Shown here: positions 1 to 64,000 of the stretch, one piece after another
Numbering within the stretch: the first letter of the stretch is position 1
How the letters are laid out: the number at the start of each line of letters is the position of its first letter
Source: Halobacterium hubeiense
Lineage (GTDB): Archaea > Halobacteriota > Halobacteria > Halobacteriales > Halobacteriaceae
Direction: 5' to 3'
NCBI RefSeq assembly: GCF_001488575.1
Contig: NZ_LN831302.1
Location: 2,046,001-2,110,000, forward strand
Length of the DNA: 64,000 bases
Made by a program: the position numbers and the translations under genes
The notes under the pieces: model-generated
The model's database searches: none
Told to the model about the DNA's origin: nothing
The model's input: the letters and a program-made list of their open reading frames with translations, nothing else

Positions 1-468
1 CTCGCGGACCCGGGAGAGGAACTCCACCTGCTCGAACTTGTTCGTCGCGCCGGCGCGGGCGGCGCCGGTCTCGGGGTCCACGTCGAAGAACAGCGTGACG
101 TCCGGCGGGCGCGTCCACGGCTGGTGGACGCCGCGGACGTACTCCATCGGGCGGTCGACGACGCCGTCGAGGGCGACGCCCTGGTACGCGTACCGGGAGT
201 CCGAGTACCGGTCCGAGATGACGACGTCGCCGGCGTCCAGCGCGGGCTCGATGACCCGCGAGAGGTGGTCGGCGTGGTCGGCGGTGTAGAGGAACAGTTC
301 GGCCAGCGGGTCGGCGCCGTCCTCGCCGATGGACCGCCGGACGGCGTCGCCGTACCACGAGTCGGTGGGCTCGCGCGTGAACGTGAAGCCGTCGCCGCGG
401 GCCTCGCGCAGCGCCTCCCAGACAGTGGTCTTGCCGCTGCCGTCGATGCCCTCCAGCGTGACGAGCAT
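1..468 (-). CDS. tmk: Thymidylate kinase (N-terminal part, cut by window edge)
   Basis: Thymidylate kinase phosphorylates dTMP to dTDP with ATP in the cytoplasm, feeding dTTP synthesis. The 156 visible residues start [15 protein letters not shown], a P-loop at residues 7-15, and carry the family signature [13 protein letters not shown] at 85-97 and a Walker B-like TLFFDVDPE at 125-133. The C-terminal quarter lies outside the left edge. The ATG at 468 is preceded at 27 nt by a TATA-like GCCGTTAGTAC, so the transcript is probably leaderless. It is divergent from the epimerase gene at 604. The assignment is secure because motif order and spacing fit the family. Confidence 0.93.
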
Positions 469-570
469 GCCCGAACGACGGCGACGGACGTACTAACGGC
501 TTCGGGTTCCACGCCGCCGCGCGCCGGAGCCGGCCGTTCCCGCCGGTAGATTGCCGCCGTCGCCGGGCAT

Positions 571-580
571 AGTTTTAGGG
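571..580 (+). promoter_or_regulatory. TATA element of the epimerase gene
   Basis: AGTTTTAGGG lies about 29 nt before the ATG at 604. This is the spacing expected for a haloarchaeal TATA box driving a leaderless mRNA, and it favours the ATG at 604 over the in-frame GTG at 598. Confidence 0.5.
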
Positions 581-603
581 AGTTCCCGGCCGTCTTCGTG
601 GAC

Positions 604-1485
604 ATGGACGTGCTCGTCACCGGCGGAACGGGATTCATCGGGACGCATCTGTGCCGCGAACTCGACGACCGAGGCCACGAGGTGACTGCGCTCTCGCGGC
701 ACCCCGAGGAGGCGGCGCTCCCGGAGTCCGTGGAGACCGTCGTCGGCGACGTGACCGCCTACGACTCGATTCAGTCGGCGGTCGAGGGACAGGACGCGGT
801 CGTGAACCTCGTCGCGCTGTCGCCGCTGTTCAAGCCGAAGGGCGGCGACGACCGCCACTTCGAGGTCCACCTCGGCGGCACCGAGAACGTCGTCGAGGCC
901 GCGGAGGAGGCCGGCGTGGACTACCTCCTCCAGCTGTCCGCGCTGGGCGCGGACCCGGACGGCCCGACGGCGTACATCCGGTCGAAGGGACGCGCCGAGG
1001 AGGTCGTGCGCAACTCCGAGCTGGCGTACACCATCGTGCGGCCGTCGGTCGTGTTCGGCGAGGGCGGGGAGTTCGTCTCGTTCACGAAGCAGCTGACGAC
1101 GCCATACGTCACGGGGCTGCCCGGCGGCGGCAAGACGCGGTTCCAGCCCATCTGGGTCGGCGACCTCGTGGGGCTGCTCGCAGACGCAATCGAGGACGAC
1201 GAGCACTGGGGGGAGACCTACGAGTTCGGCGGCCCGGACGTGTTGACGCTCGGCGACGTGACGCGGCTGGTCTACCGCTCGGAGGGGAAGTCCGTCCGGA
1301 TTCTACCCGTGCCGATGCCCCTGGCCGGCATCGGGATGCGGCTGGCGGACCCGCTGCCGTTCATCCCGTTCGGCGGCGACCAGTACCGGTCGCTGAAGTT
1401 CGACAACACGGTGAGCACCAACGACGTCTCGGCGTTCGGCGTGGACGAGTCCGAGTTGACGACGCTGTCGGCGTATCTGGAGTGA
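604..1485 (+). CDS. NAD-dependent epimerase/dehydratase, complex I NDUFA9-like
   Basis: This is an atypical short-chain dehydrogenase/reductase of 293 residues. The N-terminus MDVLVTGGTGFIG holds the Rossmann glycine motif (residues 7-13), and a YxxxK pair (Y124, K128 in YIRSK) sits at the usual active-site place. The closest family I recognise is the NDUFA9/Ycf39-like NAD(P)-binding proteins, which in haloarchaea are usually annotated as complex I NDUFA9 subunit family or nucleoside-diphosphate-sugar epimerase. The substrate cannot be told from sequence, and binding without catalysis is possible. The start at ATG 604 is chosen because a TATA element lies 29 nt upstream. It is a single-gene unit ahead of cetZ. 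Confidence 0.82.
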   Translation: MDVLVTGGTGFIGTHLCRELDDRGHEVTALSRHPEEAALPESVETVVGDVTAYDSIQSAVEGQDAVVNLVALSPLFKPKGGDDRHFEVHLGGTENVVEAAEEAGVDYLLQLSALGADPDGPTAYIRSKGRAEEVVRNSELAYTIVRPSVVFGEGGEFVSFTKQLTTPYVTGLPGGGKTRFQPIWVGDLVGLLADAIEDDEHWGETYEFGGPDVLTLGDVTRLVYRSEGKSVRILPVPMPLAGIGMRLADPLPFIPFGGDQYRSLKFDNTVSTNDVSAFGVDESELTTLSAYLE

Positions 1486-1632
1486 GCGAAGAGTCAACTG
1501 GAACACACTACCCGTCAAACGTAAATACCCCGAAGAATTGCGTCGGCGGCGGTCCGACGAGAACCGGGGGACTGCACGCCGGCTGGCGAAAACGGAGACC
1601 GCCACAGAACCGTCGGACACGCGTCTGCAAAA

Positions 1633-1642
1633 GCCTTATACC
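1633..1642 (+). promoter_or_regulatory. TATA element of cetZ
   Basis: GCCTTATACC is a good haloarchaeal box A. It places transcription near 1660-1668, which gives only a short leader before the ATG at 1677. The rest of 1486-1676 contains no gene that I can see. Confidence 0.55.
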
Positions 1643-1676
1643 CTCGTTTCCACTCTAACTGTGCAAAGGGTTCCGT

Positions 1677-2858
1677 ATGAAACTGGCAATGATCGGGTTC
1701 GGCCAGGCGGGCGGTAAAATACTCGACAAGTTCCTCGAGTACGACAAGCGGCACGATTCGAACATCGTGCGTGCCGCTATCGCCGTCAACACCGCTAAAG
1801 CCGACCTCATGGGCTTGGAGCACGTTCCACAGGAGAATCGCGTCCTCATCGGACAGTCCCGCGTGAAGGGACACGGCGTCGGCGCCGACAACGAACTCGG
1901 CGCCGAAATCGCCGAGGAAGACATCGACGAGGTGCAGGGTGCCATCGACTCCATCCCGGTCCACGAGGTTGACGCGTTCCTCGTCATCTCCGGGCTGGGC
2001 GGCGGTACGGGCTCAGGCGGCTCCCCGGTCATCGCCAAACACCTCAAGCGTATCTACACCGAACCCGTATACGGCCTCGGTGTGCTGCCCGGCAGCGACG
2101 AGGGCGGCATCTACACGCTGAACGCCGCGCGGTCGTTCCAGACGTTCGTCCGCGAGGTCGACAACCTCCTCGTGTTCGACAACGACGCGTGGCGCAAGTC
2201 CGGCGAATCGGTGCAGGGCGGCTACGACGAAATCAACGAGGAGATCGTCACCCGCTTTGGCATCCTCTTCGGCGCCGGCGAGGTCGAGCAGGGCGGCGAC
2301 GTCGCCGAGTCCGTCGTCGACTCCAGCGAGATCATCAACACGCTCTCGGGCGGCGGCGTCTCCACAGTCGGCTACGCCTCCGAGACCGTCGACAACGAGG
2401 ACAACGGCAGCAGCCTGCTGTCCCGGTTTACCGGCGGCGACGACGACTCCCTCGAGGACTCGGCGTCGACCACGAACCGCATCACCAGCCTCGTGCGCAA
2501 GGCGGCGCTCGGTCGGCTCACGCTCCCCTGCGAGATTGAGGGCTCCGAGCGCGCGCTGCTGGTCACCGCCGGCCCGCCGAAGTACCTCAACCGGAAGGGT
2601 ATTGAGCGCGGCCGTAAGTGGCTCGAAGAGCAGACCGGCTCGATGGAAGTCCGCGGCGGCGACTACCCCGTGCCGAACTCCCAGCAGGTCGCCTCCGTCG
2701 TCCTGCTGTCGGGCGTGAACAACGTCCCGCGCATCAAGGAGCTGCAGGAAGTCGCCATCGAAGCCCAGGACAACATCGACGACATCCGCGAGGAAAGCGA
2801 AGAGAACTTGGAAGAATTGGTCGAAGACGACGACGATGAGCTTGAACCGCTGTTCTAA
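1677..2858 (+). CDS. cetZ: CetZ tubulin/FtsZ-like GTPase
   Basis: CetZ proteins are archaeal tubulin-superfamily GTPases that form dynamic cytoskeletal structures near the membrane and affect cell shape and motility rather than division. The 393 residues start MKLAMIGFGQAGGKI (nucleotide-binding loop 1) and contain the tubulin signature GGGTGSG at 108-114, followed by a typical C-terminal domain. The tail is very acidic (residues 360-393), ending in a short hydrophobic stretch ELEPLF; such C-termini in FtsZ relatives contact partner proteins. It overlaps the next gene by 23 bp, so the two are translationally coupled. FtsZ itself is less likely because the N-terminal loop is the CetZ type. The paralogue number (cetZ1, Z2 and so on) cannot be settled here. 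Confidence 0.93.
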   Translation: MKLAMIGFGQAGGKILDKFLEYDKRHDSNIVRAAIAVNTAKADLMGLEHVPQENRVLIGQSRVKGHGVGADNELGAEIAEEDIDEVQGAIDSIPVHEVDAFLVISGLGGGTGSGGSPVIAKHLKRIYTEPVYGLGVLPGSDEGGIYTLNAARSFQTFVREVDNLLVFDNDAWRKSGESVQGGYDEINEEIVTRFGILFGAGEVEQGGDVAESVVDSSEIINTLSGGGVSTVGYASETVDNEDNGSSLLSRFTGGDDDSLEDSASTTNRITSLVRKAALGRLTLPCEIEGSERALLVTAGPPKYLNRKGIERGRKWLEEQTGSMEVRGGDYPVPNSQQVASVVLLSGVNNVPRIKELQEVAIEAQDNIDDIREESEENLEELVEDDDDELEPLF

Positions 2859-3621
2859 ACTCGCGGTCGCTCTCGTCGTCCTCCTCGCGGTCGCCGCCGT
2901 CCCGGCAGCCGCCGTCTCAATCGGCGGCGACGCGCCGGACAGCGTGCAGTCCGACGAGCAACAGGAGACGACGTTCACGGTCACCGACCCCTTCGAGAAC
3001 TACGAGGAGTGGACGCTGCAGGCCAGCACCGACCTCACTGACGTCACGTGGCAGGTCGTCACGTTCGACAACGCCGGCAACCAGATCGACGAGGCGACGC
3101 TCACCGGCCAGTCAGTGAGCTACGACTTCGCGGCGTCCAGCGGCGCGGTGCGCGCCGAGGTCACCATCCTCGGCACGGTGCCGTCGTCGAGCGCGTGGTC
3201 GTGGAGCTACGAGCCGCCCCAGCGCATCACGTACGCGGAGTTCGTGCAGGCCCAGCCGGGCGGCGCCAGCACCACGCTGGAGACGTACAACACCCGGCCG
3301 TACACGACCGCGAGCCAGGACGCACGCACCGCCATCAGTGACGCCGAGGCCGCCATCAGCGACGCTGAAGGCGCCGGCGCGGGCGTCAGCGGCGCGAAAA
3401 GCGACCTGCAGGACGCCATCGAGTTCTACAACGGTGGCAACTTCGAGCAGGCGGTCAGCAACGCCGAGCAGGCCGAGTCTGCCGCGAACAGCGCGGCGTC
3501 GTCCGCCGAGCGCACCGACCTCATCATCATGGGCGCCGCGGCGCTGGTCGTCCTGCTGTTGATAGCGGGCGGCGTCTACTGGTACCTCCAGCAGCGCGAC
3601 AGCTACGACAAGCTCGGCTAA
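2836..3621 (+). CDS. Secreted, membrane-anchored coiled-coil protein coupled to cetZ
   Basis: This 261-residue protein of unknown function has a Sec-type signal peptide (residues 1-27, cleavage likely after AAA), an extracellular beta-rich half (about 30-150), an alanine/glutamate-rich helical region with repeated AISDAEAA-like units and an NGGNFEQAVSNAEQA stretch (about 165-228) that looks coiled-coil or TPR-like, and one C-terminal membrane helix (about 229-252) with a short basic cytoplasmic tail. The start codon lies inside cetZ (23 bp overlap) and the stop is 3 bp before cofC. The tight coupling to cetZ suggests, but does not prove, a membrane partner of the cytoskeletal protein. I know of no characterised homologue. 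Confidence 0.85.
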   Translation: MSLNRCSKLAVALVVLLAVAAVPAAAVSIGGDAPDSVQSDEQQETTFTVTDPFENYEEWTLQASTDLTDVTWQVVTFDNAGNQIDEATLTGQSVSYDFAASSGAVRAEVTILGTVPSSSAWSWSYEPPQRITYAEFVQAQPGGASTTLETYNTRPYTTASQDARTAISDAEAAISDAEGAGAGVSGAKSDLQDAIEFYNGGNFEQAVSNAEQAESAANSAASSAERTDLIIMGAAALVVLLLIAGGVYWYLQQRDSYDKLG

Positions 3622-3624
3622 GGG

Positions 3625-4236
3625 ATGCAGACCCTCGTCCCGTTCGACCCGACGAACCCGAACACGCGCCTCTCCGCGCTTCTCTCCGAAGACGAACGCC
3701 GAGCGTTCGCCACGGAGATGCTCTCGGACGTCCTCGACGCAGTCCGCCGAGCCGGCGGTGAGCCGGTGGTACTGGCGAGCGCACCACTCGACGGCGACGT
3801 GGACGCGCCGGTGACTGTCGACGACCGGCCGCTGTCGGTCGCGGTGAACGACGCACTCGCGGCGCTTCCGGCGGCGGTCGTGATGGCGGACCTCGCGCTC
3901 GCGACGCCCGAGGCCGTCCAGCGGCTCTACGACGCGGGCGGCGACGTCGTGGTCGCACCGGGACGCGGCGGCGGCACGAACGCGCTCGTCGTCCGTCACC
4001 GGGACTTCGACGTGGACTACCACGGCGTCTCGTTCCGCGACCACCTCGCCGCGGCCGACGCCGCGGGCGCGGCCGTCGAAACCGTCGACTCGTTCCGGCT
4101 CGCGGTGGACATCGACGAGCCGACCGACCTCCTCGACGTGCTCGTGCACGGCAATCGCGGGGCCGCCGACTGGCTCCGCGACGCGGGCTTCCGGGTCGCC
4201 GTCGACGACGGGACGCCGACGGTCGTCCGGGAGTGA
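3625..4236 (+). CDS. cofC: 2-phospho-L-lactate guanylyltransferase CofC
   Basis: CofC activates 2-phospholactate (or a close analogue) with GTP to the guanylyl-diphospho form that CofD transfers onto Fo in coenzyme F420 biosynthesis. The 203 residues begin MQTLVPFDPTNPNTRLS, equivalent to the nucleotidyltransferase N-terminus KTRLS, and contain the glycine-rich VVAPGRGGGTNAL motif (about 110-122) followed by the DIDEPTDL motif (about 152-159) typical of CofC. It sits three bases after the cetZ-linked gene and two genes before cofG, so context and sequence agree. Confidence 0.93.
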   Translation: MQTLVPFDPTNPNTRLSALLSEDERRAFATEMLSDVLDAVRRAGGEPVVLASAPLDGDVDAPVTVDDRPLSVAVNDALAALPAAVVMADLALATPEAVQRLYDAGGDVVVAPGRGGGTNALVVRHRDFDVDYHGVSFRDHLAAADAAGAAVETVDSFRLAVDIDEPTDLLDVLVHGNRGAADWLRDAGFRVAVDDGTPTVVRE

Positions 4237-4287
4237 GCCGGCTGGGGAACCAATACTGCTAAACGACGGCCAGCCGACTGCACGGGT

Positions 4288-4740
4288 ATGCAGCCGTTAC
4301 GACTGGCGCGAGCGGTCGCGGCGCTGCTCGGGCTGGCGGTGCTGGCGGCGGCGCTGTTCCAGGGCGTGCTGGCGGTGCTGGCCGAACTCGGCGTGCCGTC
4401 GTGGGCGGCGTCGCCGACGGCCGTCGGCGCCGTGCTACCGCCGGTGCTCGCGCTCGCGGACGCGTACACGCCGCTGGGGAGCCACGGCCGGACGGTCGCG
4501 CTCCGCGAGCGGCCCGCGACTCGACTCACCGCGGACGCGCTGCTGGCGGCGGTCGTCGGCGGCGTCGTCGGCTACGCGGGCAGCCAACTGCTCCTCTCGG
4601 CGAGCGCGGACAGCCTCGCGGAACTGGTCGTGGTGTCGGGCGCGGCGCTCTCGGGGTACGCGACGTTCGTCGCGCGGAACCTCGACGCGTACGGCGGCCG
4701 CGACCCCGAGTCGGACGTCGAGGAGGAGGCCCGGCCGTGA
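4288..4740 (+). CDS. Hypothetical membrane protein between cofC and cofG
   Basis: This 150-residue protein is not one I recognise. It has four hydrophobic segments (about 10-33, 43-60, 84-105 and 112-130) separated by short loops, and an acidic/charged tail ending VEEEARP. A TATA-like stretch (ATACTGCTAAAC, 4252-4263) lies about 30 nt upstream, so it may begin a transcript. Its stop codon overlaps the GTG start of cofG (GTGA), so the two are translationally coupled. The coupling hints at a role near F420 synthesis, but nothing in the sequence indicates catalysis. Confidence 0.75.
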   Translation: MQPLRLARAVAALLGLAVLAAALFQGVLAVLAELGVPSWAASPTAVGAVLPPVLALADAYTPLGSHGRTVALRERPATRLTADALLAAVVGGVVGYAGSQLLLSASADSLAELVVVSGAALSGYATFVARNLDAYGGRDPESDVEEEARP

Positions 4741-5846
4741 GTTCGATTCCCGGCGCCGACGAGTACGGCGTCGACGTCGAGATTCGGGACGCCGACCGGG
4801 AGGCCGCCCTCGACGTCCGCCCCGGCGATGTCGAGCCCGCCGAGGAGCTGACGTTCGCGCGGAACGTCTTCGTGCCGCTGACGACCGCGTGCCGGTACAC
4901 GTGCACGTACTGCACGTACTACGATCCGCCCGGCGAAGCGGAGCTGATGAGCCCCGAGGCCGTCCGGGAGACGTGCCAGCGGGGCGCGGCGGCGGGCTGC
5001 ACGGAGGCGCTGTTCACGTTCGGCGACGACCCCGACGACCGCTACACCGAAGTCCACGACCAACTGGACGAGTGGGGGTTCGACTCCATCCACGATTACC
5101 TCCGGCGCGCCTGCGAAATCGCCCTCGAAGAGGGACTGCTGCCGCACGCGAACCCGGGCGACCAGACGCGCGAGCAGATGGCCCACGTGGCGGACGTGAA
5201 CGCGTCGATGGGCGTGATGCTGGAGACGACGGCGGACGTGCAGGCCCACGGCGGCCCGCGCGCGAAGAACCCCGGCCAGCGCCTCCACACCATCGAGGTG
5301 GCGGGCGACCTCGGCGTCCCGTTCACGACGGGCATCCTCGTGGGCGTCGGCGAGGACTGGGCGGACCGCGCGGACAGCCTGCTCGCGATTCGGGACCTCC
5401 ACGAGCGCCACGGCCACGTCCAGGAGGTCATCGTCCAGCCCGTCAGCCCGAACGAGCGCTGGACCGAGGACCCGCCCGACCGCGAGACGATGCGGCGCGC
5501 GGTGGCGATGGCGCGCGCGGTGCTGCCCGACGAGGTGGCAGTGCAGGTGCCGCCGAACCTGGCGGACGCCCGCGCGCTGCTGGACTGCGGCGTCGAGGAC
5601 TTGGGCGGCGTCTCCCCGGTGACGAAAGACCACATCAACCCCGACTACGCGTGGCCCGCGCTCCGGGAACTGGAGGACATCGCGGACCACGGCGGCGTCC
5701 CGCTGCGCGAACGGCTCCCGGTCTACGAGCGCTTCCTCCCCGACGCCGGCGTCGAGAACGAGTGGGTGAGCGAGCGCGTCGGGCGCGCCATCGAGTCCGG
5801 CGAGCGGTATCAGGCGGTGCTGGACGGCGCGGCACCGCGACCGTAG
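4737..5846 (+). CDS. cofG: FO synthase subunit 1 CofG (radical SAM)
   Basis: With CofH, CofG makes the deazaflavin chromophore Fo (7,8-didemethyl-8-hydroxy-5-deazariboflavin) of F420. The 369-residue protein has the radical SAM cluster motif CxxxCxxC as CRYTCTYC (C52, C56, C59), a GEAELMSPE region after it, and the family's conserved NPGDQTREQM and SVTSPVTKDHINPDYAWP-type segment (seen here as GGVSPVTKDHINPDYAWP). Translation starts at a GTG that overlaps the stop of the preceding membrane protein by 4 bp. The stop abuts the stop of the convergent DUF457-type gene without any gap. Confidence 0.95.
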   Translation: MSSIPGADEYGVDVEIRDADREAALDVRPGDVEPAEELTFARNVFVPLTTACRYTCTYCTYYDPPGEAELMSPEAVRETCQRGAAAGCTEALFTFGDDPDDRYTEVHDQLDEWGFDSIHDYLRRACEIALEEGLLPHANPGDQTREQMAHVADVNASMGVMLETTADVQAHGGPRAKNPGQRLHTIEVAGDLGVPFTTGILVGVGEDWADRADSLLAIRDLHERHGHVQEVIVQPVSPNERWTEDPPDRETMRRAVAMARAVLPDEVAVQVPPNLADARALLDCGVEDLGGVSPVTKDHINPDYAWPALRELEDIADHGGVPLRERLPVYERFLPDAGVENEWVSERVGRAIESGERYQAVLDGAAPRP

Positions 5847-6395
5847 TCAGGTCGGGTCGAACTCGGGGAGGCGCTTCCGAACCACCGTGTAGACGACCGA
5901 CACCGCCAGCATCGCGAGCGTGAGCCGGCGCACGAGCCCGTCGTACAGCGCGAGCGCCGGCATCGAGAGCACGACGACCGCGAGCAGGTCCTCGGGCGCG
6001 CCGTCGTAGCGAATCCAGCGCCGCGGGCGAATCCACTGACCGCGGGTGTGCGAGTAGACGCCGCGCTGGTCGTCGTTCGCCCACGGTCGCGCGCCGAGCC
6101 CGCCGCCGAGCGCGTCCGTGACGGAGTGGACGGCCGCCGACAGCAGGAAGAACGCGGCGCCGACCGTGAGCGGGGACGGCGAACCGACGGCGACGCCGAA
6201 CGCGACGGCGGCCAGCGGCCAGTAGTGTTCGGGGTAGTGCAGGGTCTTGCGGTGTTCGAGCACGCCCAAGTCGAGGTCCGGGAAGACGCCGCCGGCCATC
6301 GCGGCGAGCGCGGCCGGCGCTGCGAGTTCGGGCGCGACCCAGAACAGCGGCGTCGCGAGCAGGACGCCCATCGCAGCGTGGGTCGTGGCCATCAT
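5847..6395 (-). CDS. DUF457/YdjM-type membrane-bound metal-dependent hydrolase (copy 1)
   Basis: This 182-residue integral membrane protein is of the LexA-regulated, membrane-bound hydrolase (YdjM/DUF457) type. Conserved polar signatures are the N-terminal MMATTHA (His6), GGVFPDLDL (about 36-44), KTLHYPEH (about 49-57), HSVTDALGGGL and RYDGAPEDL. The His/Asp residues are those proposed to bind metal in this family, but the substrate is unknown. There are four or five membrane helices. It lies 19 bp after cofH on the same strand, so it is probably co-transcribed with it. A close paralogue is at 32857-33459 in this same window. Confidence 0.8.
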   Translation of the reverse strand: MMATTHAAMGVLLATPLFWVAPELAAPAALAAMAGGVFPDLDLGVLEHRKTLHYPEHYWPLAAVAFGVAVGSPSPLTVGAAFFLLSAAVHSVTDALGGGLGARPWANDDQRGVYSHTRGQWIRPRRWIRYDGAPEDLLAVVVLSMPALALYDGLVRRLTLAMLAVSVVYTVVRKRLPEFDPT

Positions 6396-6414
6396 GGCTG
6401 ACCACCCCCTCCCA

Positions 6415-7788
6415 TCAGTCGTCGGCGCTCGCGGCGCCGCGCGAGCCGTCGGCGTCGCGGTCGGGAACCAGTGGCGTGCCGTCCGCCTGCGGGCCGAGCT
6501 TGGGGCCGTGCTTGTCGGCGTCTGGGTCGAGGATGCGGCGCTCGGTGTAGTCCGTGGAGCGCTCGACGGGCGTGCGGCCGATGGCGGATATCATGTCGGC
6601 GTAGTCGGCGACCGAACGGAACTCGCCGTGCTGGCCGCCCGCGCGCTTCGTAATCTCCTCGCTGAGGATGGTGCCCATGAAGTCGTCGGCGCCGCAGTTC
6701 AGGAGTTTCAGCCCCTTCGCGTTCCCGAACTTTACCCACGACGACTGGATGTGCTCGACGTTGTCCAAGTAGAGGCGCGCGACGGCGACCAGCAGTTCGT
6801 CCTCGGCGTCGCTGGCGCCGGTCTCGACGACGCCCCGGTCGTAGAGGGGCGTCTCCTGGTGGACGAATGATAGCGGGACGAACTCGGTGATGTTGCCGGT
6901 GCGGTCCTGGAGGTCCCGAATCACGTCGAGGTGGCGGACGCGGTGGGCCTCGTTCTCGACGTGGCCGTACATCATCGTGGAGGTCATCGGGAGGCCGACG
7001 TCCGCGGCGGCCTCCATCGCGGCGACCCACTCCCCGGTGTCGATTTTCCCCGGGCAGATGACCTCGCGGACCTCGTCCACGAGGATTTCGGCGGCCGTCC
7101 CCGGAACGGTGTCGAGGCCGGCGTCGGCGAGTTCGCTGTAGACGTGGCGGTAGTCCCACTCGACGCCGCGTTGGGCGTGGTGGGCTTCCTCGGGGGTCAT
7201 CGAGTGGACGTGCGCGCCGGCGTCGCTCATCGCCGCGATTTGCTCGACGTACGTGTGGGGGTCGGTGGTGTAGCGCTCGGGCGGCTTGTAGTTGTGCTCC
7301 GGATTCTCGGGGTCGAGCGCCTCGCGGTGGTCGTCGTTCAGCCCGAACGCGGGGTGGAGGCCGGAGACGGAGGTGACCTCGTAGACGCCGCGCTCGACGG
7401 CGTCTTTCACGACCTCGTGCGACTCCTCCGGCGTCTTCGTGAAGCCGGCGTGGTCGTCCGGTTCGTCGGCCTCGAAGTTGTGGGCGGTGTCCTTGAAGTT
7501 GCAGAACAGGCAGCCCGTGTTGCAGGCCGTGGTGACGTTGTTGTTGACGTTCGCGACGAACGTCACCTCCTCACCCACGACCTCGGCGCGGCGGCGGTCG
7601 GCGGCTTCGAGGACGAGTTCCTTCCGCCGCGGGTCGATGCCTTCCGTGTCGGTGCCGGTGGTGATGAGTTCGATGCCGTCCGCGACAGAGAGCCGGCGGC
7701 CGTCGCGGGCGTTCGCCAGCGCGTTCTCGAACGACTGGTCGGTCTCGGGGACCACGTCGAAGTCGAACTCGCCGGCGGCGTCGGACAT
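6415..7788 (-). CDS. cofH: FO synthase subunit 2 CofH (radical SAM)
   Basis: CofH joins a 5-amino-ribitylaminouracil to a tyrosine-derived radical, the first half of Fo synthesis. The 457-residue protein carries the radical SAM motif as CNTGCLFC (about residues 89-96) followed by NFKD, and the family's [11 protein letters not shown] and [10 protein letters not shown] segments. The start ATG at 7788 is preceded 27 nt upstream by GCTTTTTGGC (7811-7820 on the + strand), consistent with a leaderless transcript. A much longer open frame extends upstream but has no homology and crosses purC, so it is rejected. cofH is divergent from purC. Confidence 0.95.
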
Positions 7789-7810
7789 GTTCGATTCCAG
7801 CGCGCCCACC

Positions 7811-7820
7811 GCCAAAAAGC
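7811..7820 (-). promoter_or_regulatory. TATA element of cofH
   Basis: Read on the minus strand, GCTTTTTGGC sits 23-32 nt upstream of the cofH ATG at 7788. Confidence 0.45.
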
Positions 7821-7900
7821 CTGCCACAGCGGCCACCCCTTCGGATGGATGCGCGAACGTGAACAACTCCGCGAGAAGTTCGAGGTTTGTGGGCACGAGA

Positions 7901-7912
7901 GTGAAAGATTGA
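7901..7912 (+). promoter_or_regulatory. TATA element of purC
   Basis: GTGAAAGATTGA lies about 27-38 nt before the purC ATG at 7939, so cofH and purC share a divergent promoter region of about 150 bp. Confidence 0.4.
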
Positions 7913-7938
7913 TGGTGGTCGGCGCCGGGCGTACAGCC

Positions 7939-8988
7939 ATGACGAGCGTCAAGACCCTCCGCGTCGAGGCGGCGGCGACCCGGGACGCGCTCGGCCGGGG
8001 CGTCTTCGAGTTCAGCGACCGCTACTCCGTGTTCGACTGGGGGGAGATGCCCGACCTGATTCCCGGGAAGGGAGCGAGCCTCTGCACGATGGGCGCGTTC
8101 AACTTTGAACTCCTCGAAACCGAGGGCGTCCCGACGCACTACGAAGGCGTCCGGAACAGCGACGGCGAGACCGTCGCGCTGGCGGACGCCGACGAGCCGC
8201 CGACGGAGATGGTCATCGCGCTCACGCAGGTCCCGGACCTCCCCTTCGAGGGGCACGACGCCGGCGACGACGACGCCATCTACGGCGGCTACGACTACGG
8301 CGCGTACCACGCCGCCGCGGACGGCAACTACCTCGTCCCCCTCGAAGTCGTCTTCCGGAACAGCGTCCCCGTGGGGTCGAGCCTGCGGAAGCGCCGCGAC
8401 CCGGCGGAGTTCGACCTCGACTGCGACGAGTGGCCCGACGAGCCACTCAACCTCCCCGAGCCGGTCGTGGAGTTCTCCACGAAGTACGAGGAGCAGGACC
8501 GCTACCTCTCTCGCGAGGAGGCCGACGCCATCGCGGGCGAGGCGAGCATCGAGGAACTGGAATCGCTCGCGCGCCGCGTGAACGAGGTCGTCACCGAGCG
8601 CGCCGAGGACGCCGGCTTCACGCACGAGGACGGGAAAATCGAGTGCCTGTACGTGGACGGCGAGGTTCGGGTCGCGGACGTCGCGGGGACGTTCGACGAG
8701 AACCGCTTCGCGTACGAGGGCCGGGAAGTGTCGAAGGAGGTCGTCCGGCAGTACTACAAGCGCACCGACCCCGAGTGGGTCGAGGCCGTCGGCGACGCCA
8801 AAGCAGAAGCCGACGAGCGCGGCGTCGCGGACTGGCGCGAACTCTGCGAGGCGTCCCCGGACCCGCTCCCCCCGGAACTCGTGCAGGCGACCGCGGACAT
8901 GTACGCCGCGGGCGCGAACCGCTACACGGACCACGAGTGGTTCGACGCGCCGCCGCTGGCCGACGCCCTCGACGCCTTCGAGGCGTGA
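7939..8988 (+). CDS. purC: Phosphoribosylaminoimidazole-succinocarboxamide synthase
   Basis: PurC condenses CAIR with aspartate using ATP in purine biosynthesis. The 349-residue protein shows the SAICAR synthetase signatures [15 protein letters not shown] (about 138-152) and [20 protein letters not shown] (about 169-188), and [24 protein letters not shown] near the middle, here longer than the bacterial enzyme as is usual in haloarchaea. ATG 7939 is the first start after the TATA element. The open frame upstream (from 6931) is antisense to cofH and is not coding. The stop overlaps the GTG of the VanZ gene by 4 bp. purQ, purS and purU follow within 4 kb. Confidence 0.95.
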
Positions 8989-9320
8989 CGCCGCGACGCT
9001 GGCGCGTCCTCGCCGTCCTCTCGATAGCCGCCGTGCTCGCGGGGTCGCTGGCGCCCGGTTCGACGGGCGGCGGGCTGCCCGCGGGCGCGGACAAGCTCCT
9101 GCACGCGGTCGGCTACGCGACCATCGCGGTCTCGCTTTCGGGCGCGCGGCGAGCCGAGACAGGGCGCGCGCTCGTCTCGGTGGTGCTGGCTGCGGCGCTG
9201 CTCGGCGTCGGCATCGAAGTCGTGCAGCCGACGGTCGGGCGGACCGCGAGCGTCCTCGACGCGGCCGCGAACCTTCTGGGCGCGTCGGCCGGCGCGGTCG
9301 GCTGGTGGGTCGCGACTTGA
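8985..9320 (+). CDS. VanZ family membrane protein
   Basis: This small (111-residue) membrane protein of the VanZ-like family has a basic N-terminus (MTPRRWR), a helix at about 8-24, the family motif [17 protein letters not shown] (about 38-54, with the conserved K and H), a third helix (64-80), EVVQP (85-89) and a C-terminal helix. VanZ-like proteins are of uncertain function; the founder gives low-level teicoplanin resistance in bacteria, which is not a plausible role in an archaeon. It is translated from a GTG overlapping the purC stop. Confidence 0.85.
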
Positions 9321-9630
9321 CCGCGCTGGCGGCCGCCGCTACCACGAAGTACATCAACGCGGAGCCGCGAGTAACGGGCATGCTGAAACGTGCCGGCGTC
9401 ATCGACGCGACGGTCGGGCACAGCTCGCGAATCGGCGTCTCGGTTCCCGACAGCGGCGAAGACGACGACGAGCAGCGCGCGGCGGGGCTCGCCGGGCTGC
9501 TGTCGTGGTGCCGTCGCCTCGCGCACTGATTCTCGGAACCCAGCGATTCGACGGCAAGACAGCCTGTTCTCGACGTGCGGGAGCACGACCAGACGAAGCC
9601 GCTTTACGCCCGCGACGACACCAACTAGCC
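9321..9630. other. Gap between vanZ and the RaSEA gene
   Basis: The only candidate in this 310-base stretch is the doubtful 49-residue reading frame at 9380-9529. Just before the RaSEA ATG, GCTTTACGCC (9601-9610) is a plausible TATA element at 21-30 nt. Confidence 0.4.
9380..9529 (+). CDS. Doubtful small hypothetical protein
   Basis: This 49-residue reading frame starts MLKRAGVIDATVGHSSRIGV and ends LSWCRRLAH. It is composed much like haloarchaeal proteins (VPDSGEDDDEQ acidic patch), but I recognise no homologue and see no clear TATA element at 25-30 nt. It may equally be non-coding leader of the RaSEA gene. Listed only because the gap would otherwise be empty. Confidence 0.25.
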   Translation: MLKRAGVIDATVGHSSRIGVSVPDSGEDDDEQRAAGLAGLLSWCRRLAH

Positions 9631-10710
9631 ATGAGCGAGCCGAGCGCGGAGGTCTACGAGCAGGGGCGGGGGATGGACGCCCACAATCAGGTGATGCGGG
9701 AGCTGCGCGACGAGAAGGGCGCGAAAGACTACGCCCCCGACGAGCCCACCCGCGTCTGGCTGGACGAGGACAACACGCCGGACGGCGTCTACCAGAGCCT
9801 CACCATCATCCTCAACACCGGCGGGTGTCGGTGGGCGCGCGCCGGCGGCTGTACGATGTGCGGGTACGTCGCCGAGTCCGTGGAGGGCGGGTCGGTCGCC
9901 CACGAGGACCTGATGGCCCAGATAGACGCCTGCCTCGAACACGAACAGGAGGAGGCCGACGAGGCCAGCGGCCTGATTAAAATCTACACGAGCGGGTCGT
10001 TCCTCGACGAGCGCGAGGTGCCCGCCGAGACGCGGCAGGCCATCGCCGAGACGTTCGCGGACCGCGAGCGCATCGTCGTCGAGAGCCTGCCGGACTTCGT
10101 GGACCAGCCGAAAATCGAGGACTTCACCGAGGTCGGGCTGGAGACGGACGTCGCAATCGGCCTGGAGACCGCGACGGACCGCGTGCGCCACGACTGCGTA
10201 AACAAGTACTTCGACTTCAGCGACTTCGAGGACGCGTGCGCGGAGGCCCGCGAGGCCGACGCCGGTGTGAAGGCGTACCTCCTGATGAAGCCGCCGTTCC
10301 TCTCGGAGTCCGAAGCCGTCGAGGACATGAAGAAGTCCGTCCGCGAGTGCGCCGAGGTCGAGGGCTGTCACACGGTGTCGATGAATCCGACGAACGTCCA
10401 GCGGTACACGATGGTCGACCAGCTGCACTTCCGGGGGGGCTACCGGCCGCCGTGGCTCTGGTCGGTCGCTGAGGTACTCGAATCCACCGCGGACGCCGAC
10501 GCTATCGTCGTCTCGGACCCCGTCGGCCACGGCAGCGACCGCGGCCCGCACAACTGCGGCGAGTGCGACGACCTCGTGCAGGAGGCCATCAAGGACTTCG
10601 ACCTCCGGCAGGACCCCTCCGTCTTCTCCGAGGTGTCCTGCGAGTGCGAGGCGACGTGGGAGGCGGTAATCGAGCGCGAGACGAGCTACAACCTCCCGCT
10701 GGCCGAGTAG
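9631..10710 (+). CDS. Archaeosine biosynthesis radical SAM protein RaSEA
   Basis: RaSEA is the radical SAM partner of ArcS: ArcS attaches lysine to preQ0 at tRNA position 15 and RaSEA splits the lysine-modified base to give archaeosine (G+). The 359-residue protein has an Elp3/MiaB/NifB-type domain with the cysteine motif CRWARAGGCTMCGY (CxxxxxxxCxxC, about residues 68-81), LIKIYTSGSFLD (about 115-126), and conserved VGLETATDRVRHDCVNKY. A Cys-rich C-terminal part (HNCGECDD ... SCECEATW) may bind zinc. The ATG at 9631 is chosen because a longer frame from 9505 adds unconserved sequence. arcS and tgtA lie 2.6 and 5.7 kb downstream. Confidence 0.88.
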   Translation: MSEPSAEVYEQGRGMDAHNQVMRELRDEKGAKDYAPDEPTRVWLDEDNTPDGVYQSLTIILNTGGCRWARAGGCTMCGYVAESVEGGSVAHEDLMAQIDACLEHEQEEADEASGLIKIYTSGSFLDEREVPAETRQAIAETFADRERIVVESLPDFVDQPKIEDFTEVGLETDVAIGLETATDRVRHDCVNKYFDFSDFEDACAEAREADAGVKAYLLMKPPFLSESEAVEDMKKSVRECAEVEGCHTVSMNPTNVQRYTMVDQLHFRGGYRPPWLWSVAEVLESTADADAIVVSDPVGHGSDRGPHNCGECDDLVQEAIKDFDLRQDPSVFSEVSCECEATWEAVIERETSYNLPLAE

Positions 10711-10716
10711 CTGTTT

Positions 10717-11391
10717 CTACGCGAACGCTTCGAGGACGCCCTGCCCGTCCGTCAGCCCGAGTTCGGGGAGCGTCGCGCGCTCGGGGTGGGGCATCAGCAC
10801 CGCAACGGAGTCGCGCTCGCCGAGCACGCCCGCGACCGCGCCCGTGGAGCCGTTCGGGTTCGCTTCCTCGGACATCTCGCCGTCCTCGTCGCAGTAGCGG
10901 AACAGCACGCGGTCCTCGCTGACGAGGTCGTCGTAGCGCTGGTCGTCGATTTCGAAGCGGCCCTCGCCGTGCGCGATGGGGAGCGTGAGCACGTCGCCCT
11001 CGTCGTAGGCGGCCGTGAACGGCGTGTCGGCGTTCTCCACGCGGACGTTGACGTGCTCGCACTGGAAGCGCGCGCTCGCGTTCGTCGTGAACGCGCCGGG
11101 CGTGAGCTTCGACTCGCAGCCGATTTGGGCGCCGTTGCAGACGCCGAGGACGGGCACGCCGTCGTCCGCGAGGTCGCGCACGTCGTCCATAATCGGGGAG
11201 CGGGCGGCCATCGCGCCGGCGCGGAGGTAGTCGCCGTACGAGAACCCGCCGGGGAGGACGACGCCCGTGGTGTCCGCGGGGAGGGCGTCCTCGTGCCAGA
11301 CGATTTCGGCGTCCACGCCGAGCGCGTCCAGCGCGCGGACGGCGTCCCGGTCGCAGTTCGAGCCGCCGAAGCGAATAACGGAGACAGTCAC
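10717..11391 (-). CDS. purQ: Phosphoribosylformylglycinamidine synthase subunit PurQ
   Basis: PurQ is the glutaminase subunit of the FGAM synthase complex (PurL-PurQ-PurS). The class I glutamine amidotransferase nucleophile elbow is LGVCNGAQIG (Cys near 85), and the partner His and Glu lie in MPHPERA close to the C-terminus. Start: a GTG at 11391 gives MTVSVIRFGGSNCDRD, the usual family N-terminus, and it has a good Shine-Dalgarno GGGGGTGG five bases upstream. An in-frame GTG at 11400 adds only MAR. It is downstream of purS on the same strand; the 79-bp gap holds a 6-bp-stem GC hairpin. Confidence 0.94.
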   Translation of the reverse strand: MTVSVIRFGGSNCDRDAVRALDALGVDAEIVWHEDALPADTTGVVLPGGFSYGDYLRAGAMAARSPIMDDVRDLADDGVPVLGVCNGAQIGCESKLTPGAFTTNASARFQCEHVNVRVENADTPFTAAYDEGDVLTLPIAHGEGRFEIDDQRYDDLVSEDRVLFRYCDEDGEMSEEANPNGSTGAVAGVLGERDSVAVLMPHPERATLPELGLTDGQGVLEAFA

Positions 11392-11470
11392 GCGAGCCAC
11401 CCCCGGTGGCGAGTGTGACGTCGAAAGTCGCAGCCCGCGCAGCGAAGCGAGCGGGCCCGTCTTTCGGAAG

Positions 11471-11725
11471 TCATTCGCGCTCCGTGACCGCCACGTCGTA
11501 GTCGTGGATGGTCGGGTTCGCGAGCAGGCGGTCGGCCATCTCGCCCGCGCGTTCGGCCGCCTCGTCGCTGTCGGCGGCCTCCAGGTCGATTTCGAAGCGG
11601 TCCGCCGAGCGCAGGTCCCCGAGTTCGAAGCCCAGTCGTTTGAGGGCCTTCTGGGTGGTCTCGGCCTCCGGGTCGAGGACCCCGTGCTTGAGTCGGACCG
11701 TCACCGTCGCGGTGTACGCGGTCAT
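11471..11725 (-). CDS. purS: FGAM synthase subunit PurS
   Basis: PurS is the small (84-residue) structural subunit that bridges PurL and PurQ and channels ammonia. The sequence MTAYTATVTVRLKHGVLDPE, then TTQKALKRLGF and DLRSADRFEIDL, is classic PurS. The ATG at 11725 is preferred over upstream starts because it gives the standard length. It is followed by purQ on the same strand and is divergent from purU. Confidence 0.93.
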   Translation of the reverse strand: MTAYTATVTVRLKHGVLDPEAETTQKALKRLGFELGDLRSADRFEIDLEAADSDEAAERAGEMADRLLANPTIHDYDVAVTERE

Positions 11726-11828
11726 CGCGCTTATGTGTGCGTTCGTGGTCAAAGACTCTTTTGGAAGCGCACGAAGATACACGAGCGTGCATACTGTCGG
11801 CTACGCGGATTCCTGCGCGAAGGACGCC

Positions 11829-11837
11829 GCTTATGTC
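11829..11837 (+). promoter_or_regulatory. TATA element of purU
   Basis: GCTTATGTC is centred about 27 nt before the ATG at 11860, which supports that ATG and a leaderless mRNA. Confidence 0.45.
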
Positions 11838-11859
11838 CGCCGACGCCCTGGGTGCGTGT

Positions 11860-12873
11860 ATGCCGAAGCCGAACGGCAGTCCGGAGGCGGCAGCGCCGAC
11901 GAGTGACCTCACCGAAATCACGGTCGTGGGAGCCGACCGCACCGGAATCGTCGCGGAGGTCACCGGACTGCTGTTCGAGCACGGGGTCAACATCGAGGAC
12001 ATCGAGCAGACCGTCCGCGACGGCGTCTTCCGCATGACGCTGCTGGCGGACACGACCCCCATCGACGACGCCGACGACCGCTGGGAGGCCGAGGACGAGG
12101 CCGAGCCCGCGGACCTCGCGGGCGACGCGACGACGCGGGCGGCGTTCCGCGAGCGCCTCGCCGACATCGGCGACGAGCTCGGCGTGGACGTCCGTGTACG
12201 CTTCCCCGACGAGCGCGACGAGGGCGTCGCCGTCCTCGTCACGAAAGAGGACCACTGCCTGCGCGCGCTCCTCGACGAGGACCTCGACGCCGAGATTCGC
12301 GTCGTCGTCGGGAACCACCCCGACCTCGAATCCGTCGCGCGCGAGCACGACGTCCCGTTCTACGACATCGGCGACGACTCCGGGACGCCCGACGAGGAGC
12401 GCCTGCTGGACCTGCTCGACGAGTACGACATCGACCTCGTCGTGCTCGCGCGGTACATGCGCATCCTCAGCCCGGACGTCGTCTTCCGGTACGCGGGCCG
12501 CATCATCAACATCCACCCGAGCCTGCTGCCCGCGTTCCCCGGCGCGCAGGCGTACCGGCAGGCGGTCGAGGAAGGCGTGCGGGTCGCGGGCGTCACCGCT
12601 CACTACGTCACCACGGACCTCGACCAGGGGCCGATTCTCACCCAGCGCGCGTTCGACGTGCCCCCGGAGGCCACCGTCGAGGACGTGAAAGACCGCGGCC
12701 AGCCCCTCGAAGCCGACGCGCTCGTGGAGGCCGTCCGCGTCCACCTCGCCGGCGACGCGACGGTGCGCCGCGGCAGCGTCGAGGTCACGGGCGACCACCA
12801 GTTCGGGATGCCCGACGAGGCCAGCGCGGCGAACCCCGACGCGCCCGTTGACGCGCCGCCCGCCGACGACTAG
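11860..12873 (+). CDS. purU: Formyltetrahydrofolate deformylase (ACT + formyltransferase domains)
   Basis: PurU hydrolyses 10-formyl-THF to formate and THF, supplying formate for purine synthesis and balancing one-carbon pools. Of 337 residues, about 20-85 form an ACT domain (ITVVGADRTGIVAEVTGLL...), and about 130-300 a formyltransferase fold with HPSLLPAFPGAQAYRQA and the downstream TAHYVTTDLDQGPIL, including the catalytic Asn-His-Asp set (INIHPS, ... TDLDQG). The C-terminal 40 residues are an acidic, alanine-rich extension. The stop codon shares a CTAG with the convergent CBS gene. A PurN-type GART role is less likely because of the N-terminal ACT domain. Confidence 0.9.
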   Translation: MPKPNGSPEAAAPTSDLTEITVVGADRTGIVAEVTGLLFEHGVNIEDIEQTVRDGVFRMTLLADTTPIDDADDRWEAEDEAEPADLAGDATTRAAFRERLADIGDELGVDVRVRFPDERDEGVAVLVTKEDHCLRALLDEDLDAEIRVVVGNHPDLESVAREHDVPFYDIGDDSGTPDEERLLDLLDEYDIDLVVLARYMRILSPDVVFRYAGRIINIHPSLLPAFPGAQAYRQAVEEGVRVAGVTAHYVTTDLDQGPILTQRAFDVPPEATVEDVKDRGQPLEADALVEAVRVHLAGDATVRRGSVEVTGDHQFGMPDEASAANPDAPVDAPPADD

Positions 12874-13292
12874 TCCTCCCACTCCGTCCTGCGTTCGTCC
12901 GTCTCGTGCGCCTCCCTGAGCAGGTCGTCCTGGGCCTCCAGCAGGTCCGTCGCCGTGACGACGCCGACGAGGTCGAGGCCGTCCGCGACCGGGAGGTGGT
13001 GGACGCCGTAGTCGAACATCCGCGCGGCCGCCGCGCGAACGGTCGCCGACGGCTCGACGGTAATCAGCGGGTGGCTCGCCGCCGCGTAGACGGGAATCTC
13101 GCTGAGCGGGCGGTCGTGTTCGTGGCCCGCGGTCATCACGTCCACCTTCGTCAGAATCCCCGCGGGGTTGCCGTCCTTCTCGACGACGACGCTCCCGGTC
13201 TCGCGGTCGAGCATCCGCCCGACGGCGTCGCGGACGCTCTCCTCGGCGTCGATGGCGAGGACGTCCGTGGACATCACGTTGCGGACGCGCAT
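12870..13292 (-). CDS. CBS-domain protein
   Basis: This 140-residue protein consists of a tandem CBS pair: MRVRNVMSTDVLAIDAEESV...GILTKVDVMT (about 1-55) and PLITVEPSATVRAAAARMF...GVVTATDLLEA (about 70-125). CBS pairs bind adenosyl nucleotides or SAM and regulate partner proteins; with no catalytic domain attached, the target is unknown. It stands between purU and arcS. Stop codons of this gene and purU overlap in a shared CTAG. Confidence 0.9.
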   Translation of the reverse strand: MRVRNVMSTDVLAIDAEESVRDAVGRMLDRETGSVVVEKDGNPAGILTKVDVMTAGHEHDRPLSEIPVYAAASHPLITVEPSATVRAAAARMFDYGVHHLPVADGLDLVGVVTATDLLEAQDDLLREAHETDERRTEWED

Positions 13293-13333
13293 AGAGAAGA
13301 GTTCACACACCACGACCGTAGCGCTTTCGCCCG

Positions 13334-15088
13334 CTACTTCGGGTCGCTGTGCCGCACGTCGACGGCCATCCCGCGCGTCGCGTCGGCCATCGCCGGCCCG
13401 GGCATCGACGCGCGCCCGATGGCGAACGCCTCCGGCCCCTCGACGACGACCTCGTCGCCCACGCGAATGTCGTCGTCGGCGTCCACGACCCCCGGCGCGA
13501 GCACGCTGCCCTCGGGGACGAACGCGTCGATTTCCACGCGCTTCGTGGGCGCGTCGATGGCGACCCACTTGCGCGCGCCGGCGAGCGTCAGCGACAGCGT
13601 CCCGTACTGCGGGACCAGCGCCGCCAACTGCTCGCCGTCGCCGTCCAGCGCCTGCAGTTTCGGGTAGCGGCCCTGCACCGTGAGGTCGCCGAACAGCGCG
13701 TCGCCCGCGCCGTCACCGAGGAAGTAGTCCGCGACCGCGCGCAGCGTCGCCTTCTCGCGCTCCTCCACCCAGATCTTGTCCTCGCCGGCGAGCGCGGCGT
13801 TCAGCTCCCCGAGGCTCTCGTCGGTCGTCGGGTGGTCCTCGACAGTGAACTCGAAGGGGACGTCCACTTGGGCGGCGACGCGCTCGCAGATGTCGCGGTA
13901 CCCCTCCTCGGGGACGTGCGCGATGACGCGCGGGTAGTCCGTGCGGTCGATGTAACGCTTGAGGACGCGCGCGACGAAGTCTTTCTCCTCCTCGCTCCAC
14001 CGCCCCGTCACCACGCTGTCGTAGTGCTGGGCGGGGTAGGTGAGTTCCAGTTCCTGCGGGACGACGCCGATTGGCGAGGTCATCGAGACGACGTGCGCGC
14101 GGTAGCTGGCGGCGTCCTGGAACTGGCGGTGGCTCTGACTCTCGCTGTACGGCTTCTTCGCCGAACACGGCACGAGCAGGAGAGGATGGCCGTCGAGGCG
14201 CTTCTGGTAGCGCGTGGTGACGCGCTCGGCGAAGCGCTGAATCTCCACGCGCCGGAGCGCGTCCTCGGTCGCCGACAGCAACAGCGAGTCCCGCATCACG
14301 GGCGTGCGCTGTTCGAGGTAGCCGTACTGCTGGTCGAACTCGCGGAACGCCGCGGTCACCCACGCCTCGTGGCGGGCCTGTCCCTCCACGTAGTCGCGCA
14401 GGCGGCCGTCCCGAATCCGGCGGCGGACGCGCCCGAGCTCGGCCTTCAGCGCGTTCACGTTGTGGTCGACGCAGTCCTCGCGGTCGAACTCCGCGACCGG
14501 TTGCTGGCACGCCGGACACGAGCACGGCAGTTCGTCGAGGTCTTCGAGGTCGTAGGCGCCCTCGCTGGTGAGGTAGCGGCCCTGCGTCCCGCGGACGACG
14601 GCGCGGTCGGCGTCCACGAGGTCCACGCCCGCGTAGACGAGCACGGCGACGTTCCGCGGCGTCGCCACGCCGGAGAGGTACAGCGCGGTGTCGTCTGGAA
14701 TCGCCTCGCGGGTGTCGACGACGGCGTCCCGGAACGCCGCGCCGTGCCCGACGACGCCGGGCGCGCCCGAGAGCACGTACGCGTCCGCGCCGTAGTCGTC
14801 GGCGGTCTGCGGGGAGACGACCGCCGCGCTCGGGAAGTCCACGTCCGGGTAGTCGGGCGCGAACGACTCCTGCACCTCTTCGGCGGTCCCGGATGGGAAG
14901 CCGCGGTACGGCAGTACGGTCAGCGCGGACTCGTCGCCCTCGGGCGGGTCCTGCCGCTGGACCCACTCGCTGCCCGCGTCCTCGACGACGTCGTCCGCGA
15001 GCGTCGGCGTCGTCACCGACTCGGCGAGCCGGAGTTCGCCCACGCGCGCCGCGGCGTCGCGCGCGTGCACTTCGAAGTACTCGGTCAT
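13334..15088 (-). CDS. arcS: Archaeosine synthase ArcS (TgtA2)
   Basis: ArcS modifies preQ0 at position 15 of archaeal tRNAs to make archaeosine, transferring lysine and acting with RaSEA. The 584 residues start MTEYFEVHARDAAARVGELRL, a TGT-like beta-barrel domain that has lost the TGT active-site Asp, with a zinc-binding CSCPACQQP (about 187-195), the diagnostic ArcS motif LVPCSAKKPYS (about 327-337) and a C-terminal PUA domain (about 505-580: KWVAIDAPTKRVEIDAFVPEG...). Start at ATG 15088; longer upstream frame is antisense to the propeller gene. tgtA lies 1.3 kb upstream on the same strand. Confidence 0.94.
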   Translation of the reverse strand: MTEYFEVHARDAAARVGELRLAESVTTPTLADDVVEDAGSEWVQRQDPPEGDESALTVLPYRGFPSGTAEEVQESFAPDYPDVDFPSAAVVSPQTADDYGADAYVLSGAPGVVGHGAAFRDAVVDTREAIPDDTALYLSGVATPRNVAVLVYAGVDLVDADRAVVRGTQGRYLTSEGAYDLEDLDELPCSCPACQQPVAEFDREDCVDHNVNALKAELGRVRRRIRDGRLRDYVEGQARHEAWVTAAFREFDQQYGYLEQRTPVMRDSLLLSATEDALRRVEIQRFAERVTTRYQKRLDGHPLLLVPCSAKKPYSESQSHRQFQDAASYRAHVVSMTSPIGVVPQELELTYPAQHYDSVVTGRWSEEEKDFVARVLKRYIDRTDYPRVIAHVPEEGYRDICERVAAQVDVPFEFTVEDHPTTDESLGELNAALAGEDKIWVEEREKATLRAVADYFLGDGAGDALFGDLTVQGRYPKLQALDGDGEQLAALVPQYGTLSLTLAGARKWVAIDAPTKRVEIDAFVPEGSVLAPGVVDADDDIRVGDEVVVEGPEAFAIGRASMPGPAMADATRGMAVDVRHSDPK

Positions 15089-15168
15089 ACAGCGTCGTGG
15101 GGGCCGCGCGCCCAATTGCCTTGCCTTTCGACGGAAAGCACTTGTCGGCGACGCGACAACCACCGGCG

Positions 15169-16422
15169 ATGCGCTCGCCCTCCAGACGCGACGTGCTCGC
15201 CGCCAGCGGCGGCCTCCTCGCAGGGCTCGCAGGCGGCTACGTCGCTCGCCCCCGCCTCGAAACCGACTCCCCTCCCGCTCCCGCACCGCTTGCGTGGGCC
15301 GACACCGAGTGGCCGTACCCCGACTACGACCCACAGCGAACCCGGAATCCGCCGCCCGAGAGCGCGCCGGACGGCGAGTTCGACGAGCAGTGGCGGCAGT
15401 CACTCGAACGCGTATTCGAGCGTGCACTACCTGTAGCGTCGAACGGTAGCGTCTACACCGCGAGTACCGACGCCCGCCACGCTCGGCTCGACGCGTTCGC
15501 GCTCCACGACGGCGAGCGAGACTGGAAGCACGAGTCCACCGCCGAGACATCGACGAGACGGCCTCGCGTGCTCGCGCCCGGTGACGGCGCCTACTATCGG
15601 TTCGTCCGGACTCAGACCGCCCCGCTTGGGCTGGCGGCAGCGCAGAGCGGCGAAGTCGCGTGGCACGTCTCGGACCCGCCACGGGGCGGCTGGACCGTCG
15701 GCGCCGGGCGCCTCTACTATGGAAATCGGAGTGCCGGGAAGCTCCACGTCTACGACGCACGCACCGGAGAGAATCTGTGGACGACGCGTGTGGATGACGA
15801 GCGCCTCGTCGTGCGGTCGTTCCACCCGCGGCACGGCGTGTTCGCCACGTCACACGGGACGCTGTACGCCCTCGACCCCGCGGACGGGAGCACGCGCTGG
15901 GACTACCGCGTCGACCACCACGTGCAAAACGGCCCCATCGTCACACACGAGCGAGCGTTCGTCGGGACGTGGAACAGCGACAAACGCCGCGTCGCGGCGC
16001 TCGACGCGGCTGCCGGCGAGCACCTGTGGACGTACCCGAGGTCCCCCGCGATGGTCGAGTCGAAGGAGGAGAGCACGGTGTACTGGTTCGAGGTCGGCGC
16101 CGCCGCCGGCGGCACGCTGCTCGTCAACGAGTACCGCGTCGACTCGCGGCCGGACGCGCTCCACGCCGTCGACGTCGCCTCGGGCGACCGGCGCTGGCGC
16201 GTGGAACCACCCGAGGGCGCGAAAGGGCTCTCGAAACCGACGGTCGTGGACCGCGAGGTGTTCGTCTGCACGACCAACGACCGGACGGCACTCTCGGTAC
16301 TCGACCTCCAAGACGGCTCCGTGAAGCGTTCGCGGCCGCTACCCGGCTACTGTCCGAGTCCGGTCGTGACCGACGGGAAAATCTTCCTGCAGCTGTCCGA
16401 AGAACTGCTGGCGTTCGCCTAG
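15169..16422 (+). CDS. Tat-exported PQQ-type beta-propeller protein
   Basis: This 417-residue protein has a twin-arginine signal ([21 protein letters not shown], residues about 3-23), so it should be exported folded across the membrane. The rest consists of PQQ/quinoprotein-like beta-propeller blades with the typical GxLYxLDPxDGxxRW pattern (for example [13 protein letters not shown] and [13 protein letters not shown]). Such proteins (YxaL/BamB-like) often bind no cofactor and serve as scaffolds. It lies between arcS and tgtA on the opposite strand; I see no functional link. It ends in a CTAG shared with the tgtA stop. Confidence 0.85.
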
Positions 16423-17888
16423 TCTTCTGCCGAGATGTCCACAGTCTCGACGCGAGCGGGCACGCGGTCCAGCGCTGAATCCGGCCAGCCGCGGTGCGCG
16501 AGCGTGAACTCCGTGTCGGGGTTGGCTTCGGCGAGCGCGGCGACGCCGTCGGCGGCGGCCTCGTAGCCCGCGCGGTCCATGCGGTCGGGCGTCTCGGCGG
16601 TCAGCGGGTACGTCGTAGACAGCGACCGCGGGTAGGGGCCGAACGGCGGGAGGACGTTCCACCACTCGTCGAAGCGGTCGTTCCCCGAGCCCTCCGTGAG
16701 GAGCACGTCGCCCTCCGGGGAGAGGCGTTCGAGGCGGCGGTGGTGGCGCACGACCTCCGGGCGGCGCGCGCTGTCCGCCGAGGTGTAGAAGAAGGCGTCC
16801 TTGCTCGCGGGGTCGGTCTGCTCCAGCTGCTCGCTGTGGTCGAGGAGCGCGCGGAACCCATCGAGGGTGCGGGGATGAGCGTGCGCGCGGGCTTCCACGA
16901 GTTCCATCAGGTTCCCGGACTTGATGGCCTGCTTGACGCGCCGGAGTTCGCCGAAGGAGACGTGGAGGTTGTGCTCGGCGAGCAGTTCCTCGCGCGCGGC
17001 GTCGCCCATGCGCTCGACCTCGTCGGGCGTGTGGTCGGTGCAGACCGGGCACTCGCAGGGGAAGTAGTGGAGGCTGTCGAGGTGTTCGGTGCCGTGGACG
17101 GTGAGGTAGCGGTCGTCGCGGGCGTAGATGGCATACGCCGCCGAGTCGAGGAGGTCGCAGCCCAGCGCGGCGGCGAGCGCGAACATCATCGGATGGCCCG
17201 CGCCGAAGAGGTGGACCGGCGCGTCCCGACCGAGCCCGCGCTTCGCCGCCAAGACGGTCTCGGCGACGTCGTCGTAGCGGTACTGGTTCATCATCGGCAC
17301 GACCGCACCCACGGGGAACAAGTCGAGGTCCGTGTTGTACGCGTGCCGGGCGGCCTCTTCGCGGAGGTCCGGGTACGTCGCGCCCTGCACGGGCGCGTTC
17401 ACGAGCATGTCGCCGACGTCCACGGTCTCAGCGAGTTCGAGGCGCTCCTGCGTGGTCGCGAGTTCCTCTTCGGCCTGTTCGCGGCTGGCGTCCGGCGGCG
17501 TCGGGATGTCCACGGGCGTCCCGATGTCGCTGCCGACGTCGTGCTGGAACTGCAGAATCTCCTCGGTCGTCGTCTCTATCTCGCCGTACTCCGCGAGCTG
17601 GAAGCTCCCGGAGTCGGTCATGATGGCGCCGTCGAAGCCCAGCATCTCGTGGAGCCCCTCCTCGCGGGCGCGCTCGTGGAGGTCCGGGTCGTTGTTGATG
17701 ATATAGGAGTTCGTGATGAGCATCTCCGCGCCGAACTCCGGGAAGCGGGACGGCTCGACGGTTATCAGGTTCGGGTTGACGACCGGCATCAGCGTCGGCG
17801 TCTCGACGGTCACGCCCGCCCGCGGCACCTCCAGCTCGCCGATGCGGGCCGCGCCGTCCTGCGCGGTCACCTCGAAGACCTCTCTCAT
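16419..17888 (-). CDS. tgtA: tRNA-guanine(15) transglycosylase (archaeosine TGT)
   Basis: ArcTGT swaps guanine-15 of tRNA for preQ0, the first committed step of archaeosine. It is 489 residues long. Catalytic Asp nucleophiles lie in MTDSGSFQ (about 90-97) and in FPVGAVVPM-side regions; the zinc site is CECPVCTDH (about 278-286), and the C-terminal third carries extra domains (C1-C2 region) as in archaeal enzymes, but no full PUA that I can delimit. The start ATG 17888 gives [20 protein letters not shown]. The gene is upstream of arcS on the same strand with the propeller gene antisense between them. Confidence 0.95.
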
Positions 17889-17928
17889 TACCCTCCGGTA
17901 GCCAGCGCCCGCGCGTAAGGGTTTCTTC

Positions 17929-18102
17929 TCACTCGCTGGTCTCGACGTAGAACACGCGCTCGCGGGGGATGCGGCGGACGGTGCGGCCGTCCTCCGTGGT
18001 CACCAGCCAGTGGCCGGTGTCGTCGTTGAAGCCGATATTCGAGTCGCTGGTCTGCCAGTCGGTGACCCCGCCCTCGGGGTCCTCGTAGACGATGACGCCC
18101 AT
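17929..18102 (-). CDS. Small conserved-looking hypothetical protein (57 residues)
   Basis: This short gene lies between tgtA and the Nudix gene. It starts [13 protein letters not shown] and ends RVFYVETSE, with a compact pattern of alternating strands ([27 protein letters not shown]). ATG 18102 to a TGA at 17929. The acidic composition and codon pattern are like neighbouring genes, and there is no other gene in the 250-bp slot. I think it is real but its function is unknown; the final [13 protein letters not shown] resembles the beta hairpin of small beta-barrel nucleic-acid-binding proteins, which is only a suggestion. Confidence 0.65.
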
Positions 18103-18139
18103 ACCGGGGTGTCGCGGTCGGCCGCGATAAAGACGGCGG

Positions 18140-18697
18140 CTACCCGAGTTCGTGGTTCAGCACGCCGAGCGCGGTGCGGCCGTCCCGAATCTCGCCGTCG
18201 CGGACGGCCGCCAGCAGGTCGTCGTAGGACTGGGTGGTCACGCGAATTGACTCGTTGAAGTCCAAGTCCTGCTCGCCGGTCGGCCGACACCCCTCCGCGA
18301 GGAAGTAGTGGTGGACGGCGTCAGCGACGCCGTTGGTCGGCTCGAACTCCGCGAACTTCTCCACGCTGTCCGCCTCGTAGCCGGTCTCCTCCGTGAGTTC
18401 GCGGTGGGCGGCCGCCGCGAGGTTCGCGTCCTCGTCCTCGACGCCGCCCGCCGGCAACCCGCGGTTGACGCGGCCGACAGCCTGCCGCCACTCCTCGACG
18501 AGCACCACGTCGCCGTCGGGCGTGAACGCCAGCAGGACGACCGCGGGGTCGTCCACGAGGTAGTCGAAGTCCGTCTCCGTGCCGTCCGGCAGTCGGACGT
18601 CCTCGTGGGCGATTTCGAACCCCGGGCACTCGTAGGCGACGCTGCGGCTCGTCGTCTCCCACGCCAACGGGTCGGCCGGCGAGTCCTCGTCGGTCAC
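18140..18697 (-). CDS. Nudix hydrolase
   Basis: This 185-residue Nudix protein is similar to ADP-ribose pyrophosphatases. The Nudix box GX5EX7REUXEEXGU runs from GGVEDEDANLAAAAHREL to TEETGY (about residues 84-107), followed by FEPTNGVADAVHHYFLAEG. It hydrolyses nucleoside-diphosphate-X compounds with Mg2+; substrate unproven. Translation begins at a GTG (18697). The minus-strand sequence GCCTTTTTTCC (about 18718-18728) lies 22-31 nt upstream and can serve as its TATA element. Confidence 0.9.
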   Translation of the reverse strand: MTDEDSPADPLAWETTSRSVAYECPGFEIAHEDVRLPDGTETDFDYLVDDPAVVLLAFTPDGDVVLVEEWRQAVGRVNRGLPAGGVEDEDANLAAAAHRELTEETGYEADSVEKFAEFEPTNGVADAVHHYFLAEGCRPTGEQDLDFNESIRVTTQSYDDLLAAVRDGEIRDGRTALGVLNHELG

Positions 18698-18746
18698 GGA
18701 CCTGGGTTCGCGCCGCGCGGAAAAAAGGCTGCCGCGAGCGCGCGGG

Positions 18747-19262
18747 CTACTCGACGATGACCGTGGCGTTGGTCGTCTGCTCGTCGTTGAGCGTCACGCT
18801 GACCGTGTAGTTGCCGGGTTCGGCGGGGTTGTTCACGGCCGGGTACTCGACGACGACTACGTCACCGGACGCCAGCGTGTAGCCGGTGTCGAGTTCGACG
18901 GTGAACGAGTAGGCGTTGTTGTTGACGCCGCTGATGTGAGTCTCGTTGAACTGCTCGTCGAGTTCGCCGTCACCGTCGGTGTCGACGCCCAGCGAGACGT
19001 TCTCGTGCTGGGCGCTCTCGACGGTGAAGTTCTCACGCGGATACTCCACGGAGAGGGAGGTCCACTCGCTGCCCGCGACGGAGTCCCCGACGGACAGCCG
19101 GATGGACTGGTTCACGCCCGTCGCGTTCGCCGCGGGGTCGCTCGGTTCCACTACGTCGTCGGTCGGTACCGCGTCGGTGTCGGTGTCGCCGCCGCCGAAC
19201 GCCGCACAGCCCGCGGTCGCCACGAGGGCCGCGAGCGCTACAGCTACTAGTGTTCGTCGCAC
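18747..19262 (-). CDS. Lipoprotein of unknown function
   Basis: The 171-residue protein starts (GTG) with a signal peptide ending in the lipobox VATAGCAAF, so Cys19 is probably lipid-modified. After a Thr/Asp-rich spacer, the mature part is a beta-rich domain with DTDGDGELDEQF, an EF-hand-like calcium-loop sequence (about 95-106), followed by NNNAYSFTVEL and YTVSVTLNDEQ. Several N-x-T/S sites suit surface glycosylation. It is likely an exported, membrane-tethered beta-sandwich protein; I recognise no family with confidence. Confidence 0.8.
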   Translation of the reverse strand: MRRTLVAVALAALVATAGCAAFGGGDTDTDAVPTDDVVEPSDPAANATGVNQSIRLSVGDSVAGSEWTSLSVEYPRENFTVESAQHENVSLGVDTDGDGELDEQFNETHISGVNNNAYSFTVELDTGYTLASGDVVVVEYPAVNNPAEPGNYTVSVTLNDEQTTNATVIVE

Positions 19263-19301
19263 GATTCGGCTTCGAGCGAGAACGCGTGAAAGTCTTCTGG
19301 C

Positions 19302-19838
19302 TCAGAACAGCGCCTCTACCTGCTCGCGGGTCGAGGCCAGCCCGCCGGAGTTGTCCACGACGGCGTGCTCGCGCTCGATGCCGTCGAAGGACTCGCGGTA
19401 CTGCTGGTGGATGGCGAAGTCCGCGTCGCTCTCGTCGTCCGAGCGCTGGCGGATGCGCTCCTCGACGACGGCCTCCTCGCACTCGACTTTCACGAGCGTC
19501 GCCGGCACGCCGAGGTCGTCGGCGGTGTGCTCGACGCTGTCCCGGTGCTCGCGGTGCTGGAAGGTGCCGTCGAGGACGACGCTGTCCCCGCGGTGCACGA
19601 CGGCGGCCGCGCGCTCGAACAGTTCCTCGTAGACCGCGCGGAGTTCCGCGTCAGTGTACTCGGGCTCGGGGAACAAGTCGGTCCGAACGACGTCGGTACG
19701 CAGTAGCTCCGCGCCGAGCAACTCGGCGACGTGTTCGGCGACAGTCGTCTTCCCCGCCCCCGGCAGCCCGCAGACCACCACGACGCGCGGCTGCTGTTCG
19801 GCGTTCGACTCGTTCGCTGTGGCGCACTCCCCGCTCAC
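19302..19838 (-). CDS. P-loop kinase (AAA/zeta-toxin-like fold)
   Basis: This 178-residue P-loop NTPase has Walker A CGLPGAGKTT (about 22-31) and VVLDGTFQHREHR (about 89-101), a pattern seen in small-molecule kinases such as polynucleotide-kinase-like, zeta-toxin-like and AAA_33 proteins. LRTDVVRTDLFP (about 45-56) fits their lid/substrate region. The substrate cannot be inferred. GTG start at 19838 ahead of a Ser/Glu-rich N-tail. It follows the zinc-finger gene on the same strand. Confidence 0.85.
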   Translation of the reverse strand: MSGECATANESNAEQQPRVVVVCGLPGAGKTTVAEHVAELLGAELLRTDVVRTDLFPEPEYTDAELRAVYEELFERAAAVVHRGDSVVLDGTFQHREHRDSVEHTADDLGVPATLVKVECEEAVVEERIRQRSDDESDADFAIHQQYRESFDGIEREHAVVDNSGGLASTREQVEALF

Positions 19839-19901
19839 AGTAATCGAGTGAGAAACGGTGCGCCCGAGATATGAACCTGTGGAATCCGCGTCGGAACGGT
19901 G

Positions 19902-20054
19902 CTACCGCAGTTCGATGCCGGGCTCCTCGCTGAACTCCTCGGCGCACGCCGGACAGAGCACGAGGTCCATCTCCGTCGGCTCGGCGCTCCCCTGCGTGAA
20001 CCGGACCGTGTACCCCTGGACGTCTCCCCCGTTACCGCAGTTCGTGCAGGCCAT
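19902..20054 (-). CDS. Small zinc-finger protein (50 residues)
   Basis: This 50-residue protein reads MACTNCGNGGDVQGYTV at the start and has two Cys-x-x-Cys knuckles: CTNC (3-6) and CPAC (33-36). Together they can bind one zinc ion. The rest (FTQGSAEPTEMDLVL, AEEFSEEPGIELR) is acidic. Haloarchaea encode many such one-domain zinc microproteins, some of which affect growth or biofilm formation. The ORF is complete from ATG 20054 to TAG 19902; it is too short to be called by length-based methods but it is clearly structured. Confidence 0.8.
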   Translation of the reverse strand: MACTNCGNGGDVQGYTVRFTQGSAEPTEMDLVLCPACAEEFSEEPGIELR

Positions 20055-20333
20055 CTGGTCGCTCTACCACGTCGACCCGCGAACCGTTCACGCATTATCA
20101 ATAATGCTATTTTACGGGCGAGCGCAGCGGCAGTCCCACACTCGACGCTGACGCGACCCGCGAACCCGCCGAGGACGCGACGACGGAGACTCGTCAGCGC
20201 GGTACCACTTGGCGATGGAAGTTAAGTGCACGGAGCAGATAGCACCCGCCAGCACGGATTCGGCAACGGAGGGGGCAGCTCCACACGCGGCGACTCGTCG
20301 TCGCAGCCGTTCCGGTCGCGTGCAGCACACACC

Positions 20334-20783
20334 ATGAAGAAAATCAGCTTCGAAACCCCGGACTTCGACGAACGCGGCGTGTCGCCGGTCATCGGTGTTA
20401 TCCTGATGGTCGCAATTACAGTCATTCTGGCCGCCGTCATCGCCAGCTTCGTACTCGGCTTCGGCGACTCAGTCAGCGAAAACGTCCAAGCCGGCGCCGA
20501 CGTCAGTCAGACCAACGACGGCAACGCCAGCGTCACCTGGATCAGTGAAGGGAACGCCCAAAACGTCAGCGTCACCGCCGGAGACAGCGCCAGCGTGAAC
20601 ATGACGGACGTTGGTCAGTCTGTGAAAATCTTCCACGACGGCACCACCAACACGAACGCTTACCAGGGGAATCAGACCATTCAGGTCGGCAGTAGCTCCG
20701 TTCAGGTCACCGTGACTGCCGTCGGAAGCAGCGGCTCTCGGACTGTCGTCACGCAGGAAGAAGTCGAACTGGGCGGCAGCTAG
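20334..20783 (+). CDS. Type IV pilin (PilA-like)
   Basis: This 149-residue archaeal pilin (DUF1628/Pilin_N type) has a class III signal DFDERG followed by [21 protein letters not shown] (the first hydrophobic helix, about 17-38); PibD-like peptidase should cut after Gly15 or so. The mature part is small and rich in Asn, Thr, Ser and Val with several N-x-S/T sequons, as in adhesion pilins. ATG 20334 is preferred because it gives the standard short leader. A T-rich run (20795-20809) after the stop should terminate transcription. Confidence 0.88.
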
Positions 20784-20794
20784 TAACGGCCACC

Positions 20795-20809
20795 GTTTTT
20801 CTGTTATTT
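20795..20809 (+). terminator. T-rich terminator after the pilin gene
   Basis: GTTTTTCTGTTATTT directly follows the pilin stop codon by about 12 bases, like the poly-T sites at which archaeal RNA polymerase stops. Confidence 0.5.
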
Positions 20810-20887
20810 CCGTCGGAGAGCGGCTGCACTCGAAGAACCACACACGGTAGACGAACGCTACGCTGAGTGCCCATCACCTCGGAGAAC

Positions 20888-20912
20888 GCGGGAGAAGTGG
20901 GCCGGCACGAAT
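20888..20912. repeat. Direct repeat copy 1 of tRNA-Pro 3' end (att-like)
   Basis: These 25 bases match 21033-21057 with a single mismatch (G20894 against A21039). The second copy covers the last 15 bases of the tRNA gene plus 10 bases beyond its 3' end. The spacing is 145 bp. A tRNA 3' end duplicated downstream of the intact gene is the usual sign of an integrative element attachment site. Confidence 0.7.
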
Positions 20913-21032
20913 ATTGGATTACGTCGAGACGTGCTCGCTCCGCTGCGCGCGCCTCGCCTCATTCAAATTCGTACGCCGCACACACTGCCATCGACGGACG
21001 AACGACACGCTGGTCGTTCGTCGCGTCGGAGT
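20913..21032. other. Sequence between the two att-like repeats
   Basis: The stretch contains no gene. It holds GCTCGCTCCGCTGCGCGC, an inverted 12-base copy of the tRNA T-arm (ATTCAAATTCGT at 20961-20972, reverse complement of 21053-21064), and an AACGACACGCTGGTCGTT palindrome-like segment (about 21001-21018). It looks like a residue of an excised or decayed insertion. Confidence 0.45.
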
Positions 21033-21042
21033 GCGGGAAAAG

Positions 21043-21115
21043 TGGGCCGGCACGAATTTGAATCGTGGTTACGGCCACCCGAAGGCCGAAGGATACCAAG
21101 CTACCCCACCGGCCC
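21043..21115 (-). tRNA. tRNA-Pro (anticodon CGG)
   Basis: Read on the minus strand, 73 nt fold as a complete cloverleaf. Acceptor GGGCCGG pairs with CCGGCCC, discriminator A. The D arm contains AGCTTGGTA. The anticodon stem CGGCC/GGCCG encloses the 7-nt loop TTCGGGT, so the anticodon is CGG (proline, codon CCG). The variable loop is TAAC. The T arm is CACGA-TTCAAAT-TCGTG. No intron is present and CCA is not encoded. A TATA-like AGCGTTAAAC lies about 28 nt upstream. Confidence 0.93.
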
Positions 21116-21140
21116 GCAGTCTCACGTTGGTTCGTGGTGT

Positions 21141-21150
21141 GTTTAACGCT
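21141..21150 (-). promoter_or_regulatory. TATA element of tRNA-Pro
   Basis: Minus-strand AGCGTTAAAC is centred about 30 nt before the mature 5' end of tRNA-Pro at 21115. Confidence 0.5.
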
Positions 21151-21214
21151 TCCGAATCGGCGAGGCGTGGGTGGTGAGAACACGCGACAGCGCGGCGGTG
21201 AGCGGGTCGCTGAA

Positions 21215-21239
21215 GTTGGCAGATGCCAACGGTACCGTT
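21215..21239. promoter_or_regulatory. Two abutting palindromes upstream of katG (candidate operator)
   Basis: GTTGGCA-GA-TGCCAAC (21215-21230) is a perfect 7-bp inverted repeat with a 2-base centre. It overlaps a perfect 12-base palindrome AACGGTACCGTT (21228-21239). They sit 41-65 bases before the katG start codon, where the TATA/BRE region should be, so a dimeric regulator bound here could control katG. The regulator is not identified. Confidence 0.5.
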
Positions 21240-21258
21240 AACTGGGACGCACGAGTGA

Positions 21259-23499
<2,241 letters not shown>

Positions 23500-23556
23500 C
23501 CGGGTAGCCCGCGGTTCTCTCTATCTCTCTTTCGCGCGCCGCCAGCCCCGCGGCCG

Positions 23557-24000
23557 TCAATCGACGCGCGCTTCCACGTAATCGACCGCTTCCGCGGGCG
23601 TCTCGACGGCTTCGACGTGCGGGGCGTCGGCCGCGCCGAGGCCCGCAATCGGGCGGTCGTACACGGAACTGAGGCCAACCTCCGAGAGCGTACCGCCCGC
23701 GCCGTCCACGGCAATCACGGCGTCGCCGTTCAGCACGACGAGCGCGTTCCGCGCGTGCCCGAGGCCGGTCGCAATAGCCGTCGCCACGTACTCGTTGGCC
23801 GCGTCGCGGTCCTCGCCCGGGAGGATGCCGATGGTGTGACCGCCGGCCTCACTGGCGCCGCGGCAGGCCGCGCGCATCACGCCGCCGAGGCCGCCGCAGA
23901 CGACAGTGTGTCCTCGCTCGGCGAGCAGCCGGCCGACTTCATGGGCGTTCTCGGTTGCGTCCGCGGACGGCGCGCTCGCACCAATCACGCTGACGCGCAT
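23557..24000 (-). CDS. TIGR00725/LOG-like Rossmann protein
   Basis: This 147-residue Rossmann-like protein starts [31 protein letters not shown] and has GGLGGVMRAACRGASEAGG (about 36-54) and AVIAVDGAGGTLSEVGLS (about 95-112). These match the lysine-decarboxylase-like / TIGR00725 family, related to LOG phosphoribohydrolases and to molybdenum-cofactor carrier proteins. Its biochemical role is not established. ATG overlaps the trmY stop (TGATG), so it is translationally coupled to trmY. Confidence 0.82.
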   Translation of the reverse strand: MRVSVIGASAPSADATENAHEVGRLLAERGHTVVCGGLGGVMRAACRGASEAGGHTIGILPGEDRDAANEYVATAIATGLGHARNALVVLNGDAVIAVDGAGGTLSEVGLSSVYDRPIAGLGAADAPHVEAVETPAEAVDYVEARVD

Positions 24001-24590
24001 CAGTACTCCGTGAAGCCGTCGGTGTCGAGGTAGTTGTGCGCGACCGTAATCGTGTGGTCGGCGTGCAGAATCTCGGGGCCGACGCGCACGCGCTGGTCGC
24101 TGCGGTCCGCGAGGAAGACCGCCTCCGCCTCGGTGAAGTCCTCGTGGTCCGAGAGCACGAAAATCGGGTCCTCGGGCGGTTCGACGTCGGCGAGCGCGTC
24201 GCCGTCCTCGTGGAGCTCCACGACGGTCCCGTCGAGGTCGTCCAGCACCGTCTCGAATCCGCGCTTGGAGACGTGGATGCCCGGAGTCGACTCGGCCTCG
24301 CGGTGGCCGATGGCGCGGTCTTTCGCCTCCAGCGCTTGCTTGAGCAGGCCGGCGATGTTGCGCTCGTCGGGGTTCATGTACCGCAACTCGCTGCCGTCGA
24401 TGCGGACGGTCACCTCGTCGCCGAGCACGAGGTGCACCTTGACGTCCCGCCGGACGTCGTGCGAGAGGAACAGCGCGGCGTTGACGCACCGGCAGAGCAC
24501 GTCTAGACGCCCCGCGCCGCCCGCGAGGTCGTCCAACGAGAAGTCGGGGTCGGTCGGCGCGTGGTGGCCGAGCACGACGAACTGGCGCAT
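24000..24590 (-). CDS. trmY: tRNA (pseudouridine-54 N1)-methyltransferase TrmY
   Basis: TrmY is a SPOUT-class methyltransferase that makes N1-methylpseudouridine at position 54 of archaeal tRNAs using SAM. The 196-residue protein starts [32 protein letters not shown] and has the SPOUT knot region [17 protein letters not shown] and [20 protein letters not shown] (about 160-190). The methylation needs the pseudouridine made by Pus10, whose gene begins 325 bp away on the other strand. Confidence 0.95.
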
Positions 24591-24915
24591 ACCGACCCAT
24601 CGCAGCCTCGCGATTTACGCCTATCGACCGACCACAGCGCAGCCGACCAACCAACCGACATCCTGGCGGTCGCCGGGAGAGCTTCGCTCTCCCGAGGCCT
24701 CGGAAATCTCCGATTTCCGGCGGATTGAAAGGGCGAGCGGCGATCGACGACAGCGGACGAAGCAAGCACGCGAGCGGAGCGAGCGCGCACAGCGAGTCCC
24801 CCGAGTCGAGCGACGCGAGGGCTTTCTGGAGGAAACGGAGTACATACTGACGGCTGCGAGAAGCCGACACCCGTGGACCGAAGAGTACGTACCAGCGGCC
24901 CGCGACACAACACCC
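24591..24915. other. Divergent intergenic region trmY/pus10 with paired hairpins
   Basis: The 325-bp region has no coding frame I trust. It holds two adjacent perfect hairpins (24675-24719, see separate entry), then a purine-rich stretch with repeated GCGAGCGGAGCGAGCGC-like bases (about 24771-24790). The pus10 upstream sequence GAGTACATACTGAC (24839-24852) may contain its TATA region, but the 64-base distance to the start would leave a leader. Confidence 0.5.
24675..24719. repeat. Two perfect 3-nt-loop hairpins
   Basis: GGGAGAGC-TTC-GCTCTCCC (24675-24693) and CGGAAATC-TCC-GATTTCCG (24701-24719) each have an 8-bp perfect stem and a 3-base loop, 7 bases apart. Similar hairpins recur at 42732, 45150-45193, 45642-45813 and 59925. 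Confidence 0.7.
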
Positions 24916-26199
24916 ATGACAGTCTTGGAGGACGCGCGACGGGTGCTGGCGGAGGACCCGATTTGCGACGCCTGCGTGGGGCGGTGTTTCGCGGAGCGGA
25001 GTTTCGGATTGACGAACGCCGAGCGCGGCCGGGCGCTCCGGACGACTATCGCGCTGGAGGACGACGAGCCGTACGAGGGCGTCGAACCCTCGGAGTGCTG
25101 GGTGTGTGAGGGCGCGTCGGGGCGCTTCGACGAGTTCGCGGACCTCGTGGTCGAGGCGCTCGCCGACCAGCGCTTCGACACGTACCAGGTGGGGACGCGG
25201 GCGCCGCCGCTGGTGGAGGAGAACGAGACGATGCTGCGCGATCTCGCCGATTTGGACGAGGACGCCGGCGAGCTGTTCAAGTCCGAGTGCAACCGCGAGG
25301 TCGGCAAGCGCGTCGGGAAGCGGACGGGCGCGGACGTGGACTTCGAGCGCCCGGACGTGCTCGCGGTGCTGGACGTCGAGTCGGAGACGGTGGACGTGAC
25401 GGTGAACTCGGCGTTCGTCTACGGCCGCTACCGCAAGCTCGAACGCGGGATTCCGCAGACGAAGTGGCCGTGCAGCGACTGCAACGGGACGGGGACGCTA
25501 GTCGACTCGCCGTGCCCGCACTGCGACGGCACGGGCTACCTCTACCCGGAGAGCGTCGAGCAGTTGACCGCGCCGCCCGTCATCGACGCCATGGACGGCG
25601 AATCGGCGTCGTTCCACGGCGCTGGCCGCGAGGACATCGACGCGCTGATGTTGGGGACGGGCCGGCCGTTCGTCGTCGAGGTGGACGCGCCACAGGAGCG
25701 CCACCCGGACCCCGAGAAGCTGGAGGAGGCTATCAACGAGTACGCCGACGGGAAGGTCGAAGTCGAGGGGATCCGGCTGGCGTCCTACGAGATGGTGGCG
25801 CGCGTGAAGGAACTGGACGCGCGGAAGCGCTACCGCGCGCAGGTGGAGTTCGACGAATCGGTCACCGAGGACGACTTCGAGGCCGCACTCTTGGAACTGG
25901 ACGGCGCGACCATCCAGCAGGAGACGCCCCAGCGCGTGCAGCACCGGCGCGCGGAGAAGGTCCGCGAGCGCGAGGTGTACGACATCGAGGGCGAACTCAC
26001 CGACGACACGCACGCGGTCGTCGAAATCGAGGGCGAGGGCGGGCTCTACATCAAGGAACTCGTCTCCAGCGACGAGGGCCTCACGGAGCCGAGTCTCGCT
26101 GGCGTGCTCGGCGTGGACGCGACGGTGACGGCGTTGGACGTCGTGACCGTCGAGGGCGAGCGCGACGAGTTCGAGGACGAGGAGTTCTTCGTGGAATGA
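24916..26199 (+). CDS. pus10: tRNA pseudouridine(54/55) synthase Pus10
   Basis: Pus10 makes pseudouridine at positions 54 and 55 in the T-loop of archaeal tRNAs. The 427 residues have an N-terminal THUMP/zinc domain with two cysteine pairs in CDACVGRCF (about 17-25) and ECWVCEG (about 58-64), a second Cys set CSDCNGTG...CPHCDGTG (about 190-210) that resembles DnaJ-type zinc knuckles, and the catalytic domain with [14 protein letters not shown] (about 248-262) and the RKRYRAQV region. The true start is ATG 24916; a longer in-frame reading enters the trmY region and is not real. The stop overlaps rnhB (ATGA). Confidence 0.94.
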
Positions 26200-26831
26200 G
26201 GCACTTCGGCGTCGACGAGGCCGGCAAAGGCCCCGTGCTGGGGTCGATGTTCGCGGCGGCGGTCGTCGGCGACCCCGAGGAGCTCCCGGACGGCGTCGCG
26301 GACTCCAAGCGGCTCTCGGCCGCGCGCCGCGAGGAGTTAGACGAGCAAATCCGCGAGGACTTCGAGGTGGGCGTCGCCGAGGTTCCCGTCGAGCGCATCG
26401 ACGACCCCGAGACGGACATGAACGCGCTCACCGTCGACGCGCAGGCGTGCGCGCTCGACGAAATTGCGGCGGACGGTCTCGCAGGCTACGTGGACGCTGG
26501 CGACGTGGACGAGGCGCGGTTCGGGCGCCGGGTCGCGGACGGCGTCACGGCCGACGTGGACGTGACCGCCGAGCACGGCGCCGACGACGAGTACGCGCTC
26601 GTCGCGGCGGCGAGCATCGTCGCGAAGGTCGCCCGCGACAGCCACGTCGCGGACCTCGCAGCAGAGTACGGCGACGTGGGCTCGGGGTACCCGAGCGACC
26701 CGACGACGCGAGAGTTCTTGCGCGAGTACGTCCGTGAGCACGACGCGATCCCGGCCTGCGCCCGGAAGTCGTGGCAGACGAGCCGGGACGCGCTCGCGGC
26801 CGCCGAGCAGTCCGGCTTAGACGAGTTCTAG
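26196..26831 (+). CDS. rnhB: Ribonuclease HII
   Basis: RNase HII cleaves the RNA strand of RNA-DNA hybrids and single ribonucleotides in DNA. It is 211 residues long. The catalytic acidic residues are D7 and E8 in [12 protein letters not shown], and the conserved Asp in [19 protein letters not shown] (about 135-153). [14 protein letters not shown] (about 165-178) is the usual C-terminal signature. Translation is coupled to pus10 by a 4-bp overlap. The stop shares a CTAG with the antiporter gene. Confidence 0.95.
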
Positions 26832-28435
26832 TCGTTCTCGGGGGTGGGGACGTTGCTCTGCTTGGGGTCGATGCCGCGGCGGCGCGCGTCGAACTCGGAG
26901 AGGCCGTAGACGAGCACGACGAGCAGGCCGATACCGACCGGGAGCAACAGCAGCGGCGTGACGCGCGTGAACCCCCAGACGACCAGCAGGAGCGCGGCGA
27001 CCGCGACCACGGTGACCGCGTAGTACAGCTGCGTTCGTACGTGGTCGATGAGGTCCGCGCCCGTGAACGTCGCCGACAGCACGGTGGTGTCGGAGATGGG
27101 GGAGGCGTGGTCGCCGAAGATGGCGCCCGAGAAGACGACGCCGACGGCGGCCGCGACCATCGTGTGGCTGCCCGTGAGGTTCCACGCCACCGGCACCGCG
27201 ATGGGCGTGACAATGCTCATCGTCCCCCACGAGCTCCCCGTGGAGAACGCGACGAACGCCGCCGTGAACAGCACGACGACGGGCAGCAGTTCGGGCGTGA
27301 GGAACTGCTCGACGGCGTTCGCGACGTACGTACCGGTGCCCAGCGCCTCCACGACGTTCCCGATGGACCACGCGAGCACGAGAATCGTCACCGCCGTGAG
27401 CATGATGCCGAACCCGTCGATGGTGGTGTCCACGCTCTCCCCCAGCGAGAGCACGCCGTACGCGAGCCCCAGGACGTACGTGGAGACGACCATCGCGAAC
27501 GACCCGAAGATGAGCGCGAGCGCGTAGTCGGCGTCAACGACCATGTCGTAGAGGCTGGCGCCGGGCGCGTACCCCGTGTAGAGCGCGGAGCCGACGGTGA
27601 CGGCGACCAGCACCGCGATGGGCGCGAAGAAGGACAGCAGTTTCGGGTTCTCCGTCTCGGGTTCGCCGAGCGTCGCTTCGACGTCCTGCATCGGCCGGGC
27701 GTCGTCGCGGGAGACCTTCCCGGTGGTGGACGCGCGGTGTTCGGCGCCGAGCATTTCGCCGTAGTCTCGGCGGGAGAGCACGACGATGGCGACCATCGCG
27801 ATGGCGAGAATCGCGTACATGTTGAACGGAATCGACTGCAGGAACACCGCAAACGAGTCCGGGCGGTCGGCGGCCGCGACGCCCGCCGTCTGGTAGCCCG
27901 ACTCTATCATCGACAGCTGGAACGCCACCCACGAGGAGATGGTGAGCGTGGCGACGGGCGCGGCCGTCGAGTCCACGATGTACGAGAGCTTCTCCCGGGA
28001 GACGCCGAGGAAGTCGGAGACGTCTTTCATCGTGGAGCCGACGACCGCGGTGTTCGCGTAGTCGTCGAAGAACAACAGCAGGCCCAGCAGCCACGCGACG
28101 ACGCCCGCGGTGCGCTTGCTGTCGATGTGTTCGAGCGCCCAGTCGCGGACGGCGTGGGAGCCGCCGAGGCGCCAAATCATCGCGACTGCCGACCCCAGCA
28201 GGAGCGTGAAGATGATGATTTGCGCGTGGAATATCGAGCCCTTGCCCTCGGCGGACACCTGCGAGATGGAGCGCGCAATCCAGTCGAAGGTCTGCGTGAG
28301 ACCGACGCCGCCGGTGTAGATGACGGCGCCGGACCACACCCCGAGGAACAGCGACAGCACCGCCTTCCGGGTGACGATGGCGAGCGCGATAGCGAGCAAC
28401 GGGGGGACGACGGAGAGAGCACCGAACTCGGACAT
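26828..28435 (-). CDS. NhaC-family Na+/H+ antiporter
   Basis: This 535-residue integral membrane protein has about 11-12 helices and belongs to the NhaC/ArsB-superfamily antiporters. Family hallmarks include [45 protein letters not shown] (seen about residues 131-175, here quoted only in part) and [19 protein letters not shown] (about 410-428). It exchanges Na+ (or a carboxylate such as malate/lactate in some NhaC relatives) for protons across the cytoplasmic membrane, apt for a halophile. It ends in a CTAG shared with rnhB. Confidence 0.85.
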
Positions 28436-28510
28436 ACCTCGACGTTTCGCTCTATCGGCTTAAATGCCACTTTGGCTGGCTGACGCCGCCGGCAGCCGCC
28501 GCCAAACCAC

Positions 28511-28520
28511 AGGTTTATCG
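28511..28520 (+). promoter_or_regulatory. TATA element of nucS
   Basis: AGGTTTATCG lies 27-36 nt before the nucS ATG at 28547, predicting a leaderless transcript and supporting that start. Confidence 0.55.
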
Positions 28521-28546
28521 GTCGGCGCGGCAACCGAGTGGAGACG

Positions 28547-29299
28547 ATGGTCGTACAGCGACTGGACGCGCCCACCCCCGAGGAGGTCGTCGAGGCGGCG
28601 AAGGCGGCGGTCCGGGACGGCGCGGTGTTGACCGTACAGGCCCGCTGCGAGGTCGAGTACGAGGGCCGCACCAGCGGCTACCTCGGCGAGGGCGACCGCC
28701 TGCTCGTCGCGAAGCCCGACGGCACGTTCCTCGTCCACCAGCCGACCGGCCACAAGCCCGTCAACTGGATGCCGGGCGGCGGCACCGTCGAGGCCCGGGA
28801 GAGCGACGGCGACGCGGTGTTGCTCGCGCGCCGCAGCAACCCCAGCGAGCGCGTGGAAGCCCGCATTCTGGAGGCGTACGGCGTCACGCGCTTCGAGGCC
28901 GAGGACGGCGCGACCTACGAGGAGTCCGGCACCGAGGCGGAGATGCACGAGTACATCCAGAACAACCCCGAGGAGCTGGAAGCGGGCCTGCGCATCGTCG
29001 AGCACGAGCGCGAGACGAAGTACGGGTTCGTGGACTTCTACGCCGTCGACGAGGACGGCACGCCCGTCGTCGTCGAAGTGAAGCGGATTCAGGCGACGCT
29101 GAACCACTTCGACCAGCTCAAGCGCTACGTCGAGCTGTATTCCGAGAGCAACGACGAGGTTCGCGGGATGTTGGTCGCGCCGTCGGCCTCCGAGCGCGTG
29201 CGGCGCGCGCTCCGCGACAACGACATGGAGTTCGTGGAGCTCGCGGAGTTCGGGCTGGACGCGAAGGGCGCCACCGAGGCAAAGCTCACCGACTTCTAG
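28547..29299 (+). CDS. nucS: Endonuclease NucS (mismatch-specific, EndoMS)
   Basis: NucS/EndoMS cuts both strands at mismatches and trims branched DNA, acting with PCNA in non-canonical mismatch repair. The 250-residue enzyme has the N-terminal dimerisation domain (about 1-115) and a C-terminal PD-(D/E)xK nuclease domain with YGFVDFYAVDEDG and VVVEVKRIQ (about 160-185), holding the catalytic Asp, Glu and Lys. RHFNQxKRY-like NHFDQLKRYVELY follows. The archaeal C-terminal PCNA-binding motif is not obvious: the protein ends EAKLTDF. The last 14 bases overlap the convergent kinase gene. Confidence 0.94.
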   Translation: MVVQRLDAPTPEEVVEAAKAAVRDGAVLTVQARCEVEYEGRTSGYLGEGDRLLVAKPDGTFLVHQPTGHKPVNWMPGGGTVEARESDGDAVLLARRSNPSERVEARILEAYGVTRFEAEDGATYEESGTEAEMHEYIQNNPEELEAGLRIVEHERETKYGFVDFYAVDEDGTPVVVEVKRIQATLNHFDQLKRYVELYSESNDEVRGMLVAPSASERVRRALRDNDMEFVELAEFGLDAKGATEAKLTDF

Positions 29300-30341
29300 G
29301 GAACGACAGCAGGACCTCGTTGCCGTCCTCGCGGCCGCCGAAGGAGAGGCGGCCGTCGTAGGCATCGACAATCCAGCGCACCAACCAGAGACCGACGCCG
29401 CTGCCGTGGCTGAGCTGCGTGATTTCGCGCTCGCCGGTGACGGTCGCGCGCTCGACCTCGGGAATCTCGGGGCCGTCGTCGCGGACCGCGATTTCGACGC
29501 GGCCGTCCGCGGTCGCGACCTCGACGCCGACCCACGGCTCGTCGCTGTCGTTGTGCTCGATGGCGTTCTCCACGAGCTCCCGAATCGCGTCCGCGAGGTA
29601 GTCGCCGGCGGCGGGCGTCGCGTCCGTGACGGTCACGTCGATGGTCGCGTCGGGGTACTCCTCGCGGAGGTCGGTGACGACGTCGGCGACGGCGCTGCTC
29701 ACGTCGTAGGGGCGGGGCTCCGGCGGGCTGTCCACGAGGTTGCGGATGGTCGTGATGTGGCCGTGGAGCGCCGCGAGGCGCTCCCCGGAGCCGTGGACGT
29801 CGTCGGCGAGGTCGTCCGTCGCCTCGTCGTCGGCCATCCGGACGCGCGTGGCGTAGCTGTAGAGCCGCTGGGCCTCCGTGCGGAGGTTGTGGCGGACGAG
29901 CCGGGAGAGCACGTCGAGCTTCTCGCGCTCGCGGGCGAGCTGGCGGGCGCGGATGCGGCGCGCGTCGTTGACGCCGATGAGGACGTGCGCGACGGCGCTG
30001 ACCGCGACGACGACGGTGCCGGAGAAGACGGGCGCAGCGGGCAGCACGGCGACCGCGGACTGGTAGGCGTACAGGAGGCCGAGCGCGGCGCCGATGACGA
30101 CGATGCCGAGGACGTTCCAGCCGGCGATGCCGAGCGTCTGCCGGCGCGTGAACTCCGCGCGGTAGACGACGTAGCCGGCGGCGACGAGCGCGGCGCCGAC
30201 GAGGCCGCCGAAGCCGGCGAGCAGCCAGCCCGACAGCGGCGGCTGCGCGTCGAGGACGTGGCGCACCATGACGGCGACGACGACGACGCCCGTGAGGCTG
30301 ATGGTGGCGCTGGCGCCGGCGCGCCACGTATCTGTGTGCAT
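29286..30341 (-). CDS. Membrane sensor histidine kinase
   Basis: This 351-residue sensor kinase has an N-terminal membrane part of four helices (about 10-130), then a DHp helix with RLVRHNLRTEAQRLYSY (about 150-166; H in VRHNLR is the presumed phosphorylated residue) and a HATPase domain: N-box ELVENAIEHND (about 262-272), G1 VRDDGPEIP, G2 GSGVGLWLVRWIVDAY. No PAS or receiver domain is seen, so the membrane region is the likely sensor. No partner response regulator is adjacent, as is common in haloarchaea. It overlaps the nucS stop region by 14 bp. Confidence 0.88.
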   Translation of the reverse strand: MHTDTWRAGASATISLTGVVVVAVMVRHVLDAQPPLSGWLLAGFGGLVGAALVAAGYVVYRAEFTRRQTLGIAGWNVLGIVVIGAALGLLYAYQSAVAVLPAAPVFSGTVVVAVSAVAHVLIGVNDARRIRARQLAREREKLDVLSRLVRHNLRTEAQRLYSYATRVRMADDEATDDLADDVHGSGERLAALHGHITTIRNLVDSPPEPRPYDVSSAVADVVTDLREEYPDATIDVTVTDATPAAGDYLADAIRELVENAIEHNDSDEPWVGVEVATADGRVEIAVRDDGPEIPEVERATVTGEREITQLSHGSGVGLWLVRWIVDAYDGRLSFGGREDGNEVLLSFPRSR

Positions 30342-30408
30342 AGTCGCTATGCGTCCGTAGCCGGGTTAAGCGTGGTGCTCGCTGCGGGCGGCGGAGAAGA
30401 CGGCGGCG

Positions 30409-31947
30409 TCAGTGCTCGCCGGTGAGCAGGCGGCGGAGGATGTCCCCGTACGCCGGCCGGGTGACGAGCACGCCGATGAGCACGCCGAGGATGGTGACGA
30501 TGGCGAACCCGCGGAGGTCACCGAGGCTGAGCACGGCGAGCGGACTCATCGCGATGATGGTCGTCACCGCGGCGGCGCCGATGACCCACAGCGCCTTCCG
30601 GAACCGGCTCTTGAAGACGCGCTGGGAGCCGACCTCCTGGGTCATCACCTCGTCGGCGATGATGACGAGGTCGTCCACCCCCGTCCCGATGACGGCGATG
30701 AACCCGGCGATGTGCGAGAGGTCCAACGCGAGCCCGCTCACGGCCGCGAACCCGAGCAGGATGACGACTTCAGACAGCGCGGTGAACACCATCGGTATCG
30801 CGACCCGGGGGTCGCCGTACCGCGCGAACACGACCAGCGCCATCGCGATGGCGGCCGCGAGGCCGGTCACCAGCGACAGCGGCTTGTACCGCTCGGCGAA
30901 GCTCGGGGAGACGTAGTAGGAGTCCTGGAACTCCAGTTGCGTCGGGAGCGCGCCCGCTTGAAGGTTCACGCGGAGTTCGCGCGCCTCCTCCATGGAGTTG
31001 GCCGTGATGACGAACCGCGGGTCCTGCACGAACTCCCCGTTCTCGAAGCTCTGCGCGAGGTTCGCGCGGACGCCCGCGTCGTAGACGACTTCGCCGTCGA
31101 GGACGGTCAGCAGGCAGTAGCCGCCGTCCGGGAACTCGCAGTTGCTGACGCCCTGCCCGGACGTGAAGCCGTACTCGCGCATGTCCGCGGCGAACGTCTC
31201 GGCGATGTCCTGCGTGAGCGAGACCGGGACCGACGGGCGGCCGTCGATCATCTGCGCGGTGCTGACGTCACTGCGCTGGAGCTGGGAGTGCGTGAGCACC
31301 GTCGCGTTCGTCTGGTTGCCGCCCTCTGGGTAGTACGCCCGCATCTCGACCTCGCCGCGGCCCTGAATCAGCGACCGGACCTCGGAAGCGTTCTGTCCGG
31401 GGACCTCGACGACGATGTAGCTCTGCCCGGACTGGGTCGTGGTCGGGTACGCTCGCGCCCCGCTGAACCCGGTCGCGTCGATTTTCGTGGAGATTGTGTC
31501 CGCGATTTCGTCCCGCGTGGCCTCCGTGACCCCAGAGTCCAGCGACTCGTAGGCGAGACCGAGTTCGTCGAACGCCGCGCCCACTTCGGCGGTCGTGTTG
31601 TTCGAGTACACCTCCACGACGTCGGGGTTGTCGCTCGACGTCCGGTCGCGGGCGGTGACGCTTCCGGGTTCCAGCGAGAGCGCGTTCGCAACGTCGGCTT
31701 CGAGGGCGTTGCGCTCGGTCTCGTCGCCGGGGACGTCGACGCCGCTGGCGGTGACGCCGACGGCGGTCGCCCGAAGCCGCACGCCACCAGAGAGTTCGAG
31801 GCCGTACTGGAGGTTCGTCGGCCGGGACGCGGCTTCCTCGTCCCCGCTGGCGGACGCGCCGATGCCCGGCGCGAACAGCGCGACCGACGATCCGAGCAGC
31901 AACACGACGAGGAAGGCGACCCGCCAGTTCTCGCGGAGCCAGCTCAT
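30409..31947 (-). CDS. secD: Protein-export membrane protein SecD
   Basis: SecD, with SecF, uses the ion gradient to help SecYEG release exported proteins; in haloarchaea it also affects membrane-protein insertion. The 512-residue protein has an N-terminal helix, a long extracytoplasmic loop with the P1-type domain (starting LQYGLELSGGVRL), and five C-terminal helices, the fourth region containing GTGVDDLVIIADEV (the D and V pattern of SecD motif D5). SecD starts with an ATGA overlap on the secF stop, so the two are coupled. Confidence 0.95.
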   Translation of the reverse strand: MSWLRENWRVAFLVVLLLGSSVALFAPGIGASASGDEEAASRPTNLQYGLELSGGVRLRATAVGVTASGVDVPGDETERNALEADVANALSLEPGSVTARDRTSSDNPDVVEVYSNNTTAEVGAAFDELGLAYESLDSGVTEATRDEIADTISTKIDATGFSGARAYPTTTQSGQSYIVVEVPGQNASEVRSLIQGRGEVEMRAYYPEGGNQTNATVLTHSQLQRSDVSTAQMIDGRPSVPVSLTQDIAETFAADMREYGFTSGQGVSNCEFPDGGYCLLTVLDGEVVYDAGVRANLAQSFENGEFVQDPRFVITANSMEEARELRVNLQAGALPTQLEFQDSYYVSPSFAERYKPLSLVTGLAAAIAMALVVFARYGDPRVAIPMVFTALSEVVILLGFAAVSGLALDLSHIAGFIAVIGTGVDDLVIIADEVMTQEVGSQRVFKSRFRKALWVIGAAAVTTIIAMSPLAVLSLGDLRGFAIVTILGVLIGVLVTRPAYGDILRRLLTGEH

Positions 31948-32804
31948 CGGGACACCCCCTCGAACTTGTACCAGCGAAGCAGGGTGACGTTCAACATGTA
32001 CGTGTTCATGAGGTCAGTGGTGAGGCCGAAGACCAACACCAGCCCGATGGCCGAGAGCAGCTGGATGCCGAAGATGTACGAGACGACGGTCATCACGGCC
32101 ATCGTGGCGATGGAGGTCACGGTCATCGTGACACCGGTGCGCATCGCGCGGTGGACGCTCTCCCAGAAGTCCCCGGAGCGCCGGAGGACGTGGTTGTTCA
32201 ACAGGATGTCGGAGTCGACGCTGTAACCGATGAGCATCAGCAGCGCGGCGACGGTCCCCAGCGAGAGCTTGATGCCGAAGAGGTTCATCAGCGCGACGGG
32301 GACGACGATGTCGCTGAACGCCGACAGCACCACGGCAATGGAGGGGACGAAGCTCCGGAACAGCAGGAAGACGACGACGCTCATGCCGGCGAACGCGATG
32401 CCGACGCCGAGCAGCGCGAGCCGCTGGGTCGAACCGCCGAACGTCGCGGAGGTGCTCTGTGACTGCACCACCTCGTAGCCGGCGTCGGCGGCCTGCTGGG
32501 CGAGCGCCTGCTGGTTCTCGGACTGGAAGGTGACGAGGTACTGCGAGCTGTCGGTCCCGATGGGGCGGATGGACTCGTGTTGCTGGTCGAACGCGGCCGT
32601 GACCTGTGACTGTGGGGCGTCCGCTTCGACGACGAGCTCCGTTCCGCCGGTGAACTCGATGCCGGGGGTGACCGGTGACCCCGTGAGGGCGAACCACGCG
32701 CCGATGACCGCCAGCGCGATTACCAGCACCGCCAGCGGCGGCGCGACGAGCTGCCGCATGGAGTACTGGCTGAGGTCGACCTCGGGGACCTCGAAACTGG
32801 GCAT
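31944..32804 (-). CDS. secF: Protein-export membrane protein SecF
   Basis: SecF is the partner of SecD in the Sec translocon. The 286 residues have helix 1 near 25-44, an extracytoplasmic domain beginning GIEFTGGTELVVEA, and a C-terminal block of five helices with VLSAFSDIVVPVALMNLFGIKLSLGTVAALL and GYSVDSDILLNNHVLRR (given here as signatures). Start ATG 32804; upstream CCTTAACCTCG on the minus strand may be the TATA region. The order secF-secD with a 4-bp overlap is the usual archaeal operon. Confidence 0.94.
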   Translation of the reverse strand: MPSFEVPEVDLSQYSMRQLVAPPLAVLVIALAVIGAWFALTGSPVTPGIEFTGGTELVVEADAPQSQVTAAFDQQHESIRPIGTDSSQYLVTFQSENQQALAQQAADAGYEVVQSQSTSATFGGSTQRLALLGVGIAFAGMSVVVFLLFRSFVPSIAVVLSAFSDIVVPVALMNLFGIKLSLGTVAALLMLIGYSVDSDILLNNHVLRRSGDFWESVHRAMRTGVTMTVTSIATMAVMTVVSYIFGIQLLSAIGLVLVFGLTTDLMNTYMLNVTLLRWYKFEGVSR

Positions 32805-32856
32805 GGATTCGGGTCGGGAGCGAGCGAGGTTAAGGCTTCTTATACCCGGCCGGGCG

Positions 32857-33459
32857 TCACGGAGCGAACCGCTCGGGGACGTGCCGGCGCACGCTGGACG
32901 GGACCTGCGCGAACAGCCACGTCGCGACCGCGGGAAGGCGCTTGCGGACGACGACGTAGCCGGCGGAGACAACGAGCGCGGCCGCGGCGACCTGCTGGAC
33001 GTTCGGCCCGAATGCCAGCGCCGCGGGCACGCCGAAGACGGCGGCGATGGCGAGGTCCTCGGGCGCGCCGTCGTATCGGACGAGCCGGCGCGGCGGCAGC
33101 CACCGGCCGTGGAAGTGGCTGTAGACGGCGCGCTCGCTGGTCCCCTCCCACGGTTCGAGTTCGAGGCCGCCGCCGAGCGCGTCGCTGCCGGCGTGGAGCG
33201 CGGCGGCCGCGAGGAAGACGGCCGCGGCGACGGTCCACGCGGTCGGCGAGACCACCGCGACGACGGCCGCGACGGCCGCGGCGGCGCCGTAGTAGACCGG
33301 GAAGTGGAGCGTACGGCGGTGGCCGGCGTAGAGGTCGAGATCGGGGAAGACGCCGCCAGCGAGGCCGGCAGCGGCCACCGCGACGCCGAACTCGGGCACG
33401 ACGAGTGAGACGAGCGCAGCGACCGCCAGCCCCACGAGCGCGTGTGTCGTCGCCATCAT
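32857..33459 (-). CDS. DUF457/YdjM-type membrane hydrolase (copy 2)
   Basis: This 200-residue membrane protein is a paralogue of the one at 5847-6395. The same signatures occur: MMATTHA, GGVFPDLDL, RTLHFP, HAGSDALGGGL, RYDGAPEDL, VVRKRLP. There are five or so hydrophobic segments and a longer C-terminal tail (WLFAQVPSSVRRHVPERFAP) absent from copy 1. Start codon is the first of two adjacent ATGs (33459). It may be co-regulated with secF, 53 bases downstream, but the directions make a shared transcript only possible from this gene into secF/secD. Confidence 0.8.
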   Translation of the reverse strand: MMATTHALVGLAVAALVSLVVPEFGVAVAAAGLAGGVFPDLDLYAGHRRTLHFPVYYGAAAAVAAVVAVVSPTAWTVAAAVFLAAAALHAGSDALGGGLELEPWEGTSERAVYSHFHGRWLPPRRLVRYDGAPEDLAIAAVFGVPAALAFGPNVQQVAAAALVVSAGYVVVRKRLPAVATWLFAQVPSSVRRHVPERFAP

Positions 33460-33559
33460 GGATACCCGCTCTAGGCGGGCGGCGGGCTTGAAGATGTCGC
33501 CTCCAGAAGAACAGAATGCGGCGGTGAGCGTAAGACCGCTGGCGGCCGTACACGCGCAC

Positions 33560-33841
33560 ATGGCGACCACGGTCACCGTCTCGTACCCGGCGGACGTCGG
33601 CGACTGGGTGCGCGACCAGTTGCGGACCGACCACGTGCGGGCGTACCTCAAGCGGTCGAACGACCGCGCCCGCGAGGGTGACGCGTGGTCAGTCTCGGTC
33701 AACGAGGGCTGCGGCGTCACCAGTCCGGACATCCCGCTACGCGTCGAAGGCGTCGTCGGGGACGAGTCACTGGACGAAACTGCGGAACTGGCGTTCGTCG
33801 AGCGCGACGCCGGACGGAACGGAGCCGGCGGAGAGAACTAG
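33560..33841 (+). CDS. Hypothetical protein, 93 residues
   Basis: This small soluble protein starts MATTVTVSYPADVGDWVRDQLRTDH and continues VRAYLKRSNDRAREGDAWSVSVNEG. It is acidic at its end (DESLDETAELAFVERDAGRNGAGGEN). I recognise no domain. ATG 33560 is preferred over upstream starts because the sequence above (rich in Arg and Ala) looks non-coding. The stop shares a CTAG with the convergent DUF5812-type gene. Confidence 0.65.
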   Translation: MATTVTVSYPADVGDWVRDQLRTDHVRAYLKRSNDRAREGDAWSVSVNEGCGVTSPDIPLRVEGVVGDESLDETAELAFVERDAGRNGAGGEN

Positions 33842-34305
33842 GGGAGGTAGCGGACGCTCACGAAGTCCTCGCCGGAGCGGACTTCGACGCGCTCGATGCC
33901 GATGCGGGCGGCGCGCGCGACCGTCTGCTCGTCGGCGAGCACGTCCTCGACGGTCTGATCGACGCCGTCCTCGGGCACGCCGAGGACGTGGACCTCGCCG
34001 ACGCCCGCGCGCTCGACGGTCTCCAAGTCGCCGGCGTCCAGCCCCTCGGCTATCTCCTTGGACTGGGGAGTCGGCGTCTCGTCGCTTTCCTCGACGGGAA
34101 TCTGCTTGTGCTCGGCGACCTCGACGACGCTGTACGTCACGTTCATCGGCGGGTCCGGCGCGACCGTCGCCTCCAGCACGTCGCCCTCCGCCAGCCCCGG
34201 GTTCTCCGAGAGCGTGTGGACCTGCGCGTCCGTCACGTCCGAGAGCACCGCGGAGCCGTCCGCCGCGCTGGTGACGAGGAACGTCGCGGTCTTCTCGTCT
34301 GTCAT
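33838..34305 (-). CDS. DUF5812-type conserved haloarchaeal protein
   Basis: The 155-residue protein starts MTDEKTATFLVTSAADGSAVLSDVTDAQVHTLSENPGLA and has two or three beta-rich segments: a small OB-like N-terminal half (ADGSAVLSDV...VLEATVAPDPPM) and an alpha/beta C-terminal half (QTVARAARIGIERVEVRSGEDFVSVRYLP). I recall this as a haloarchaea-specific family (DUF5812) of unknown function. It is downstream of the membrane protein at 34314-34880 by 8 bases, so the two share a transcript. Confidence 0.7.
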   Translation of the reverse strand: MTDEKTATFLVTSAADGSAVLSDVTDAQVHTLSENPGLAEGDVLEATVAPDPPMNVTYSVVEVAEHKQIPVEESDETPTPQSKEIAEGLDAGDLETVERAGVGEVHVLGVPEDGVDQTVEDVLADEQTVARAARIGIERVEVRSGEDFVSVRYLP

Positions 34306-34313
34306 CGACGGGC

Positions 34314-34880
34314 CTAGGCCGGCTCGCCGTTTCCGTGTTTCGACGCGTACCGCCGGTGGACGCCGTAGACGACGAGCGCGCCCGCGAGCACGAACAGCGG
34401 CGCCGCCACGGACGGCACCGCGTACAGCAGTTCCACGACGGGCGCGAAGATGCCGGACGGCTCCGGGCGCGTGACGACGTTCCCCTCCGACCCGAACTCC
34501 GGGGGCATCGACGCCACGAGCGCGACGTACACCGAGAGCACGAAGACGTAGCCGGCGACCGCGAGCGCGGCGTCGTAGCCGTCGGCGACTTCCCGCTCGC
34601 GGCGGTGGCGGTTCGCCACGAACAGCACGGGCGCGACGATGGGGACGAACACGAACAGGCCGACGACGACGTAGAACGTCCGGGAGAGCGTCAGCGACCC
34701 GCCGCCCCCGCCCGTCGTGTTCCCGATGAGCACGAGCAGTCCGCCGACCGCGAGCGCGACGACCACCGCCGCGACGACGGTGCTGACGACCACGTAGCTC
34801 CGGAACAGCAGCGAGTCGGACTGCCGGAACGCGTACGGGTACGCCGTCACCAGCCCGGAGTAGCTGTCGAACCGACCCAT
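34314..34880 (-). CDS. Hypothetical four-helix membrane protein
   Basis: The 188-residue protein starts MGRFDSYSGLVTAYPYAFRQSDSLLFRSYVVVS with hydrophobic segments near 30-53, 70-90, 105-123 and 150-172. A glycine run (TTGGGGGSL, about 55-63) lies in the first loop, and the C-terminus is basic (GVHRRYASKHGNGEPA). I do not recognise a family. It lies just upstream of DUF5812 (same strand) and divergent from pgi. Confidence 0.72.
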   Translation of the reverse strand: MGRFDSYSGLVTAYPYAFRQSDSLLFRSYVVVSTVVAAVVVALAVGGLLVLIGNTTGGGGGSLTLSRTFYVVVGLFVFVPIVAPVLFVANRHRREREVADGYDAALAVAGYVFVLSVYVALVASMPPEFGSEGNVVTRPEPSGIFAPVVELLYAVPSVAAPLFVLAGALVVYGVHRRYASKHGNGEPA

Positions 34881-34940
34881 TGCCCGAGACTGCGCGCTAC
34901 CACAGCAAAAGCGCGGCGACTCGCCGCAGCGAGAGGCCAG

Positions 34941-34949
34941 CGCTTAAGC
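34941..34949 (+). promoter_or_regulatory. TATA element of pgi
   Basis: CGCTTAAGC lies 24-32 nt before the pgi ATG at 34973 and favours it over upstream in-frame starts. Confidence 0.5.
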
Positions 34950-34972
34950 ACGCCGGCGTCCCGGTACTGGAC

Positions 34973-36250
34973 ATGCACGTAGACGTGGGCAACGCGCTGG
35001 CGGTGGAGGCGTCGCCGGGCGTCCCCGAGGACGCGCTGGAGCGACTCGACGACCGCGTCAGGGACGCGCACGAGCACATCGTCGCGGGGATGACCCGCGA
35101 GGAGTTCGGGTACGCGGCGCTGAACCTCCCGAAGACCGCCGACCCCGCGGCGATAGAGCGGGCGGTCGAGCCGTTCGCGGACAGCGAGGTGCTGTTGAAC
35201 GTCGGCATCGGCGGGAGCGCGCTCGGCGCGGCGACACTCGTGGACGCGCTCGGCGGCGACCTCGACGCGCACTTCCTCGACAACGTCGACCCCGAGCACG
35301 TCACCGCGCTCTTGGAGGACATCGACCTCTCGCAGACCGTCGTCCACGTCGTCTCGCGATCGGGGACGACCGCGGAGACGCTTGCGAACTTCCTCGTCGT
35401 GCGCGACGCGATGGAGCAAGCGGGCGTGGACTGGACCGAACGCACGTTCGTCACGACCGGTCCGGAGGGGAACCTCCGCGACCTCGCGGACGAGCACGAC
35501 CTGCCCGCGCTCGACGCGCCCGAAGGCGTCCCCGGGCGGTTCTCCGCGCTCTCGACGGTCGGACTGCCGGCTGCCGCGCTCGCTGGCCACGACGTCGAAG
35601 CGATTCTCGCCGGCGCACGCGAGGGCCGGGCGGCGCTCACGGGGTCGCTGTTCGACTGTCCGGCGTACGCGTACGGCGCGACGGCGTACGCCCTCGACGT
35701 CCGCGGCGCGGGCATCAACGCGATGATGCCGTACGCCGAGTCGCTGGAGACGTTCGCGGAGTGGTTCGCGCAGCTGTGGGCCGAGAGCTTAGGGAAGGAC
35801 GGCCTCGGGCAGACGCCCGCGCGGGCGCTCGGCGCGACCGACCAGCACAGCCAACTCCAACTCTACCGCGCCGGCCCCCGGGACAAGCTCGTGACGCTCG
35901 TCCGGGCGCGCGAGCGCGAGGACCGCGGGATTCCCGACACCGAACTGGAGGGACTGGACTACCTCGCGGGCGGCAGCCTCGGCGACCTGCTTGACGCGGA
36001 GTTCGAGGCCACGGAAGCGAGCCTCGCCGAGTCCGGCGTGCCGAGTGTTCGCGTCGAGATTCCGCGAATCGACGAGCGCTCGCTGGGGCGGCTACTGTAC
36101 GACTTCGAGGCCGCTTGCGTCCTCGCAGGCGAACTGTACGGCGTGGAGACGTTCACGCAGCCCGCCGTCGAGTGGGGGAAGGACGCCGCGCGCGGCCTGC
36201 TCTCGGGGGAACGCGGGCTCCCCGAGAAGACCGAGCTCGTCGTCGAGTAG
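34973..36250 (+). CDS. pgi: Glucose-6-phosphate isomerase
   Basis: Pgi interconverts glucose 6-phosphate and fructose 6-phosphate in gluconeogenesis and sugar metabolism. The 425-residue protein belongs to the PGI superfamily, with VGIGGSALGAATLVDAL (about 76-92), VVSRSGTTAETLANF (about 125-139, phosphate-binding SGTT), ATDQHSQLQLYRAGPRDK (about 282-299, active-site Gln-His) and a C-terminal FTQPAVEWGKDAARGLL (about 394-410, Lys). No cupin-type site is present, so this is the classical rather than the metal cupin form. Confidence 0.95.
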   Translation: MHVDVGNALAVEASPGVPEDALERLDDRVRDAHEHIVAGMTREEFGYAALNLPKTADPAAIERAVEPFADSEVLLNVGIGGSALGAATLVDALGGDLDAHFLDNVDPEHVTALLEDIDLSQTVVHVVSRSGTTAETLANFLVVRDAMEQAGVDWTERTFVTTGPEGNLRDLADEHDLPALDAPEGVPGRFSALSTVGLPAAALAGHDVEAILAGAREGRAALTGSLFDCPAYAYGATAYALDVRGAGINAMMPYAESLETFAEWFAQLWAESLGKDGLGQTPARALGATDQHSQLQLYRAGPRDKLVTLVRAREREDRGIPDTELEGLDYLAGGSLGDLLDAEFEATEASLAESGVPSVRVEIPRIDERSLGRLLYDFEAACVLAGELYGVETFTQPAVEWGKDAARGLLSGERGLPEKTELVVE

Positions 36251-36295
36251 GCCGGGAGCGGCACGCCTTTGTCCCAGCAGGCCGGATTCGGCGAC

Positions 36296-37330
36296 GTGAA
36301 CGACCGGTACGCTCAGACCGTCGGCTTCGTCGTCGCGGGCGTCGGGCTGGCCGCCACGTTCCTCGACTGGCCGGCCGGGGCCGCGCTCGCCGCGCGCGCC
36401 GCCACCGCGTTCGCGCTGCTCGCGGCCGCCGCGTTCGCCGCGCGCCGCTACGGCGTCGACGCGCCCCGGCTCGACCTCCTCGCGGGCCTCGGCGGCGTCG
36501 GACTCGTCGTCGCCGCGGCACTCGGCGTCAACGCCGCGACGGCGGGACTGCCACGCGGCCCCGCGCTCGTACTCCTCGCAGGTCTCGGCGCCGTCGGCGC
36601 GGCCGCCGCGGCGCACGCGGGGCTGGAACGGGCCGCGGTGCGCGCCCGCGAGCAGCGGCTCGTCGTCGGCGTCGTCGTCTCGCTGGCCGCGCTCGTGTTC
36701 GGGTCGCTGCTCGCGAGCGTCGCCGTCGGCCTCGTCCCCGACACTCCCGTCGTCTCCGTCTCCGTCAACACCGCCGTCGCGAGCGCCGGGTACGGGCTCG
36801 CGGGCGTCGCGTTCGTGACGTGGTACGACGGCGGCATCGACGTCTCCCGGCCGTCGCGCCGCGACGTGAAAGTCGCGGCCGTCGGCGTCGCGGCCATCTT
36901 CGCGGTCCACTACGCGCTGGTCGGGCTGGTCGTCCTCTTCGACCTCCCGCAGACCACGCACTCGCTCGTCGAGACGGCGCGCGACTACCCCGGGATTCTG
37001 CCGCCGCTGGTCGTCCTTTCGTATCTCGCGGTCGGCCCCGGCGAGGAGCTGCTCGCGCGCAACGGCGTCCAGAAGTACCTCTACGGCGCGTTCTCGCGGC
37101 GCGGCGCGGTCGTCGTCGGCTGTCTCGTGTTCACCGCCGCGCACGTGCTCGCGTACGCCGGCACGGGCGCGACGCCGGGCGCGGTACTCGTGACGCTCGG
37201 CCGGCTGTTCGTCGTCTCGCTGGTGCTTGGCGCGACCTACGAGCGCACCGACGACCTGTTCGCGCCCGTCGTCGTCCACGGCACCTACGACGCCGTCCAG
37301 TTCGCGATGGCGTACGTCGCGTTCGCCTGA
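36296..37330 (+). CDS. CPBP-family intramembrane metalloprotease
   Basis: This protein has about 344 residues and eight helices. The abortive-infection/CPBP signatures are at the C-terminal part: GEELLARNGVQKYL (motif 1, EExxxR), FTAAHVLAY (motif 2, FxxxH) and HGTYDAVQF (motif 3). These form the metal-dependent protease site in Rce1-like proteins. The N-terminal half (about 1-180) has four helices with alternating Ala/Val repeats. A start at GTG 36296 is preferred (MNDRYAQTV); a TTG at 36269 would add nine residues. The substrate is unknown. Confidence 0.85.
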   Translation: MNDRYAQTVGFVVAGVGLAATFLDWPAGAALAARAATAFALLAAAAFAARRYGVDAPRLDLLAGLGGVGLVVAAALGVNAATAGLPRGPALVLLAGLGAVGAAAAAHAGLERAAVRAREQRLVVGVVVSLAALVFGSLLASVAVGLVPDTPVVSVSVNTAVASAGYGLAGVAFVTWYDGGIDVSRPSRRDVKVAAVGVAAIFAVHYALVGLVVLFDLPQTTHSLVETARDYPGILPPLVVLSYLAVGPGEELLARNGVQKYLYGAFSRRGAVVVGCLVFTAAHVLAYAGTGATPGAVLVTLGRLFVVSLVLGATYERTDDLFAPVVVHGTYDAVQFAMAYVAFA

Positions 37331-37352
37331 CAGCTCGTCTGACGCCGGGCTG

Positions 37353-37362
37353 ACTAAGTATT
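37353..37362 (+). promoter_or_regulatory. TATA element of the small RHH gene
   Basis: ACTAAGTATT lies 28-37 nt before ATG 37390 and supports this start over GTG 37366. Confidence 0.5.
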
Positions 37363-37389
37363 ACGGTGAGCGCGCTCGAACGAACGGCC

Positions 37390-37554
37390 ATGCCGCGGAA
37401 GTACTCCATCGTGTGTGGGGACTCGGTCGCCGCCGAAGTCGAGGCCCTGGCGCGGGAGTACGGACTGTCCGAACAAGAGGTGCTCCGCCAGCTCATCGAC
37501 AGCGGCCTCGAAGCCGTCGAGAACGAGGCGGAAGTGGTCGAGAGCGACGACTAG
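37390..37554 (+). CDS. Small ribbon-helix-helix (CopG-like) protein
   Basis: The 54-residue protein starts MPRKYSIVCGDSVAAEVEAL and continues AREYGLSEQEVLRQLIDSGLEAVENE. A basic beta strand followed by two helices with SEQEVLRQLI is the arrangement of CopG/Arc/MetJ-type DNA-binding proteins, which act as dimers. It is not linked to an obvious toxin; the PIN-domain gene downstream (nob1) is convergent and carries the zinc ribbon of Nob1, so a vapB role is unlikely. It shares a CTAG stop with nob1. Confidence 0.7.
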   Translation: MPRKYSIVCGDSVAAEVEALAREYGLSEQEVLRQLIDSGLEAVENEAEVVESDD

Positions 37555-38009
37555 CGGGGGCGCTTGCGCGCGAGGTCGCTGCCGCAGACCGGACAGCGCT
37601 CCTTCGACTCGTCGAACTCCCGGCCGCAGCCCTGACACTGGAAGTTCCAGTTCCGGCGCTCGCTGATGCCTTCCTGCTCGATGACGTCCACGCCGACGCC
37701 GAGTTCGTCCGCCGCATTCTGCACCGCGTAGTCGTCGGTGACGACCGTGCCGTCGAGTTCGTGCGCCGCCGCGAGCAGCCGGAGGTCCGTCTCGGAGAGC
37801 ACGTCGAGGTCGCCGGTCGCGCGCGCGGCCTCGCGAGCCGAAGCGAGCGCCGCGTCGCCCGGCACCTGCACCTGCATCCCGCCGCCCGCCATCGCGTCGT
37901 AGCGGTACGCTGCGGCGTCCTCCAGCTCGTCCCGGACGGCGGGAATCGACGCCGTCTCGCCGTCGGGCTCGTAGTCGTGGATGAACGCGGAGGCGTCTAA
38001 GACCTTCAC
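37551..38009 (-). CDS. nob1: rRNA maturation endonuclease Nob1
   Basis: Nob1 is the PIN-domain nuclease that cuts 20S/pre-16S rRNA at the 3' end of the small subunit RNA. The 152 residues start (GTG) MKVLDASAFIHDYE, the first PIN aspartate (D5), and have the later acidic residues in SETDLRLLAAAHELDG and TDDYAVQNAA. The C-terminus holds a zinc ribbon: CQGC and CPVC (about 126-144). The GTG start overlaps the stop of the PRC-barrel gene by 1 bp, so translation is coupled. Confidence 0.93.
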   Translation of the reverse strand: MKVLDASAFIHDYEPDGETASIPAVRDELEDAAAYRYDAMAGGGMQVQVPGDAALASAREAARATGDLDVLSETDLRLLAAAHELDGTVVTDDYAVQNAADELGVGVDVIEQEGISERRNWNFQCQGCGREFDESKERCPVCGSDLARKRPR

Positions 38010-38251
38010 TATCGCTGGACGACGATGTAGTCCTTGACCGCCTGCACGCGCCCGACGGGCACCCGGTAGTGGCCCTCGCCGTCGGTCGGGAAGTTCACGG
38101 TGACGTTCGAGTCTTCGAGCGGCTCCACGAGGAGGTCTTCGAGCTTCCCGCTCTTGAGGTCCATCGTGATGTTGTACAGCATGCCCAGCTCCGTGCCGTC
38201 CGACCCCATCACGGCTTTCCCGGAGAGGTTCTCTGCGAGGATGTCGGCCAT
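38009..38251 (-). CDS. PRC-barrel domain protein
   Basis: This 80-residue protein is a single PRC-barrel: MADILAENLSGKAVMGSDGTELG, then LYNITMDLKSGKLEDLLVEP and HYRVPVGRVQAVKDYIVVQR. The PRC-barrel is an RNA/protein-contacting fold also found in RimM; in archaea, short PRC proteins are linked to CdpB-type division factors as well as to ribosome assembly. The coupling with nob1 suggests ribosome biogenesis here, but a division role (CdpB-like) remains possible. Promoter: GTTTATGTG (38274-38282 minus strand) 23-31 nt upstream. Confidence 0.85.
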   Translation of the reverse strand: MADILAENLSGKAVMGSDGTELGMLYNITMDLKSGKLEDLLVEPLEDSNVTVNFPTDGEGHYRVPVGRVQAVKDYIVVQR

Positions 38252-38334
38252 ACCCGGGAATCTTGGCTGGTATCCACATAAACCCCGCGGGGTCGTCGGA
38301 CGCGCGACGCACGAGGCCGGCGGCTCGTGACGAT

Positions 38335-38345
38335 GGAATTATACG
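38335..38345 (+). promoter_or_regulatory. TATA element of infB
   Basis: GGAATTATACG should set transcription near 38365-38372, giving a short leader that ends with a Shine-Dalgarno site. Confidence 0.5.
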
Positions 38346-38382
38346 CCGCCGCCCGCTCTGTTCGGTCAACAACCGTTCTCTC

Positions 38383-38388
38383 GGAGGA
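38383..38388 (+). promoter_or_regulatory. Ribosome binding site of infB
   Basis: GGAGGA lies seven bases before the ATG at 38396, one of the few clear Shine-Dalgarno sites in a window dominated by leaderless genes. It fixes the start of infB. Confidence 0.6.
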
Positions 38389-38395
38389 TTCTACT

Positions 38396-40198
38396 ATGTC
38401 CGACGCAGACACCACCGAAGACCCCGGGGAGCTGCGGACGCCCATCGTCGCGGTCCTCGGCCACGTCGACCACGGGAAGACCAGTTTGCTGGACAAGATT
38501 CGCGGCTCCGCCGTCATCGAGGGCGAAGCCGGCGCCATCACCCAGCACATCGGCGCGACAGCCGTGCCGCTGGACGTCGTCAGCGAAGTGGCGGGGAGCC
38601 TCGTCGACCCCACGGAGTTCGACCTCCCGGGCCTGTTGTTCATCGACACGCCCGGCCACCACTCGTTCTCGACGCTGCGCTCGCGCGGGGGTGCGCTCGC
38701 GGACATCGCCATCCTCGTCGTGGACGTCAACGACGGCTTCCAGCCCCAGACGGAGGAAGCCATCCGCATCCTCAAGGACACGGGGACGCCGTTCGTCGTC
38801 GCCGCGAACAAGATCGACACCATCCCGGGCTGGAACCCCACCGAGGACGCCCCGGTCCAGCAGACCTACGACAACCAGTCCGACCGCGTGCGCAGCCAGC
38901 TCGACGAGGCGCTGTACGAGCTCATCGGCGAGCTCTCCGGTGCGGGGTTCTCCTCGGACCTCTACTGGCGCGTGCAGGACTTCCAGTCGAACATCGGCGT
39001 CATCCCGGTCTCGGCGGAGACCGGCGAGGGCGTCCCCGACCTCCTCACCGTGCTGATGGGGCTCGCCCAGCGGTACATGAAGTCCGAGATGGAGGTGAAC
39101 ATCGACGGCCCGGGCGCGGGAACCGTCCTCGAAGTCAAGGACGAGCGCGGGTTCGGGACGACGCTGGACGTGATTCTCTACGACGGCACCATCCGGCAGG
39201 GCGACCAGATTGTCGTCGGCGGCACCAACGAGACCATCGTCACCGAGGTCCGGGCGCTGTTGAAGCCCCGGGAGCTCGCCGAGATTCGCACGGAGAAGCG
39301 CTTCGACGACGTGGAGTCGATGCAGGCGGCGGCCGGCCTCAAGATTGCCGCGCCGGACCTCGACGAGGCGATGGCGGGCGCGCCGGTCCGCGTGGTCGGC
39401 GACCGCGACGTCGAGGCCGTCGTCGAGGAGGTCGAGGCGGAGCTCGCGGAGGTCGCCGTCGAGACCGCCGAGGAGGGCGTCGTCGTGAAAGCCGACACGC
39501 TCGGCAGCCTCGAAGCGCTCGCGAACGCCATGGAGGAAGCCGAGATTCCCGTGATGGCCGCGGAAGTCGGGGACATCGCGCCCCGGGACGTGGCGATGGC
39601 GACCACGGCGGACGACGACAAGCACCGCACCATCCTCGGGTTCAACGTGGACGTGCTCGGTGACGCCGAGCAGAAGGCCGAGGACGAGGACGTCCGCATC
39701 TTCGACAGCGACGTCATCTACCAGCTCGTCGACGACTACGAGGAGTTCGTCGAGGAGCGCGAGCGCGCCCAGCAGGAAGCCATCTTCGAGAACATCGTGC
39801 GGCCCGCGCGCTTCCGCATCCTCCAGGACCACGTGTTCCGGCAGAACGACCCCGCGGTCGTCGGCGTCGAAGTGGTCTCGGGGACGCTGAAGCGCAACAC
39901 GCCGGTCGGGCTCATCGAGGGCAACGAGCTGGAGCGCGTCGGCGTCGTGAAGGGCATCCAAGAGCAGGGCGAGGACGTGGACGAGGCGCGCGCGGGCAAC
40001 CGCGTCAGCGTCTCCATCGACGGCCCGACGGTCGGCCGCGACATCGAGGAGGGCGACGAGCTCTGGGTGGACCTCCCCGAGAAGCACGCGAAGGTGCTCG
40101 AACAGGAACTCTCCGAGGAGATTCCGGCCGACGAGCGCGAAGCGCTGAAGGCGTACCTCGAAATCCAGCGGAAGCGCGACCCCTTCTGGGGCAAGTAG
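38396..40198 (+). CDS. infB: Translation initiation factor IF-2 (aIF5B)
   Basis: aIF5B is the GTPase that joins ribosomal subunits during initiation. It is 600 residues. GTPase motifs G1 GHVDHGKTSLL (about 20-30), G3 DTPGHHSF (about 83-90), G4 ANKIDT (about 139-144) and G5 SAETGEG lie in the first half; later domains II, III and the C-terminal domain end LEIQRKRDPFWGK. It is short at the N-terminus, as archaeal aIF5Bs lack the eukaryotic extension. The RBS and TATA element support the start at ATG 38396. Confidence 0.97.
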   Translation: MSDADTTEDPGELRTPIVAVLGHVDHGKTSLLDKIRGSAVIEGEAGAITQHIGATAVPLDVVSEVAGSLVDPTEFDLPGLLFIDTPGHHSFSTLRSRGGALADIAILVVDVNDGFQPQTEEAIRILKDTGTPFVVAANKIDTIPGWNPTEDAPVQQTYDNQSDRVRSQLDEALYELIGELSGAGFSSDLYWRVQDFQSNIGVIPVSAETGEGVPDLLTVLMGLAQRYMKSEMEVNIDGPGAGTVLEVKDERGFGTTLDVILYDGTIRQGDQIVVGGTNETIVTEVRALLKPRELAEIRTEKRFDDVESMQAAAGLKIAAPDLDEAMAGAPVRVVGDRDVEAVVEEVEAELAEVAVETAEEGVVVKADTLGSLEALANAMEEAEIPVMAAEVGDIAPRDVAMATTADDDKHRTILGFNVDVLGDAEQKAEDEDVRIFDSDVIYQLVDDYEEFVEERERAQQEAIFENIVRPARFRILQDHVFRQNDPAVVGVEVVSGTLKRNTPVGLIEGNELERVGVVKGIQEQGEDVDEARAGNRVSVSIDGPTVGRDIEEGDELWVDLPEKHAKVLEQELSEEIPADEREALKAYLEIQRKRDPFWGK

Positions 40199-40199
40199 C

Positions 40200-40415
40200 T
40201 CAGTTCTTGGCGTCGTCGCGCGCGAGCAACACGACAGCCGCGGCGACGGCGCAGATACCGATACCGAGCGCGGTCGCGCCGGTGACGACCGACAACGGAC
40301 CGGAGAGCGTGAGCGCGGCGAGCACGCCGAACACGGCGGTCAGCGTGACGCCGAACGTGAGTGCGAGCGCGAGCCGCGTTCGGAACGGAGAGTCGGAGGG
40401 CGGACGCTCGGCCAT
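40200..40415 (-). CDS. Small membrane protein
   Basis: The 71-residue protein has two hydrophobic helices (about 13-36 and 42-66) flanked by basic and acidic ends (MAERPPSDSPFRTR... VVLLARDDAKN). The ATG at 40415 is preferred; an adjacent GTG adds one residue. It is convergent with infB, with one base between the stop codons. Function unknown. Confidence 0.65.
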   Translation of the reverse strand: MAERPPSDSPFRTRLALALTFGVTLTAVFGVLAALTLSGPLSVVTGATALGIGICAVAAAVVLLARDDAKN

Positions 40416-40486
40416 CACGCGTTCCGACGACCCGAGAGGAGAAAAGACCCGGGGCGAGTCGCAGCCGCCGCGACGGAGCCGGTGAT

Positions 40487-40858
40487 TCAGCGAGCGGTCT
40501 GCGGGACGTCGTCGCCGAGCGCGTGCTTGACTTGGAGGGCGGCGCTGGCGGCGAGGCCGCGCGCGACCTCCTCGCGGTCGTCGTCCGGGATGAGCTCGTC
40601 GTCGGCGACGCCGTCGAACTCCGGGGTGAACCCGGCGCTGACGGGGTTGCCGGCGGGCGGGCGGACGGCGACGGTGACCTGGACGCCGTTCGAGCCGGAG
40701 CTAATCTCGGAGCCGACGACGTACTCGTCGGGGAGGAAGTCCCGCGTGCGGGCGGTAATCTGGGAGATGCTGTCCTGGAGCGCGCGCCGCTGCGTTCCCG
40801 TGAGCTCGGGGTCGGGTTCCGACGGCTCGGCACCACTGTACGGCGTGTTCCCGTGCAT
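40487..40858 (-). CDS. DUF5811-type conserved haloarchaeal protein
   Basis: The 123-residue soluble protein starts MHGNTPYSGAEPSEPDPELTGTQ and contains DSISQITARTRDFLPDEYVV, GVQVTVAVRPPAGNPVSAGF and ELIPDDDREEVARGLAASAALQVKHALG. Such proteins are widespread in haloarchaea (I recall DUF5811) and have no assigned function. The mix of helices and strands and the lack of membrane segments suggest a small cytoplasmic protein. A TATA-like GACTAAAAGG (about 40889-40898, minus) lies about 36 nt upstream, so a short leader is likely. Confidence 0.72.
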   Translation of the reverse strand: MHGNTPYSGAEPSEPDPELTGTQRRALQDSISQITARTRDFLPDEYVVGSEISSGSNGVQVTVAVRPPAGNPVSAGFTPEFDGVADDELIPDDDREEVARGLAASAALQVKHALGDDVPQTAR

Positions 40859-40926
40859 TCGCTGTTAGTAGGGCACCCCCACGTAAAGTCCTTTTAGTCT
40901 GGGTGGTATTCACACACTCCGACCGC

Positions 40927-41400
40927 TCAAAGAATCGGTTCGCTGTCACCGTACGCGGCGACCACGACCGCCGCCGCGTACTCGCCGGCGTCGGCTTCGG
41001 TGCTAGTCGTGCGGACTGTCGCGTCGTCGAACGACCAGTCGCGGAGGTCCATGCCCGCGTCGATGCCGGCGCGCACCCGGGACTCGACGTCCGCAGCGTC
41101 CGTCTCGTCGGCGACCTCGTAGAACAGGCCCGGCCCCTCGTCGCTCTCCGCCCACGCGAGCGCGGCGCTGACGTGGCGCGGCCCGGCGGCGTTGGCGTGC
41201 GCCTCCACGACCGTCAAGCGGTTCCCGGCGGGGCCGAGGTCCGACGCGGTCCCCACCGCTTCGACGTCGGCGTCCGCGGGAATCACCGACGACACCGTGA
41301 CGAGGTTGTAGTTGTGGACGCCGGCGTCCGCGAGCGCGGCGTCGTACGCCGCCATCTCCGTGGGCGCCGTGCCCGTCCCCCAGACGACTCTGATGGTCAT
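40927..41400 (-). CDS. pdaD: Pyruvoyl-dependent arginine decarboxylase
   Basis: PvlArgDC decarboxylates arginine to agmatine, needed for polyamines and for agmatidine at position 34 of archaeal tRNA-Ile. The 157-residue proenzyme cuts itself at a Ser-Ser pair to make the pyruvoyl cofactor: NLVTVSSVIPA, S37-S38. Typical features: VWGTGTAPTEMAAYD at the N-terminus and PGLFYEV later (about 105-111). ATG 41400 gives the standard N-terminus. Confidence 0.92.
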   Translation of the reverse strand: MTIRVVWGTGTAPTEMAAYDAALADAGVHNYNLVTVSSVIPADADVEAVGTASDLGPAGNRLTVVEAHANAAGPRHVSAALAWAESDEGPGLFYEVADETDAADVESRVRAGIDAGMDLRDWSFDDATVRTTSTEADAGEYAAAVVVAAYGDSEPIL

Positions 41401-41458
41401 ACGAACGCGTCGGGGCGCGCGACACAAGAGCGTTCCAATCCGGAACGGCGAGAGCGGA

Positions 41459-42691
<1,233 letters not shown>

Positions 42692-42731
42692 TCGTTGGTG
42701 GTGGTAGGGGCCGCGCGTAGAAGTTCCTTTG

Positions 42732-42750
42732 GGTAGGCGGAACGCCTACC
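42732..42750. repeat. Perfect 3-nt-loop hairpin between pepF and pan
   Basis: GGTAGGCG-GAA-CGCCTACC is an 8-bp perfect stem with a 3-base loop, in the 110-bp gap between the pepF stop and the pan start. It could be a terminator for pepF or belong to the hairpin family seen at 45.6 kb. Confidence 0.6.
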
Positions 42751-42801
42751 GGCGTTCGGGCGTCTGACGGGAACGGGGAGAACTGACCGTCCGTGGCGCC
42801 C

Positions 42802-44592
42802 TCAGACGAGTTCCTCGGCTTGTTCGAGGCGCTCGTCGTAGACGTCGAGCGCGCGTTCGATGGGCTCGCTCGTGGACATGTCCACGCCCGCGGCCCGCAG
42901 CAGTTCCAGCGGGTACTCGCTGGACCCGCGCTTGAGGAAGTCGAGGTAGCGGTCGGCGGCGGGCTGGCCCTCGTCGAGGATGTCCTGCACGAGTGCGACG
43001 GCCGCCGAGATGCCCGTCGAGTACTGGAAGACGTAGAAGTTGTAGTAGAAGTGCGGGATGCGCATCCACTCGCGGCGGATGTGGTCGTCGACGACGGCGT
43101 TCGCGTAGTAGGCCTCCTTGCGCTCGCCGTACACCTCGTCCACGCGGTCGGGCGTCAGCGCCTCGCCCTCTTCGGCCAGCGAGTGCAGGCGGTGTTCGAC
43201 GTCCGCGAACAGCGTCTGCCGGTACAGCGTCGAGCGGAACCGTTCGAGGTACTCGTTGAGGATGTGCTTGCGGAAGTGGTCGTCCTCGACCGTATCGAGG
43301 AGGTGGTTGACGAGCAGCGCCTCGTTGACCGTGGAGGCGACCTCCGCCACGAAGATTTCGTAGTCCGAGTAGACGTACGGCTGCTGCTCGCTGGTGTACT
43401 GGCTGTGGAGGCTGTGCCCGAGTTCGTGCGCGAGCGTGAACATCGAGGAGATGTCGTCCTGGTAGTTCATCAGGATGAACGGCTGGGTGTCGTAGGTCCC
43501 CCCGGAGTACGCGCCCGAGCGCTTCCCGCGGTTCTCGTAGACGTCAACCCAGCGGGACTCCAGCCCTTCGGCGACGCGGTTCTGGTAGTCCTCGCCGAGC
43601 GGCGCGACCGCCTCCACGACGTGCTCTTTGGCCTCCTCGTAGGTGACTTCGGGGCTCTCTGAGTCCACGATGGGCATGTAGAGGTCCCACATCTGGACCT
43701 CGTCGACGTCGAGCGCCTCGCGCTTGAGGTCGACGTGGCGGTGGAGCTTGTCGAGGTTGTCGTCGACAGTCTCCACGAGGTTGTCGTACACCTCCGTGGG
43801 GATGTTCGCGCCGTCGAGCGCGGCCTCGCGGGCGGTGTCGTAGTTCCGGGCTTCCGCGAGCTTGACGTCCTTCTTCACCTGATTCTTCATCGTCGCGCCG
43901 ATGGTGTTGCGGACGTCGCCGATGGTCTCGAAGAACGACTCGTGGACGGTCTGACGGAACTCCCGGTCGGGCTCCTTGAGGAGCTTCGTGAAGTTCGCCT
44001 GCGAGATTTCGACGGCCTCGCCGTCGGGGTCCTCGACGGTCGGGAACTCCAGGTCCGCGTCCGTCAGCATGCTGTACGCGTCACTGGGCGCGCCGAGCAC
44101 GTCGCCGAGGTCGCTCAGCAGCTCCTCGACCTCCGCCGAGCGCGTGTGCGGCTTCATGCGGAGGACGTCGTCGAAGTAGTGCTCGTAGGTCGCCAGTTCG
44201 GGCTCCTCCTCGACGAGCTCCTGGAGTTCCTCGCGCGTGCAGTCCTGGAGTTCCGGACCGAAGAAGGAGGTCGCGCTGGAGACGTCCGCCATCAGGCTGG
44301 ACGCCCGCGCCCGGAGCGCCTGATACTGCTGGTCGCGGGTGTCCTCGTCGGAGCGCATCCGCGCGTACGCCGACACCTGCTCGGCCTCGCGGTGGATGTC
44401 GTCGCGGAGCTGGAGCGCTTCCAGCAAGGTCTCGCCGGACTCGGTGAGCCGCCCCTCGTAGGCTTCGAGTTCGTCCAGTCGGGACGCGACGTCCTCGTAG
44501 GCCGCTTCCCAGTCGTCGTCGCTGGCGTAGATGCTCTCCAGGTCCCACGTGTGTCGTTCGTCGAGCTCGCTTCGTTCGGGAACGCTACTCAT
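42802..44592 (-). CDS. pepF: Oligoendopeptidase F (M3B metallopeptidase)
   Basis: PepF hydrolyses short peptides (about 7-17 residues) in the cytoplasm, downstream of the proteasome. The 596-residue protein has the M3 zinc motif HELGH in FTLAHELGHSLHS (about residues 385-397) and the usual third ligand region in EIFVAEVASTVNEALL (Glu, about 411-426). The N-terminal helical part (about 1-200) forms the channel lid. pan is the next gene downstream, so protease and peptidase genes are neighbours. Confidence 0.94.
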   Translation of the reverse strand: MSSVPERSELDERHTWDLESIYASDDDWEAAYEDVASRLDELEAYEGRLTESGETLLEALQLRDDIHREAEQVSAYARMRSDEDTRDQQYQALRARASSLMADVSSATSFFGPELQDCTREELQELVEEEPELATYEHYFDDVLRMKPHTRSAEVEELLSDLGDVLGAPSDAYSMLTDADLEFPTVEDPDGEAVEISQANFTKLLKEPDREFRQTVHESFFETIGDVRNTIGATMKNQVKKDVKLAEARNYDTAREAALDGANIPTEVYDNLVETVDDNLDKLHRHVDLKREALDVDEVQMWDLYMPIVDSESPEVTYEEAKEHVVEAVAPLGEDYQNRVAEGLESRWVDVYENRGKRSGAYSGGTYDTQPFILMNYQDDISSMFTLAHELGHSLHSQYTSEQQPYVYSDYEIFVAEVASTVNEALLVNHLLDTVEDDHFRKHILNEYLERFRSTLYRQTLFADVEHRLHSLAEEGEALTPDRVDEVYGERKEAYYANAVVDDHIRREWMRIPHFYYNFYVFQYSTGISAAVALVQDILDEGQPAADRYLDFLKRGSSEYPLELLRAAGVDMSTSEPIERALDVYDERLEQAEELV

Positions 44593-44670
44593 GCCGCATT
44601 CGTTCGGTGCAGACCGGTTAAACGTTGATGAACGACGGGGCGATTGCCGGCGCTCCGGCGCGAAAATAAC

Positions 44671-45576
44671 TCACAGGGAGTCGGCGACGTGACCGGCCGC
44701 CCGCGCTCGCGCACGGCGCTGTTCGCGGAGGTCCGCGAACATCGCCCGGGTCGCGGCCAGCGCGTTCGCCTCGACGGCGAAGTCGAGGTCGTAGTCGACG
44801 TCGTGGAGCACGAGCGAGCCGGGCGGCGCGGGCGTCACGCCCTCCGGCCCCTCGATCGGCTCGGCGGCGAGCAGGCGGTCGATGCGGTCGAAGTTGTCGC
44901 CGCCCGCGACCGCCTGCACGAGCGCGACGACGCGACGCACGAGTTCGCGGCAGAACCCGCTCGCGCGCAGCGTCACCACCAGGAAGTCGCCGTCGCGCTC
45001 GATGCCGCCGGAGAGTTCGCGGACGGTGTTGGCGTCGTCGGGCGTGAGGTTGTGGAAGTCGTGCTCGCCGAGCAGCCGGTCGAGCGCCTCGGCCGCTCGG
45101 TCGTCCGCGTCTCCAGCGTGGCTCGCGGGTCGTTCCTCCCCGTCTTCTCGCGGGCTTCGCCCGCTCGAATGGTCCGAGGGACCCCGTCCCTCGCTACTCG
45201 CTCGTTCCGCGCCCTCGCTACGCTCGGGCGCGAGCCAGAAGTACCGGTACTCCCGCCAGTTCGCGTCGTGGGTCGCGTGGAACTCCGCGGGCGCGTCGGC
45301 GGTCGCCCACGCGCGCAGCGGCCCGGAGAGTTCGCTGTTCAGCCCGGACGGCGTCAGCCACGCGGGCGCGTCGAAGGCGATGGTCTGCGCGCGCGCCGAC
45401 ACGCCGGCGTCGGTCCGGCCGGCAGCCGCGTACCCCGGCGGTTTCTCCCCCTCAAAGGCGTCGAGCCGCCGGAGCGCGCCGAACAGTTCGTCCTCGACGG
45501 TCGTGACGTCGGGCTGGCGCTGGAAGCCGTAGTAGGGGCGGCCGTCGTAGGCGACGCGGAACGCGCGACGGGGCAT
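44671..45576 (-). CDS. truA: tRNA pseudouridine synthase TruA, with an insertion
   Basis: TruA converts uridines 38-40 in the anticodon stem to pseudouridine. The 301-residue protein has the catalytic Asp in AAGRTDAGVSARAQ (about 50-63) and WREYRYFWLAPE (about 105-116), and FCRELVRRVVALVQAV near the end. Between residues about 114 and 156 it holds a low-complexity, charged insert (ERSEGAERASSEGRG... HAGDADD) that is absent from the usual compact enzyme; the DNA of the insert (about 45110-45236) is built from palindromes. The reading frame is open, so the protein is probably made with the insert as a surface loop. Confidence 0.92.
   Translation of the reverse strand: MPRRAFRVAYDGRPYYGFQRQPDVTTVEDELFGALRRLDAFEGEKPPGYAAAGRTDAGVSARAQTIAFDAPAWLTPSGLNSELSGPLRAWATADAPAEFHATHDANWREYRYFWLAPERSEGAERASSEGRGPSDHSSGRSPREDGEERPASHAGDADDRAAEALDRLLGEHDFHNLTPDDANTVRELSGGIERDGDFLVVTLRASGFCRELVRRVVALVQAVAGGDNFDRIDRLLAAEPIEGPEGVTPAPPGSLVLHDVDYDLDFAVEANALAATRAMFADLREQRRARARAAGHVADSL
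45110..45236. repeat. Palindrome-rich insertion inside truA
   Basis: It contains three perfect hairpins: GCGGGC-TTC-GCCCGC (45150-45164), CGAGGGAC-CCC-GTCCCTCG (45175-45193) and CGCGCCC with an 11-base loop and GGGCGCG (45208-45232). The first two have the 3-nt loops of the intergenic family. Length about 126-127 bases, in frame. Confidence 0.6.
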
Positions 45577-45641
45577 AGCAGTACCTCGTAGCCACCCGAC
45601 CGAGTCAGTATCGAAATTGGACGTATCGTGCAGTGGAGCAT

Positions 45642-45666
45642 CCACGAGCGCCGTCGGCGCTCGTGG
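45642..45666. repeat. Perfect hairpin, 11-bp stem, 3-nt loop
   Basis: CCACGAGCGCC-GTC-GGCGCTCGTGG; every base of the stem pairs. Confidence 0.75.
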
Positions 45667-45670
45667 TTCA

Positions 45671-45688
45671 CAGCGCGCTTGCGCGCTG
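45671..45688. repeat. Perfect hairpin, 8-bp arms
   Basis: CAGCGCGC-TT-GCGCGCTG directly follows the previous hairpin by 4 bases. Confidence 0.6.
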
Positions 45689-45733
45689 GCGCCGAACCCA
45701 CCGGAGTTCCCGGGAGCGAAGCGAGCGGGAGCA

Positions 45734-45754
45734 CGGCAGAGCTGTGCTCTGCCG
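45734..45754. repeat. Perfect hairpin, 9-bp stem, 3-nt loop
   Basis: CGGCAGAGC-TGT-GCTCTGCCG. Confidence 0.75.
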
Positions 45755-45782
45755 GAGGTGGGTAACGGCGCTTTTTCCCCAA

Positions 45783-45827
45783 GTTTTTGCGAACGAGGAC
45801 GGCGGAGCCGTCCGAGTGTAGCAAAAA
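45783..45827. terminator. Nested hairpin with T/A flanks
   Basis: The outer arms TTTTTGC (45783-45789) and GCAAAAA (45821-45827) enclose GGACGGC-GGA-GCCGTCC (45797-45813), a 7-bp stem with a 3-base loop. The T-runs either way would act as bidirectional transcription stop signals. It lies just past the hisS stop codon. Confidence 0.55.
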
Positions 45828-45832
45828 GTGGG

Positions 45833-47131
45833 TTACTGGAAGTCGGCGAGCGTCGGTGCGTCCCGGTCGCCCGGGAAGTCCTCGAAGGGCGCGGTGGTCT
45901 GGTCGCCGCTCTCCATGTCTTTGACGGTGACTTCGCCGTTCGCGAGGTCCTGTTCGCCGACGATGACGACCGTCTCGGCGCCGATGCTGTCGGCGTAGTT
46001 CATCTGCGCGCCGAAGCTCCGGTCGGCGACGTCGCTCTCGACGACGTGGCCGCGAGCGCGGAGGTCGCTGGCGACGCGCGCTGCCTCTGCCTCCGTGTCG
46101 CCGACCTGCAGGACGTAGTAGTCCGTCGCGAGGTCGCCCTCCGAGCGGACGCCCGCGCGCTCCAGCAGGAGGTTCAGGGGCGCGTGCCCGGGCGCGACGC
46201 CGACCGCGGGCGTGGGCTGGCCGCCGAAGGACTCGATGAGGTCGTCGTAGCGGCCGCCGCCGAACACGGAGCGCCCGATGTCGCCGGTGGCGTCGAAGCA
46301 CTCGAAGACGACGCCCGTGTAGTAGTCCAGCCCGCGGGCCGTCGTCAGCGAAATCTCGCAGTACTCGCGCACGCCGAGGTTCTCGGCGGCGTCCAGCACG
46401 GCGCGGAGGTTCTCGACGGCGTCCGCGACGCGCTCGGTGCCCGCGAACTCGACGAGCGCGTCGAGGTCGTCGCCCGCGAGCAGGTCGTCGAAGCGCTCGG
46501 CCTGGTCGTAGGAGAGGCCGACCGCCGCGAGGCCGTCGAGGTACTCCGCGCGCTCGATTTTCGCGCGCTTGTCCACGACGCGGATGGCCTCCTCGGTGTC
46601 CACGTCGGCGTCGAAGGCGTTCAGGAGGCCGCCGAGGATGTCGCGGTGGGAGACGCGGAACTCGAAGTCCTCGCCCGTGAGACCGAGACTCGTGAGGCCG
46701 TCGGCGGCCACGGCGAGCACTTCGGCGTCAGCGCGCGGGTCGCTGGAGCCGAAGATGTCCACGTTCGTCTGGTAGAACTCCCGGAAGCGGCCCTGCTGGG
46801 GCTCCTCGTAGCGCCAGAACGCGCGCGTCGAGTACCACTTGATGGGCTTCGAGAGCTCCTGCTGTTTCGCGACGACCATGCGCGCGACCGTCGGCGTCAG
46901 CTCGGGCGTGAGCGCGACGTCGCGGCCGCCCTGGTCGGTAAAGGAGTAGAGCTCGTCGACGATGCCCTCGCCGGACTTGTCGACGTACATCTGCGTGCCC
47001 TCCAGCGCCGGCGTCCCGATTTCCCGGAAGCCGTAGCGGCGCGCCGCGTCCTCGACGGCGTCCATCGCCTCGCGGCGCGGCCCCATCTCCTCGGGGTAGA
47101 AGTCGCGGAATCCCTTGAGTCGGTCGTACAT
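45833..47131 (-). CDS. hisS: Histidyl-tRNA synthetase
   Basis: HisRS charges tRNA-His. It is a class II synthetase of 432 residues: motif 1 around RDFYPEEMGPRR (about 9-20), motif 2 RAFWRYEEPQQGRFREFYQ (about 102-120), HisA signature ARGLDYYTGVVFECF (about 264-278) and motif 3 GRSVFGGGRYDDL (about 286-298); the C-terminal anticodon-binding domain follows. The gene runs toward truA; the hairpin cluster lies between. Confidence 0.97.
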   Translation of the reverse strand: MYDRLKGFRDFYPEEMGPRREAMDAVEDAARRYGFREIGTPALEGTQMYVDKSGEGIVDELYSFTDQGGRDVALTPELTPTVARMVVAKQQELSKPIKWYSTRAFWRYEEPQQGRFREFYQTNVDIFGSSDPRADAEVLAVAADGLTSLGLTGEDFEFRVSHRDILGGLLNAFDADVDTEEAIRVVDKRAKIERAEYLDGLAAVGLSYDQAERFDDLLAGDDLDALVEFAGTERVADAVENLRAVLDAAENLGVREYCEISLTTARGLDYYTGVVFECFDATGDIGRSVFGGGRYDDLIESFGGQPTPAVGVAPGHAPLNLLLERAGVRSEGDLATDYYVLQVGDTEAEAARVASDLRARGHVVESDVADRSFGAQMNYADSIGAETVVIVGEQDLANGEVTVKDMESGDQTTAPFEDFPGDRDAPTLADFQ

Positions 47132-47181
47132 ACCCCGTGGTTCGCCCGACGCGCGCTTGAAAGCTTCCGTTCGCGGGGACG

Positions 47182-48057
47182 CTACGCGGCAATCAGGCCG
47201 ACGCCGACCACCGCGAGGACGGCGGCGCCGAGCCGCCGGCGCAAGCCGGGTTCACCGAGGAGCACGCAGCCGAGCAGGACGGCGACGATGGCCTGCCCGT
47301 TGACGAGCGTCGAGGCGATGCTGGCGGGCGCGCTGGCGAACGCGAGCGCGGTCACGTGCTCTGCGACTGCGACGCCGGCGCCGGTCACCGCGAACTTCCC
47401 GAGGAACGGCCGGATGCCGGTCGCGGGCCAGCGGCGGAGCGCGAGCGGGAGCACGACGGCGGCGACGCCCGCGAGGTACACCGGCACCCAGAGCCGCGTC
47501 GGGAACGTGAACCCGTCGAGGACGACCCGGCGGCCGACGTCGCTGACGGCGAACAGCGCCGCGGAGACGAGCGCGAGCTGGGCGGCCCGCGAGTGGACGG
47601 CGCGCCGGAACGGTTCGAGGACGTCCCCGCCCTCGTAGTTCGCGAGGTAGACCGCGGTGGTGGCGACGACGATGCCGGCGACCGCCGTCGGTTCGAGGTA
47701 CGCGCCGAGCACGAACACCTCGATGGGCACGACGAACACGGGGACGATTTTCGCGATGGGCGCGACGTAGGAGACGTCGCCGACGGCCAGCGCCTGCACG
47801 GAGACGACGAACGCGAGCGCGCCGAAGACGACGGTGCCGGCGAACACCGCAATCGACCACGCGTCCATCGGCGGGAACGCCGGCAGTCCCTCACTACCGG
47901 TCGCGACGGCGAACGGGAGGTACCACGCGATGGCCGCCGCGTTCACGAACACCGTGAGGACCGCGCCGTGGACGCCGACGAAGTAGCGCTTCAGGACGAA
48001 GAGGTACGTCCCCCACAGGCCCGCGGCGGCGAGCGCGTAGAGTAGCCCGGACTCCAT
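47182..48057 (-). CDS. EamA-family drug/metabolite transporter
   Basis: The 291-residue membrane protein has ten predicted helices in two EamA repeats: the first starts LYALAAAGLWGTYLFVLKRYFV (about 5-26), the second ARAAQLALVSAALFAVSDVGRRV. The C-terminal helix ends GVGLIAA. EamA proteins export small metabolites or amino acids; the substrate cannot be told. It is 50 bp upstream of hisS on the same strand and 50 bp from the PP-loop gene, so a loose operon is likely. Confidence 0.87.
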   Translation of the reverse strand: MESGLLYALAAAGLWGTYLFVLKRYFVGVHGAVLTVFVNAAAIAWYLPFAVATGSEGLPAFPPMDAWSIAVFAGTVVFGALAFVVSVQALAVGDVSYVAPIAKIVPVFVVPIEVFVLGAYLEPTAVAGIVVATTAVYLANYEGGDVLEPFRRAVHSRAAQLALVSAALFAVSDVGRRVVLDGFTFPTRLWVPVYLAGVAAVVLPLALRRWPATGIRPFLGKFAVTGAGVAVAEHVTALAFASAPASIASTLVNGQAIVAVLLGCVLLGEPGLRRRLGAAVLAVVGVGLIAA

Positions 48058-48107
48058 TCACGCGAACGGAATCCGCGACGGGAGAAGAGTGGTTCGATTG
48101 CGGGCCG

Positions 48108-48701
48108 CTACTCGCGGAGGCCGTGGACGTACGTCTGGTCGTGGTCGGGGAACACCTCGCGGATGGCGTCCTCGCCGTGTTCGGCGCGGAGCATCGCGCG
48201 CAGTTCGGCCTCGTAGTCGGCGCGCGGAATCTCCTCGCTGGGACCGACTTCGACGTCGAGTTCGGCGTCCACGAGGCGGTCGACCGCGCTCCGGCCGAAG
48301 CCCGCCAGCGGCGAGAGGTAGTCCACGTCGTGGCGGTCTTCGAGGCTCTGCGCTTGCGCCCGCGAGACCGTGGGCACGCGGTCGTCGCGACGCGTGCCGT
48401 CGGCGACGGCGTCGAAGTCGAGGGCGGCGACGGCTTCCAGCGCCTCCTCGTGGACGTGCTGGATGCCGTTGCGCGGGTAGCCGTCCTCGCGCATCCGCTC
48501 GACGGCCTCCTCGGCGACCTCGCGGTCGAGTTCCAGCGCGCGGAACTCGAAGCCCGCGGCGTCGGCCGCCCGCTCGGCGTGCTCGTGCTCGTCGGTGACG
48601 CCGAAGTGCGCGGTGACCAGCGTCACGTCGTAGAAGCGGTCGACGAGCAGCGCCGCCAGCGTGGAGTCCTTCCCGCCGCTGTAGAGCAAGCCCAGCCGCA
48701 T
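48108..48701 (-). CDS. PP-loop ATP pyrophosphatase-like protein
   Basis: The 197-residue protein has the PP-loop SGGKDST (about 8-14) and a HUP-type alpha/beta core; later motifs include ADGTRRDDRVPTVSRA (about 100-115) and LSPLAGFGRSAVDRLVD. It looks like a small N-type ATP pyrophosphatase (asparagine-synthase/ThiI/diphthamide-ligase relatives). A tRNA-thiolation or amidotransferase-like reaction is possible but not shown by the residues. The stop is 50 bp before EamA; upstream the PDCD5 gene ends 3 bp away, implying coupling. Confidence 0.8.
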   Translation of the reverse strand: MRLGLLYSGGKDSTLAALLVDRFYDVTLVTAHFGVTDEHEHAERAADAAGFEFRALELDREVAEEAVERMREDGYPRNGIQHVHEEALEAVAALDFDAVADGTRRDDRVPTVSRAQAQSLEDRHDVDYLSPLAGFGRSAVDRLVDAELDVEVGPSEEIPRADYEAELRAMLRAEHGEDAIREVFPDHDQTYVHGLRE

Positions 48702-48704
48702 CGC

Positions 48705-49064
48705 CTACCGGCGGTTGATGTTGAAGCTCTGGGAGTCGGGCTTGAGTTCGCGGAGCAGGTCTTTCATCTGCTCCTCGTCGATCTGGTCCTGCAGGCGGCC
48801 GGACTGCGCGAGCGCGAGAATCTGCTGTTCGGCCTGCTCGGCGAACTCCGGCTTGCTCATCTTGATCGTGTTCAGGCGCTTGCGCGCGCCGTCGGTGAGG
48901 TGCTGTTTGAGCAGCGCCTGCTTCTGCTGTTCGGCCTGCTCGCGTTGGGCCTGCTGGGCCGCCTCCCGGTCGCCGCCGCCCTGCTGCTGTTGCTGCTGCT
49001 TGAGCTGTTCTTTCTTCTGCTGGCGCAGTTCCTCGAGCCGGTCGTCGTCCGGGCTCCCACTCAT
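48705..49064 (-). CDS. PDCD5-family DNA-binding protein
   Basis: The 119-residue protein belongs to the archaeal PDCD5 family of small three-helix DNA-binding proteins. The N-terminal 50 residues are a long helix rich in Gln and Lys ([21 protein letters not shown]), and the core is [34 protein letters not shown] with [15 protein letters not shown]. The C-terminus ends INRR. It follows S19e on the same strand, the usual archaeal neighbour. Confidence 0.92.
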
Positions 49065-49158
49065 ACGCGAACAGTAGTCGGCGAATCCGGATAATTCTGA
49101 CGCAACGGGGTGGTAGCGCCGCGGCTACGCGGCCGGAAACGGCGGAGAAACGGGAGCG

Positions 49159-49614
49159 TTACGCGTAGCGTTCGAGCTCGGGGCGGTCGAGGTTCTCGAT
49201 GACGTCGCCGGCCGTCTCGTCGAGGAGGCTGCGGCCCTCGGCGGTGACGACGCGGCCGCGGTCGTGTTGCTGCTCGACGAGGTCCTCGTCTTCGAGCTGC
49301 TGGAGCGCGGTGCGGACGATGTTCCGGGAGCTGGACGTGCTCGACGGCGGGGAGACGCCGTAGCGGTTGGAGCCGTCGGTAGTGTCGCCGTAGGCCGTCG
49401 CGAGGCGCTTGACGCCGATGGGGCCGTCGACGGCGACCTTCCGGAGGAGGCTGGCGGCGCGGCGCGCCCAGAAGTCCTCCTGTTCGGGGGGGAGTTCGCG
49501 GCCGACGCCGGTCTTCGCGAACTGCGCCCAGTCGGGTTCGTCGAGTCGGTCTTCGAGCTCGCTCGCGAGCTCGTCGACGAGCTCGTCAGCGGGAGCGTCG
49601 TAGAGGGTTGCCAT
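49159..49614 (-). CDS. 30S ribosomal protein S19e
   Basis: S19e is a small-subunit ribosomal protein of archaea and eukaryotes. The 151 residues start MATLYDAPADELVDELASEL, with PDWAQFAKTGVGRELPPEQEDFW and RRAASLLRKVAVDGPIGVKRLA, the winged-helix signature, and end NLDRPELERYA. Start ATG 49614; the open frame upstream is not conserved. Minus-strand TTTAAACGAA (about 49636-49645) serves as TATA box. Confidence 0.95.
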   Translation of the reverse strand: MATLYDAPADELVDELASELEDRLDEPDWAQFAKTGVGRELPPEQEDFWARRAASLLRKVAVDGPIGVKRLATAYGDTTDGSNRYGVSPPSSTSSSRNIVRTALQQLEDEDLVEQQHDRGRVVTAEGRSLLDETAGDVIENLDRPELERYA

Positions 49615-49635
49615 TGGGCGGAATTCACGTCGGAT

Positions 49636-49645
49636 TCGTTTAAAG
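49636..49645 (-). promoter_or_regulatory. TATA element of the S19e operon
   Basis: On the minus strand a TTTAAACG-type element lies 22-31 nt before the S19e ATG. Confidence 0.5.
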
Positions 49646-49720
49646 CCATCGTTAGGGACTCGCGCGGCGTCGTCGGGCCCTCGGACCACCGGCCGCGAGC
49701 GCGAGCGCTGACGCATCCGG

Positions 49721-49730
49721 GGCGTTTTAG
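49721..49730 (+). promoter_or_regulatory. TATA element of thiL
   Basis: GGCGTTTTAG lies 24-33 nt before the ATG at 49754, consistent with a leaderless thiL mRNA. Confidence 0.5.
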
Positions 49731-49753
49731 GCCGGGACTGCGAACCCGAGGGC

Positions 49754-50614
49754 ATGAACGAACGGGCGGCCCTCGACGTGGTCGGCGGACTCGTCGCGGG
49801 CGCCGGCGACGACGCCGCGGTCGTCGACGACACGGTGTTCACCATCGACATGCTCCACGAGACGACCGACTTCCCCGCCGGCACCACCCGGTACACGGCG
49901 GGCTGGCGGTCGGTGGGCGCGTCGCTGTCGGACGTCGCCGCGATGGGCGCGGACGCGACGGCGGCGGTCGGCGTCTACGGCGCGCCCGACTTCGACGAGG
50001 ACGGTCTGCGCGCGTACGTGGAGGGCGCGCTGGACGTCTGCGAGGCCGTGGGCGCGGAGTACGTCGGCGGCGACTTGGACGGCCACGACGAGTTCACGGT
50101 GGCGACGGCGGCCATCGGACGCACCGACGACCCGGTCCGCCGAGACGGCGCGAGTCCGGGGGACGCGCTCGTCGTGACGGGGACGCTCGGACGGACCGCC
50201 GCCGCGATGGAACGCTTCGATTCCGGAGACGTCGAGCGGGCGAACGAACTGTTCCGGTTCGAGCCGCGCGTCCGAGCGGGCCGCGCGCTCGCCGGCCACG
50301 CGACCGCGATGATGGACTCCAGCGACGGACTGGCGCGCTCGCTCCACCAGCTCGCGGAAGCCAGCGACTGCGGGTTCGCGGTGGACGGCGACAGCGTCCC
50401 CGTGGCCGAGGAACTCCGCGACGTTGTCGAGGACCCCCTCGATACCGCCGTGACGTACGGCGAGGACTTCGAACTCGTGGCGACTGTCCCCGAGAGCGCC
50501 GTCGGAGTGGTGCGTGCGGAGAGCGACGTCCCCCTTTCTATCGTCGGGGAGGTCACAGCGTCGGGCGTCACGCTGGACGGCGAGCCGCTGGCGGACCGCG
50601 GCTGGACGCACTAA
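49754..50614 (+). CDS. thiL: Thiamine-monophosphate kinase
   Basis: ThiL phosphorylates thiamine monophosphate to thiamine pyrophosphate. The 286-residue protein has the PurM-like motifs AGAGDDAAVVDD (about 15-26), WRSVGASLSDVAAMGADATAAVG (about 51-73) and MMDSSDGLARSLHQLA (about 185-200), and FELVAT near the end. The fold is the AIR-synthase type. It begins alone and ends with a 4-base overlap (CTAA) with the M50 protease gene. Confidence 0.94.
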   Translation: MNERAALDVVGGLVAGAGDDAAVVDDTVFTIDMLHETTDFPAGTTRYTAGWRSVGASLSDVAAMGADATAAVGVYGAPDFDEDGLRAYVEGALDVCEAVGAEYVGGDLDGHDEFTVATAAIGRTDDPVRRDGASPGDALVVTGTLGRTAAAMERFDSGDVERANELFRFEPRVRAGRALAGHATAMMDSSDGLARSLHQLAEASDCGFAVDGDSVPVAEELRDVVEDPLDTAVTYGEDFELVATVPESAVGVVRAESDVPLSIVGEVTASGVTLDGEPLADRGWTH

Positions 50615-51723
50615 CCGACGATTTCGATGGGGACGGGCATGAAGCAGAGCGCGCCGAGGACGAACGTGAGTACGCCGACGGCGACCCGGCGCGCGTCCAG
50701 CGACGAGTCGTCCACGGGGTCGACGCCGCCCGCGAACGTGATGACAGTCGCGATGACGCCCCAGACGACCCAGATGCCCGCGGTGTCGCCGGCGTCCGCA
50801 ACGAACCACTGGTAGCCCGCGAGCGCGAACAGCGCCGTCGGCACGAGCGGGGCGACGCGGTCGGCGTGCTCGCCGACCAGCGACCGGAGGACGTGGCCGC
50901 CGTCGAGCTGGCCGACCGGGATGAGGTTCAGGAACGTGACGAACATCCCGATCCAGCCGCCCATCACGACCGGACTGATGGACTTCGAGGGGTCGCTGTA
51001 CGAGAGGGGTTCGCCGAGGACGGCGGCGATGGCCTGCAGCAGCGGCGGGTACGCGAACTGGACTTCGACCGCGGACGCGGAGTTGACGATTTCCGGCGGC
51101 ACCGTCACGGGCGGCAACAGGAGGCCGACTGCGGAGACGGCGACGGCGGCGACCAGACCAGCCAGCGGGCCGGCGGCGCCGATGTCGAAGAGGGCTTTCC
51201 GGGAGGGAATCCGGCCGCGCATCCGGATGACCGCGCCCATCGTCCCGAACAGAGACGGGAACGGGATGAAGTACGGGAGGGAGGCGTCGACGTCGTGGTA
51301 GCGGCTCATCGCGTAGTGGCCGAACTCGTGGACGGCGAGCACGCCGACGACCGCGACCGTGAACGGGAGCGCCTGCACGACTTCGGGAGAGAACGGGTCC
51401 ACGTAGTACCAGTTGGCGCCGACGAACAGCGTCGACGCGATGGTCGCGACGAACAGCGCGACGTTCGTCCACGGGACGCCGCCGTCGTCGGCGGCGTCGT
51501 GGGGTTCCGCGACGAGGACGAGTTCGCCGGTGCGGCGCGCGAGCCGGACCTCGTAGCCGCGCTCGCGGAACGCCGGCCAGACGGTCTCCATGAGGGTCTC
51601 GCGGTCGGTCTCGGGGTCGCCGAAGTAGAGCACGCGGCCGTCGTCGCGGCGGACCTCGTAGACGTCGAAGACCGACGCGAACGAATCCGGGCTCGGGGCG
51701 CCGTCGGGCGGCTGTGCCGACAT
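50611..51723 (-). CDS. Site-2-type M50 protease (copy 1)
   Basis: The 370-residue intramembrane zinc protease has the HExxH motif as VHEFGHYAMSRY (His132, ATG numbering) within a membrane helix and the second metal motif PVGQLDGGHVL (LDG, about 281-291). An N-terminal soluble domain (about 1-85; YEVRRDDGRVLYFGDP) resembles a GNAT-like or ferredoxin-like module. Haloarchaeal S2Ps process membrane-bound regulators. Start ATG 51723; an adjacent GTG adds a residue. A second S2P-like protein is at 55956. Confidence 0.9.
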   Translation of the reverse strand: MSAQPPDGAPSPDSFASVFDVYEVRRDDGRVLYFGDPETDRETLMETVWPAFRERGYEVRLARRTGELVLVAEPHDAADDGGVPWTNVALFVATIASTLFVGANWYYVDPFSPEVVQALPFTVAVVGVLAVHEFGHYAMSRYHDVDASLPYFIPFPSLFGTMGAVIRMRGRIPSRKALFDIGAAGPLAGLVAAVAVSAVGLLLPPVTVPPEIVNSASAVEVQFAYPPLLQAIAAVLGEPLSYSDPSKSISPVVMGGWIGMFVTFLNLIPVGQLDGGHVLRSLVGEHADRVAPLVPTALFALAGYQWFVADAGDTAGIWVVWGVIATVITFAGGVDPVDDSSLDARRVAVGVLTFVLGALCFMPVPIEIVG

Positions 51724-51843
51724 CACCGGTGCTTACCGTTCCAGCGGTTTAAGCACTTAGTCGCCGACACGCGCGGCTACCGGGCGTGAAAATCGAAGGG
51801 GGAGGCTGCGGTGTTCAGGGCGGGCGATGCGAGCGCAGCGGGG

Positions 51844-52098
51844 TTACGCGGACTGCACGCGCCACGTGGTGGCGCTCGTGTACGACCACTTCTCGACTTC
51901 GAGATCGGTCGCGGACTTCGAGAGCTTCACCATGAGCGCGCCGATTTCCTTCGGGGAGAGGTCCACGTCGTCGGCGATGAACTTGCTCTTGAAGTACACC
52001 TCGCCGTCGTCGGCCTTCTCGCGGAGGTACGCCTTGAGCCGCGTTTCCTTGTCCTGCGGTTCGTCGGCGTCGGTGGAGGGGGATTGGGTTGCGCTCAT
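51844..52098 (-). CDS. DUF7123-type haloarchaeal protein
   Basis: The 84-residue protein starts MSATQSPSTDADEPQDKE and has a small winged-helix core: RLKAYLREKADDGEVYFKSKFIADDVDLSPKEIGALMVKLSKSA (quoted in parts), then VEKWSYTSATTWRVQ. I recall it as a family of unknown function confined to haloarchaea; the fold suggests nucleic-acid binding. A TATA element GTTATAAAG (52127-52135) lies 29-37 nt upstream. The upstream 260 bp to moaE are AT-richer than average. Confidence 0.75.
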   Translation of the reverse strand: MSATQSPSTDADEPQDKETRLKAYLREKADDGEVYFKSKFIADDVDLSPKEIGALMVKLSKSATDLEVEKWSYTSATTWRVQSA

Positions 52099-52126
52099 CT
52101 TCGATTGGGCCTACCGGCTCCGGGAG

Positions 52127-52135
52127 GTTATAAAG
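52127..52135 (-). promoter_or_regulatory. TATA element of the DUF7123 gene
   Basis: CTTTATAAC on the minus strand lies 29-37 nt before the ATG at 52098. The 52136-52359 stretch has no gene; it has T-rich runs (TTTTATCGCGCTATTAGAAT, 52224-52243) that may end the moaE transcript. Confidence 0.55.
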
Positions 52136-52359
52136 GGGTGAACGTTCGGGCAGATTCGGGCGATTTCAGACGTAAATCGAGATTCGCCGACGTTTCACGA
52201 ACGTTCGAGAATCCGCGAGACATTTTATCGCGCTATTAGAATTGTTATTTCACTCAGTTCGTTGCGGATTCAACGTCGGACGAGCGGCGTCCGAAATCCG
52301 CTGCGGAACCGCGGGTAGGCGGCGACAACAGCGGTTGAACGGGCGGCGCGCGCCGACAG

Positions 52360-53121
52360 CTACTGCTCGTGCTTCCAGAACTCGTCCTCGACGGTGACCT
52401 CCTTCTTGAAAATCGGGACCTCCTCCTTGAGTCGGTCGATGCCGTCCGAGACCGCCTCGAAGGCCTCGCCGCGGTGGCCCGCCAGCACCGCCACGAAGAC
52501 GATGTCCTCGCCGGCCTCGACGCGGCCGACGCGGTGGTGGAGGCGGACGTCGAGGACGCCGTCGCGGGCTTCCAGCTCCTCGCGGATGGTCCGAGTGCGC
52601 TCGGCGGCCACGGCGTCGTACTTCTCGAAGGTCAGCGACTCCGTCCACTCGTCGTCCTCGTCTTCGAGCGCGCGGACGCGGCCCGTGAACGTCGCGATGG
52701 CGCCGGAGTAGTCCGCGCGCGGCGAGCGCTTCAGCTCCGCGACCAGCGAGGCCAGCGTCTCGAAGGGCTCGGCGGCCTCGACGGCGTCCACGGCAGCGTC
52801 GAGGTCCGGGGTCTCGGGGTCGAGGCGGAGTGCGGGGTCCTCGACGGTGGCGTCCCCGACGGCAATCTGGGGGACGCGGGCGTCCGGGAAGCCGACGAGC
52901 AGCGCGTAGTCGTGGTCGCGGGCGAGGTCGTCGAGCAGGTGGTCGGGCGAGCGGTCCGCGCCCGCGCCCGTCCAGCCGTCGCCGACGGTGTACGTGGTTC
53001 GTTCCGTGGTGTCGGGGTCGCCGGCGCGAACGACGCCGACGCGGCCGCGCTCTGCGAGACGGTCGGCGAGTCGGTCCGCGACGCCGTCGGCGCCGTCGCC
53101 GACGATGCCGTGTAGTTGCAT
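52360..53121 (-). CDS. moaE: Molybdopterin synthase large subunit fused to a MobB-like domain
   Basis: The 253-residue protein combines an N-terminal MobB-type domain (about 1-105: MQLHGIVGDGADGVADRLADRLAERG; its P-loop is degraded to GDGADG) with a C-terminal MoaE domain: FTGRVRALEDEDDEWTESLTFEKYDAVAAERTR (quoted in parts), HRVGRVEAGEDIVFVAVLAGHRGEAF, and the catalytic EEVPIFKKEVTVEDEFW (Lys pair). MoaE with MoaD turns precursor Z into molybdopterin. The fusion suggests moving the cofactor directly to the guanine-dinucleotide step. MoaE C-terminal signature is intact. Confidence 0.9.
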   Translation of the reverse strand: MQLHGIVGDGADGVADRLADRLAERGRVGVVRAGDPDTTERTTYTVGDGWTGAGADRSPDHLLDDLARDHDYALLVGFPDARVPQIAVGDATVEDPALRLDPETPDLDAAVDAVEAAEPFETLASLVAELKRSPRADYSGAIATFTGRVRALEDEDDEWTESLTFEKYDAVAAERTRTIREELEARDGVLDVRLHHRVGRVEAGEDIVFVAVLAGHRGEAFEAVSDGIDRLKEEVPIFKKEVTVEDEFWKHEQ

Positions 53122-53162
53122 ACTCGAACGTGGGGGTGCTCGCGGTTTGTAGGTGTCGCCAG

Positions 53163-53429
53163 CTACCGCGCTCGCCACCACCGCCAGCCAACCGACAGCC
53201 CAGCGAGAAAGAGGAGGAGGGCGACCACGTTGAGCACGTCGTCGTAGGGCGGCGAGAGCAGGTCGCCGAGCTGGAGCAGCGAGTACGCCAGCCAGAGGAG
53301 CCCGACGGCCGTCAGCGCGAGCGTCCGCAGCGGCGGCAGCGAGCCGAACCGGTAGCGCCACGCGGTCGCGAACAGCACCAGCAGCCACGCCAGCGTCAGG
53401 AGGACCGCGGGGTCCGTGACCGAGACCAT
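53163..53429 (-). CDS. Small membrane protein with three helices
   Basis: The 88-residue protein starts MVSVTDPAVLLTLAWLLVLFATAWRYRFG and has helices near 8-24, 35-54 and 63-80, ending SVGWRWWRAR. It is 41 bp upstream of moaE on the same strand, so they could share a transcript. I see no motif that tells its role. Confidence 0.65.
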   Translation of the reverse strand: MVSVTDPAVLLTLAWLLVLFATAWRYRFGSLPPLRTLALTAVGLLWLAYSLLQLGDLLSPPYDDVLNVVALLLFLAGLSVGWRWWRAR

Positions 53430-53532
53430 ACCGTGGGTAGGCGTGCCGCCCGGATAACGGTTCGTCGCGGTCGCAGACGCTGCTCTGCAGTTGACAACCC
53501 TTAAGGACGCAACAGGGCTATCACGGTGTAGT

Positions 53533-54255
53533 ATGCGTGTCGTTGTTTCTATCGGCGGGAGCGTCCTCGCGCCCGACCTCGCCCACGAGCGGGTCGAGGA
53601 GCACGCCGCCGCCATCGAAGAACTCGCCGACGCCGGCTGCGAAGTCGGAGCCGTCGTCGGCGGCGGGGGTGTCGCGCGGGACTACATCACGACGGCGCGG
53701 GCGCTCGGCGCCAACGAAATCGAACTGGACGACATCGGCGTCGACGTCACGCGCCTGAACGCCCGCCTGCTCATCGCGGCGCTCGACGGGATGGCGGCGC
53801 CCAGTCCCGCTGAGAGCTACGAGAAGGCCGGCGAGGCGATTCGCCGCGGCGACGTCGCGGTGATGGGCGGCGTGGTCGCCGGGCAGACCACGGACGCGGT
53901 CAGCGCGGCGCTGGCGGAGTACACTGACGCCGACCTGCTGCTGTACGCGACCAGCGTCCCGGGCGTGTTCAGCGCCGACCCCAACGAGGAGGCCGACGCC
54001 GAGCGCTTCGACGAGATGACCGCGGGCGAGCTCGTGGACATCATCGCGGACATCGAGATGAACGCGGGGTCGTCGGCGCCCGTGGACCTGCTCGCCGCGA
54101 AGCTCATCGAGCGCTCGGGCGTCCGCACCATCGTCCTCGACGGCACCGACCCCTCCCGCATCGTGGACGCCGTGCTGTACGGCGAACACGACGGGACGGA
54201 CATCATCCCCGAGGGCACCGCCGACCAGATGACCTACTGGGCGGACGAGAAGTAG
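53533..54255 (+). CDS. pyrH: UMP kinase
   Basis: Uridylate kinase of the amino-acid-kinase fold phosphorylates UMP to UDP. The 240-residue protein has VVSIGGSVLAPD (about 3-14), VVGGGGVARDYITTAR (about 41-56), and TTDAVSAALAE and KLIERSGVRTIVLDGTDPSRIVDA later, the archaeal UMPK pattern. Start ATG 53533 with an upstream TTAAGGACG (about 53501-53509) TATA region. It ends 2 bp before lysS, so the two form an operon. Confidence 0.93.
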   Translation: MRVVVSIGGSVLAPDLAHERVEEHAAAIEELADAGCEVGAVVGGGGVARDYITTARALGANEIELDDIGVDVTRLNARLLIAALDGMAAPSPAESYEKAGEAIRRGDVAVMGGVVAGQTTDAVSAALAEYTDADLLLYATSVPGVFSADPNEEADAERFDEMTAGELVDIIADIEMNAGSSAPVDLLAAKLIERSGVRTIVLDGTDPSRIVDAVLYGEHDGTDIIPEGTADQMTYWADEK

Positions 54256-54257
54256 CG

Positions 54258-55904
54258 ATGCACCCCGACGACGACCCCTACATTCTCGGCGACGAACGCG
54301 GCTTCTGGGCGGACACCGCGGCCGACCGCGTGCTCGACCGCGACCCCGAGGAGCCAATCGTCATCAAGGGCGGCATCTCGCCGTCGGGCGTCCCGCACCT
54401 CGGGAACATGAACGAAATCGTCCGCGGCTACTTCGTCGCGGAAGTGCTCCGGGAGCGCGGCTACGACGTCCGGCAGATTTTCACCAGCGACGACCGCGAC
54501 CCGCTCCGCAAGCTCCCGCGGAAGCTCGCGGACCTCGACGGCGACCTCGTCGATTTGGGGGACGTGAACGCGGGCGCGCTCGGGCAGAATCTCGGTGCGC
54601 CCTACACGGCGATTCCCGACCCGTTCGGGTGCTGTGAGTCCTACGGCGCGCACTTCTCGAATCTCATCGAGGAGTCCGCGGAGCTGCTGGGCATCGACGT
54701 GGAGATGGTGTCGAACACCGAGCTGTACGAGGACGGCGACCTCGAAGCAGTCACGGAGTTCCTCCTCGAAAACCGGGAGAACGCTCGCGAGGTGCTCGGC
54801 GAGTACCAGGAGAAAGTCGACGCCGACTACGTCCCGTTCCGGCCCATCTGCGAGAACTGCGGCCACGTCACCGAGACCGACGCCGTCACCGACATCGACC
54901 TCGACGAGGGCGTCGTCCACTACGAGTGCAGCGACGTCGAGGCTGGCGACCGCACCATCGAGGGCTGCGGGCACGAGGGCACCGCGAGCCTGCGCGACGG
55001 GAAGCTCCCGTGGCGCTTCGAGTGGCCCGCGCAGTGGCAGGTGCTGGGCGTGGACTTCGAGCCGTTCGGCAAAGACCACGCCGAGGGCTCGTGGCCGTCC
55101 GGGACGGACGTCGCGCGCAACGTCCTCGACGACGAACCCCCGGTGCCGATGGTGTACGAGTGGTTCACGCTCGACGGCGAGCCGTTCTCCTCCTCGGAGG
55201 GCCACGTCGTCCTCGTGCAGGACGTGCTCCGGCTCCTGGAGCCGGAAGTGGTGCGGTTCTTCTTCAGCAAGGACCCCCAGCGAGCGCGGGACTTCTCCGT
55301 CGAACGCCTCGACCAACTGGTCGACGAGTTCGACCGCATGGAAGCCGTCTACTTCGGGGAAATCGACGCCGACGAGGACGAACGCGAGCGCGCCGAACGC
55401 GTCTACCCCCTCGTCGTGGACGAGCCCCGCAAAGAGCGCATCCGCATCCCGTACACGTTCGCGGCCGTGCTCGGGATGACCGACGACCCCGCGCTCCGCG
55501 AGGAAATCGCACGGCGCGAGGGACACATCCCCGAGGACGCCCCCGACTGGGCAATCGACGCCGCGCTGGAACGCGTCGAGCGCGCCCGCGAGTGGGCACG
55601 CCGCACGGACAACGAGTTCAACTACAGCCTCGCGCGCACGGAGATTCCCGACCACGACTTCGACGCCGCCACCGAGGAAGCCCTCGACGAGCTCGCGGAC
55701 TTCCTCGAAGCCGAGGAGCCCGACGGCGACGAGCTACAGGGCGAAATCTACGAGACCGCCAAGCGCCACGACGTCGACATCGGCGCGTTCTTCTCCGCGG
55801 GCTACCGGCTGTTCTTCGACGAGGACCAGGGCCCGAAGCTCGGGCCGTTCCTCGCGAAGCTCGACCGCGAGTTCGTGCTCGGGCGGCTGCGCCGCCGGCG
55901 CTGA
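54258..55904 (+). CDS. lysS: Lysyl-tRNA synthetase, class I
   Basis: Class I LysRS, the archaeal type, charges tRNA-Lys. The 548-residue protein has a HIGH-like PHLGN in GISPSGVPHLGNMNE (about 39-53) and a KMSKS-like loop FSSSEGHVVL (about 309-318) in which the usual final Lys is replaced by Glu. A zinc knuckle CENCGHVT...CSDVEAG...CGHEGT lies in the insert (about 197-240). Full length; the C-terminal domain ends FVLGRLRRRR, a basic tail. Two-base gap after pyrH. Confidence 0.95.
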   Translation: MHPDDDPYILGDERGFWADTAADRVLDRDPEEPIVIKGGISPSGVPHLGNMNEIVRGYFVAEVLRERGYDVRQIFTSDDRDPLRKLPRKLADLDGDLVDLGDVNAGALGQNLGAPYTAIPDPFGCCESYGAHFSNLIEESAELLGIDVEMVSNTELYEDGDLEAVTEFLLENRENAREVLGEYQEKVDADYVPFRPICENCGHVTETDAVTDIDLDEGVVHYECSDVEAGDRTIEGCGHEGTASLRDGKLPWRFEWPAQWQVLGVDFEPFGKDHAEGSWPSGTDVARNVLDDEPPVPMVYEWFTLDGEPFSSSEGHVVLVQDVLRLLEPEVVRFFFSKDPQRARDFSVERLDQLVDEFDRMEAVYFGEIDADEDERERAERVYPLVVDEPRKERIRIPYTFAAVLGMTDDPALREEIARREGHIPEDAPDWAIDAALERVERAREWARRTDNEFNYSLARTEIPDHDFDAATEEALDELADFLEAEEPDGDELQGEIYETAKRHDVDIGAFFSAGYRLFFDEDQGPKLGPFLAKLDREFVLGRLRRRR

Positions 55905-55955
55905 CCCCTTCGGATACCCAACGGCTTTTGCCGCGCGGCCCCTGAATCTCGGGTA

Positions 55956-57746
55956 ATGGATATCTGGACGGTTCTCGGCGTCGCCCTGCTGGCGTACTGG
56001 GCCGGCGTGTCGTGGGCGAAGGCCCGCAACCTCCTGCCGTCGTTCGTCTCCGCGACCGGGCCGGTGCTCACCCTCCACACGAAGCGCGGGAAGCGGCTAC
56101 TGGCGTGGGCCGCGACCCCCAAGCGGTTCTGGCGCGCGTGGGGGAACTTCGGGCTCGGCGTCGCGCTCGTCGTCGCCGCCGGCACGCTGTTCATGCTGGT
56201 CACGTCCGCGGCGCAGACGCTCGCGAACCCGCCCGCGCCCACCGCGGTGAACCAGCCGCGGAACGCGCTGGTCATCCCGGGCGTCAGCGACTTCATGCCG
56301 CTGTCGGTCGCCCCCGAAATCGTCGCGGGGCTGTTCATCGGGATGGTCGTCCACGAGTTCGGCCACGGCCTGATGTGCTACGTCGAGGACATCGACGTGG
56401 ACTCGATGGGCGCGGTACTGCTCGCGGTGCTTCCCATCGGCGCGTTCGTCCAGCCCGACGAGGAGAGCCAGCGCCGCGCCGACCGCGGGTCGCAGGCGCG
56501 CATGTTCGCGGCGGGCGTGACGAACAACTTCCTCGTGGTCGTCGTGGCGTTCGCACTCCTGTTCGGCCCGGTCGCGGGCGCGGTCGGCGTCGCCAGCGGC
56601 GGACTGGTCGGCGACGTCCACGACGACTCGGCGGCCGCCGCGGCCGGCGTCGGCGCGGGCGACCGCGTCACCGCGGTCGGCGGCGTCCCGGTCGCGAACA
56701 ACACGGAGTTCCAGCGGGCGCTCGACGACGCCGAGAGCCGCGAGGTCACGGTGACGCTGGCCGGCGGCAACGAAGTGCGCGTCGACCGCCACCTCCTCGT
56801 GACCGGCGTCGCCACCGACTCGCCGCTGGCCGCGCTCGGAACGGGGAGCGTCCTCGCGGAAGTCAACGGCACGGCGGTCTACACGCAGCGCGGGCTCGAA
56901 GCCGCCGTCGAGAACCGGACGGTCGCGACCTTCGAAACGGCCAACGGGTCGAGTGTCACCGCGCCCGCCGGCGCCTTCGTCACCGTCGTCCCCGACACGC
57001 CCGCGGACGCCGCCGGCCTCCCCGCGGAGGGGAACGCCATCGTGACGCGAATCGACGACGAGCGCGTCACCAGCGGCAGCGACATGGGCGACGCCCTCGA
57101 CGCACACGACCCCGGCGAGACGGTGACCGTCGAGGCCTTCGTGAACGGGACCGTCGATACGTACGACGTCGCGCTCGGCGAGCAGAGCGACGGCTCCAGT
57201 TACTTCGGCGGCGTCATCGCCACCGGCGTCAGCGGCCTCTCCGCGTCAGGGTTCGGCGCGCAACTGTACCCCGCCGACGCGTTCCTCTCGCTGGCCTCCG
57301 GGGACGTCGAGGGGACGGGGCTGGGACTGCTGCTCGGGGGCGGCGCCAGCGGCCTCGTCGGGTTCCTGCAGGGCATCGCGGCCGCGCTGTTCCTCCCGCT
57401 TCTGAGCATCATCGACCCGTCGCTGGCGTTCAACTTCCCCGGGTTCGCGGGCGTGAACACGAGCTTCTACGTCGCCGCCGGGCCGCTGCCGGACGCGGTG
57501 GTGTTCGTCGTTGCGAACGTCCTGCTGTGGACCGGGTGGATAAACCTCAACCTCGCCTTCTTCAACTGCATCCCCGCGTTCCCGCTGGACGGCGGCCACC
57601 TGCTGCGGACGGTCGCGGAAGCGGTCACCTCGCGGCTCCCCATCGGCGACCGGCGAGCGGTCACCCGCGCCATCACCACGAGCATCGGGCTGACGATGCT
57701 CGCGGCGCTGGTCGTGATGTTCTTCGGCCCGCAGCTACTGGGCTAG
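55956..57746 (+). CDS. M50 site-2-type protease with PDZ domains (copy 2)
   Basis: The 596-residue membrane protease has HEFGHGLM (about residues 132-139) for zinc, two PDZ-like regions: one after DDSAAAAAGVGAGDRVTAVGG (about 225-275) and a second after DAAGLPAEGNAIVTRIDDERV (about 345-400), and a C-terminal helix with NCIPAFPLDGGHLLR (about 538-552) holding the second metal Asp. It resembles RseP/S2P regulators that cleave membrane anti-sigma-like proteins; its substrate here is unknown. It lies 51 bp after lysS and ends in a CTAG shared with padR. Confidence 0.92.
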   Translation: MDIWTVLGVALLAYWAGVSWAKARNLLPSFVSATGPVLTLHTKRGKRLLAWAATPKRFWRAWGNFGLGVALVVAAGTLFMLVTSAAQTLANPPAPTAVNQPRNALVIPGVSDFMPLSVAPEIVAGLFIGMVVHEFGHGLMCYVEDIDVDSMGAVLLAVLPIGAFVQPDEESQRRADRGSQARMFAAGVTNNFLVVVVAFALLFGPVAGAVGVASGGLVGDVHDDSAAAAAGVGAGDRVTAVGGVPVANNTEFQRALDDAESREVTVTLAGGNEVRVDRHLLVTGVATDSPLAALGTGSVLAEVNGTAVYTQRGLEAAVENRTVATFETANGSSVTAPAGAFVTVVPDTPADAAGLPAEGNAIVTRIDDERVTSGSDMGDALDAHDPGETVTVEAFVNGTVDTYDVALGEQSDGSSYFGGVIATGVSGLSASGFGAQLYPADAFLSLASGDVEGTGLGLLLGGGASGLVGFLQGIAAALFLPLLSIIDPSLAFNFPGFAGVNTSFYVAAGPLPDAVVFVVANVLLWTGWINLNLAFFNCIPAFPLDGGHLLRTVAEAVTSRLPIGDRRAVTRAITTSIGLTMLAALVVMFFGPQLLG

Positions 57747-58264
57747 TCGTCGAGGCCCATCCGGTCGGCGAACTCCTCGGGCGTGTCCTCGACGCGCTCG
57801 AACTCCTCGAAGTAGTACTCGTGGTGGCGGATGAGCTGCTCGGCGATCCACGCCGAGAACGCCTCGTCGAAGCGCCACCCCTCGCCCTCCTCGGGGTTGT
57901 CCACGTCGAAGCGCTCGTCGGTCGCCAGCACCGCGAACACGTGGTAGAACCCGAGGATGACGTCCGTCACGTCGTCGGCGGTCTGCCCGACCTCCTCGCG
58001 CTTCTCCGCGAGCTTCTCGCGGCCCGCCTCCGTTATCTCGAAGTACTTGCGGTCGGGCTCGTCCTCGACCTCGATGCGCTCGGCGTACCCCTCCTCCTCG
58101 AACTTGTAGAGGATGGGGTAGACGGAGCCGTAGGAGGGCTCCCAGTGGCCGCCGCTGAGGTCGCCGATCTCCTTGAGAATCTCGTACCCGTAGCGCGGGC
58201 GTTCCTCCAGCAGTTCCAACACGAGATACGAGACGAGCCCTTTCGGCGGACCGCTCTTGCGCAT
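57743..58264 (-). CDS. PadR-family transcriptional regulator
   Basis: The 173-residue protein starts MRKSGPPKGLVSYLVLELLEERPRYGYEIL, a winged-helix DNA-binding domain (about 8-85) with GSVYPILYKFEEEGY, then a C-terminal helical dimer domain with DVILGFYHVFAVLATDERF. PadR proteins are repressors, often released by small ligands. It is divergent from pitA across 141 bp that contain an inverted repeat (58291-58327), making pitA a natural target. Confidence 0.9.
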   Translation of the reverse strand: MRKSGPPKGLVSYLVLELLEERPRYGYEILKEIGDLSGGHWEPSYGSVYPILYKFEEEGYAERIEVEDEPDRKYFEITEAGREKLAEKREEVGQTADDVTDVILGFYHVFAVLATDERFDVDNPEEGEGWRFDEAFSAWIAEQLIRHHEYYFEEFERVEDTPEEFADRMGLDD

Positions 58265-58290
58265 TCACGCGGACGTTCCGCGGTTCGCCG

Positions 58291-58327
58291 GGAAAACGTT
58301 TCGGTCGCGGCCATCCCTCCGTTTTCC
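58291..58327. promoter_or_regulatory. Inverted repeat between padR and pitA
   Basis: GGAAAACG (58291-58298) and CGTTTTCC (58320-58327) are perfect 8-base inverted arms 21 bases apart. A related AGGAAAACC lies at 58369-58377 near the pitA start. The arms would fit a dimeric PadR site covering the padR promoter. Confidence 0.45.
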
Positions 58328-58405
58328 GGGCGTTGACGCGGCCAGCGGGTCCGCCGACAGGACTGGTTAGGAAAACCCTTCTACGGCGAATCCCAACACG
58401 CGAAC

Positions 58406-59917
58406 ATGGCAGACGCTCCACCGACCGACGAGGGTTGGTTCGTGCTCCACGACTTCTACACCGTGGACTGGGACGCGTGGCGGGACGCCCCCGAACGGGA
58501 CCGCGACGCGGCCCTCGACGAGGCCGAGTCGTTCCTCGCGCACCGCGAGGCGCTCGCGGACGCCGACGAGGGCGACTCCGCGGTGTTCTCCATCACCGGG
58601 CAGGACGCCGACCTCATGTTCGTCCACTTCCGCGAGTCGCTGGACGAACTCGACCGCATCCAGCGCTCGTTCGAGCAGACGGCGTTCGCGGCGTACACGG
58701 AGCGCGCGCACTCCTACGTCTCCGTCGTCGAGATCTCGGGGTACACCGCGCCCGACTACTTCGAGGACCCCGAGAGCGTGGACGCGGGCCTCCGGCAGTA
58801 CTTCGAGAGCAAGCTCACGCCGGAGATTCCCGAGGACACGTACGTCTCCTTCTACCCGATGAGCAAGCGCCGCCAGCCCGAGCAGAACTGGTACGACCTG
58901 CCGCTGGAGGAGCGCGCGGAGATGATGGAGGTCCACGGCGAACTCGGCAAGCAGTACGCCGGGCGGGTCAGCCAGGTCATCGCGTCCTCCGTGGGCCTCG
59001 ACGACTGGGAGTGGGGCGTGACGCTGTTCGCGGACGACCTCACGGACATCAAGGACATCGTCTACGAGATGCGCTTCGACGAGGTCTCCGCGAAGTACGG
59101 CGAGTTCGGCGAGTTCTTCGTCGGCCGCCGCTTCCCGCCGAGCGACCTCCCCGCGTTCATGGACGGCGCCGAAGTCCCGACGCCCGAAGACGAGGGCCAC
59201 GCGCACGGCCACGGCGAGAGCGGGCACGCGCACGGTGAAGGCGGCCACGGCCACGAACACGGTGACAGTCACGGCCACGACGACGGCCACGAACACGGCG
59301 ACGGCCACCACGACCACGGCGACGAGGAGGAGAGCGACGGCATCCGCGGCGAACTCGAAGACCTCGACATCTACGCGGGTCAGCCCCACGGCGAGGACGT
59401 CTACGCGACGGTCCTCTACTCGGAGGCCGACACCGACGAGCTGTTCGAAGAAGTCGAGGGCCTGCGCGGGAACTTCGACCACTACGACACGCACGTCAAG
59501 ACCGCCGTCTACGACGGCCGCAAGACGGACCGCGCCGCCGTCGTCTCCATCTGGGACACCGCCAGCGCCGCCGACACCGCCGCCGGCTTCCTCTCCGAGC
59601 TCCCCGAGGTCGTCTCCCGCGCCGGCGAGGAGTCCGGCTTCGGCACGATGGGGATGTTCTACGAGACCAAGCCCGAACACACCGACGACTTCGTCGAGAA
59701 GTTCGATACTGTGGCGGACGTCCTCGCGGAGATGGACGGCCACTTCGAGACCGACCTCATGATGAACGTCGAAGACGAGAACGACATGTTCATCGCCAGC
59801 CAGTGGGCGTCCAAGGAGGACGCGATGAGCTTCTTCCGCAGCGACGACTTCGCCGACACCGTCGACTGGGGCCGCGACGTGCTCGCGGACCGGCCGCGGC
59901 ACGTGTTCCTAGCCTAA
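58406..59917 (+). CDS. pitA: PitA: fused chlorite-dismutase-like and ABM heme protein with His-rich linker
   Basis: The 503-residue protein has an N-terminal chlorite-dismutase/HemQ-type domain (about 1-250) with YVSFYPMSKRRQPEQNWYDLPLEER (quoted in parts; the conserved motif near 150-175), a linker of about 50 residues (about 256-306) rich in His: EGHAHGHGESGHAHGEGG and DGHEHGDGHHDHGD, and a C-terminal ABM-type monooxygenase domain (about 330-500). This fusion is known from Haloferax volcanii PitA. The N-domain resembles coproheme decarboxylases; the linker should bind metal ions. The promoter faces padR. Confidence 0.92.
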   Translation: MADAPPTDEGWFVLHDFYTVDWDAWRDAPERDRDAALDEAESFLAHREALADADEGDSAVFSITGQDADLMFVHFRESLDELDRIQRSFEQTAFAAYTERAHSYVSVVEISGYTAPDYFEDPESVDAGLRQYFESKLTPEIPEDTYVSFYPMSKRRQPEQNWYDLPLEERAEMMEVHGELGKQYAGRVSQVIASSVGLDDWEWGVTLFADDLTDIKDIVYEMRFDEVSAKYGEFGEFFVGRRFPPSDLPAFMDGAEVPTPEDEGHAHGHGESGHAHGEGGHGHEHGDSHGHDDGHEHGDGHHDHGDEEESDGIRGELEDLDIYAGQPHGEDVYATVLYSEADTDELFEEVEGLRGNFDHYDTHVKTAVYDGRKTDRAAVVSIWDTASAADTAAGFLSELPEVVSRAGEESGFGTMGMFYETKPEHTDDFVEKFDTVADVLAEMDGHFETDLMMNVEDENDMFIASQWASKEDAMSFFRSDDFADTVDWGRDVLADRPRHVFLA

Positions 59918-59924
59918 ATTTTTC

Positions 59925-59953
59925 GAGGAGGGTGCGCGGAGCGCACCCTCCTC
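59925..59953. terminator. 13-bp perfect hairpin with T/A flanks after pitA
   Basis: GAGGAGGGTGCGC-GGA-GCGCACCCTCCTC has a 13-bp perfect stem and a 3-nt loop, flanked by ATTTTT (59918-59923) and AAAAAG (59955-59960). It follows the pitA stop by 7 bases, so it is a likely terminator and a member of the hairpin family. Confidence 0.7.
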
Positions 59954-60110
59954 CAAAAAGTCAGATAAAAAGACCGCGCTCACTCCGTTCGCGCGGGGAA
60001 TCGCCTCGCTACGCTCGGCGAATGCATCATTCACAGTAGTTGCCAGTACTGTTTCTTTATTCAGAGTAAAGAGTGGAACTCCCGTTAAGTGCAGACTGCC
60101 CCTCTATCAA

Positions 60111-60120
60111 TATTTAACAT
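60111..60120 (+). promoter_or_regulatory. TATA element of the 57-residue membrane gene
   Basis: TATTTAACAT lies 23-32 nt before the GTG start at 60143. The surrounding 59960-60142 stretch is AT-richer than the rest of the window. Confidence 0.5.
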
Positions 60121-60142
60121 AGCCCCCTTCTATTGTTTTTCT

Positions 60143-60316
60143 GTGCCGAAGTCTGATGACGAAATCAACCGTCTCGGGACGCAGATGATGATTTTGGGTA
60201 CACAGGTCAGTTTACTTGGTCTCGCTATTGCTCACTACTTCAATCCAGTTGTCGGGCTCACGGTTTTCGCGTCCGGATTCCTCGGAACTATTGGTGTATT
60301 CATAGATACTGAGTAG
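60143..60316 (+). CDS. Small AT-rich orphan membrane protein (57 residues)
   Basis: The 57-residue protein starts (GTG) MPKSDDEINRLGTQMMILG, with two hydrophobic helices (about 12-30 and 33-53), and ends GVFIDTE. Base composition and codon use (TTT, TTA, ATT, GCT) differ sharply from the GC-rich neighbours, a sign of recent transfer or of relaxed sequence. The TATA element argues it is expressed. I know of no homologue. It is convergent with the aldo/keto reductase gene, 127 bp away. Confidence 0.6.
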   Translation: MPKSDDEINRLGTQMMILGTQVSLLGLAIAHYFNPVVGLTVFASGFLGTIGVFIDTE

Positions 60317-60443
60317 GCGAGTTCGCTCAATCCGTACACTCACTTACCAATTCATCCACTCCAGTTTCAGTCCCCCTCCGAAATGAAGAAAAAGGACTAG
60401 CAACGACTGCTAAAATCGACTCGCGAAGCGAGGGCTGGCTGCT

Positions 60444-61502
60444 TCAGTCCGCGGAGCCGATGAGGCCGGCTTCCTGCAGGTCCTCGCCGTCGACGCTCGT
60501 GCGGTAGTCCTCGTGGCTCATGCCGTCGAAACGGTCCACGCCGAAGTTATCCTCGTAGAGGTCCGCGACGCGCTCGCGCTCCTCGTCGCTGAGCGCGGGC
60601 GTCTCGGGCGCAGCCGCCCACTCGTCGATGTCTTCTTTCGAGCGGAACGTCGGGGTGACGGTCGCGACCTCGTCGAAGCTCAGGAGCCACTGGATGGCGG
60701 CCTGCCCGAGCGTGCGGTCGCCATTCCGTTCGAGGAAGCGGAGGGCTTCGACCTTCTCCCAGCCCGTCTCGTACCACTCGTCGGGGCGGAAGCCGCGGTG
60801 GTCGCCCTCGCCGAGTTCGGTGTCGGGGGTGACCTGCTCGTTCAGGAGGCCCGAGGAGTGCGGGACGCGCGGAATCAGGGAGGTCGCGGCGTCCTGCTCG
60901 CGGACGTACTCCACGAAGTGGTTGTGGACGTCCTGTTCGAGGACGTTGCCGACGTACTGCACGGAGTCGAACGCCTCCTCGATTGCCGTCTCGCCCTCCG
61001 CAAGCCAGCCGATGGAGGGGCCGAGCGCGACGCCGATGGCGTCCGCGCGGCCGTCCTCGCGGAGTTCGTCCAGCAGTTCGACGACGTCCGGGGTGAGTTC
61101 GGCGACGTCCGGGTTGTGGAGCTGGAGCACGTCCACGTGGTCGACGCCGAGGCGGTCCATGGACTTCTCGACGGCGTCCCGGAGGTACTCGACGGTCATC
61201 TCCTTCGGGAGTTCGCCGTGGCCCGCCTGCGGGTTGTTGTAGAAGTCGTAGCCGACCTTCGTCGCGACGGTCATCTCGTCGCCGCGCTCGTCGAGGACCT
61301 TCCCGAGCAGTTCCTCGCTGCGGCCGTGGCCGTAGACGTCGCCCGTGTCGAAGTACGTGATGCCCTGGTCGAGCGCGTACTCGACCATCTCAAGTGCGTC
61401 GTCCTCGTCGCGGTCGCCCCACCAGTCGGTGCCGACGACCCACGCGCCGAATCCGACTTCGCTGACCTCGACGCCGGAGTTCCCGAGTTCGCGATGTTGC
61501 AT
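60444..61502 (-). CDS. Aldo/keto reductase
   Basis: This 352-residue NAD(P)H-dependent oxidoreductase shows the AKR tetrad: Asp in YFDTGDVYGHGRSEE (with Tyr), Lys in ATKVGYD, His in DVLQLHNPDVAE (about 48-125). The coenzyme site GVALGPSIGWL and C-terminal SKEDIDEWAAA follow. The substrate is unknown; similar haloarchaeal proteins act on sugars or aldehydes. Start ATG 61502 (MQHRELGNSGVEVSEVGFG) is the usual AKR start; a longer upstream frame is not needed. Confidence 0.92.
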   Translation of the reverse strand: MQHRELGNSGVEVSEVGFGAWVVGTDWWGDRDEDDALEMVEYALDQGITYFDTGDVYGHGRSEELLGKVLDERGDEMTVATKVGYDFYNNPQAGHGELPKEMTVEYLRDAVEKSMDRLGVDHVDVLQLHNPDVAELTPDVVELLDELREDGRADAIGVALGPSIGWLAEGETAIEEAFDSVQYVGNVLEQDVHNHFVEYVREQDAATSLIPRVPHSSGLLNEQVTPDTELGEGDHRGFRPDEWYETGWEKVEALRFLERNGDRTLGQAAIQWLLSFDEVATVTPTFRSKEDIDEWAAAPETPALSDEERERVADLYEDNFGVDRFDGMSHEDYRTSVDGEDLQEAGLIGSAD

Positions 61503-61665
61503 ACGCGCCAGTTGGGGCGACGCCCACTTAGCGGGTGCGGTTCCGGTGGGGGTTCCCAATAGACGAACTCGACCTTTATGCCGGCTCGCAGCCGGGTTCC
61601 GTGGTGGTTCCGGGGCTTGCCGTCGGGACGGAAACCAATATCAGTGCCCACGGCCGAGTAGGGGT

Positions 61666-62577
61666 ATGACCAAGCGCCACGTCTCCCTCCCGGACGACGC
61701 GGAGGCGACCCTCCGCGGGTTCGTCTCGGAGGTGGACGACCGACTCGCGGCCGCGAGCGGACCCGAGGAACTCGCGGACGCCGTCACGGAAACGCTCGTG
61801 GACCTCCACGGCGCCCGCGACGCCTACGAGAGCTGGCAGAACGACGAGCACGTCTCCCCGACCGAGGCCGCGCGGCTGGCGAACTTCGACCCCCGGAACG
61901 CCACGCTCGAATCCGAGTACTACGCCGAGAAGGACGAGGACGCGTTCGCGCGCTCGAAGCCCCTGCAGTGGCTGTGGCGGCAGTTCGACAACACGCCGCT
62001 GGCGGACAACGTGGAGTTCGCGCTGCGCTTCCGCCGGATGCTCGCCGGCCACCTCTTCGAGAGCGTCGGCGACGGCGTCCGCCTGTTCAAGGGCATCTCG
62101 ATGACGTACGGCCACAACATCGAGCTGGGGGACAACGTCGTCGTCCACGACGACGTCCACCTCGACGACCGCGGCGAACTCACCGTCGGGGACCGCGCGA
62201 GCGTCAGCGACGGCGTCCACGTCTACACGCACGACCACGACGTCGTCGACCAAACGCACGTCGACAACTACCGCACGGTCATCGGCGACGACGCGCGCGT
62301 GACGCAGGGCGCGCTCGTCCGCGCCGGCGTCCGCGTCGGCGAGAACGCCATCGTCGGGTCGCGGGCGGTCGTCCAGAACGACGTCCCCGACCACCACATC
62401 GCGGTCGGGATGCCCGCCAAGAGCATCAAGGTCAAGCCCGGCTGGGAGTCCGTCGCCGAACCAATCGAGGACGCGGGCGAGAACCGACAGGAACAACGCC
62501 GCATCGACTACGACCTCCCCGACGACCTCGACGCGTTCGACGAGTTCCAGCGCGACCTGCACCCGCCGGACGCCTGA
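61666..62577 (+). CDS. Hexapeptide-repeat acyltransferase with helical N-domain
   Basis: The 303-residue protein has an N-terminal helical domain (about 1-130) and a left-handed beta-helix of hexapeptide repeats (about 145-265: IELGDNVVVHDDVHLDDRG..., then VTQGALVRAGVRVGENAIVGSRAVVQNDVPDHHIAVGMPAK). The repeat and the HDHDVVDQ loop with catalytic-type His are as in maltose/galactoside O-acetyltransferases, whose MPAK ending is present. The acceptor is unknown. TATA-like CCAATATCAG (61635-61644) lies about 26 nt before ATG 61666. Confidence 0.85.
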   Translation: MTKRHVSLPDDAEATLRGFVSEVDDRLAAASGPEELADAVTETLVDLHGARDAYESWQNDEHVSPTEAARLANFDPRNATLESEYYAEKDEDAFARSKPLQWLWRQFDNTPLADNVEFALRFRRMLAGHLFESVGDGVRLFKGISMTYGHNIELGDNVVVHDDVHLDDRGELTVGDRASVSDGVHVYTHDHDVVDQTHVDNYRTVIGDDARVTQGALVRAGVRVGENAIVGSRAVVQNDVPDHHIAVGMPAKSIKVKPGWESVAEPIEDAGENRQEQRRIDYDLPDDLDAFDEFQRDLHPPDA

Positions 62578-62634
62578 TTCTCCCGCGCTGGAACGGGCGA
62601 AGGGCTGAATAGGCTCGCTGTGCTACGGTCACAC

Positions 62635-62883
62635 ATGGAATGGGGGTTGTTCGTGGTCGCGGTGCTGGTCGTGGCGGCCCTACAGTTCGCCGTGTGGCGA
62701 CGCCTCCAGAGCGAGGACGCCGGCGCGCCCGACTCCCCGGGCGTCGGCGATGGCGCCTCACCCGCCGACGTCTCGTCCTCGACGACTGACGACGCCACGA
62801 GCCTGCTGTGTCCGTCCTGTGGCGCGGAGAACGACGCCAGCTATCGGTTCTGCTGCGAGTGCGTCGCGCAGCTACAGCCGTGA
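62635..62883 (+). CDS. Membrane-anchored zinc-ribbon protein
   Basis: The 82-residue protein begins MEWGLFVVAVLVVAALQFAVW, one membrane helix, followed by a Ser/Asp-rich linker (about 27-56) and a zinc-ribbon with CPSCGAEND and CCECVAQ (about 59-80). Such proteins carry a zinc finger to the membrane face. The stop overlaps the next gene start (GTGA). TATA-like CTGAATAGG (62604-62612) at 23-31 nt supports ATG 62635. Confidence 0.8.
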   Translation: MEWGLFVVAVLVVAALQFAVWRRLQSEDAGAPDSPGVGDGASPADVSSSTTDDATSLLCPSCGAENDASYRFCCECVAQLQP

Positions 62884-63590
62884 CGCGCGCGGTCGCCATC
62901 AACGTCGCGGCGAACACGAACCAGCCGGGGTTCCGCGGGCCGCTGCGCGCGGACGGCTCGTTCGTCTACGTTCCGATTCCCGAGAGCGAACCGACCAGCG
63001 AGCCCGCGCCGACGTACGGGGACCTCGACCTCCCCATCGAGATTCCCGACGACCTCCGCGAGACGCCGGTCCACCTCGACCCCTCGTTCGCGGCGTACCC
63101 GTGCTGCGAGCGCTACACGTACGGCGACCCGCACGGCCTGAAAGCCCGCCCGCTGTTGGACCTCGACGCCGGCGACCGCGTCTACTTCTACGCGACCCTC
63201 GACGCCCCCGACGAGCCGACGCCGTGGATGGCCGACGACTGGGGAACCTACGTCATCGGCGACTTCGAACTCGCGCGCGACCCCGTGACCGGCGAGGAGT
63301 TCGAGGGCCTGCCCGAATCGGAGCGCGCGGCGTTCGCGGGGAACGCCCACCTGAAGCGCGACCCCATCGACGCCGACGTGCTGCTGGCGGGCACCGACGA
63401 CTCGCGGCTCTACGACTACGCCGTCCCGCTGAGCGGCGCGCGCGGCGTCGACGCCAACCGAGCGGTCACGGAGTGGTCCGGCGACTCCGGGAAGGGGCCG
63501 TGGTGGCGGCGGCCGCTGCGCTACGACGACGCCGGCCACGAGCGCCTCCGCGAGTGGGTCCAGCGGGAGTCGTACCCGCCGGTTCGCTGA
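62880..63590 (+). CDS. Conserved protein, possible nucleotide-modification-associated (Nmad3-like)
   Basis: This 236-residue protein is of uncertain function. It starts (GTG) MTRAVAINVAANTNQPGFRGPL and has SFVYVPIPESEP, PVHLDPSFAAYPCCERYTYGD, RVYFYATLDAP and a C-terminal RRPLRYDDAGHERLREWV. From memory the N-terminal pattern INVAANTNxPGFRGP...FVYVPIPE resembles proteins labelled nucleotide modification associated (Nmad3), predicted as base-modifying accessory proteins; I am not sure. It is coupled to the zinc-ribbon gene by a 4-bp overlap. Confidence 0.72.
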   Translation: MTRAVAINVAANTNQPGFRGPLRADGSFVYVPIPESEPTSEPAPTYGDLDLPIEIPDDLRETPVHLDPSFAAYPCCERYTYGDPHGLKARPLLDLDAGDRVYFYATLDAPDEPTPWMADDWGTYVIGDFELARDPVTGEEFEGLPESERAAFAGNAHLKRDPIDADVLLAGTDDSRLYDYAVPLSGARGVDANRAVTEWSGDSGKGPWWRRPLRYDDAGHERLREWVQRESYPPVR

Positions 63591-63622
63591 CGTTTACGTG
63601 GCTGGCCCGCGAACACTGGGGT

Positions 63623-63883
63623 ATGCTGGAACTGTACCAGTCGGAAGGCTGCCCGCACTGCGCGAAAGTCCGCGAGAAGCTCTCGGAGCTCGGCGTCTCC
63701 TACGTCACCCACAACCCCCGACTCCCGGGTGGCGCGGGCGGCGACGTCACGAACGAACAGACCTACGAGGAACTCCAGAACGGCGGCGAGGACCAGATTC
63801 CGTACCTCGTGGACACCGCCCGCGAGGAAGCCCTCTACGAGAGCGACGACATCGTCGAGTACCTCGACGAGCACTACGCCTGA
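63623..63883 (+). CDS. Glutaredoxin-like / GST N-domain protein
   Basis: This 86-residue protein has a thioredoxin fold: MLELYQSEGCPHCAKVREKLSELGVSYVTHN with the redox motif CPHC (10-13), a proline loop QIPYLVDT (about 59-66) and DDIVEYLDEHYA at the end. It is the glutaredoxin/glutathione-S-transferase N-terminal type. Haloarchaea use gamma-glutamylcysteine rather than glutathione, so the partner thiol is likely that or a protein. TATA region GACGTTTACG (63590-63599) at 24-33 nt. Confidence 0.88.
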   Translation: MLELYQSEGCPHCAKVREKLSELGVSYVTHNPRLPGGAGGDVTNEQTYEELQNGGEDQIPYLVDTAREEALYESDDIVEYLDEHYA

Positions 63884-63935
63884 CGCCACGCTGCCCGCAG
63901 TGGGAGGCCGGACAACGCCGATAGATTCATCGCCG

Positions 63936-64000
63936 TCACCCTAAGCCGGCGCCGCCGTACGCGCCCGCTTCCGCCTCCATCTCTCGCTCCCGCTTGCCGC
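63936..64000 (-). CDS. C-terminal tail of a further gene (partial)
   Basis: From the right edge the minus strand reads in frame to a TGA at 63936-63938. The visible end is KREREMEAEAGAYGGAGLG, an acidic/glycine tail typical of haloarchaeal proteins. The product cannot be named from this. Confidence 0.4.
   Translation of the reverse strand, partial: GKREREMEAEAGAYGGAGLG

Follow-up and report, generated by a model that had tools for sequence, protein, structure and literature searches.

The truA gene of Halobacterium hubeiense, which encodes tRNA pseudouridine synthase A, contains an in-frame insert that is very probably composed of two haloarchaeal mobile elements, palindromic and non-autonomous, similar in their working to the Rickettsia palindromic elements (RPEs) and kept in genes as a hydrophilic loop. 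Two observations carry this reading. First, the elements recur at unrelated loci, and comparison of orthologs shows them present in one and missing from another, with clean junctions. Second, the copies in genes hold one sense frame and have lengths mostly divisible by three. Mobility of the core is inferred from comparison, no transposition having been observed, and translation of the insert is inferred from the reading frame only, without the peptide having been demonstrated. Positions refer to the window, the whole 64,000-nucleotide stretch of DNA that was analysed.

The insert in truA

The insert is a composite structure in which a two-hairpin core (H2 and H3) lies inside a short hairpin element (H1 and H4), at an AG^C junction. 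Its features, all on the minus strand, are as follows.

44671..45576, minus strand: truA, 301 aa; relatives without the insert have 264 aa
45116..45229, minus strand: in-frame insert in truA, 114 bp or 38 codons, by alignment with the empty congeners G004 and G011
45208..45232, minus strand: hairpin H1 (CGCGCCC / GGGCGCG), 11-nt loop, left part of the short element
45143..45196, minus strand: 54-bp core, TAGCGAGGGACGGGGTCCCTCGGACCATTCGAGCGGGCGAAGCCCGCGAGAAGA, nested in the short element
45175..45193, minus strand: hairpin H2, CGAGGGAC-ggg-GTCCCTCG, perfect, 8-bp stem, 3-nt loop
45150..45164, minus strand: hairpin H3, GCGGGC-gaa-GCCCGC, perfect, 6-bp stem, 3-nt loop
45126..45142, minus strand: hairpin H4 (CGGG / CCCG), weaker, right part of the short element

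A preliminary description had placed a palindrome block at 45110-45236. The block is real and in frame, but these limits overshoot it by about 6 bp at either end, since the insert proper occupies 45116-45229 against the empty congeners, whose flanks read CTCGC on one side and TGGAGA on the other. The three hairpins it reported, two of them with 3-nt loops, are seen in truA together with a weak fourth, and the third has an 11-nt loop. The outermost 3 bp of H1 are shared with the host flank CGC. Alignment with TruA structures from the PDB places the insert in a length-variable stretch flanked by two conserved blocks; a PDB search with the insert peptide gave no match to it. The spacer between truA and the next gene (window 45640-45830) is closely packed with other hairpins, such as CCACGAGCGCCG/CGGCGCTCGTGG, with no match to the insert core.

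Recurrence within the genus

The stem content of the truA insert was equalled in 29 of 5000 draws when synonymous codons were resampled with the peptide held constant. The 54-nt core folds as RNA with z = -4.0 and the composite with z = -3.2, none of 200 shuffles being as stable; a 151-nt fold that includes the flanks is weak taken alone (z = -1.6). Short hairpins are frequent in GC-rich coding DNA, where 23 of 2130 windows reached the same stem content, a point in favour of chance palindromes or of an old conserved low-complexity loop of haloarchaeal TruA. What decides that the palindromes are real and not due to chance is that the element recurs: the same genome has four further copies at 81-88% DNA identity, in trm5, at the N-terminus of cobJ/cbiH and in two intergenic sites, loci unrelated to truA.

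Of the 40 matches listed for 13 Halobacterium genomes, about 28 are good, and more than 20 open reading frames yield the same peptide when translated in one sense frame. The hosts identified by NCBIfam and Pfam comprise Trm5/Taw2, CofC, CobJ, TrpE, a TroA-like binding protein, PurU, GNATs, endonuclease III, nudix, an alpha/beta hydrolase, GatE, RNase P p29, a beta-lactamase-like protein, MoeA, glutaredoxin-thioredoxin reductase and asparaginase, several of them with the family match on both sides of the insert. The hairpins had been taken for an intergenic family able to enter a gene. Two intergenic copies in this genome do match, but most detected copies lie in genes and in frame, and two nested elements are involved. 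The excess within genes carries a caveat: intergenic copies may decay and escape detection, and the query was built from intragenic copies.

Empty sites

The truA site is empty in nine aligned Halobacterium congeners, and a tenth, G008, looks empty. G010 and G005 have inserts of other length and content at the same point, and the TruA flanks are conserved across the genus. The insert is therefore not an old conserved loop. This was the comparison of TruA from close relatives that the preliminary description had proposed, with conservation of the loop across haloarchaea as its refutation; the flanks proved conserved, the insert varied in presence, length and content, and the refutation did not materialise. 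A tree of insert-free TruA sequences needs three changes, forced by well-supported branches, and fits either gain on several occasions or a gain combined with precise loss or with transfer. Recurrence, the empty congeners, stem resampling and the TruA tree together leave an old TruA loop or chance palindromes with practically no remaining plausibility.

Empty orthologs were found within the genus for eleven further hosts, such as gatE, where 105 bp stand between GACGAC and GGTGGT. No target-site duplication is evident at the empty/filled ortholog pairs. In G010, the short element carries other palindromic cargo at nudix (L312) and at truA (L036) where other species have the core, and these sites look as if they accept several modules.

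Two elements, one nested in the other

Nested core: The 54-bp core encodes the peptide SSEGRSPSDRSSGRSPRED, whereas the short element, which is commoner than the core, encodes AERSEATERASGEAAS. The nesting can be read from pairs of genomes. A GNAT gene has the short element only in G002 (VDEQRESTEQASGAAAS) and the same element with the core within it in G008; a nudix gene presents the same contrast between G002 and G005. The core is exactly 54 bp in 80 of 104 unique copies and divisible by three in 92 of 104, and its junctions are mostly AG^CG, or GA^C. It also occurs directly in genes, leaving exact 18-residue gaps in the orthologs of the present genome for four hosts (L110 pepF, L184, L188 and L198). 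One of these empty orthologs is truA's neighbour in the window:

42802..44592, minus strand: pepF-like oligopeptidase gene, empty-site ortholog (TV followed by EDPDGE) of the core-bearing L110 pepF, with an 18-residue gap

A core variant with longer hairpin loops (L175, L217 and L224) encodes RVARD..PSD.ASGP.AREQ and keeps the downstream frame despite the change in loop length.

Short element: Alone, the short element has more than 130 matches listed, in 12 of 13 Halobacterium genomes. Where the flanks code in a common frame, it is read in one frame in 12 of 14 copies and antisense in 1 of 14. It constitutes a second in-frame palindromic family (L322-L351, Halobacterium genomes), often in tandem in intergenic DNA. 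The possibility that the H1 stem was copied from the target by fold-back synthesis was rejected, as the empty sites of nth and gatE place H1 wholly inside the insert.

Base pairing of the stems

Among 44 distinct cores, 97.6% of the stem cells pair. Both sides of a pair have changed in 56 cells, against 20.8 after shuffling and 1-4 in slid registers; these cells count sequences and not events. Since only three pairs of H2 and one pair of H3 change on both sides, the support from covariation rests on H2, for which about a dozen fully paired stem sequences exist, four of them common. The paired changes in H2 indicate that the hairpin itself matters to the element.

Frame, strand and the encoded peptide

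Frames were called with a codon model that was trained on verified hosts and scored the flanks only. In 91 of 170 unique copies the two flanks clearly code in the same frame, and among these 82 use the peptide frame, 8 the +1 frame and 1 the +2 frame, with no antisense copy. The nine exceptions include three short weak matches and several loop-length variants or mis-called frames; the copy in a CofC relative (L162) is a real second-frame insertion. From the GAC sites in the same genes, about 38% antisense copies would be expected for random insertion, and the sense-strand bias has P ~1e-11 over 53 host groups. An apparent antisense insertion at L068 was discarded because the antisense gene appears to begin past the element, which leaves the copy upstream of it. 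In a DJ-1/PfpI-like gene (L083, G009:C163:19401-19443), the core flanks are in different frames, and the gene is possibly broken by the insertion.

Stop codons alone cannot account for this bias, because the core is open in five of its six frames. The frame in use has the lowest net charge and hydropathy of the six, and the other frames are basic. The bias is most simply explained if selection removes basic or hydrophobic peptides from acidic proteins; this is an inference, and oriented insertion is not excluded.

The same bias could be read in another way, with the element spreading as an adaptive peptide module, not as selfish DNA, because a disordered hydrophilic linker helps proteins in high salt. 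The strong preference for one frame, whose peptide is the most hydrophilic of the six, would suit such a module, as would the glutaredoxin-thioredoxin reductase that keeps the insert at the same place in several genomes. Filtering predicts the frame preference equally, however, and the patchy presence among close relatives, the unrelated host genes and the paired stem changes, which serve base pairing and not the peptide, make an adaptive module rather improbable. We give still less credence to action or removal at the RNA level, by which the mRNA hairpin would be spliced, bypassed or regulatory and the peptide absent from the protein. The RNA fold is stable, the paired changes are on the transcribed sense strand and the gene copies are all sense; yet splicing or bypass needs neither a length divisible by three nor a single frame, both of which are observed, and intergenic copies exist.

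Insertion and its possible agent

For a pair of mobile palindromic elements filtered within genes, the following course can be proposed. The short element would have come to sit in the length-variable loop of TruA, and the core would have entered its middle at AG^C. Insertion presumably occurs at many sites, and selection would then purge copies that shift the frame, halt translation or add a basic or hydrophobic peptide to the acidic haloarchaeal proteins. The survivors would be those read in the frame of a hydrophilic, near-neutral peptide, forming a tolerated, length-neutral loop. Judging from covariation only, the hairpin may most simply be the single-strand substrate of an unidentified enzyme supplied in trans.

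One candidate for that enzyme would be an IS200/IS605-like Y1 (HUH, RAYT-like) transposase acting on a GTAG-type repetitive extragenic palindrome (REP). GTAG adjoins the H2 stem in most nested copies, the absence of a visible target duplication is compatible with such a mechanism, and the Haloquadratum PATEs are tied to IS605-type ends (PMC3119063). The base before TAG, however, is that of the target, G in nested copies and often A in direct insertions; GTAG is thus not intrinsic to the core, and the intrinsic tag that defines membership of the GTAG REPs is lacking. Y1_Tnp is present in 7 of 13 genomes. It was not found in G005, G009 and G010, which bear copies, whereas no good copy is present in G011 despite its five Y1 matches. 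No enzyme that could mobilise the elements was found, and copy number across the 13 genomes shows no correlation with Y1 transposases. We therefore consider this origin unlikely, without dismissing it.

Relation to known palindromic elements

In-frame palindromic inserts are known from the RPEs of Rickettsia (PMC10969869, PMC3733652), and REPs occur inside bacterial open reading frames, with truB and truA of Stenotrophomonas among the targets (PMC3733652). The analogy with RPEs drawn in the preliminary description is apt, as the same peptide appears in the same frame in many unrelated host genes. The attributes that make RPEs a kind, a dispersed in-frame palindrome and a conserved peptide (SSEGRSPSDRSSGRSPRED and close variants here), are present across 76 host groups, and both systems have empty orthologs and no known dedicated transposase. 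There are also differences. The haloarchaeal core is ~54 bp and nested in a second element, whereas RPEs are ~150 bp; it is archaeal, GC-rich and spread across many genera of a class; and it comes from an unrelated lineage and, so far as can be judged with RPE sequences outside the comparison, has an unrelated sequence.

The GTAG- and CGTC-tagged REPs resemble the present elements as hairpin repeats within coding genes (PMC3733652), but they are mostly intergenic and have an intrinsic tag, whereas the haloarchaeal copies were detected mostly in genes, their GTAG is partly target and RAYT-like enzymes do not track them. The elements do not qualify as miniature inverted-repeat elements (MITEs): there is no target duplication, and inspection of the core reveals no terminal inverted repeat, transposon ends having been outside the comparison. 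The SMR-A elements of Haloquadratum are ~110 bp with inverted terminal repeats and nest in the palindromes of PATEs (PMC3119063); like the present elements, they are haloarchaeal, transposase-free, without target duplication and an instance of one palindromic element within another. The core differs from SMR-A in size and ends, and the consulted passages do not describe in-frame gene insertion for SMR-A, whose sequences were outside the comparison. The coding palindromes of Nematomorpha mitochondria are likewise inverted repeats in protein genes, but they are perfect, long (up to 284 bp) and mitochondrial (PMC6649704). The literature searched, from which subscription journals were mostly absent, yielded no account of palindromic elements inserted in frame in archaeal genes; such inserts are apparently unreported in archaea, their novelty being unproven.

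Distribution across haloarchaea

Of 391 Halobacteria genomes, 149 have a match (E <= 1e-6), and 52 of 86 genera are represented among them. Since only two candidates were scored per genome, the class-wide counts give a minimum number of copies. About 115 in-frame copies fall into 76 host-gene groups when copies with one clear flank are included, and 53 groups have both flanks clear; trm5, cofC, trpE, nth, gatE, RNase P p29, pepF and gyrB are among them. An exact pattern search of GTDB species genomes returned 36 stretches, all under haloarchaeal titles except one Euryarchaeota MAG. On plasmid records (Halorussus, Natronococcus, Natrinema and others), the element is found in genes annotated as CobN, MerA and mismatch repair protein, and the three plasmid-borne genes that were read run through it on the same strand. 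Phage records gave no match, and viral contigs none to the exact pattern.

It is conceivable, and we offer it tentatively as somewhat less than an even prospect, that these are class-wide nested palindromic elements adapted to genes, in which the 54-bp length of the core, its entry at AG^C/GA^C after the second codon base and its sense-frame charge jointly leave the host almost unaffected, and haloarchaeal proteins repeatedly acquire new loops from mobile DNA. The element occurs in over half of the sampled haloarchaeal genera and in core enzymes, with clean before/after pairs within one genus; it makes the mobile-DNA origin of new protein loops directly testable, and it is amenable to study in genetically tractable haloarchaea. 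Annotators should be aware that ERSEATERAS, SSGRSPRED and similar stretches of haloarchaeal proteins represent inserted DNA elements and not domains.

Some proteins have been struck repeatedly, since GatE has the core in five genomes (L081, L154, L114, L208 and L235) and not always at the same position. The core is also present in mercury(II) reductase genes from several haloarchaeal genera (L103, L104 and L123; plasmid hits H6-H9); in the three loci read, it comes after NAFG, in the same place each time.

Follow-up and report, generated by a model that had tools for sequence, protein, structure and literature searches.

A stop-anchored, palindrome-built repeat inserted between hisS and truA in a haloarchaeal genome

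In this study, we describe a cluster of hairpins between the hisS stop codon and the truA start in a haloarchaeal genome of 3.13 Mb (labelled G000). The window analysed is a stretch of 64,000 nucleotides (G000:C1:2046001-2110000), and coordinates refer to it. The cluster is one copy of a composite multi-hairpin element with a repeated unit of 200-280 bases. We hold it to be moderately probable that it represents a non-autonomous, palindrome-built mobile element of haloarchaea which is anchored at the 3' ends of transcription units, acts as a portable bidirectional T-tract terminator and turns over its hairpins at the level of DNA. All hairpins named in the initial annotation are indeed in place; what it missed is the composite element with its conserved boxes, the anchoring at stop codons, the insertion into an operon and the class of stable DNA triloops to which the loops belong.

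Both hisS (45833-47131), with orthologues in 97 of 98 relatives, and the downstream truA (44671-45576), aligned with TruA from 11 Halobacterium genomes, are open reading frames on the minus strand. They are parted by 256 nt (45577-45832) in the window genome. This spacing is 1-4 nt in 11 further genomes of Halobacterium, H. salinarum (G006, L252) among them, and 0-15 nt in several genera of the family beyond Halobacterium. Named protein relatives assign the window genome to Halobacterium, the nearest HisS proteins being those of Halobacterium sp. KA-4 (95% identity), H. bonnevillei (88%), Halobacterium sp. TGN-42-S1 (88%) and H. salinarum (82%). Due to the 1-4 nt spacing in the other Halobacterium genomes, the most parsimonious reading is an insertion directly 3' of the hisS stop codon. 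The copy split an operon which is kept intact in related species, separating truA from hisS. Matches elsewhere in the genome span only positions 60-256 of the query and delimit the element proper (45638-45832, minus strand). The remaining 61 nt up to the truA start (45577-45637) have no match elsewhere in the genome; this non-repeated stretch is unaccounted for by the mobile-element reading and counts against it. No terminal inverted repeat was seen, nor a target duplication at the hisS-truA site, and this likewise counts against it.

Read in the hisS sense (minus strand), the window copy consists of the stop codon, 2 nt, CACTTTTTGC, a variable triloop hairpin, GCAAAAACTTG(S)GGAAAAAGC, a branched hairpin, two further hairpins and GGATGC. 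Box A (CCCACTTTTTGC, 45821-45832) starts directly after the hisS stop codon and carries a T5 tract on the hisS-sense strand. It is followed by the variable hairpin HP1 (GGACGGC-TCC-GCCGTCC, 45797-45813), a TNC/GNA triloop on a C-G closing pair, and by box B (GCAAAAACTTGGGGAAAAAGC, 45770-45790), whose two A5 tracts give a tandem of T5 on the opposite strand. A stem forms between box A and the first half of box B, including its first A5, by pairing of T5GC with GCA5 and of a further 3-4 bp outside; the triloop hairpin caps this stem. The branched HP2 (GCGCCG...CGGCGC, 45689-45771), whose branch sequences vary between copies, encloses a nested hairpin (CGGCAGAGC-TGT-GCTCTGCCG, 45734-45754). HP3 (CAGCGCGC-TT/AA-GCGCGCTG, 45671-45688) has a loop of even length, unlike the 3-nt loops, and HP4 (CCACGAGCGCC-GTC-GGCGCTCGTGG, 45642-45666) can pair one base further (12 bp, 1-nt gap). 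Box F (GGATGC, 45638-45643), which pairs with box E (GTGAAYCG), forms the right end of the conserved element. Folded as single-stranded DNA, the window copy forms four successive hairpins (z = -6.6). Rfam gave no match in the 64-kb window at gathering score and none at E<=5 for 45500-45900.

A search of the genome with the intergenic sequence led to 15 places, and box B yielded 18 matches versus none for the reversed control. Across these copies the stop codon is followed, after 1-7 nt, by box A (CACTTTTTGC), then by a perfect triloop hairpin whose sequence changes and by box B (GCAAAAACTTGSGGAAAAAGC). Next come a hairpin, either branched or plain, in many cases GTCGTCGGCC, then the third hairpin, box E, a fourth hairpin and box F (CGRATGC). 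A T4-T5 tract lies within about 10 nt of the stop codon in all 18 copies, and the long boxes are identical between unrelated loci. Boxes E and F as an independent repeat were mostly rejected, since 10 of 11 E-F modules come after a box B. A second subfamily (TACCTTTTT ... CAAAAAGCTACGCTAAAAA ... GTGAAACG ... CGTATGC) accounts for 17 further box-B matches in the genome; at L075:5560, L076:9872 and L068:8081 it was seen after stop codons with other boxes (TACCTTTTT ... AAAAAGCTACGCTAAAAA) in the same plan.

With one mismatch allowed, 64 of the 391 genomes searched in the class, from 17 of 86 genera, contain the box-B pattern, and control matches were essentially nil. There are 30 matches in G011, 21 in G007, 18 in the window genome and eight in G010; genome-wide searches of G002 and H. 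salinarum gave none. The 18 own sites, compared over five relatives, show a patchy presence, some being filled, some empty and some reduced to box A. Hairpins with GNA loops show the same trend in small samples, being frequent in the window genome and in G113, which belongs to another family. In 40-kb samples of G002, G006 and G010, none closed by C-G was seen; such samples are too small for claims of absence because G010 has its eight box-B matches genome-wide. Collections of plasmids, phages and viruses contained no match to an element copy or to the box-B pattern. Between HP1 and box B, L086 and several loci of G011 and G012 carry an inserted module (TCTGCTCACGG-hairpin-CCGTTCGCACGGCCAGC-hairpin-GCTCGGC), which also occurs in G113. 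The thermosome gene at L169 and L189 (G009, G012) seems to have its end (ATGATGTAA) partly repeated just ahead of the element, with 3'UTR sequence between both copies.

In 18 of 18 copies of the window genome, box A begins 1-7 nt past the stop of a long open reading frame, always in one orientation. Across species and all loci, 58 of 61 distinct copies are no more than 7 nt away from such a stop as compared to 481 of 7218 random intergenic positions (6.7%; p about 4e-63, a value computed although orthologous sites among the 61 copies are not independent). Of the remaining copies, one from another family (L103:1368-1521) begins 2-3 nt after a tRNA-Ala gene; the element therefore marks the ends of transcription units and not only stop codons. 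The gene that follows is co-directional in nine cases and convergent in eight. The stop context CTAA/CTAG is enriched at the own sites (11/18 versus 66/371 genes, p about 1e-4). In more distant families some box-B matches have no stop codon nearby, hence anchoring is strongest in Halobacterium and its relatives. Most genes of the window genome end without an element, which is thus not a general requirement. Likewise, box A as a general Halobacterium terminator was rejected: all eight cases of CACTTTT after a stop codon in our sample belong to full elements.

It had been proposed to compare the number of hairpins with 3-nt loops with that in dinucleotide-shuffled intergenic sequence, and they proved to be commoner. 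Our statistics rest on 20 stretches of the own genome plus the window. In an unselected sample of 12 own-genome stretches not picked for matches (46 kb intergenic), nine perfect hairpins with a stem of at least 8 bp and a 3-nt loop were found versus 1.11 in shuffles (0 of 200 shuffles reached nine). Loops of 2 and 4 nt in the same 46 kb occurred two and three times versus about 1.3 expected, which is near chance. The window alone holds three such 3-nt-loop hairpins versus 0.2; a 464-kb sample gave 42 versus 2.15, a figure that is inflated because some of its stretches were chosen at known copies. In coding sequence there was no excess of 3-nt loops at stems of at least 8 bp (31 versus 33 for 4-nt loops).

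The loops themselves are not random. GNA/TNC loops make up 35 of 42 in the 464-kb sample, 34 of these C-G closed, versus 6 of 31 in coding hairpins; in the unselected stretches they make up eight of nine, all C-G closed. GAA is the commonest (14/42). According to the account given in PMC6479982 of Yoshizawa et al. (1997), GNA triloops form extraordinarily stable DNA minihairpins, with GAA melting 6 degrees C above GTA. The element loops, mostly GNA/TNC closed by C-G, belong to this ultra-stable class. The initial annotation had stated that no conserved stem sequence exists. For the stems this is correct, yet they are flanked by conserved boxes, and the loops follow the pattern described above.

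Compensatory changes maintain the stems. In 28 aligned copies of module 1, which includes HP1, 96.4% of cells are paired versus at most 54% in slid registers, but as this alignment also served to derive the structure, the comparison is biased towards the unslid register, and more weight falls on the double-sided changes: 67 double-sided compensatory cells were counted versus 25.1 in shuffles (0/500). The outer pair is GC in 19 copies and CG in nine, broken in none, and the six inner stem pairs of HP1 show 49 double changes and no single-sided one. At the pair between boxes E and F, C-G occurs in 35, T-A in 15 and A-T in four of 59 distinct sequences. No G.U is present in the six variable stem pairs of HP1, and among 112 triloop hairpins G.T mismatches are not in excess of A.C (GT 2 versus AC/CA 2). 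Because of these two features, the pairing pattern favours DNA-level palindromes, or a copying process writing both arms, over RNA folding. The sense strand carries TNC rather than GNA in 74 of 96 element-borne hairpins (74:22), a bias not predicted by a purely strand-symmetric DNA constraint; shared descent of the copies may explain it.

At orthologous sites filled in both genomes the same inner stem is kept in only 4 of 36 pairs, with boxes A and B retained. Moreover, some copies bear additional hairpins within HP1, HP2 or HP4, and one such nested module is found again in the genome of another family. The stems are therefore exchanged as units. The earlier suggestion that selection acts on the hairpin shape and not on the stem sequence, to which we add a generating mechanism as a second possible agent, is well supported by the strong covariation together with stem replacement at orthologous sites.

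Similar hairpins had been pointed out elsewhere in the window, and their kinship to the element differs. At 59918-59960 (plus strand), directly after the stop codon of the gene 58406-59917, a minimal relative (ATTTTTCGAGGAGGGTGCGC-GGA-GCGCACCCTCCTCCAAAAAGT) shows the same plan of T5, hairpin and A5. The loop class, here as C(TNC)G, is shared by two loose hairpins at 24674-24719 (CGGGAGAGC-TTC... and CGGAAATC-TCC...). The hairpin at 42732-42750 is closed by G-C and shows no clear relation. Those within truA (45150-45164 and 45175-45193) lie in an in-frame insertion of about 36-38 codons (45112-45225, minus strand), which has a similar counterpart in G012 and a shorter one in G002 but none in TruA of nine other Halobacterium genomes. 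In style, it resembles palindromic elements inserted in reading frames. Rickettsia palindromic elements (RPE) are such palindromic inserts, placed in frame inside protein genes; this is the likeness to truA, whereas the main family described here lies outside genes, after stop codons.

Four roles had been put forward for the hairpins: terminators, RNA-processing signals, nuclease-resistant ends or a mobile palindrome family. The anatomy and the hisS-truA insertion support the first and the last. Because box A puts a T5 tract right after the coding region and the other strand bears tandem T5 tracts, a bidirectional terminator is the most likely function, as judged from sequence. The T5 tract past the stop codon would end the upstream mRNA, and the tandem tracts would block transcripts arriving from the opposite side. 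In Haloferax, termination reaches 95% at a T5C tract and was 59% for a hairpin put to the test (PMC7237163). The hairpins would be maintained and exchanged as DNA, since C(GNA)G loops are stable, the arms are Watson-Crick paired, G.U being almost absent, and entire stems are swapped while the site stays fixed. Some enzyme would move the units, and gene-end placement would be a mix of target preference (the enriched CTAA/CTAG context) and selection.

The alternatives have to be measured against the same observations. The element could be a non-mobile terminator or 3'UTR structure owned by the host, having arisen as an RNA element at the individual gene ends and being preserved through selection for RNA folding. 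The fixed position after stop codons and one tRNA, the T-tracts, the strong covariation and the existence of several subfamilies which differ in sequence and share the plan would all suit such a structure, but it would require 256 bp to have arisen de novo inside an otherwise tight operon, and long boxes to be identical at unrelated loci. Moreover, the distribution is patchy (17 of 86 genera, H. salinarum without a box-B match), HP1 stems are nearly free of G.U, most gene ends lack the element and the hisS-truA site already suggests presence and absence of an exact unit at otherwise identical sites. We therefore regard a host-owned structure as unlikely. Even less probable is a mutational by-product, in which fold-back synthesis or template switching makes and perfects short palindromes that spread without function by gene conversion. 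Perfect arms, new stems and triloops would follow from it, and the loose hairpins and those inside truA exist as well, but it leaves unaccounted for the anchoring at gene ends in one orientation, the fixed order of boxes A-F (with E-F modules nearly always after box B) and the T5/A5 tracts.

Mobility might alternatively stem from a known enzyme, the copies being degenerate IS200/IS605 (Y1) remnants moved as single-stranded DNA hairpins by TnpA in trans, like the PATEs of Haloquadratum. The lack of terminal inverted repeats and of a visible target duplication, palindromes near the ends, nested insertions into palindromes and the left-end CTAA/CTAG preference are consistent with this, and PATEs have such traits (PMC3119063). 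However, no match to PF01797 (Y1_Tnp) is present in the element-rich genomes G005, G007, G008 and G012, while the element-free G006 has two, and boxes A and B were not found within 3.3 kb around ten Y1 genes in other genomes. We consider this origin improbable, and a Y1/IS200-IS605 or RAYT transposase as the driver was rejected on these two grounds, the missing correlation with copy number and the missing shared boxes at Y1 flanks.

With a mobile element at transcription-unit ends as the preferred reading, the closest systems in kind are PATEs/SMRs and REP/BIME repeats, and the element belongs with the transposase-free palindromic mobile repeats. Palindrome-associated transposable elements and small mobile repeats of Haloquadratum walsbyi are likewise haloarchaeal, transposase-free and too short to code (PMC3119063). 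PATEs have palindromes near their ends, no terminal inverted repeats, no target duplication and no coding capacity, all of which is found here; SMR-A insertions are nested in palindromes, and SMR mobilisation is unexplained. PATE-type palindromes are tied to IS605 ends; the search around the ten Y1 genes, which covers part of the IS605 ends, was negative for boxes A and B. The element differs by ordered boxes A-F, placement 1-7 nt after stop codons in one orientation, a T5/A5 stem and C(GNA)G triloops with stem replacement. Bacterial REP/BIME repeats with RAYT transposases are short intergenic palindromes downstream of genes which form composite units and have suggested roles in termination and mRNA stability (PMC3733652). 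In contrast, no GTAG/CGTC tag, which REP/BIME repeats have at the foot of a conserved palindrome, recurs in our aligned copies, the stem sequence varies freely, a correlated Y1/RAYT gene is lacking and the host is archaeal; an assignment to REP/BIME was rejected on the tag and on the RAYT/Y1 association. A MITE was rejected too, as the left end CSCACTTTTTGC and the right end CGRATGC are not inverted repeats and no duplication was seen at the hisS-truA site.

Archaeal T-tract terminators such as Haloferax T5C and hairpin terminators (PMC7237163) resemble the element in having T5 followed by G/C just past the coding region and in that hairpins can terminate; the T stretch downstream of the gene is present here. 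They are simple local signals, whereas the element is a repeated inserting unit of ~200-280 bp, whose T-tract precedes the hairpin on the sense strand and whose other strand bears tandem T-tracts. Compared with transposase-free palindromic mobile repeats, the anchoring at stop codons, the T5/A5 module with its putative terminator function and the exchange of stems are new. No description of the element was found in the literature searched, which left out most subscription journals. Halobacterium salinarum is the model species of the genus, and the element may have escaped description because that species shows no match.

Tentatively, and with less confidence than for the reading above, the element may stand for a class of mobile DNA set by shape and not by sequence, which would dock at the ends of transcription units, serve as a two-way terminator and swap its stems as cassettes via single-stranded or cruciform DNA with C(GNA)G triloops, through an enzyme not yet known. 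Insertion right after a stop codon splits an operon, yet the upstream gene stays intact. The element offers a natural setting in which to examine how termination and convergent transcription are kept insulated in archaea. It also provides a clean case of hairpin covariation in DNA, not RNA, and makes the long-standing question of short-palindrome extrusion inside living cells testable in high-salt archaea.
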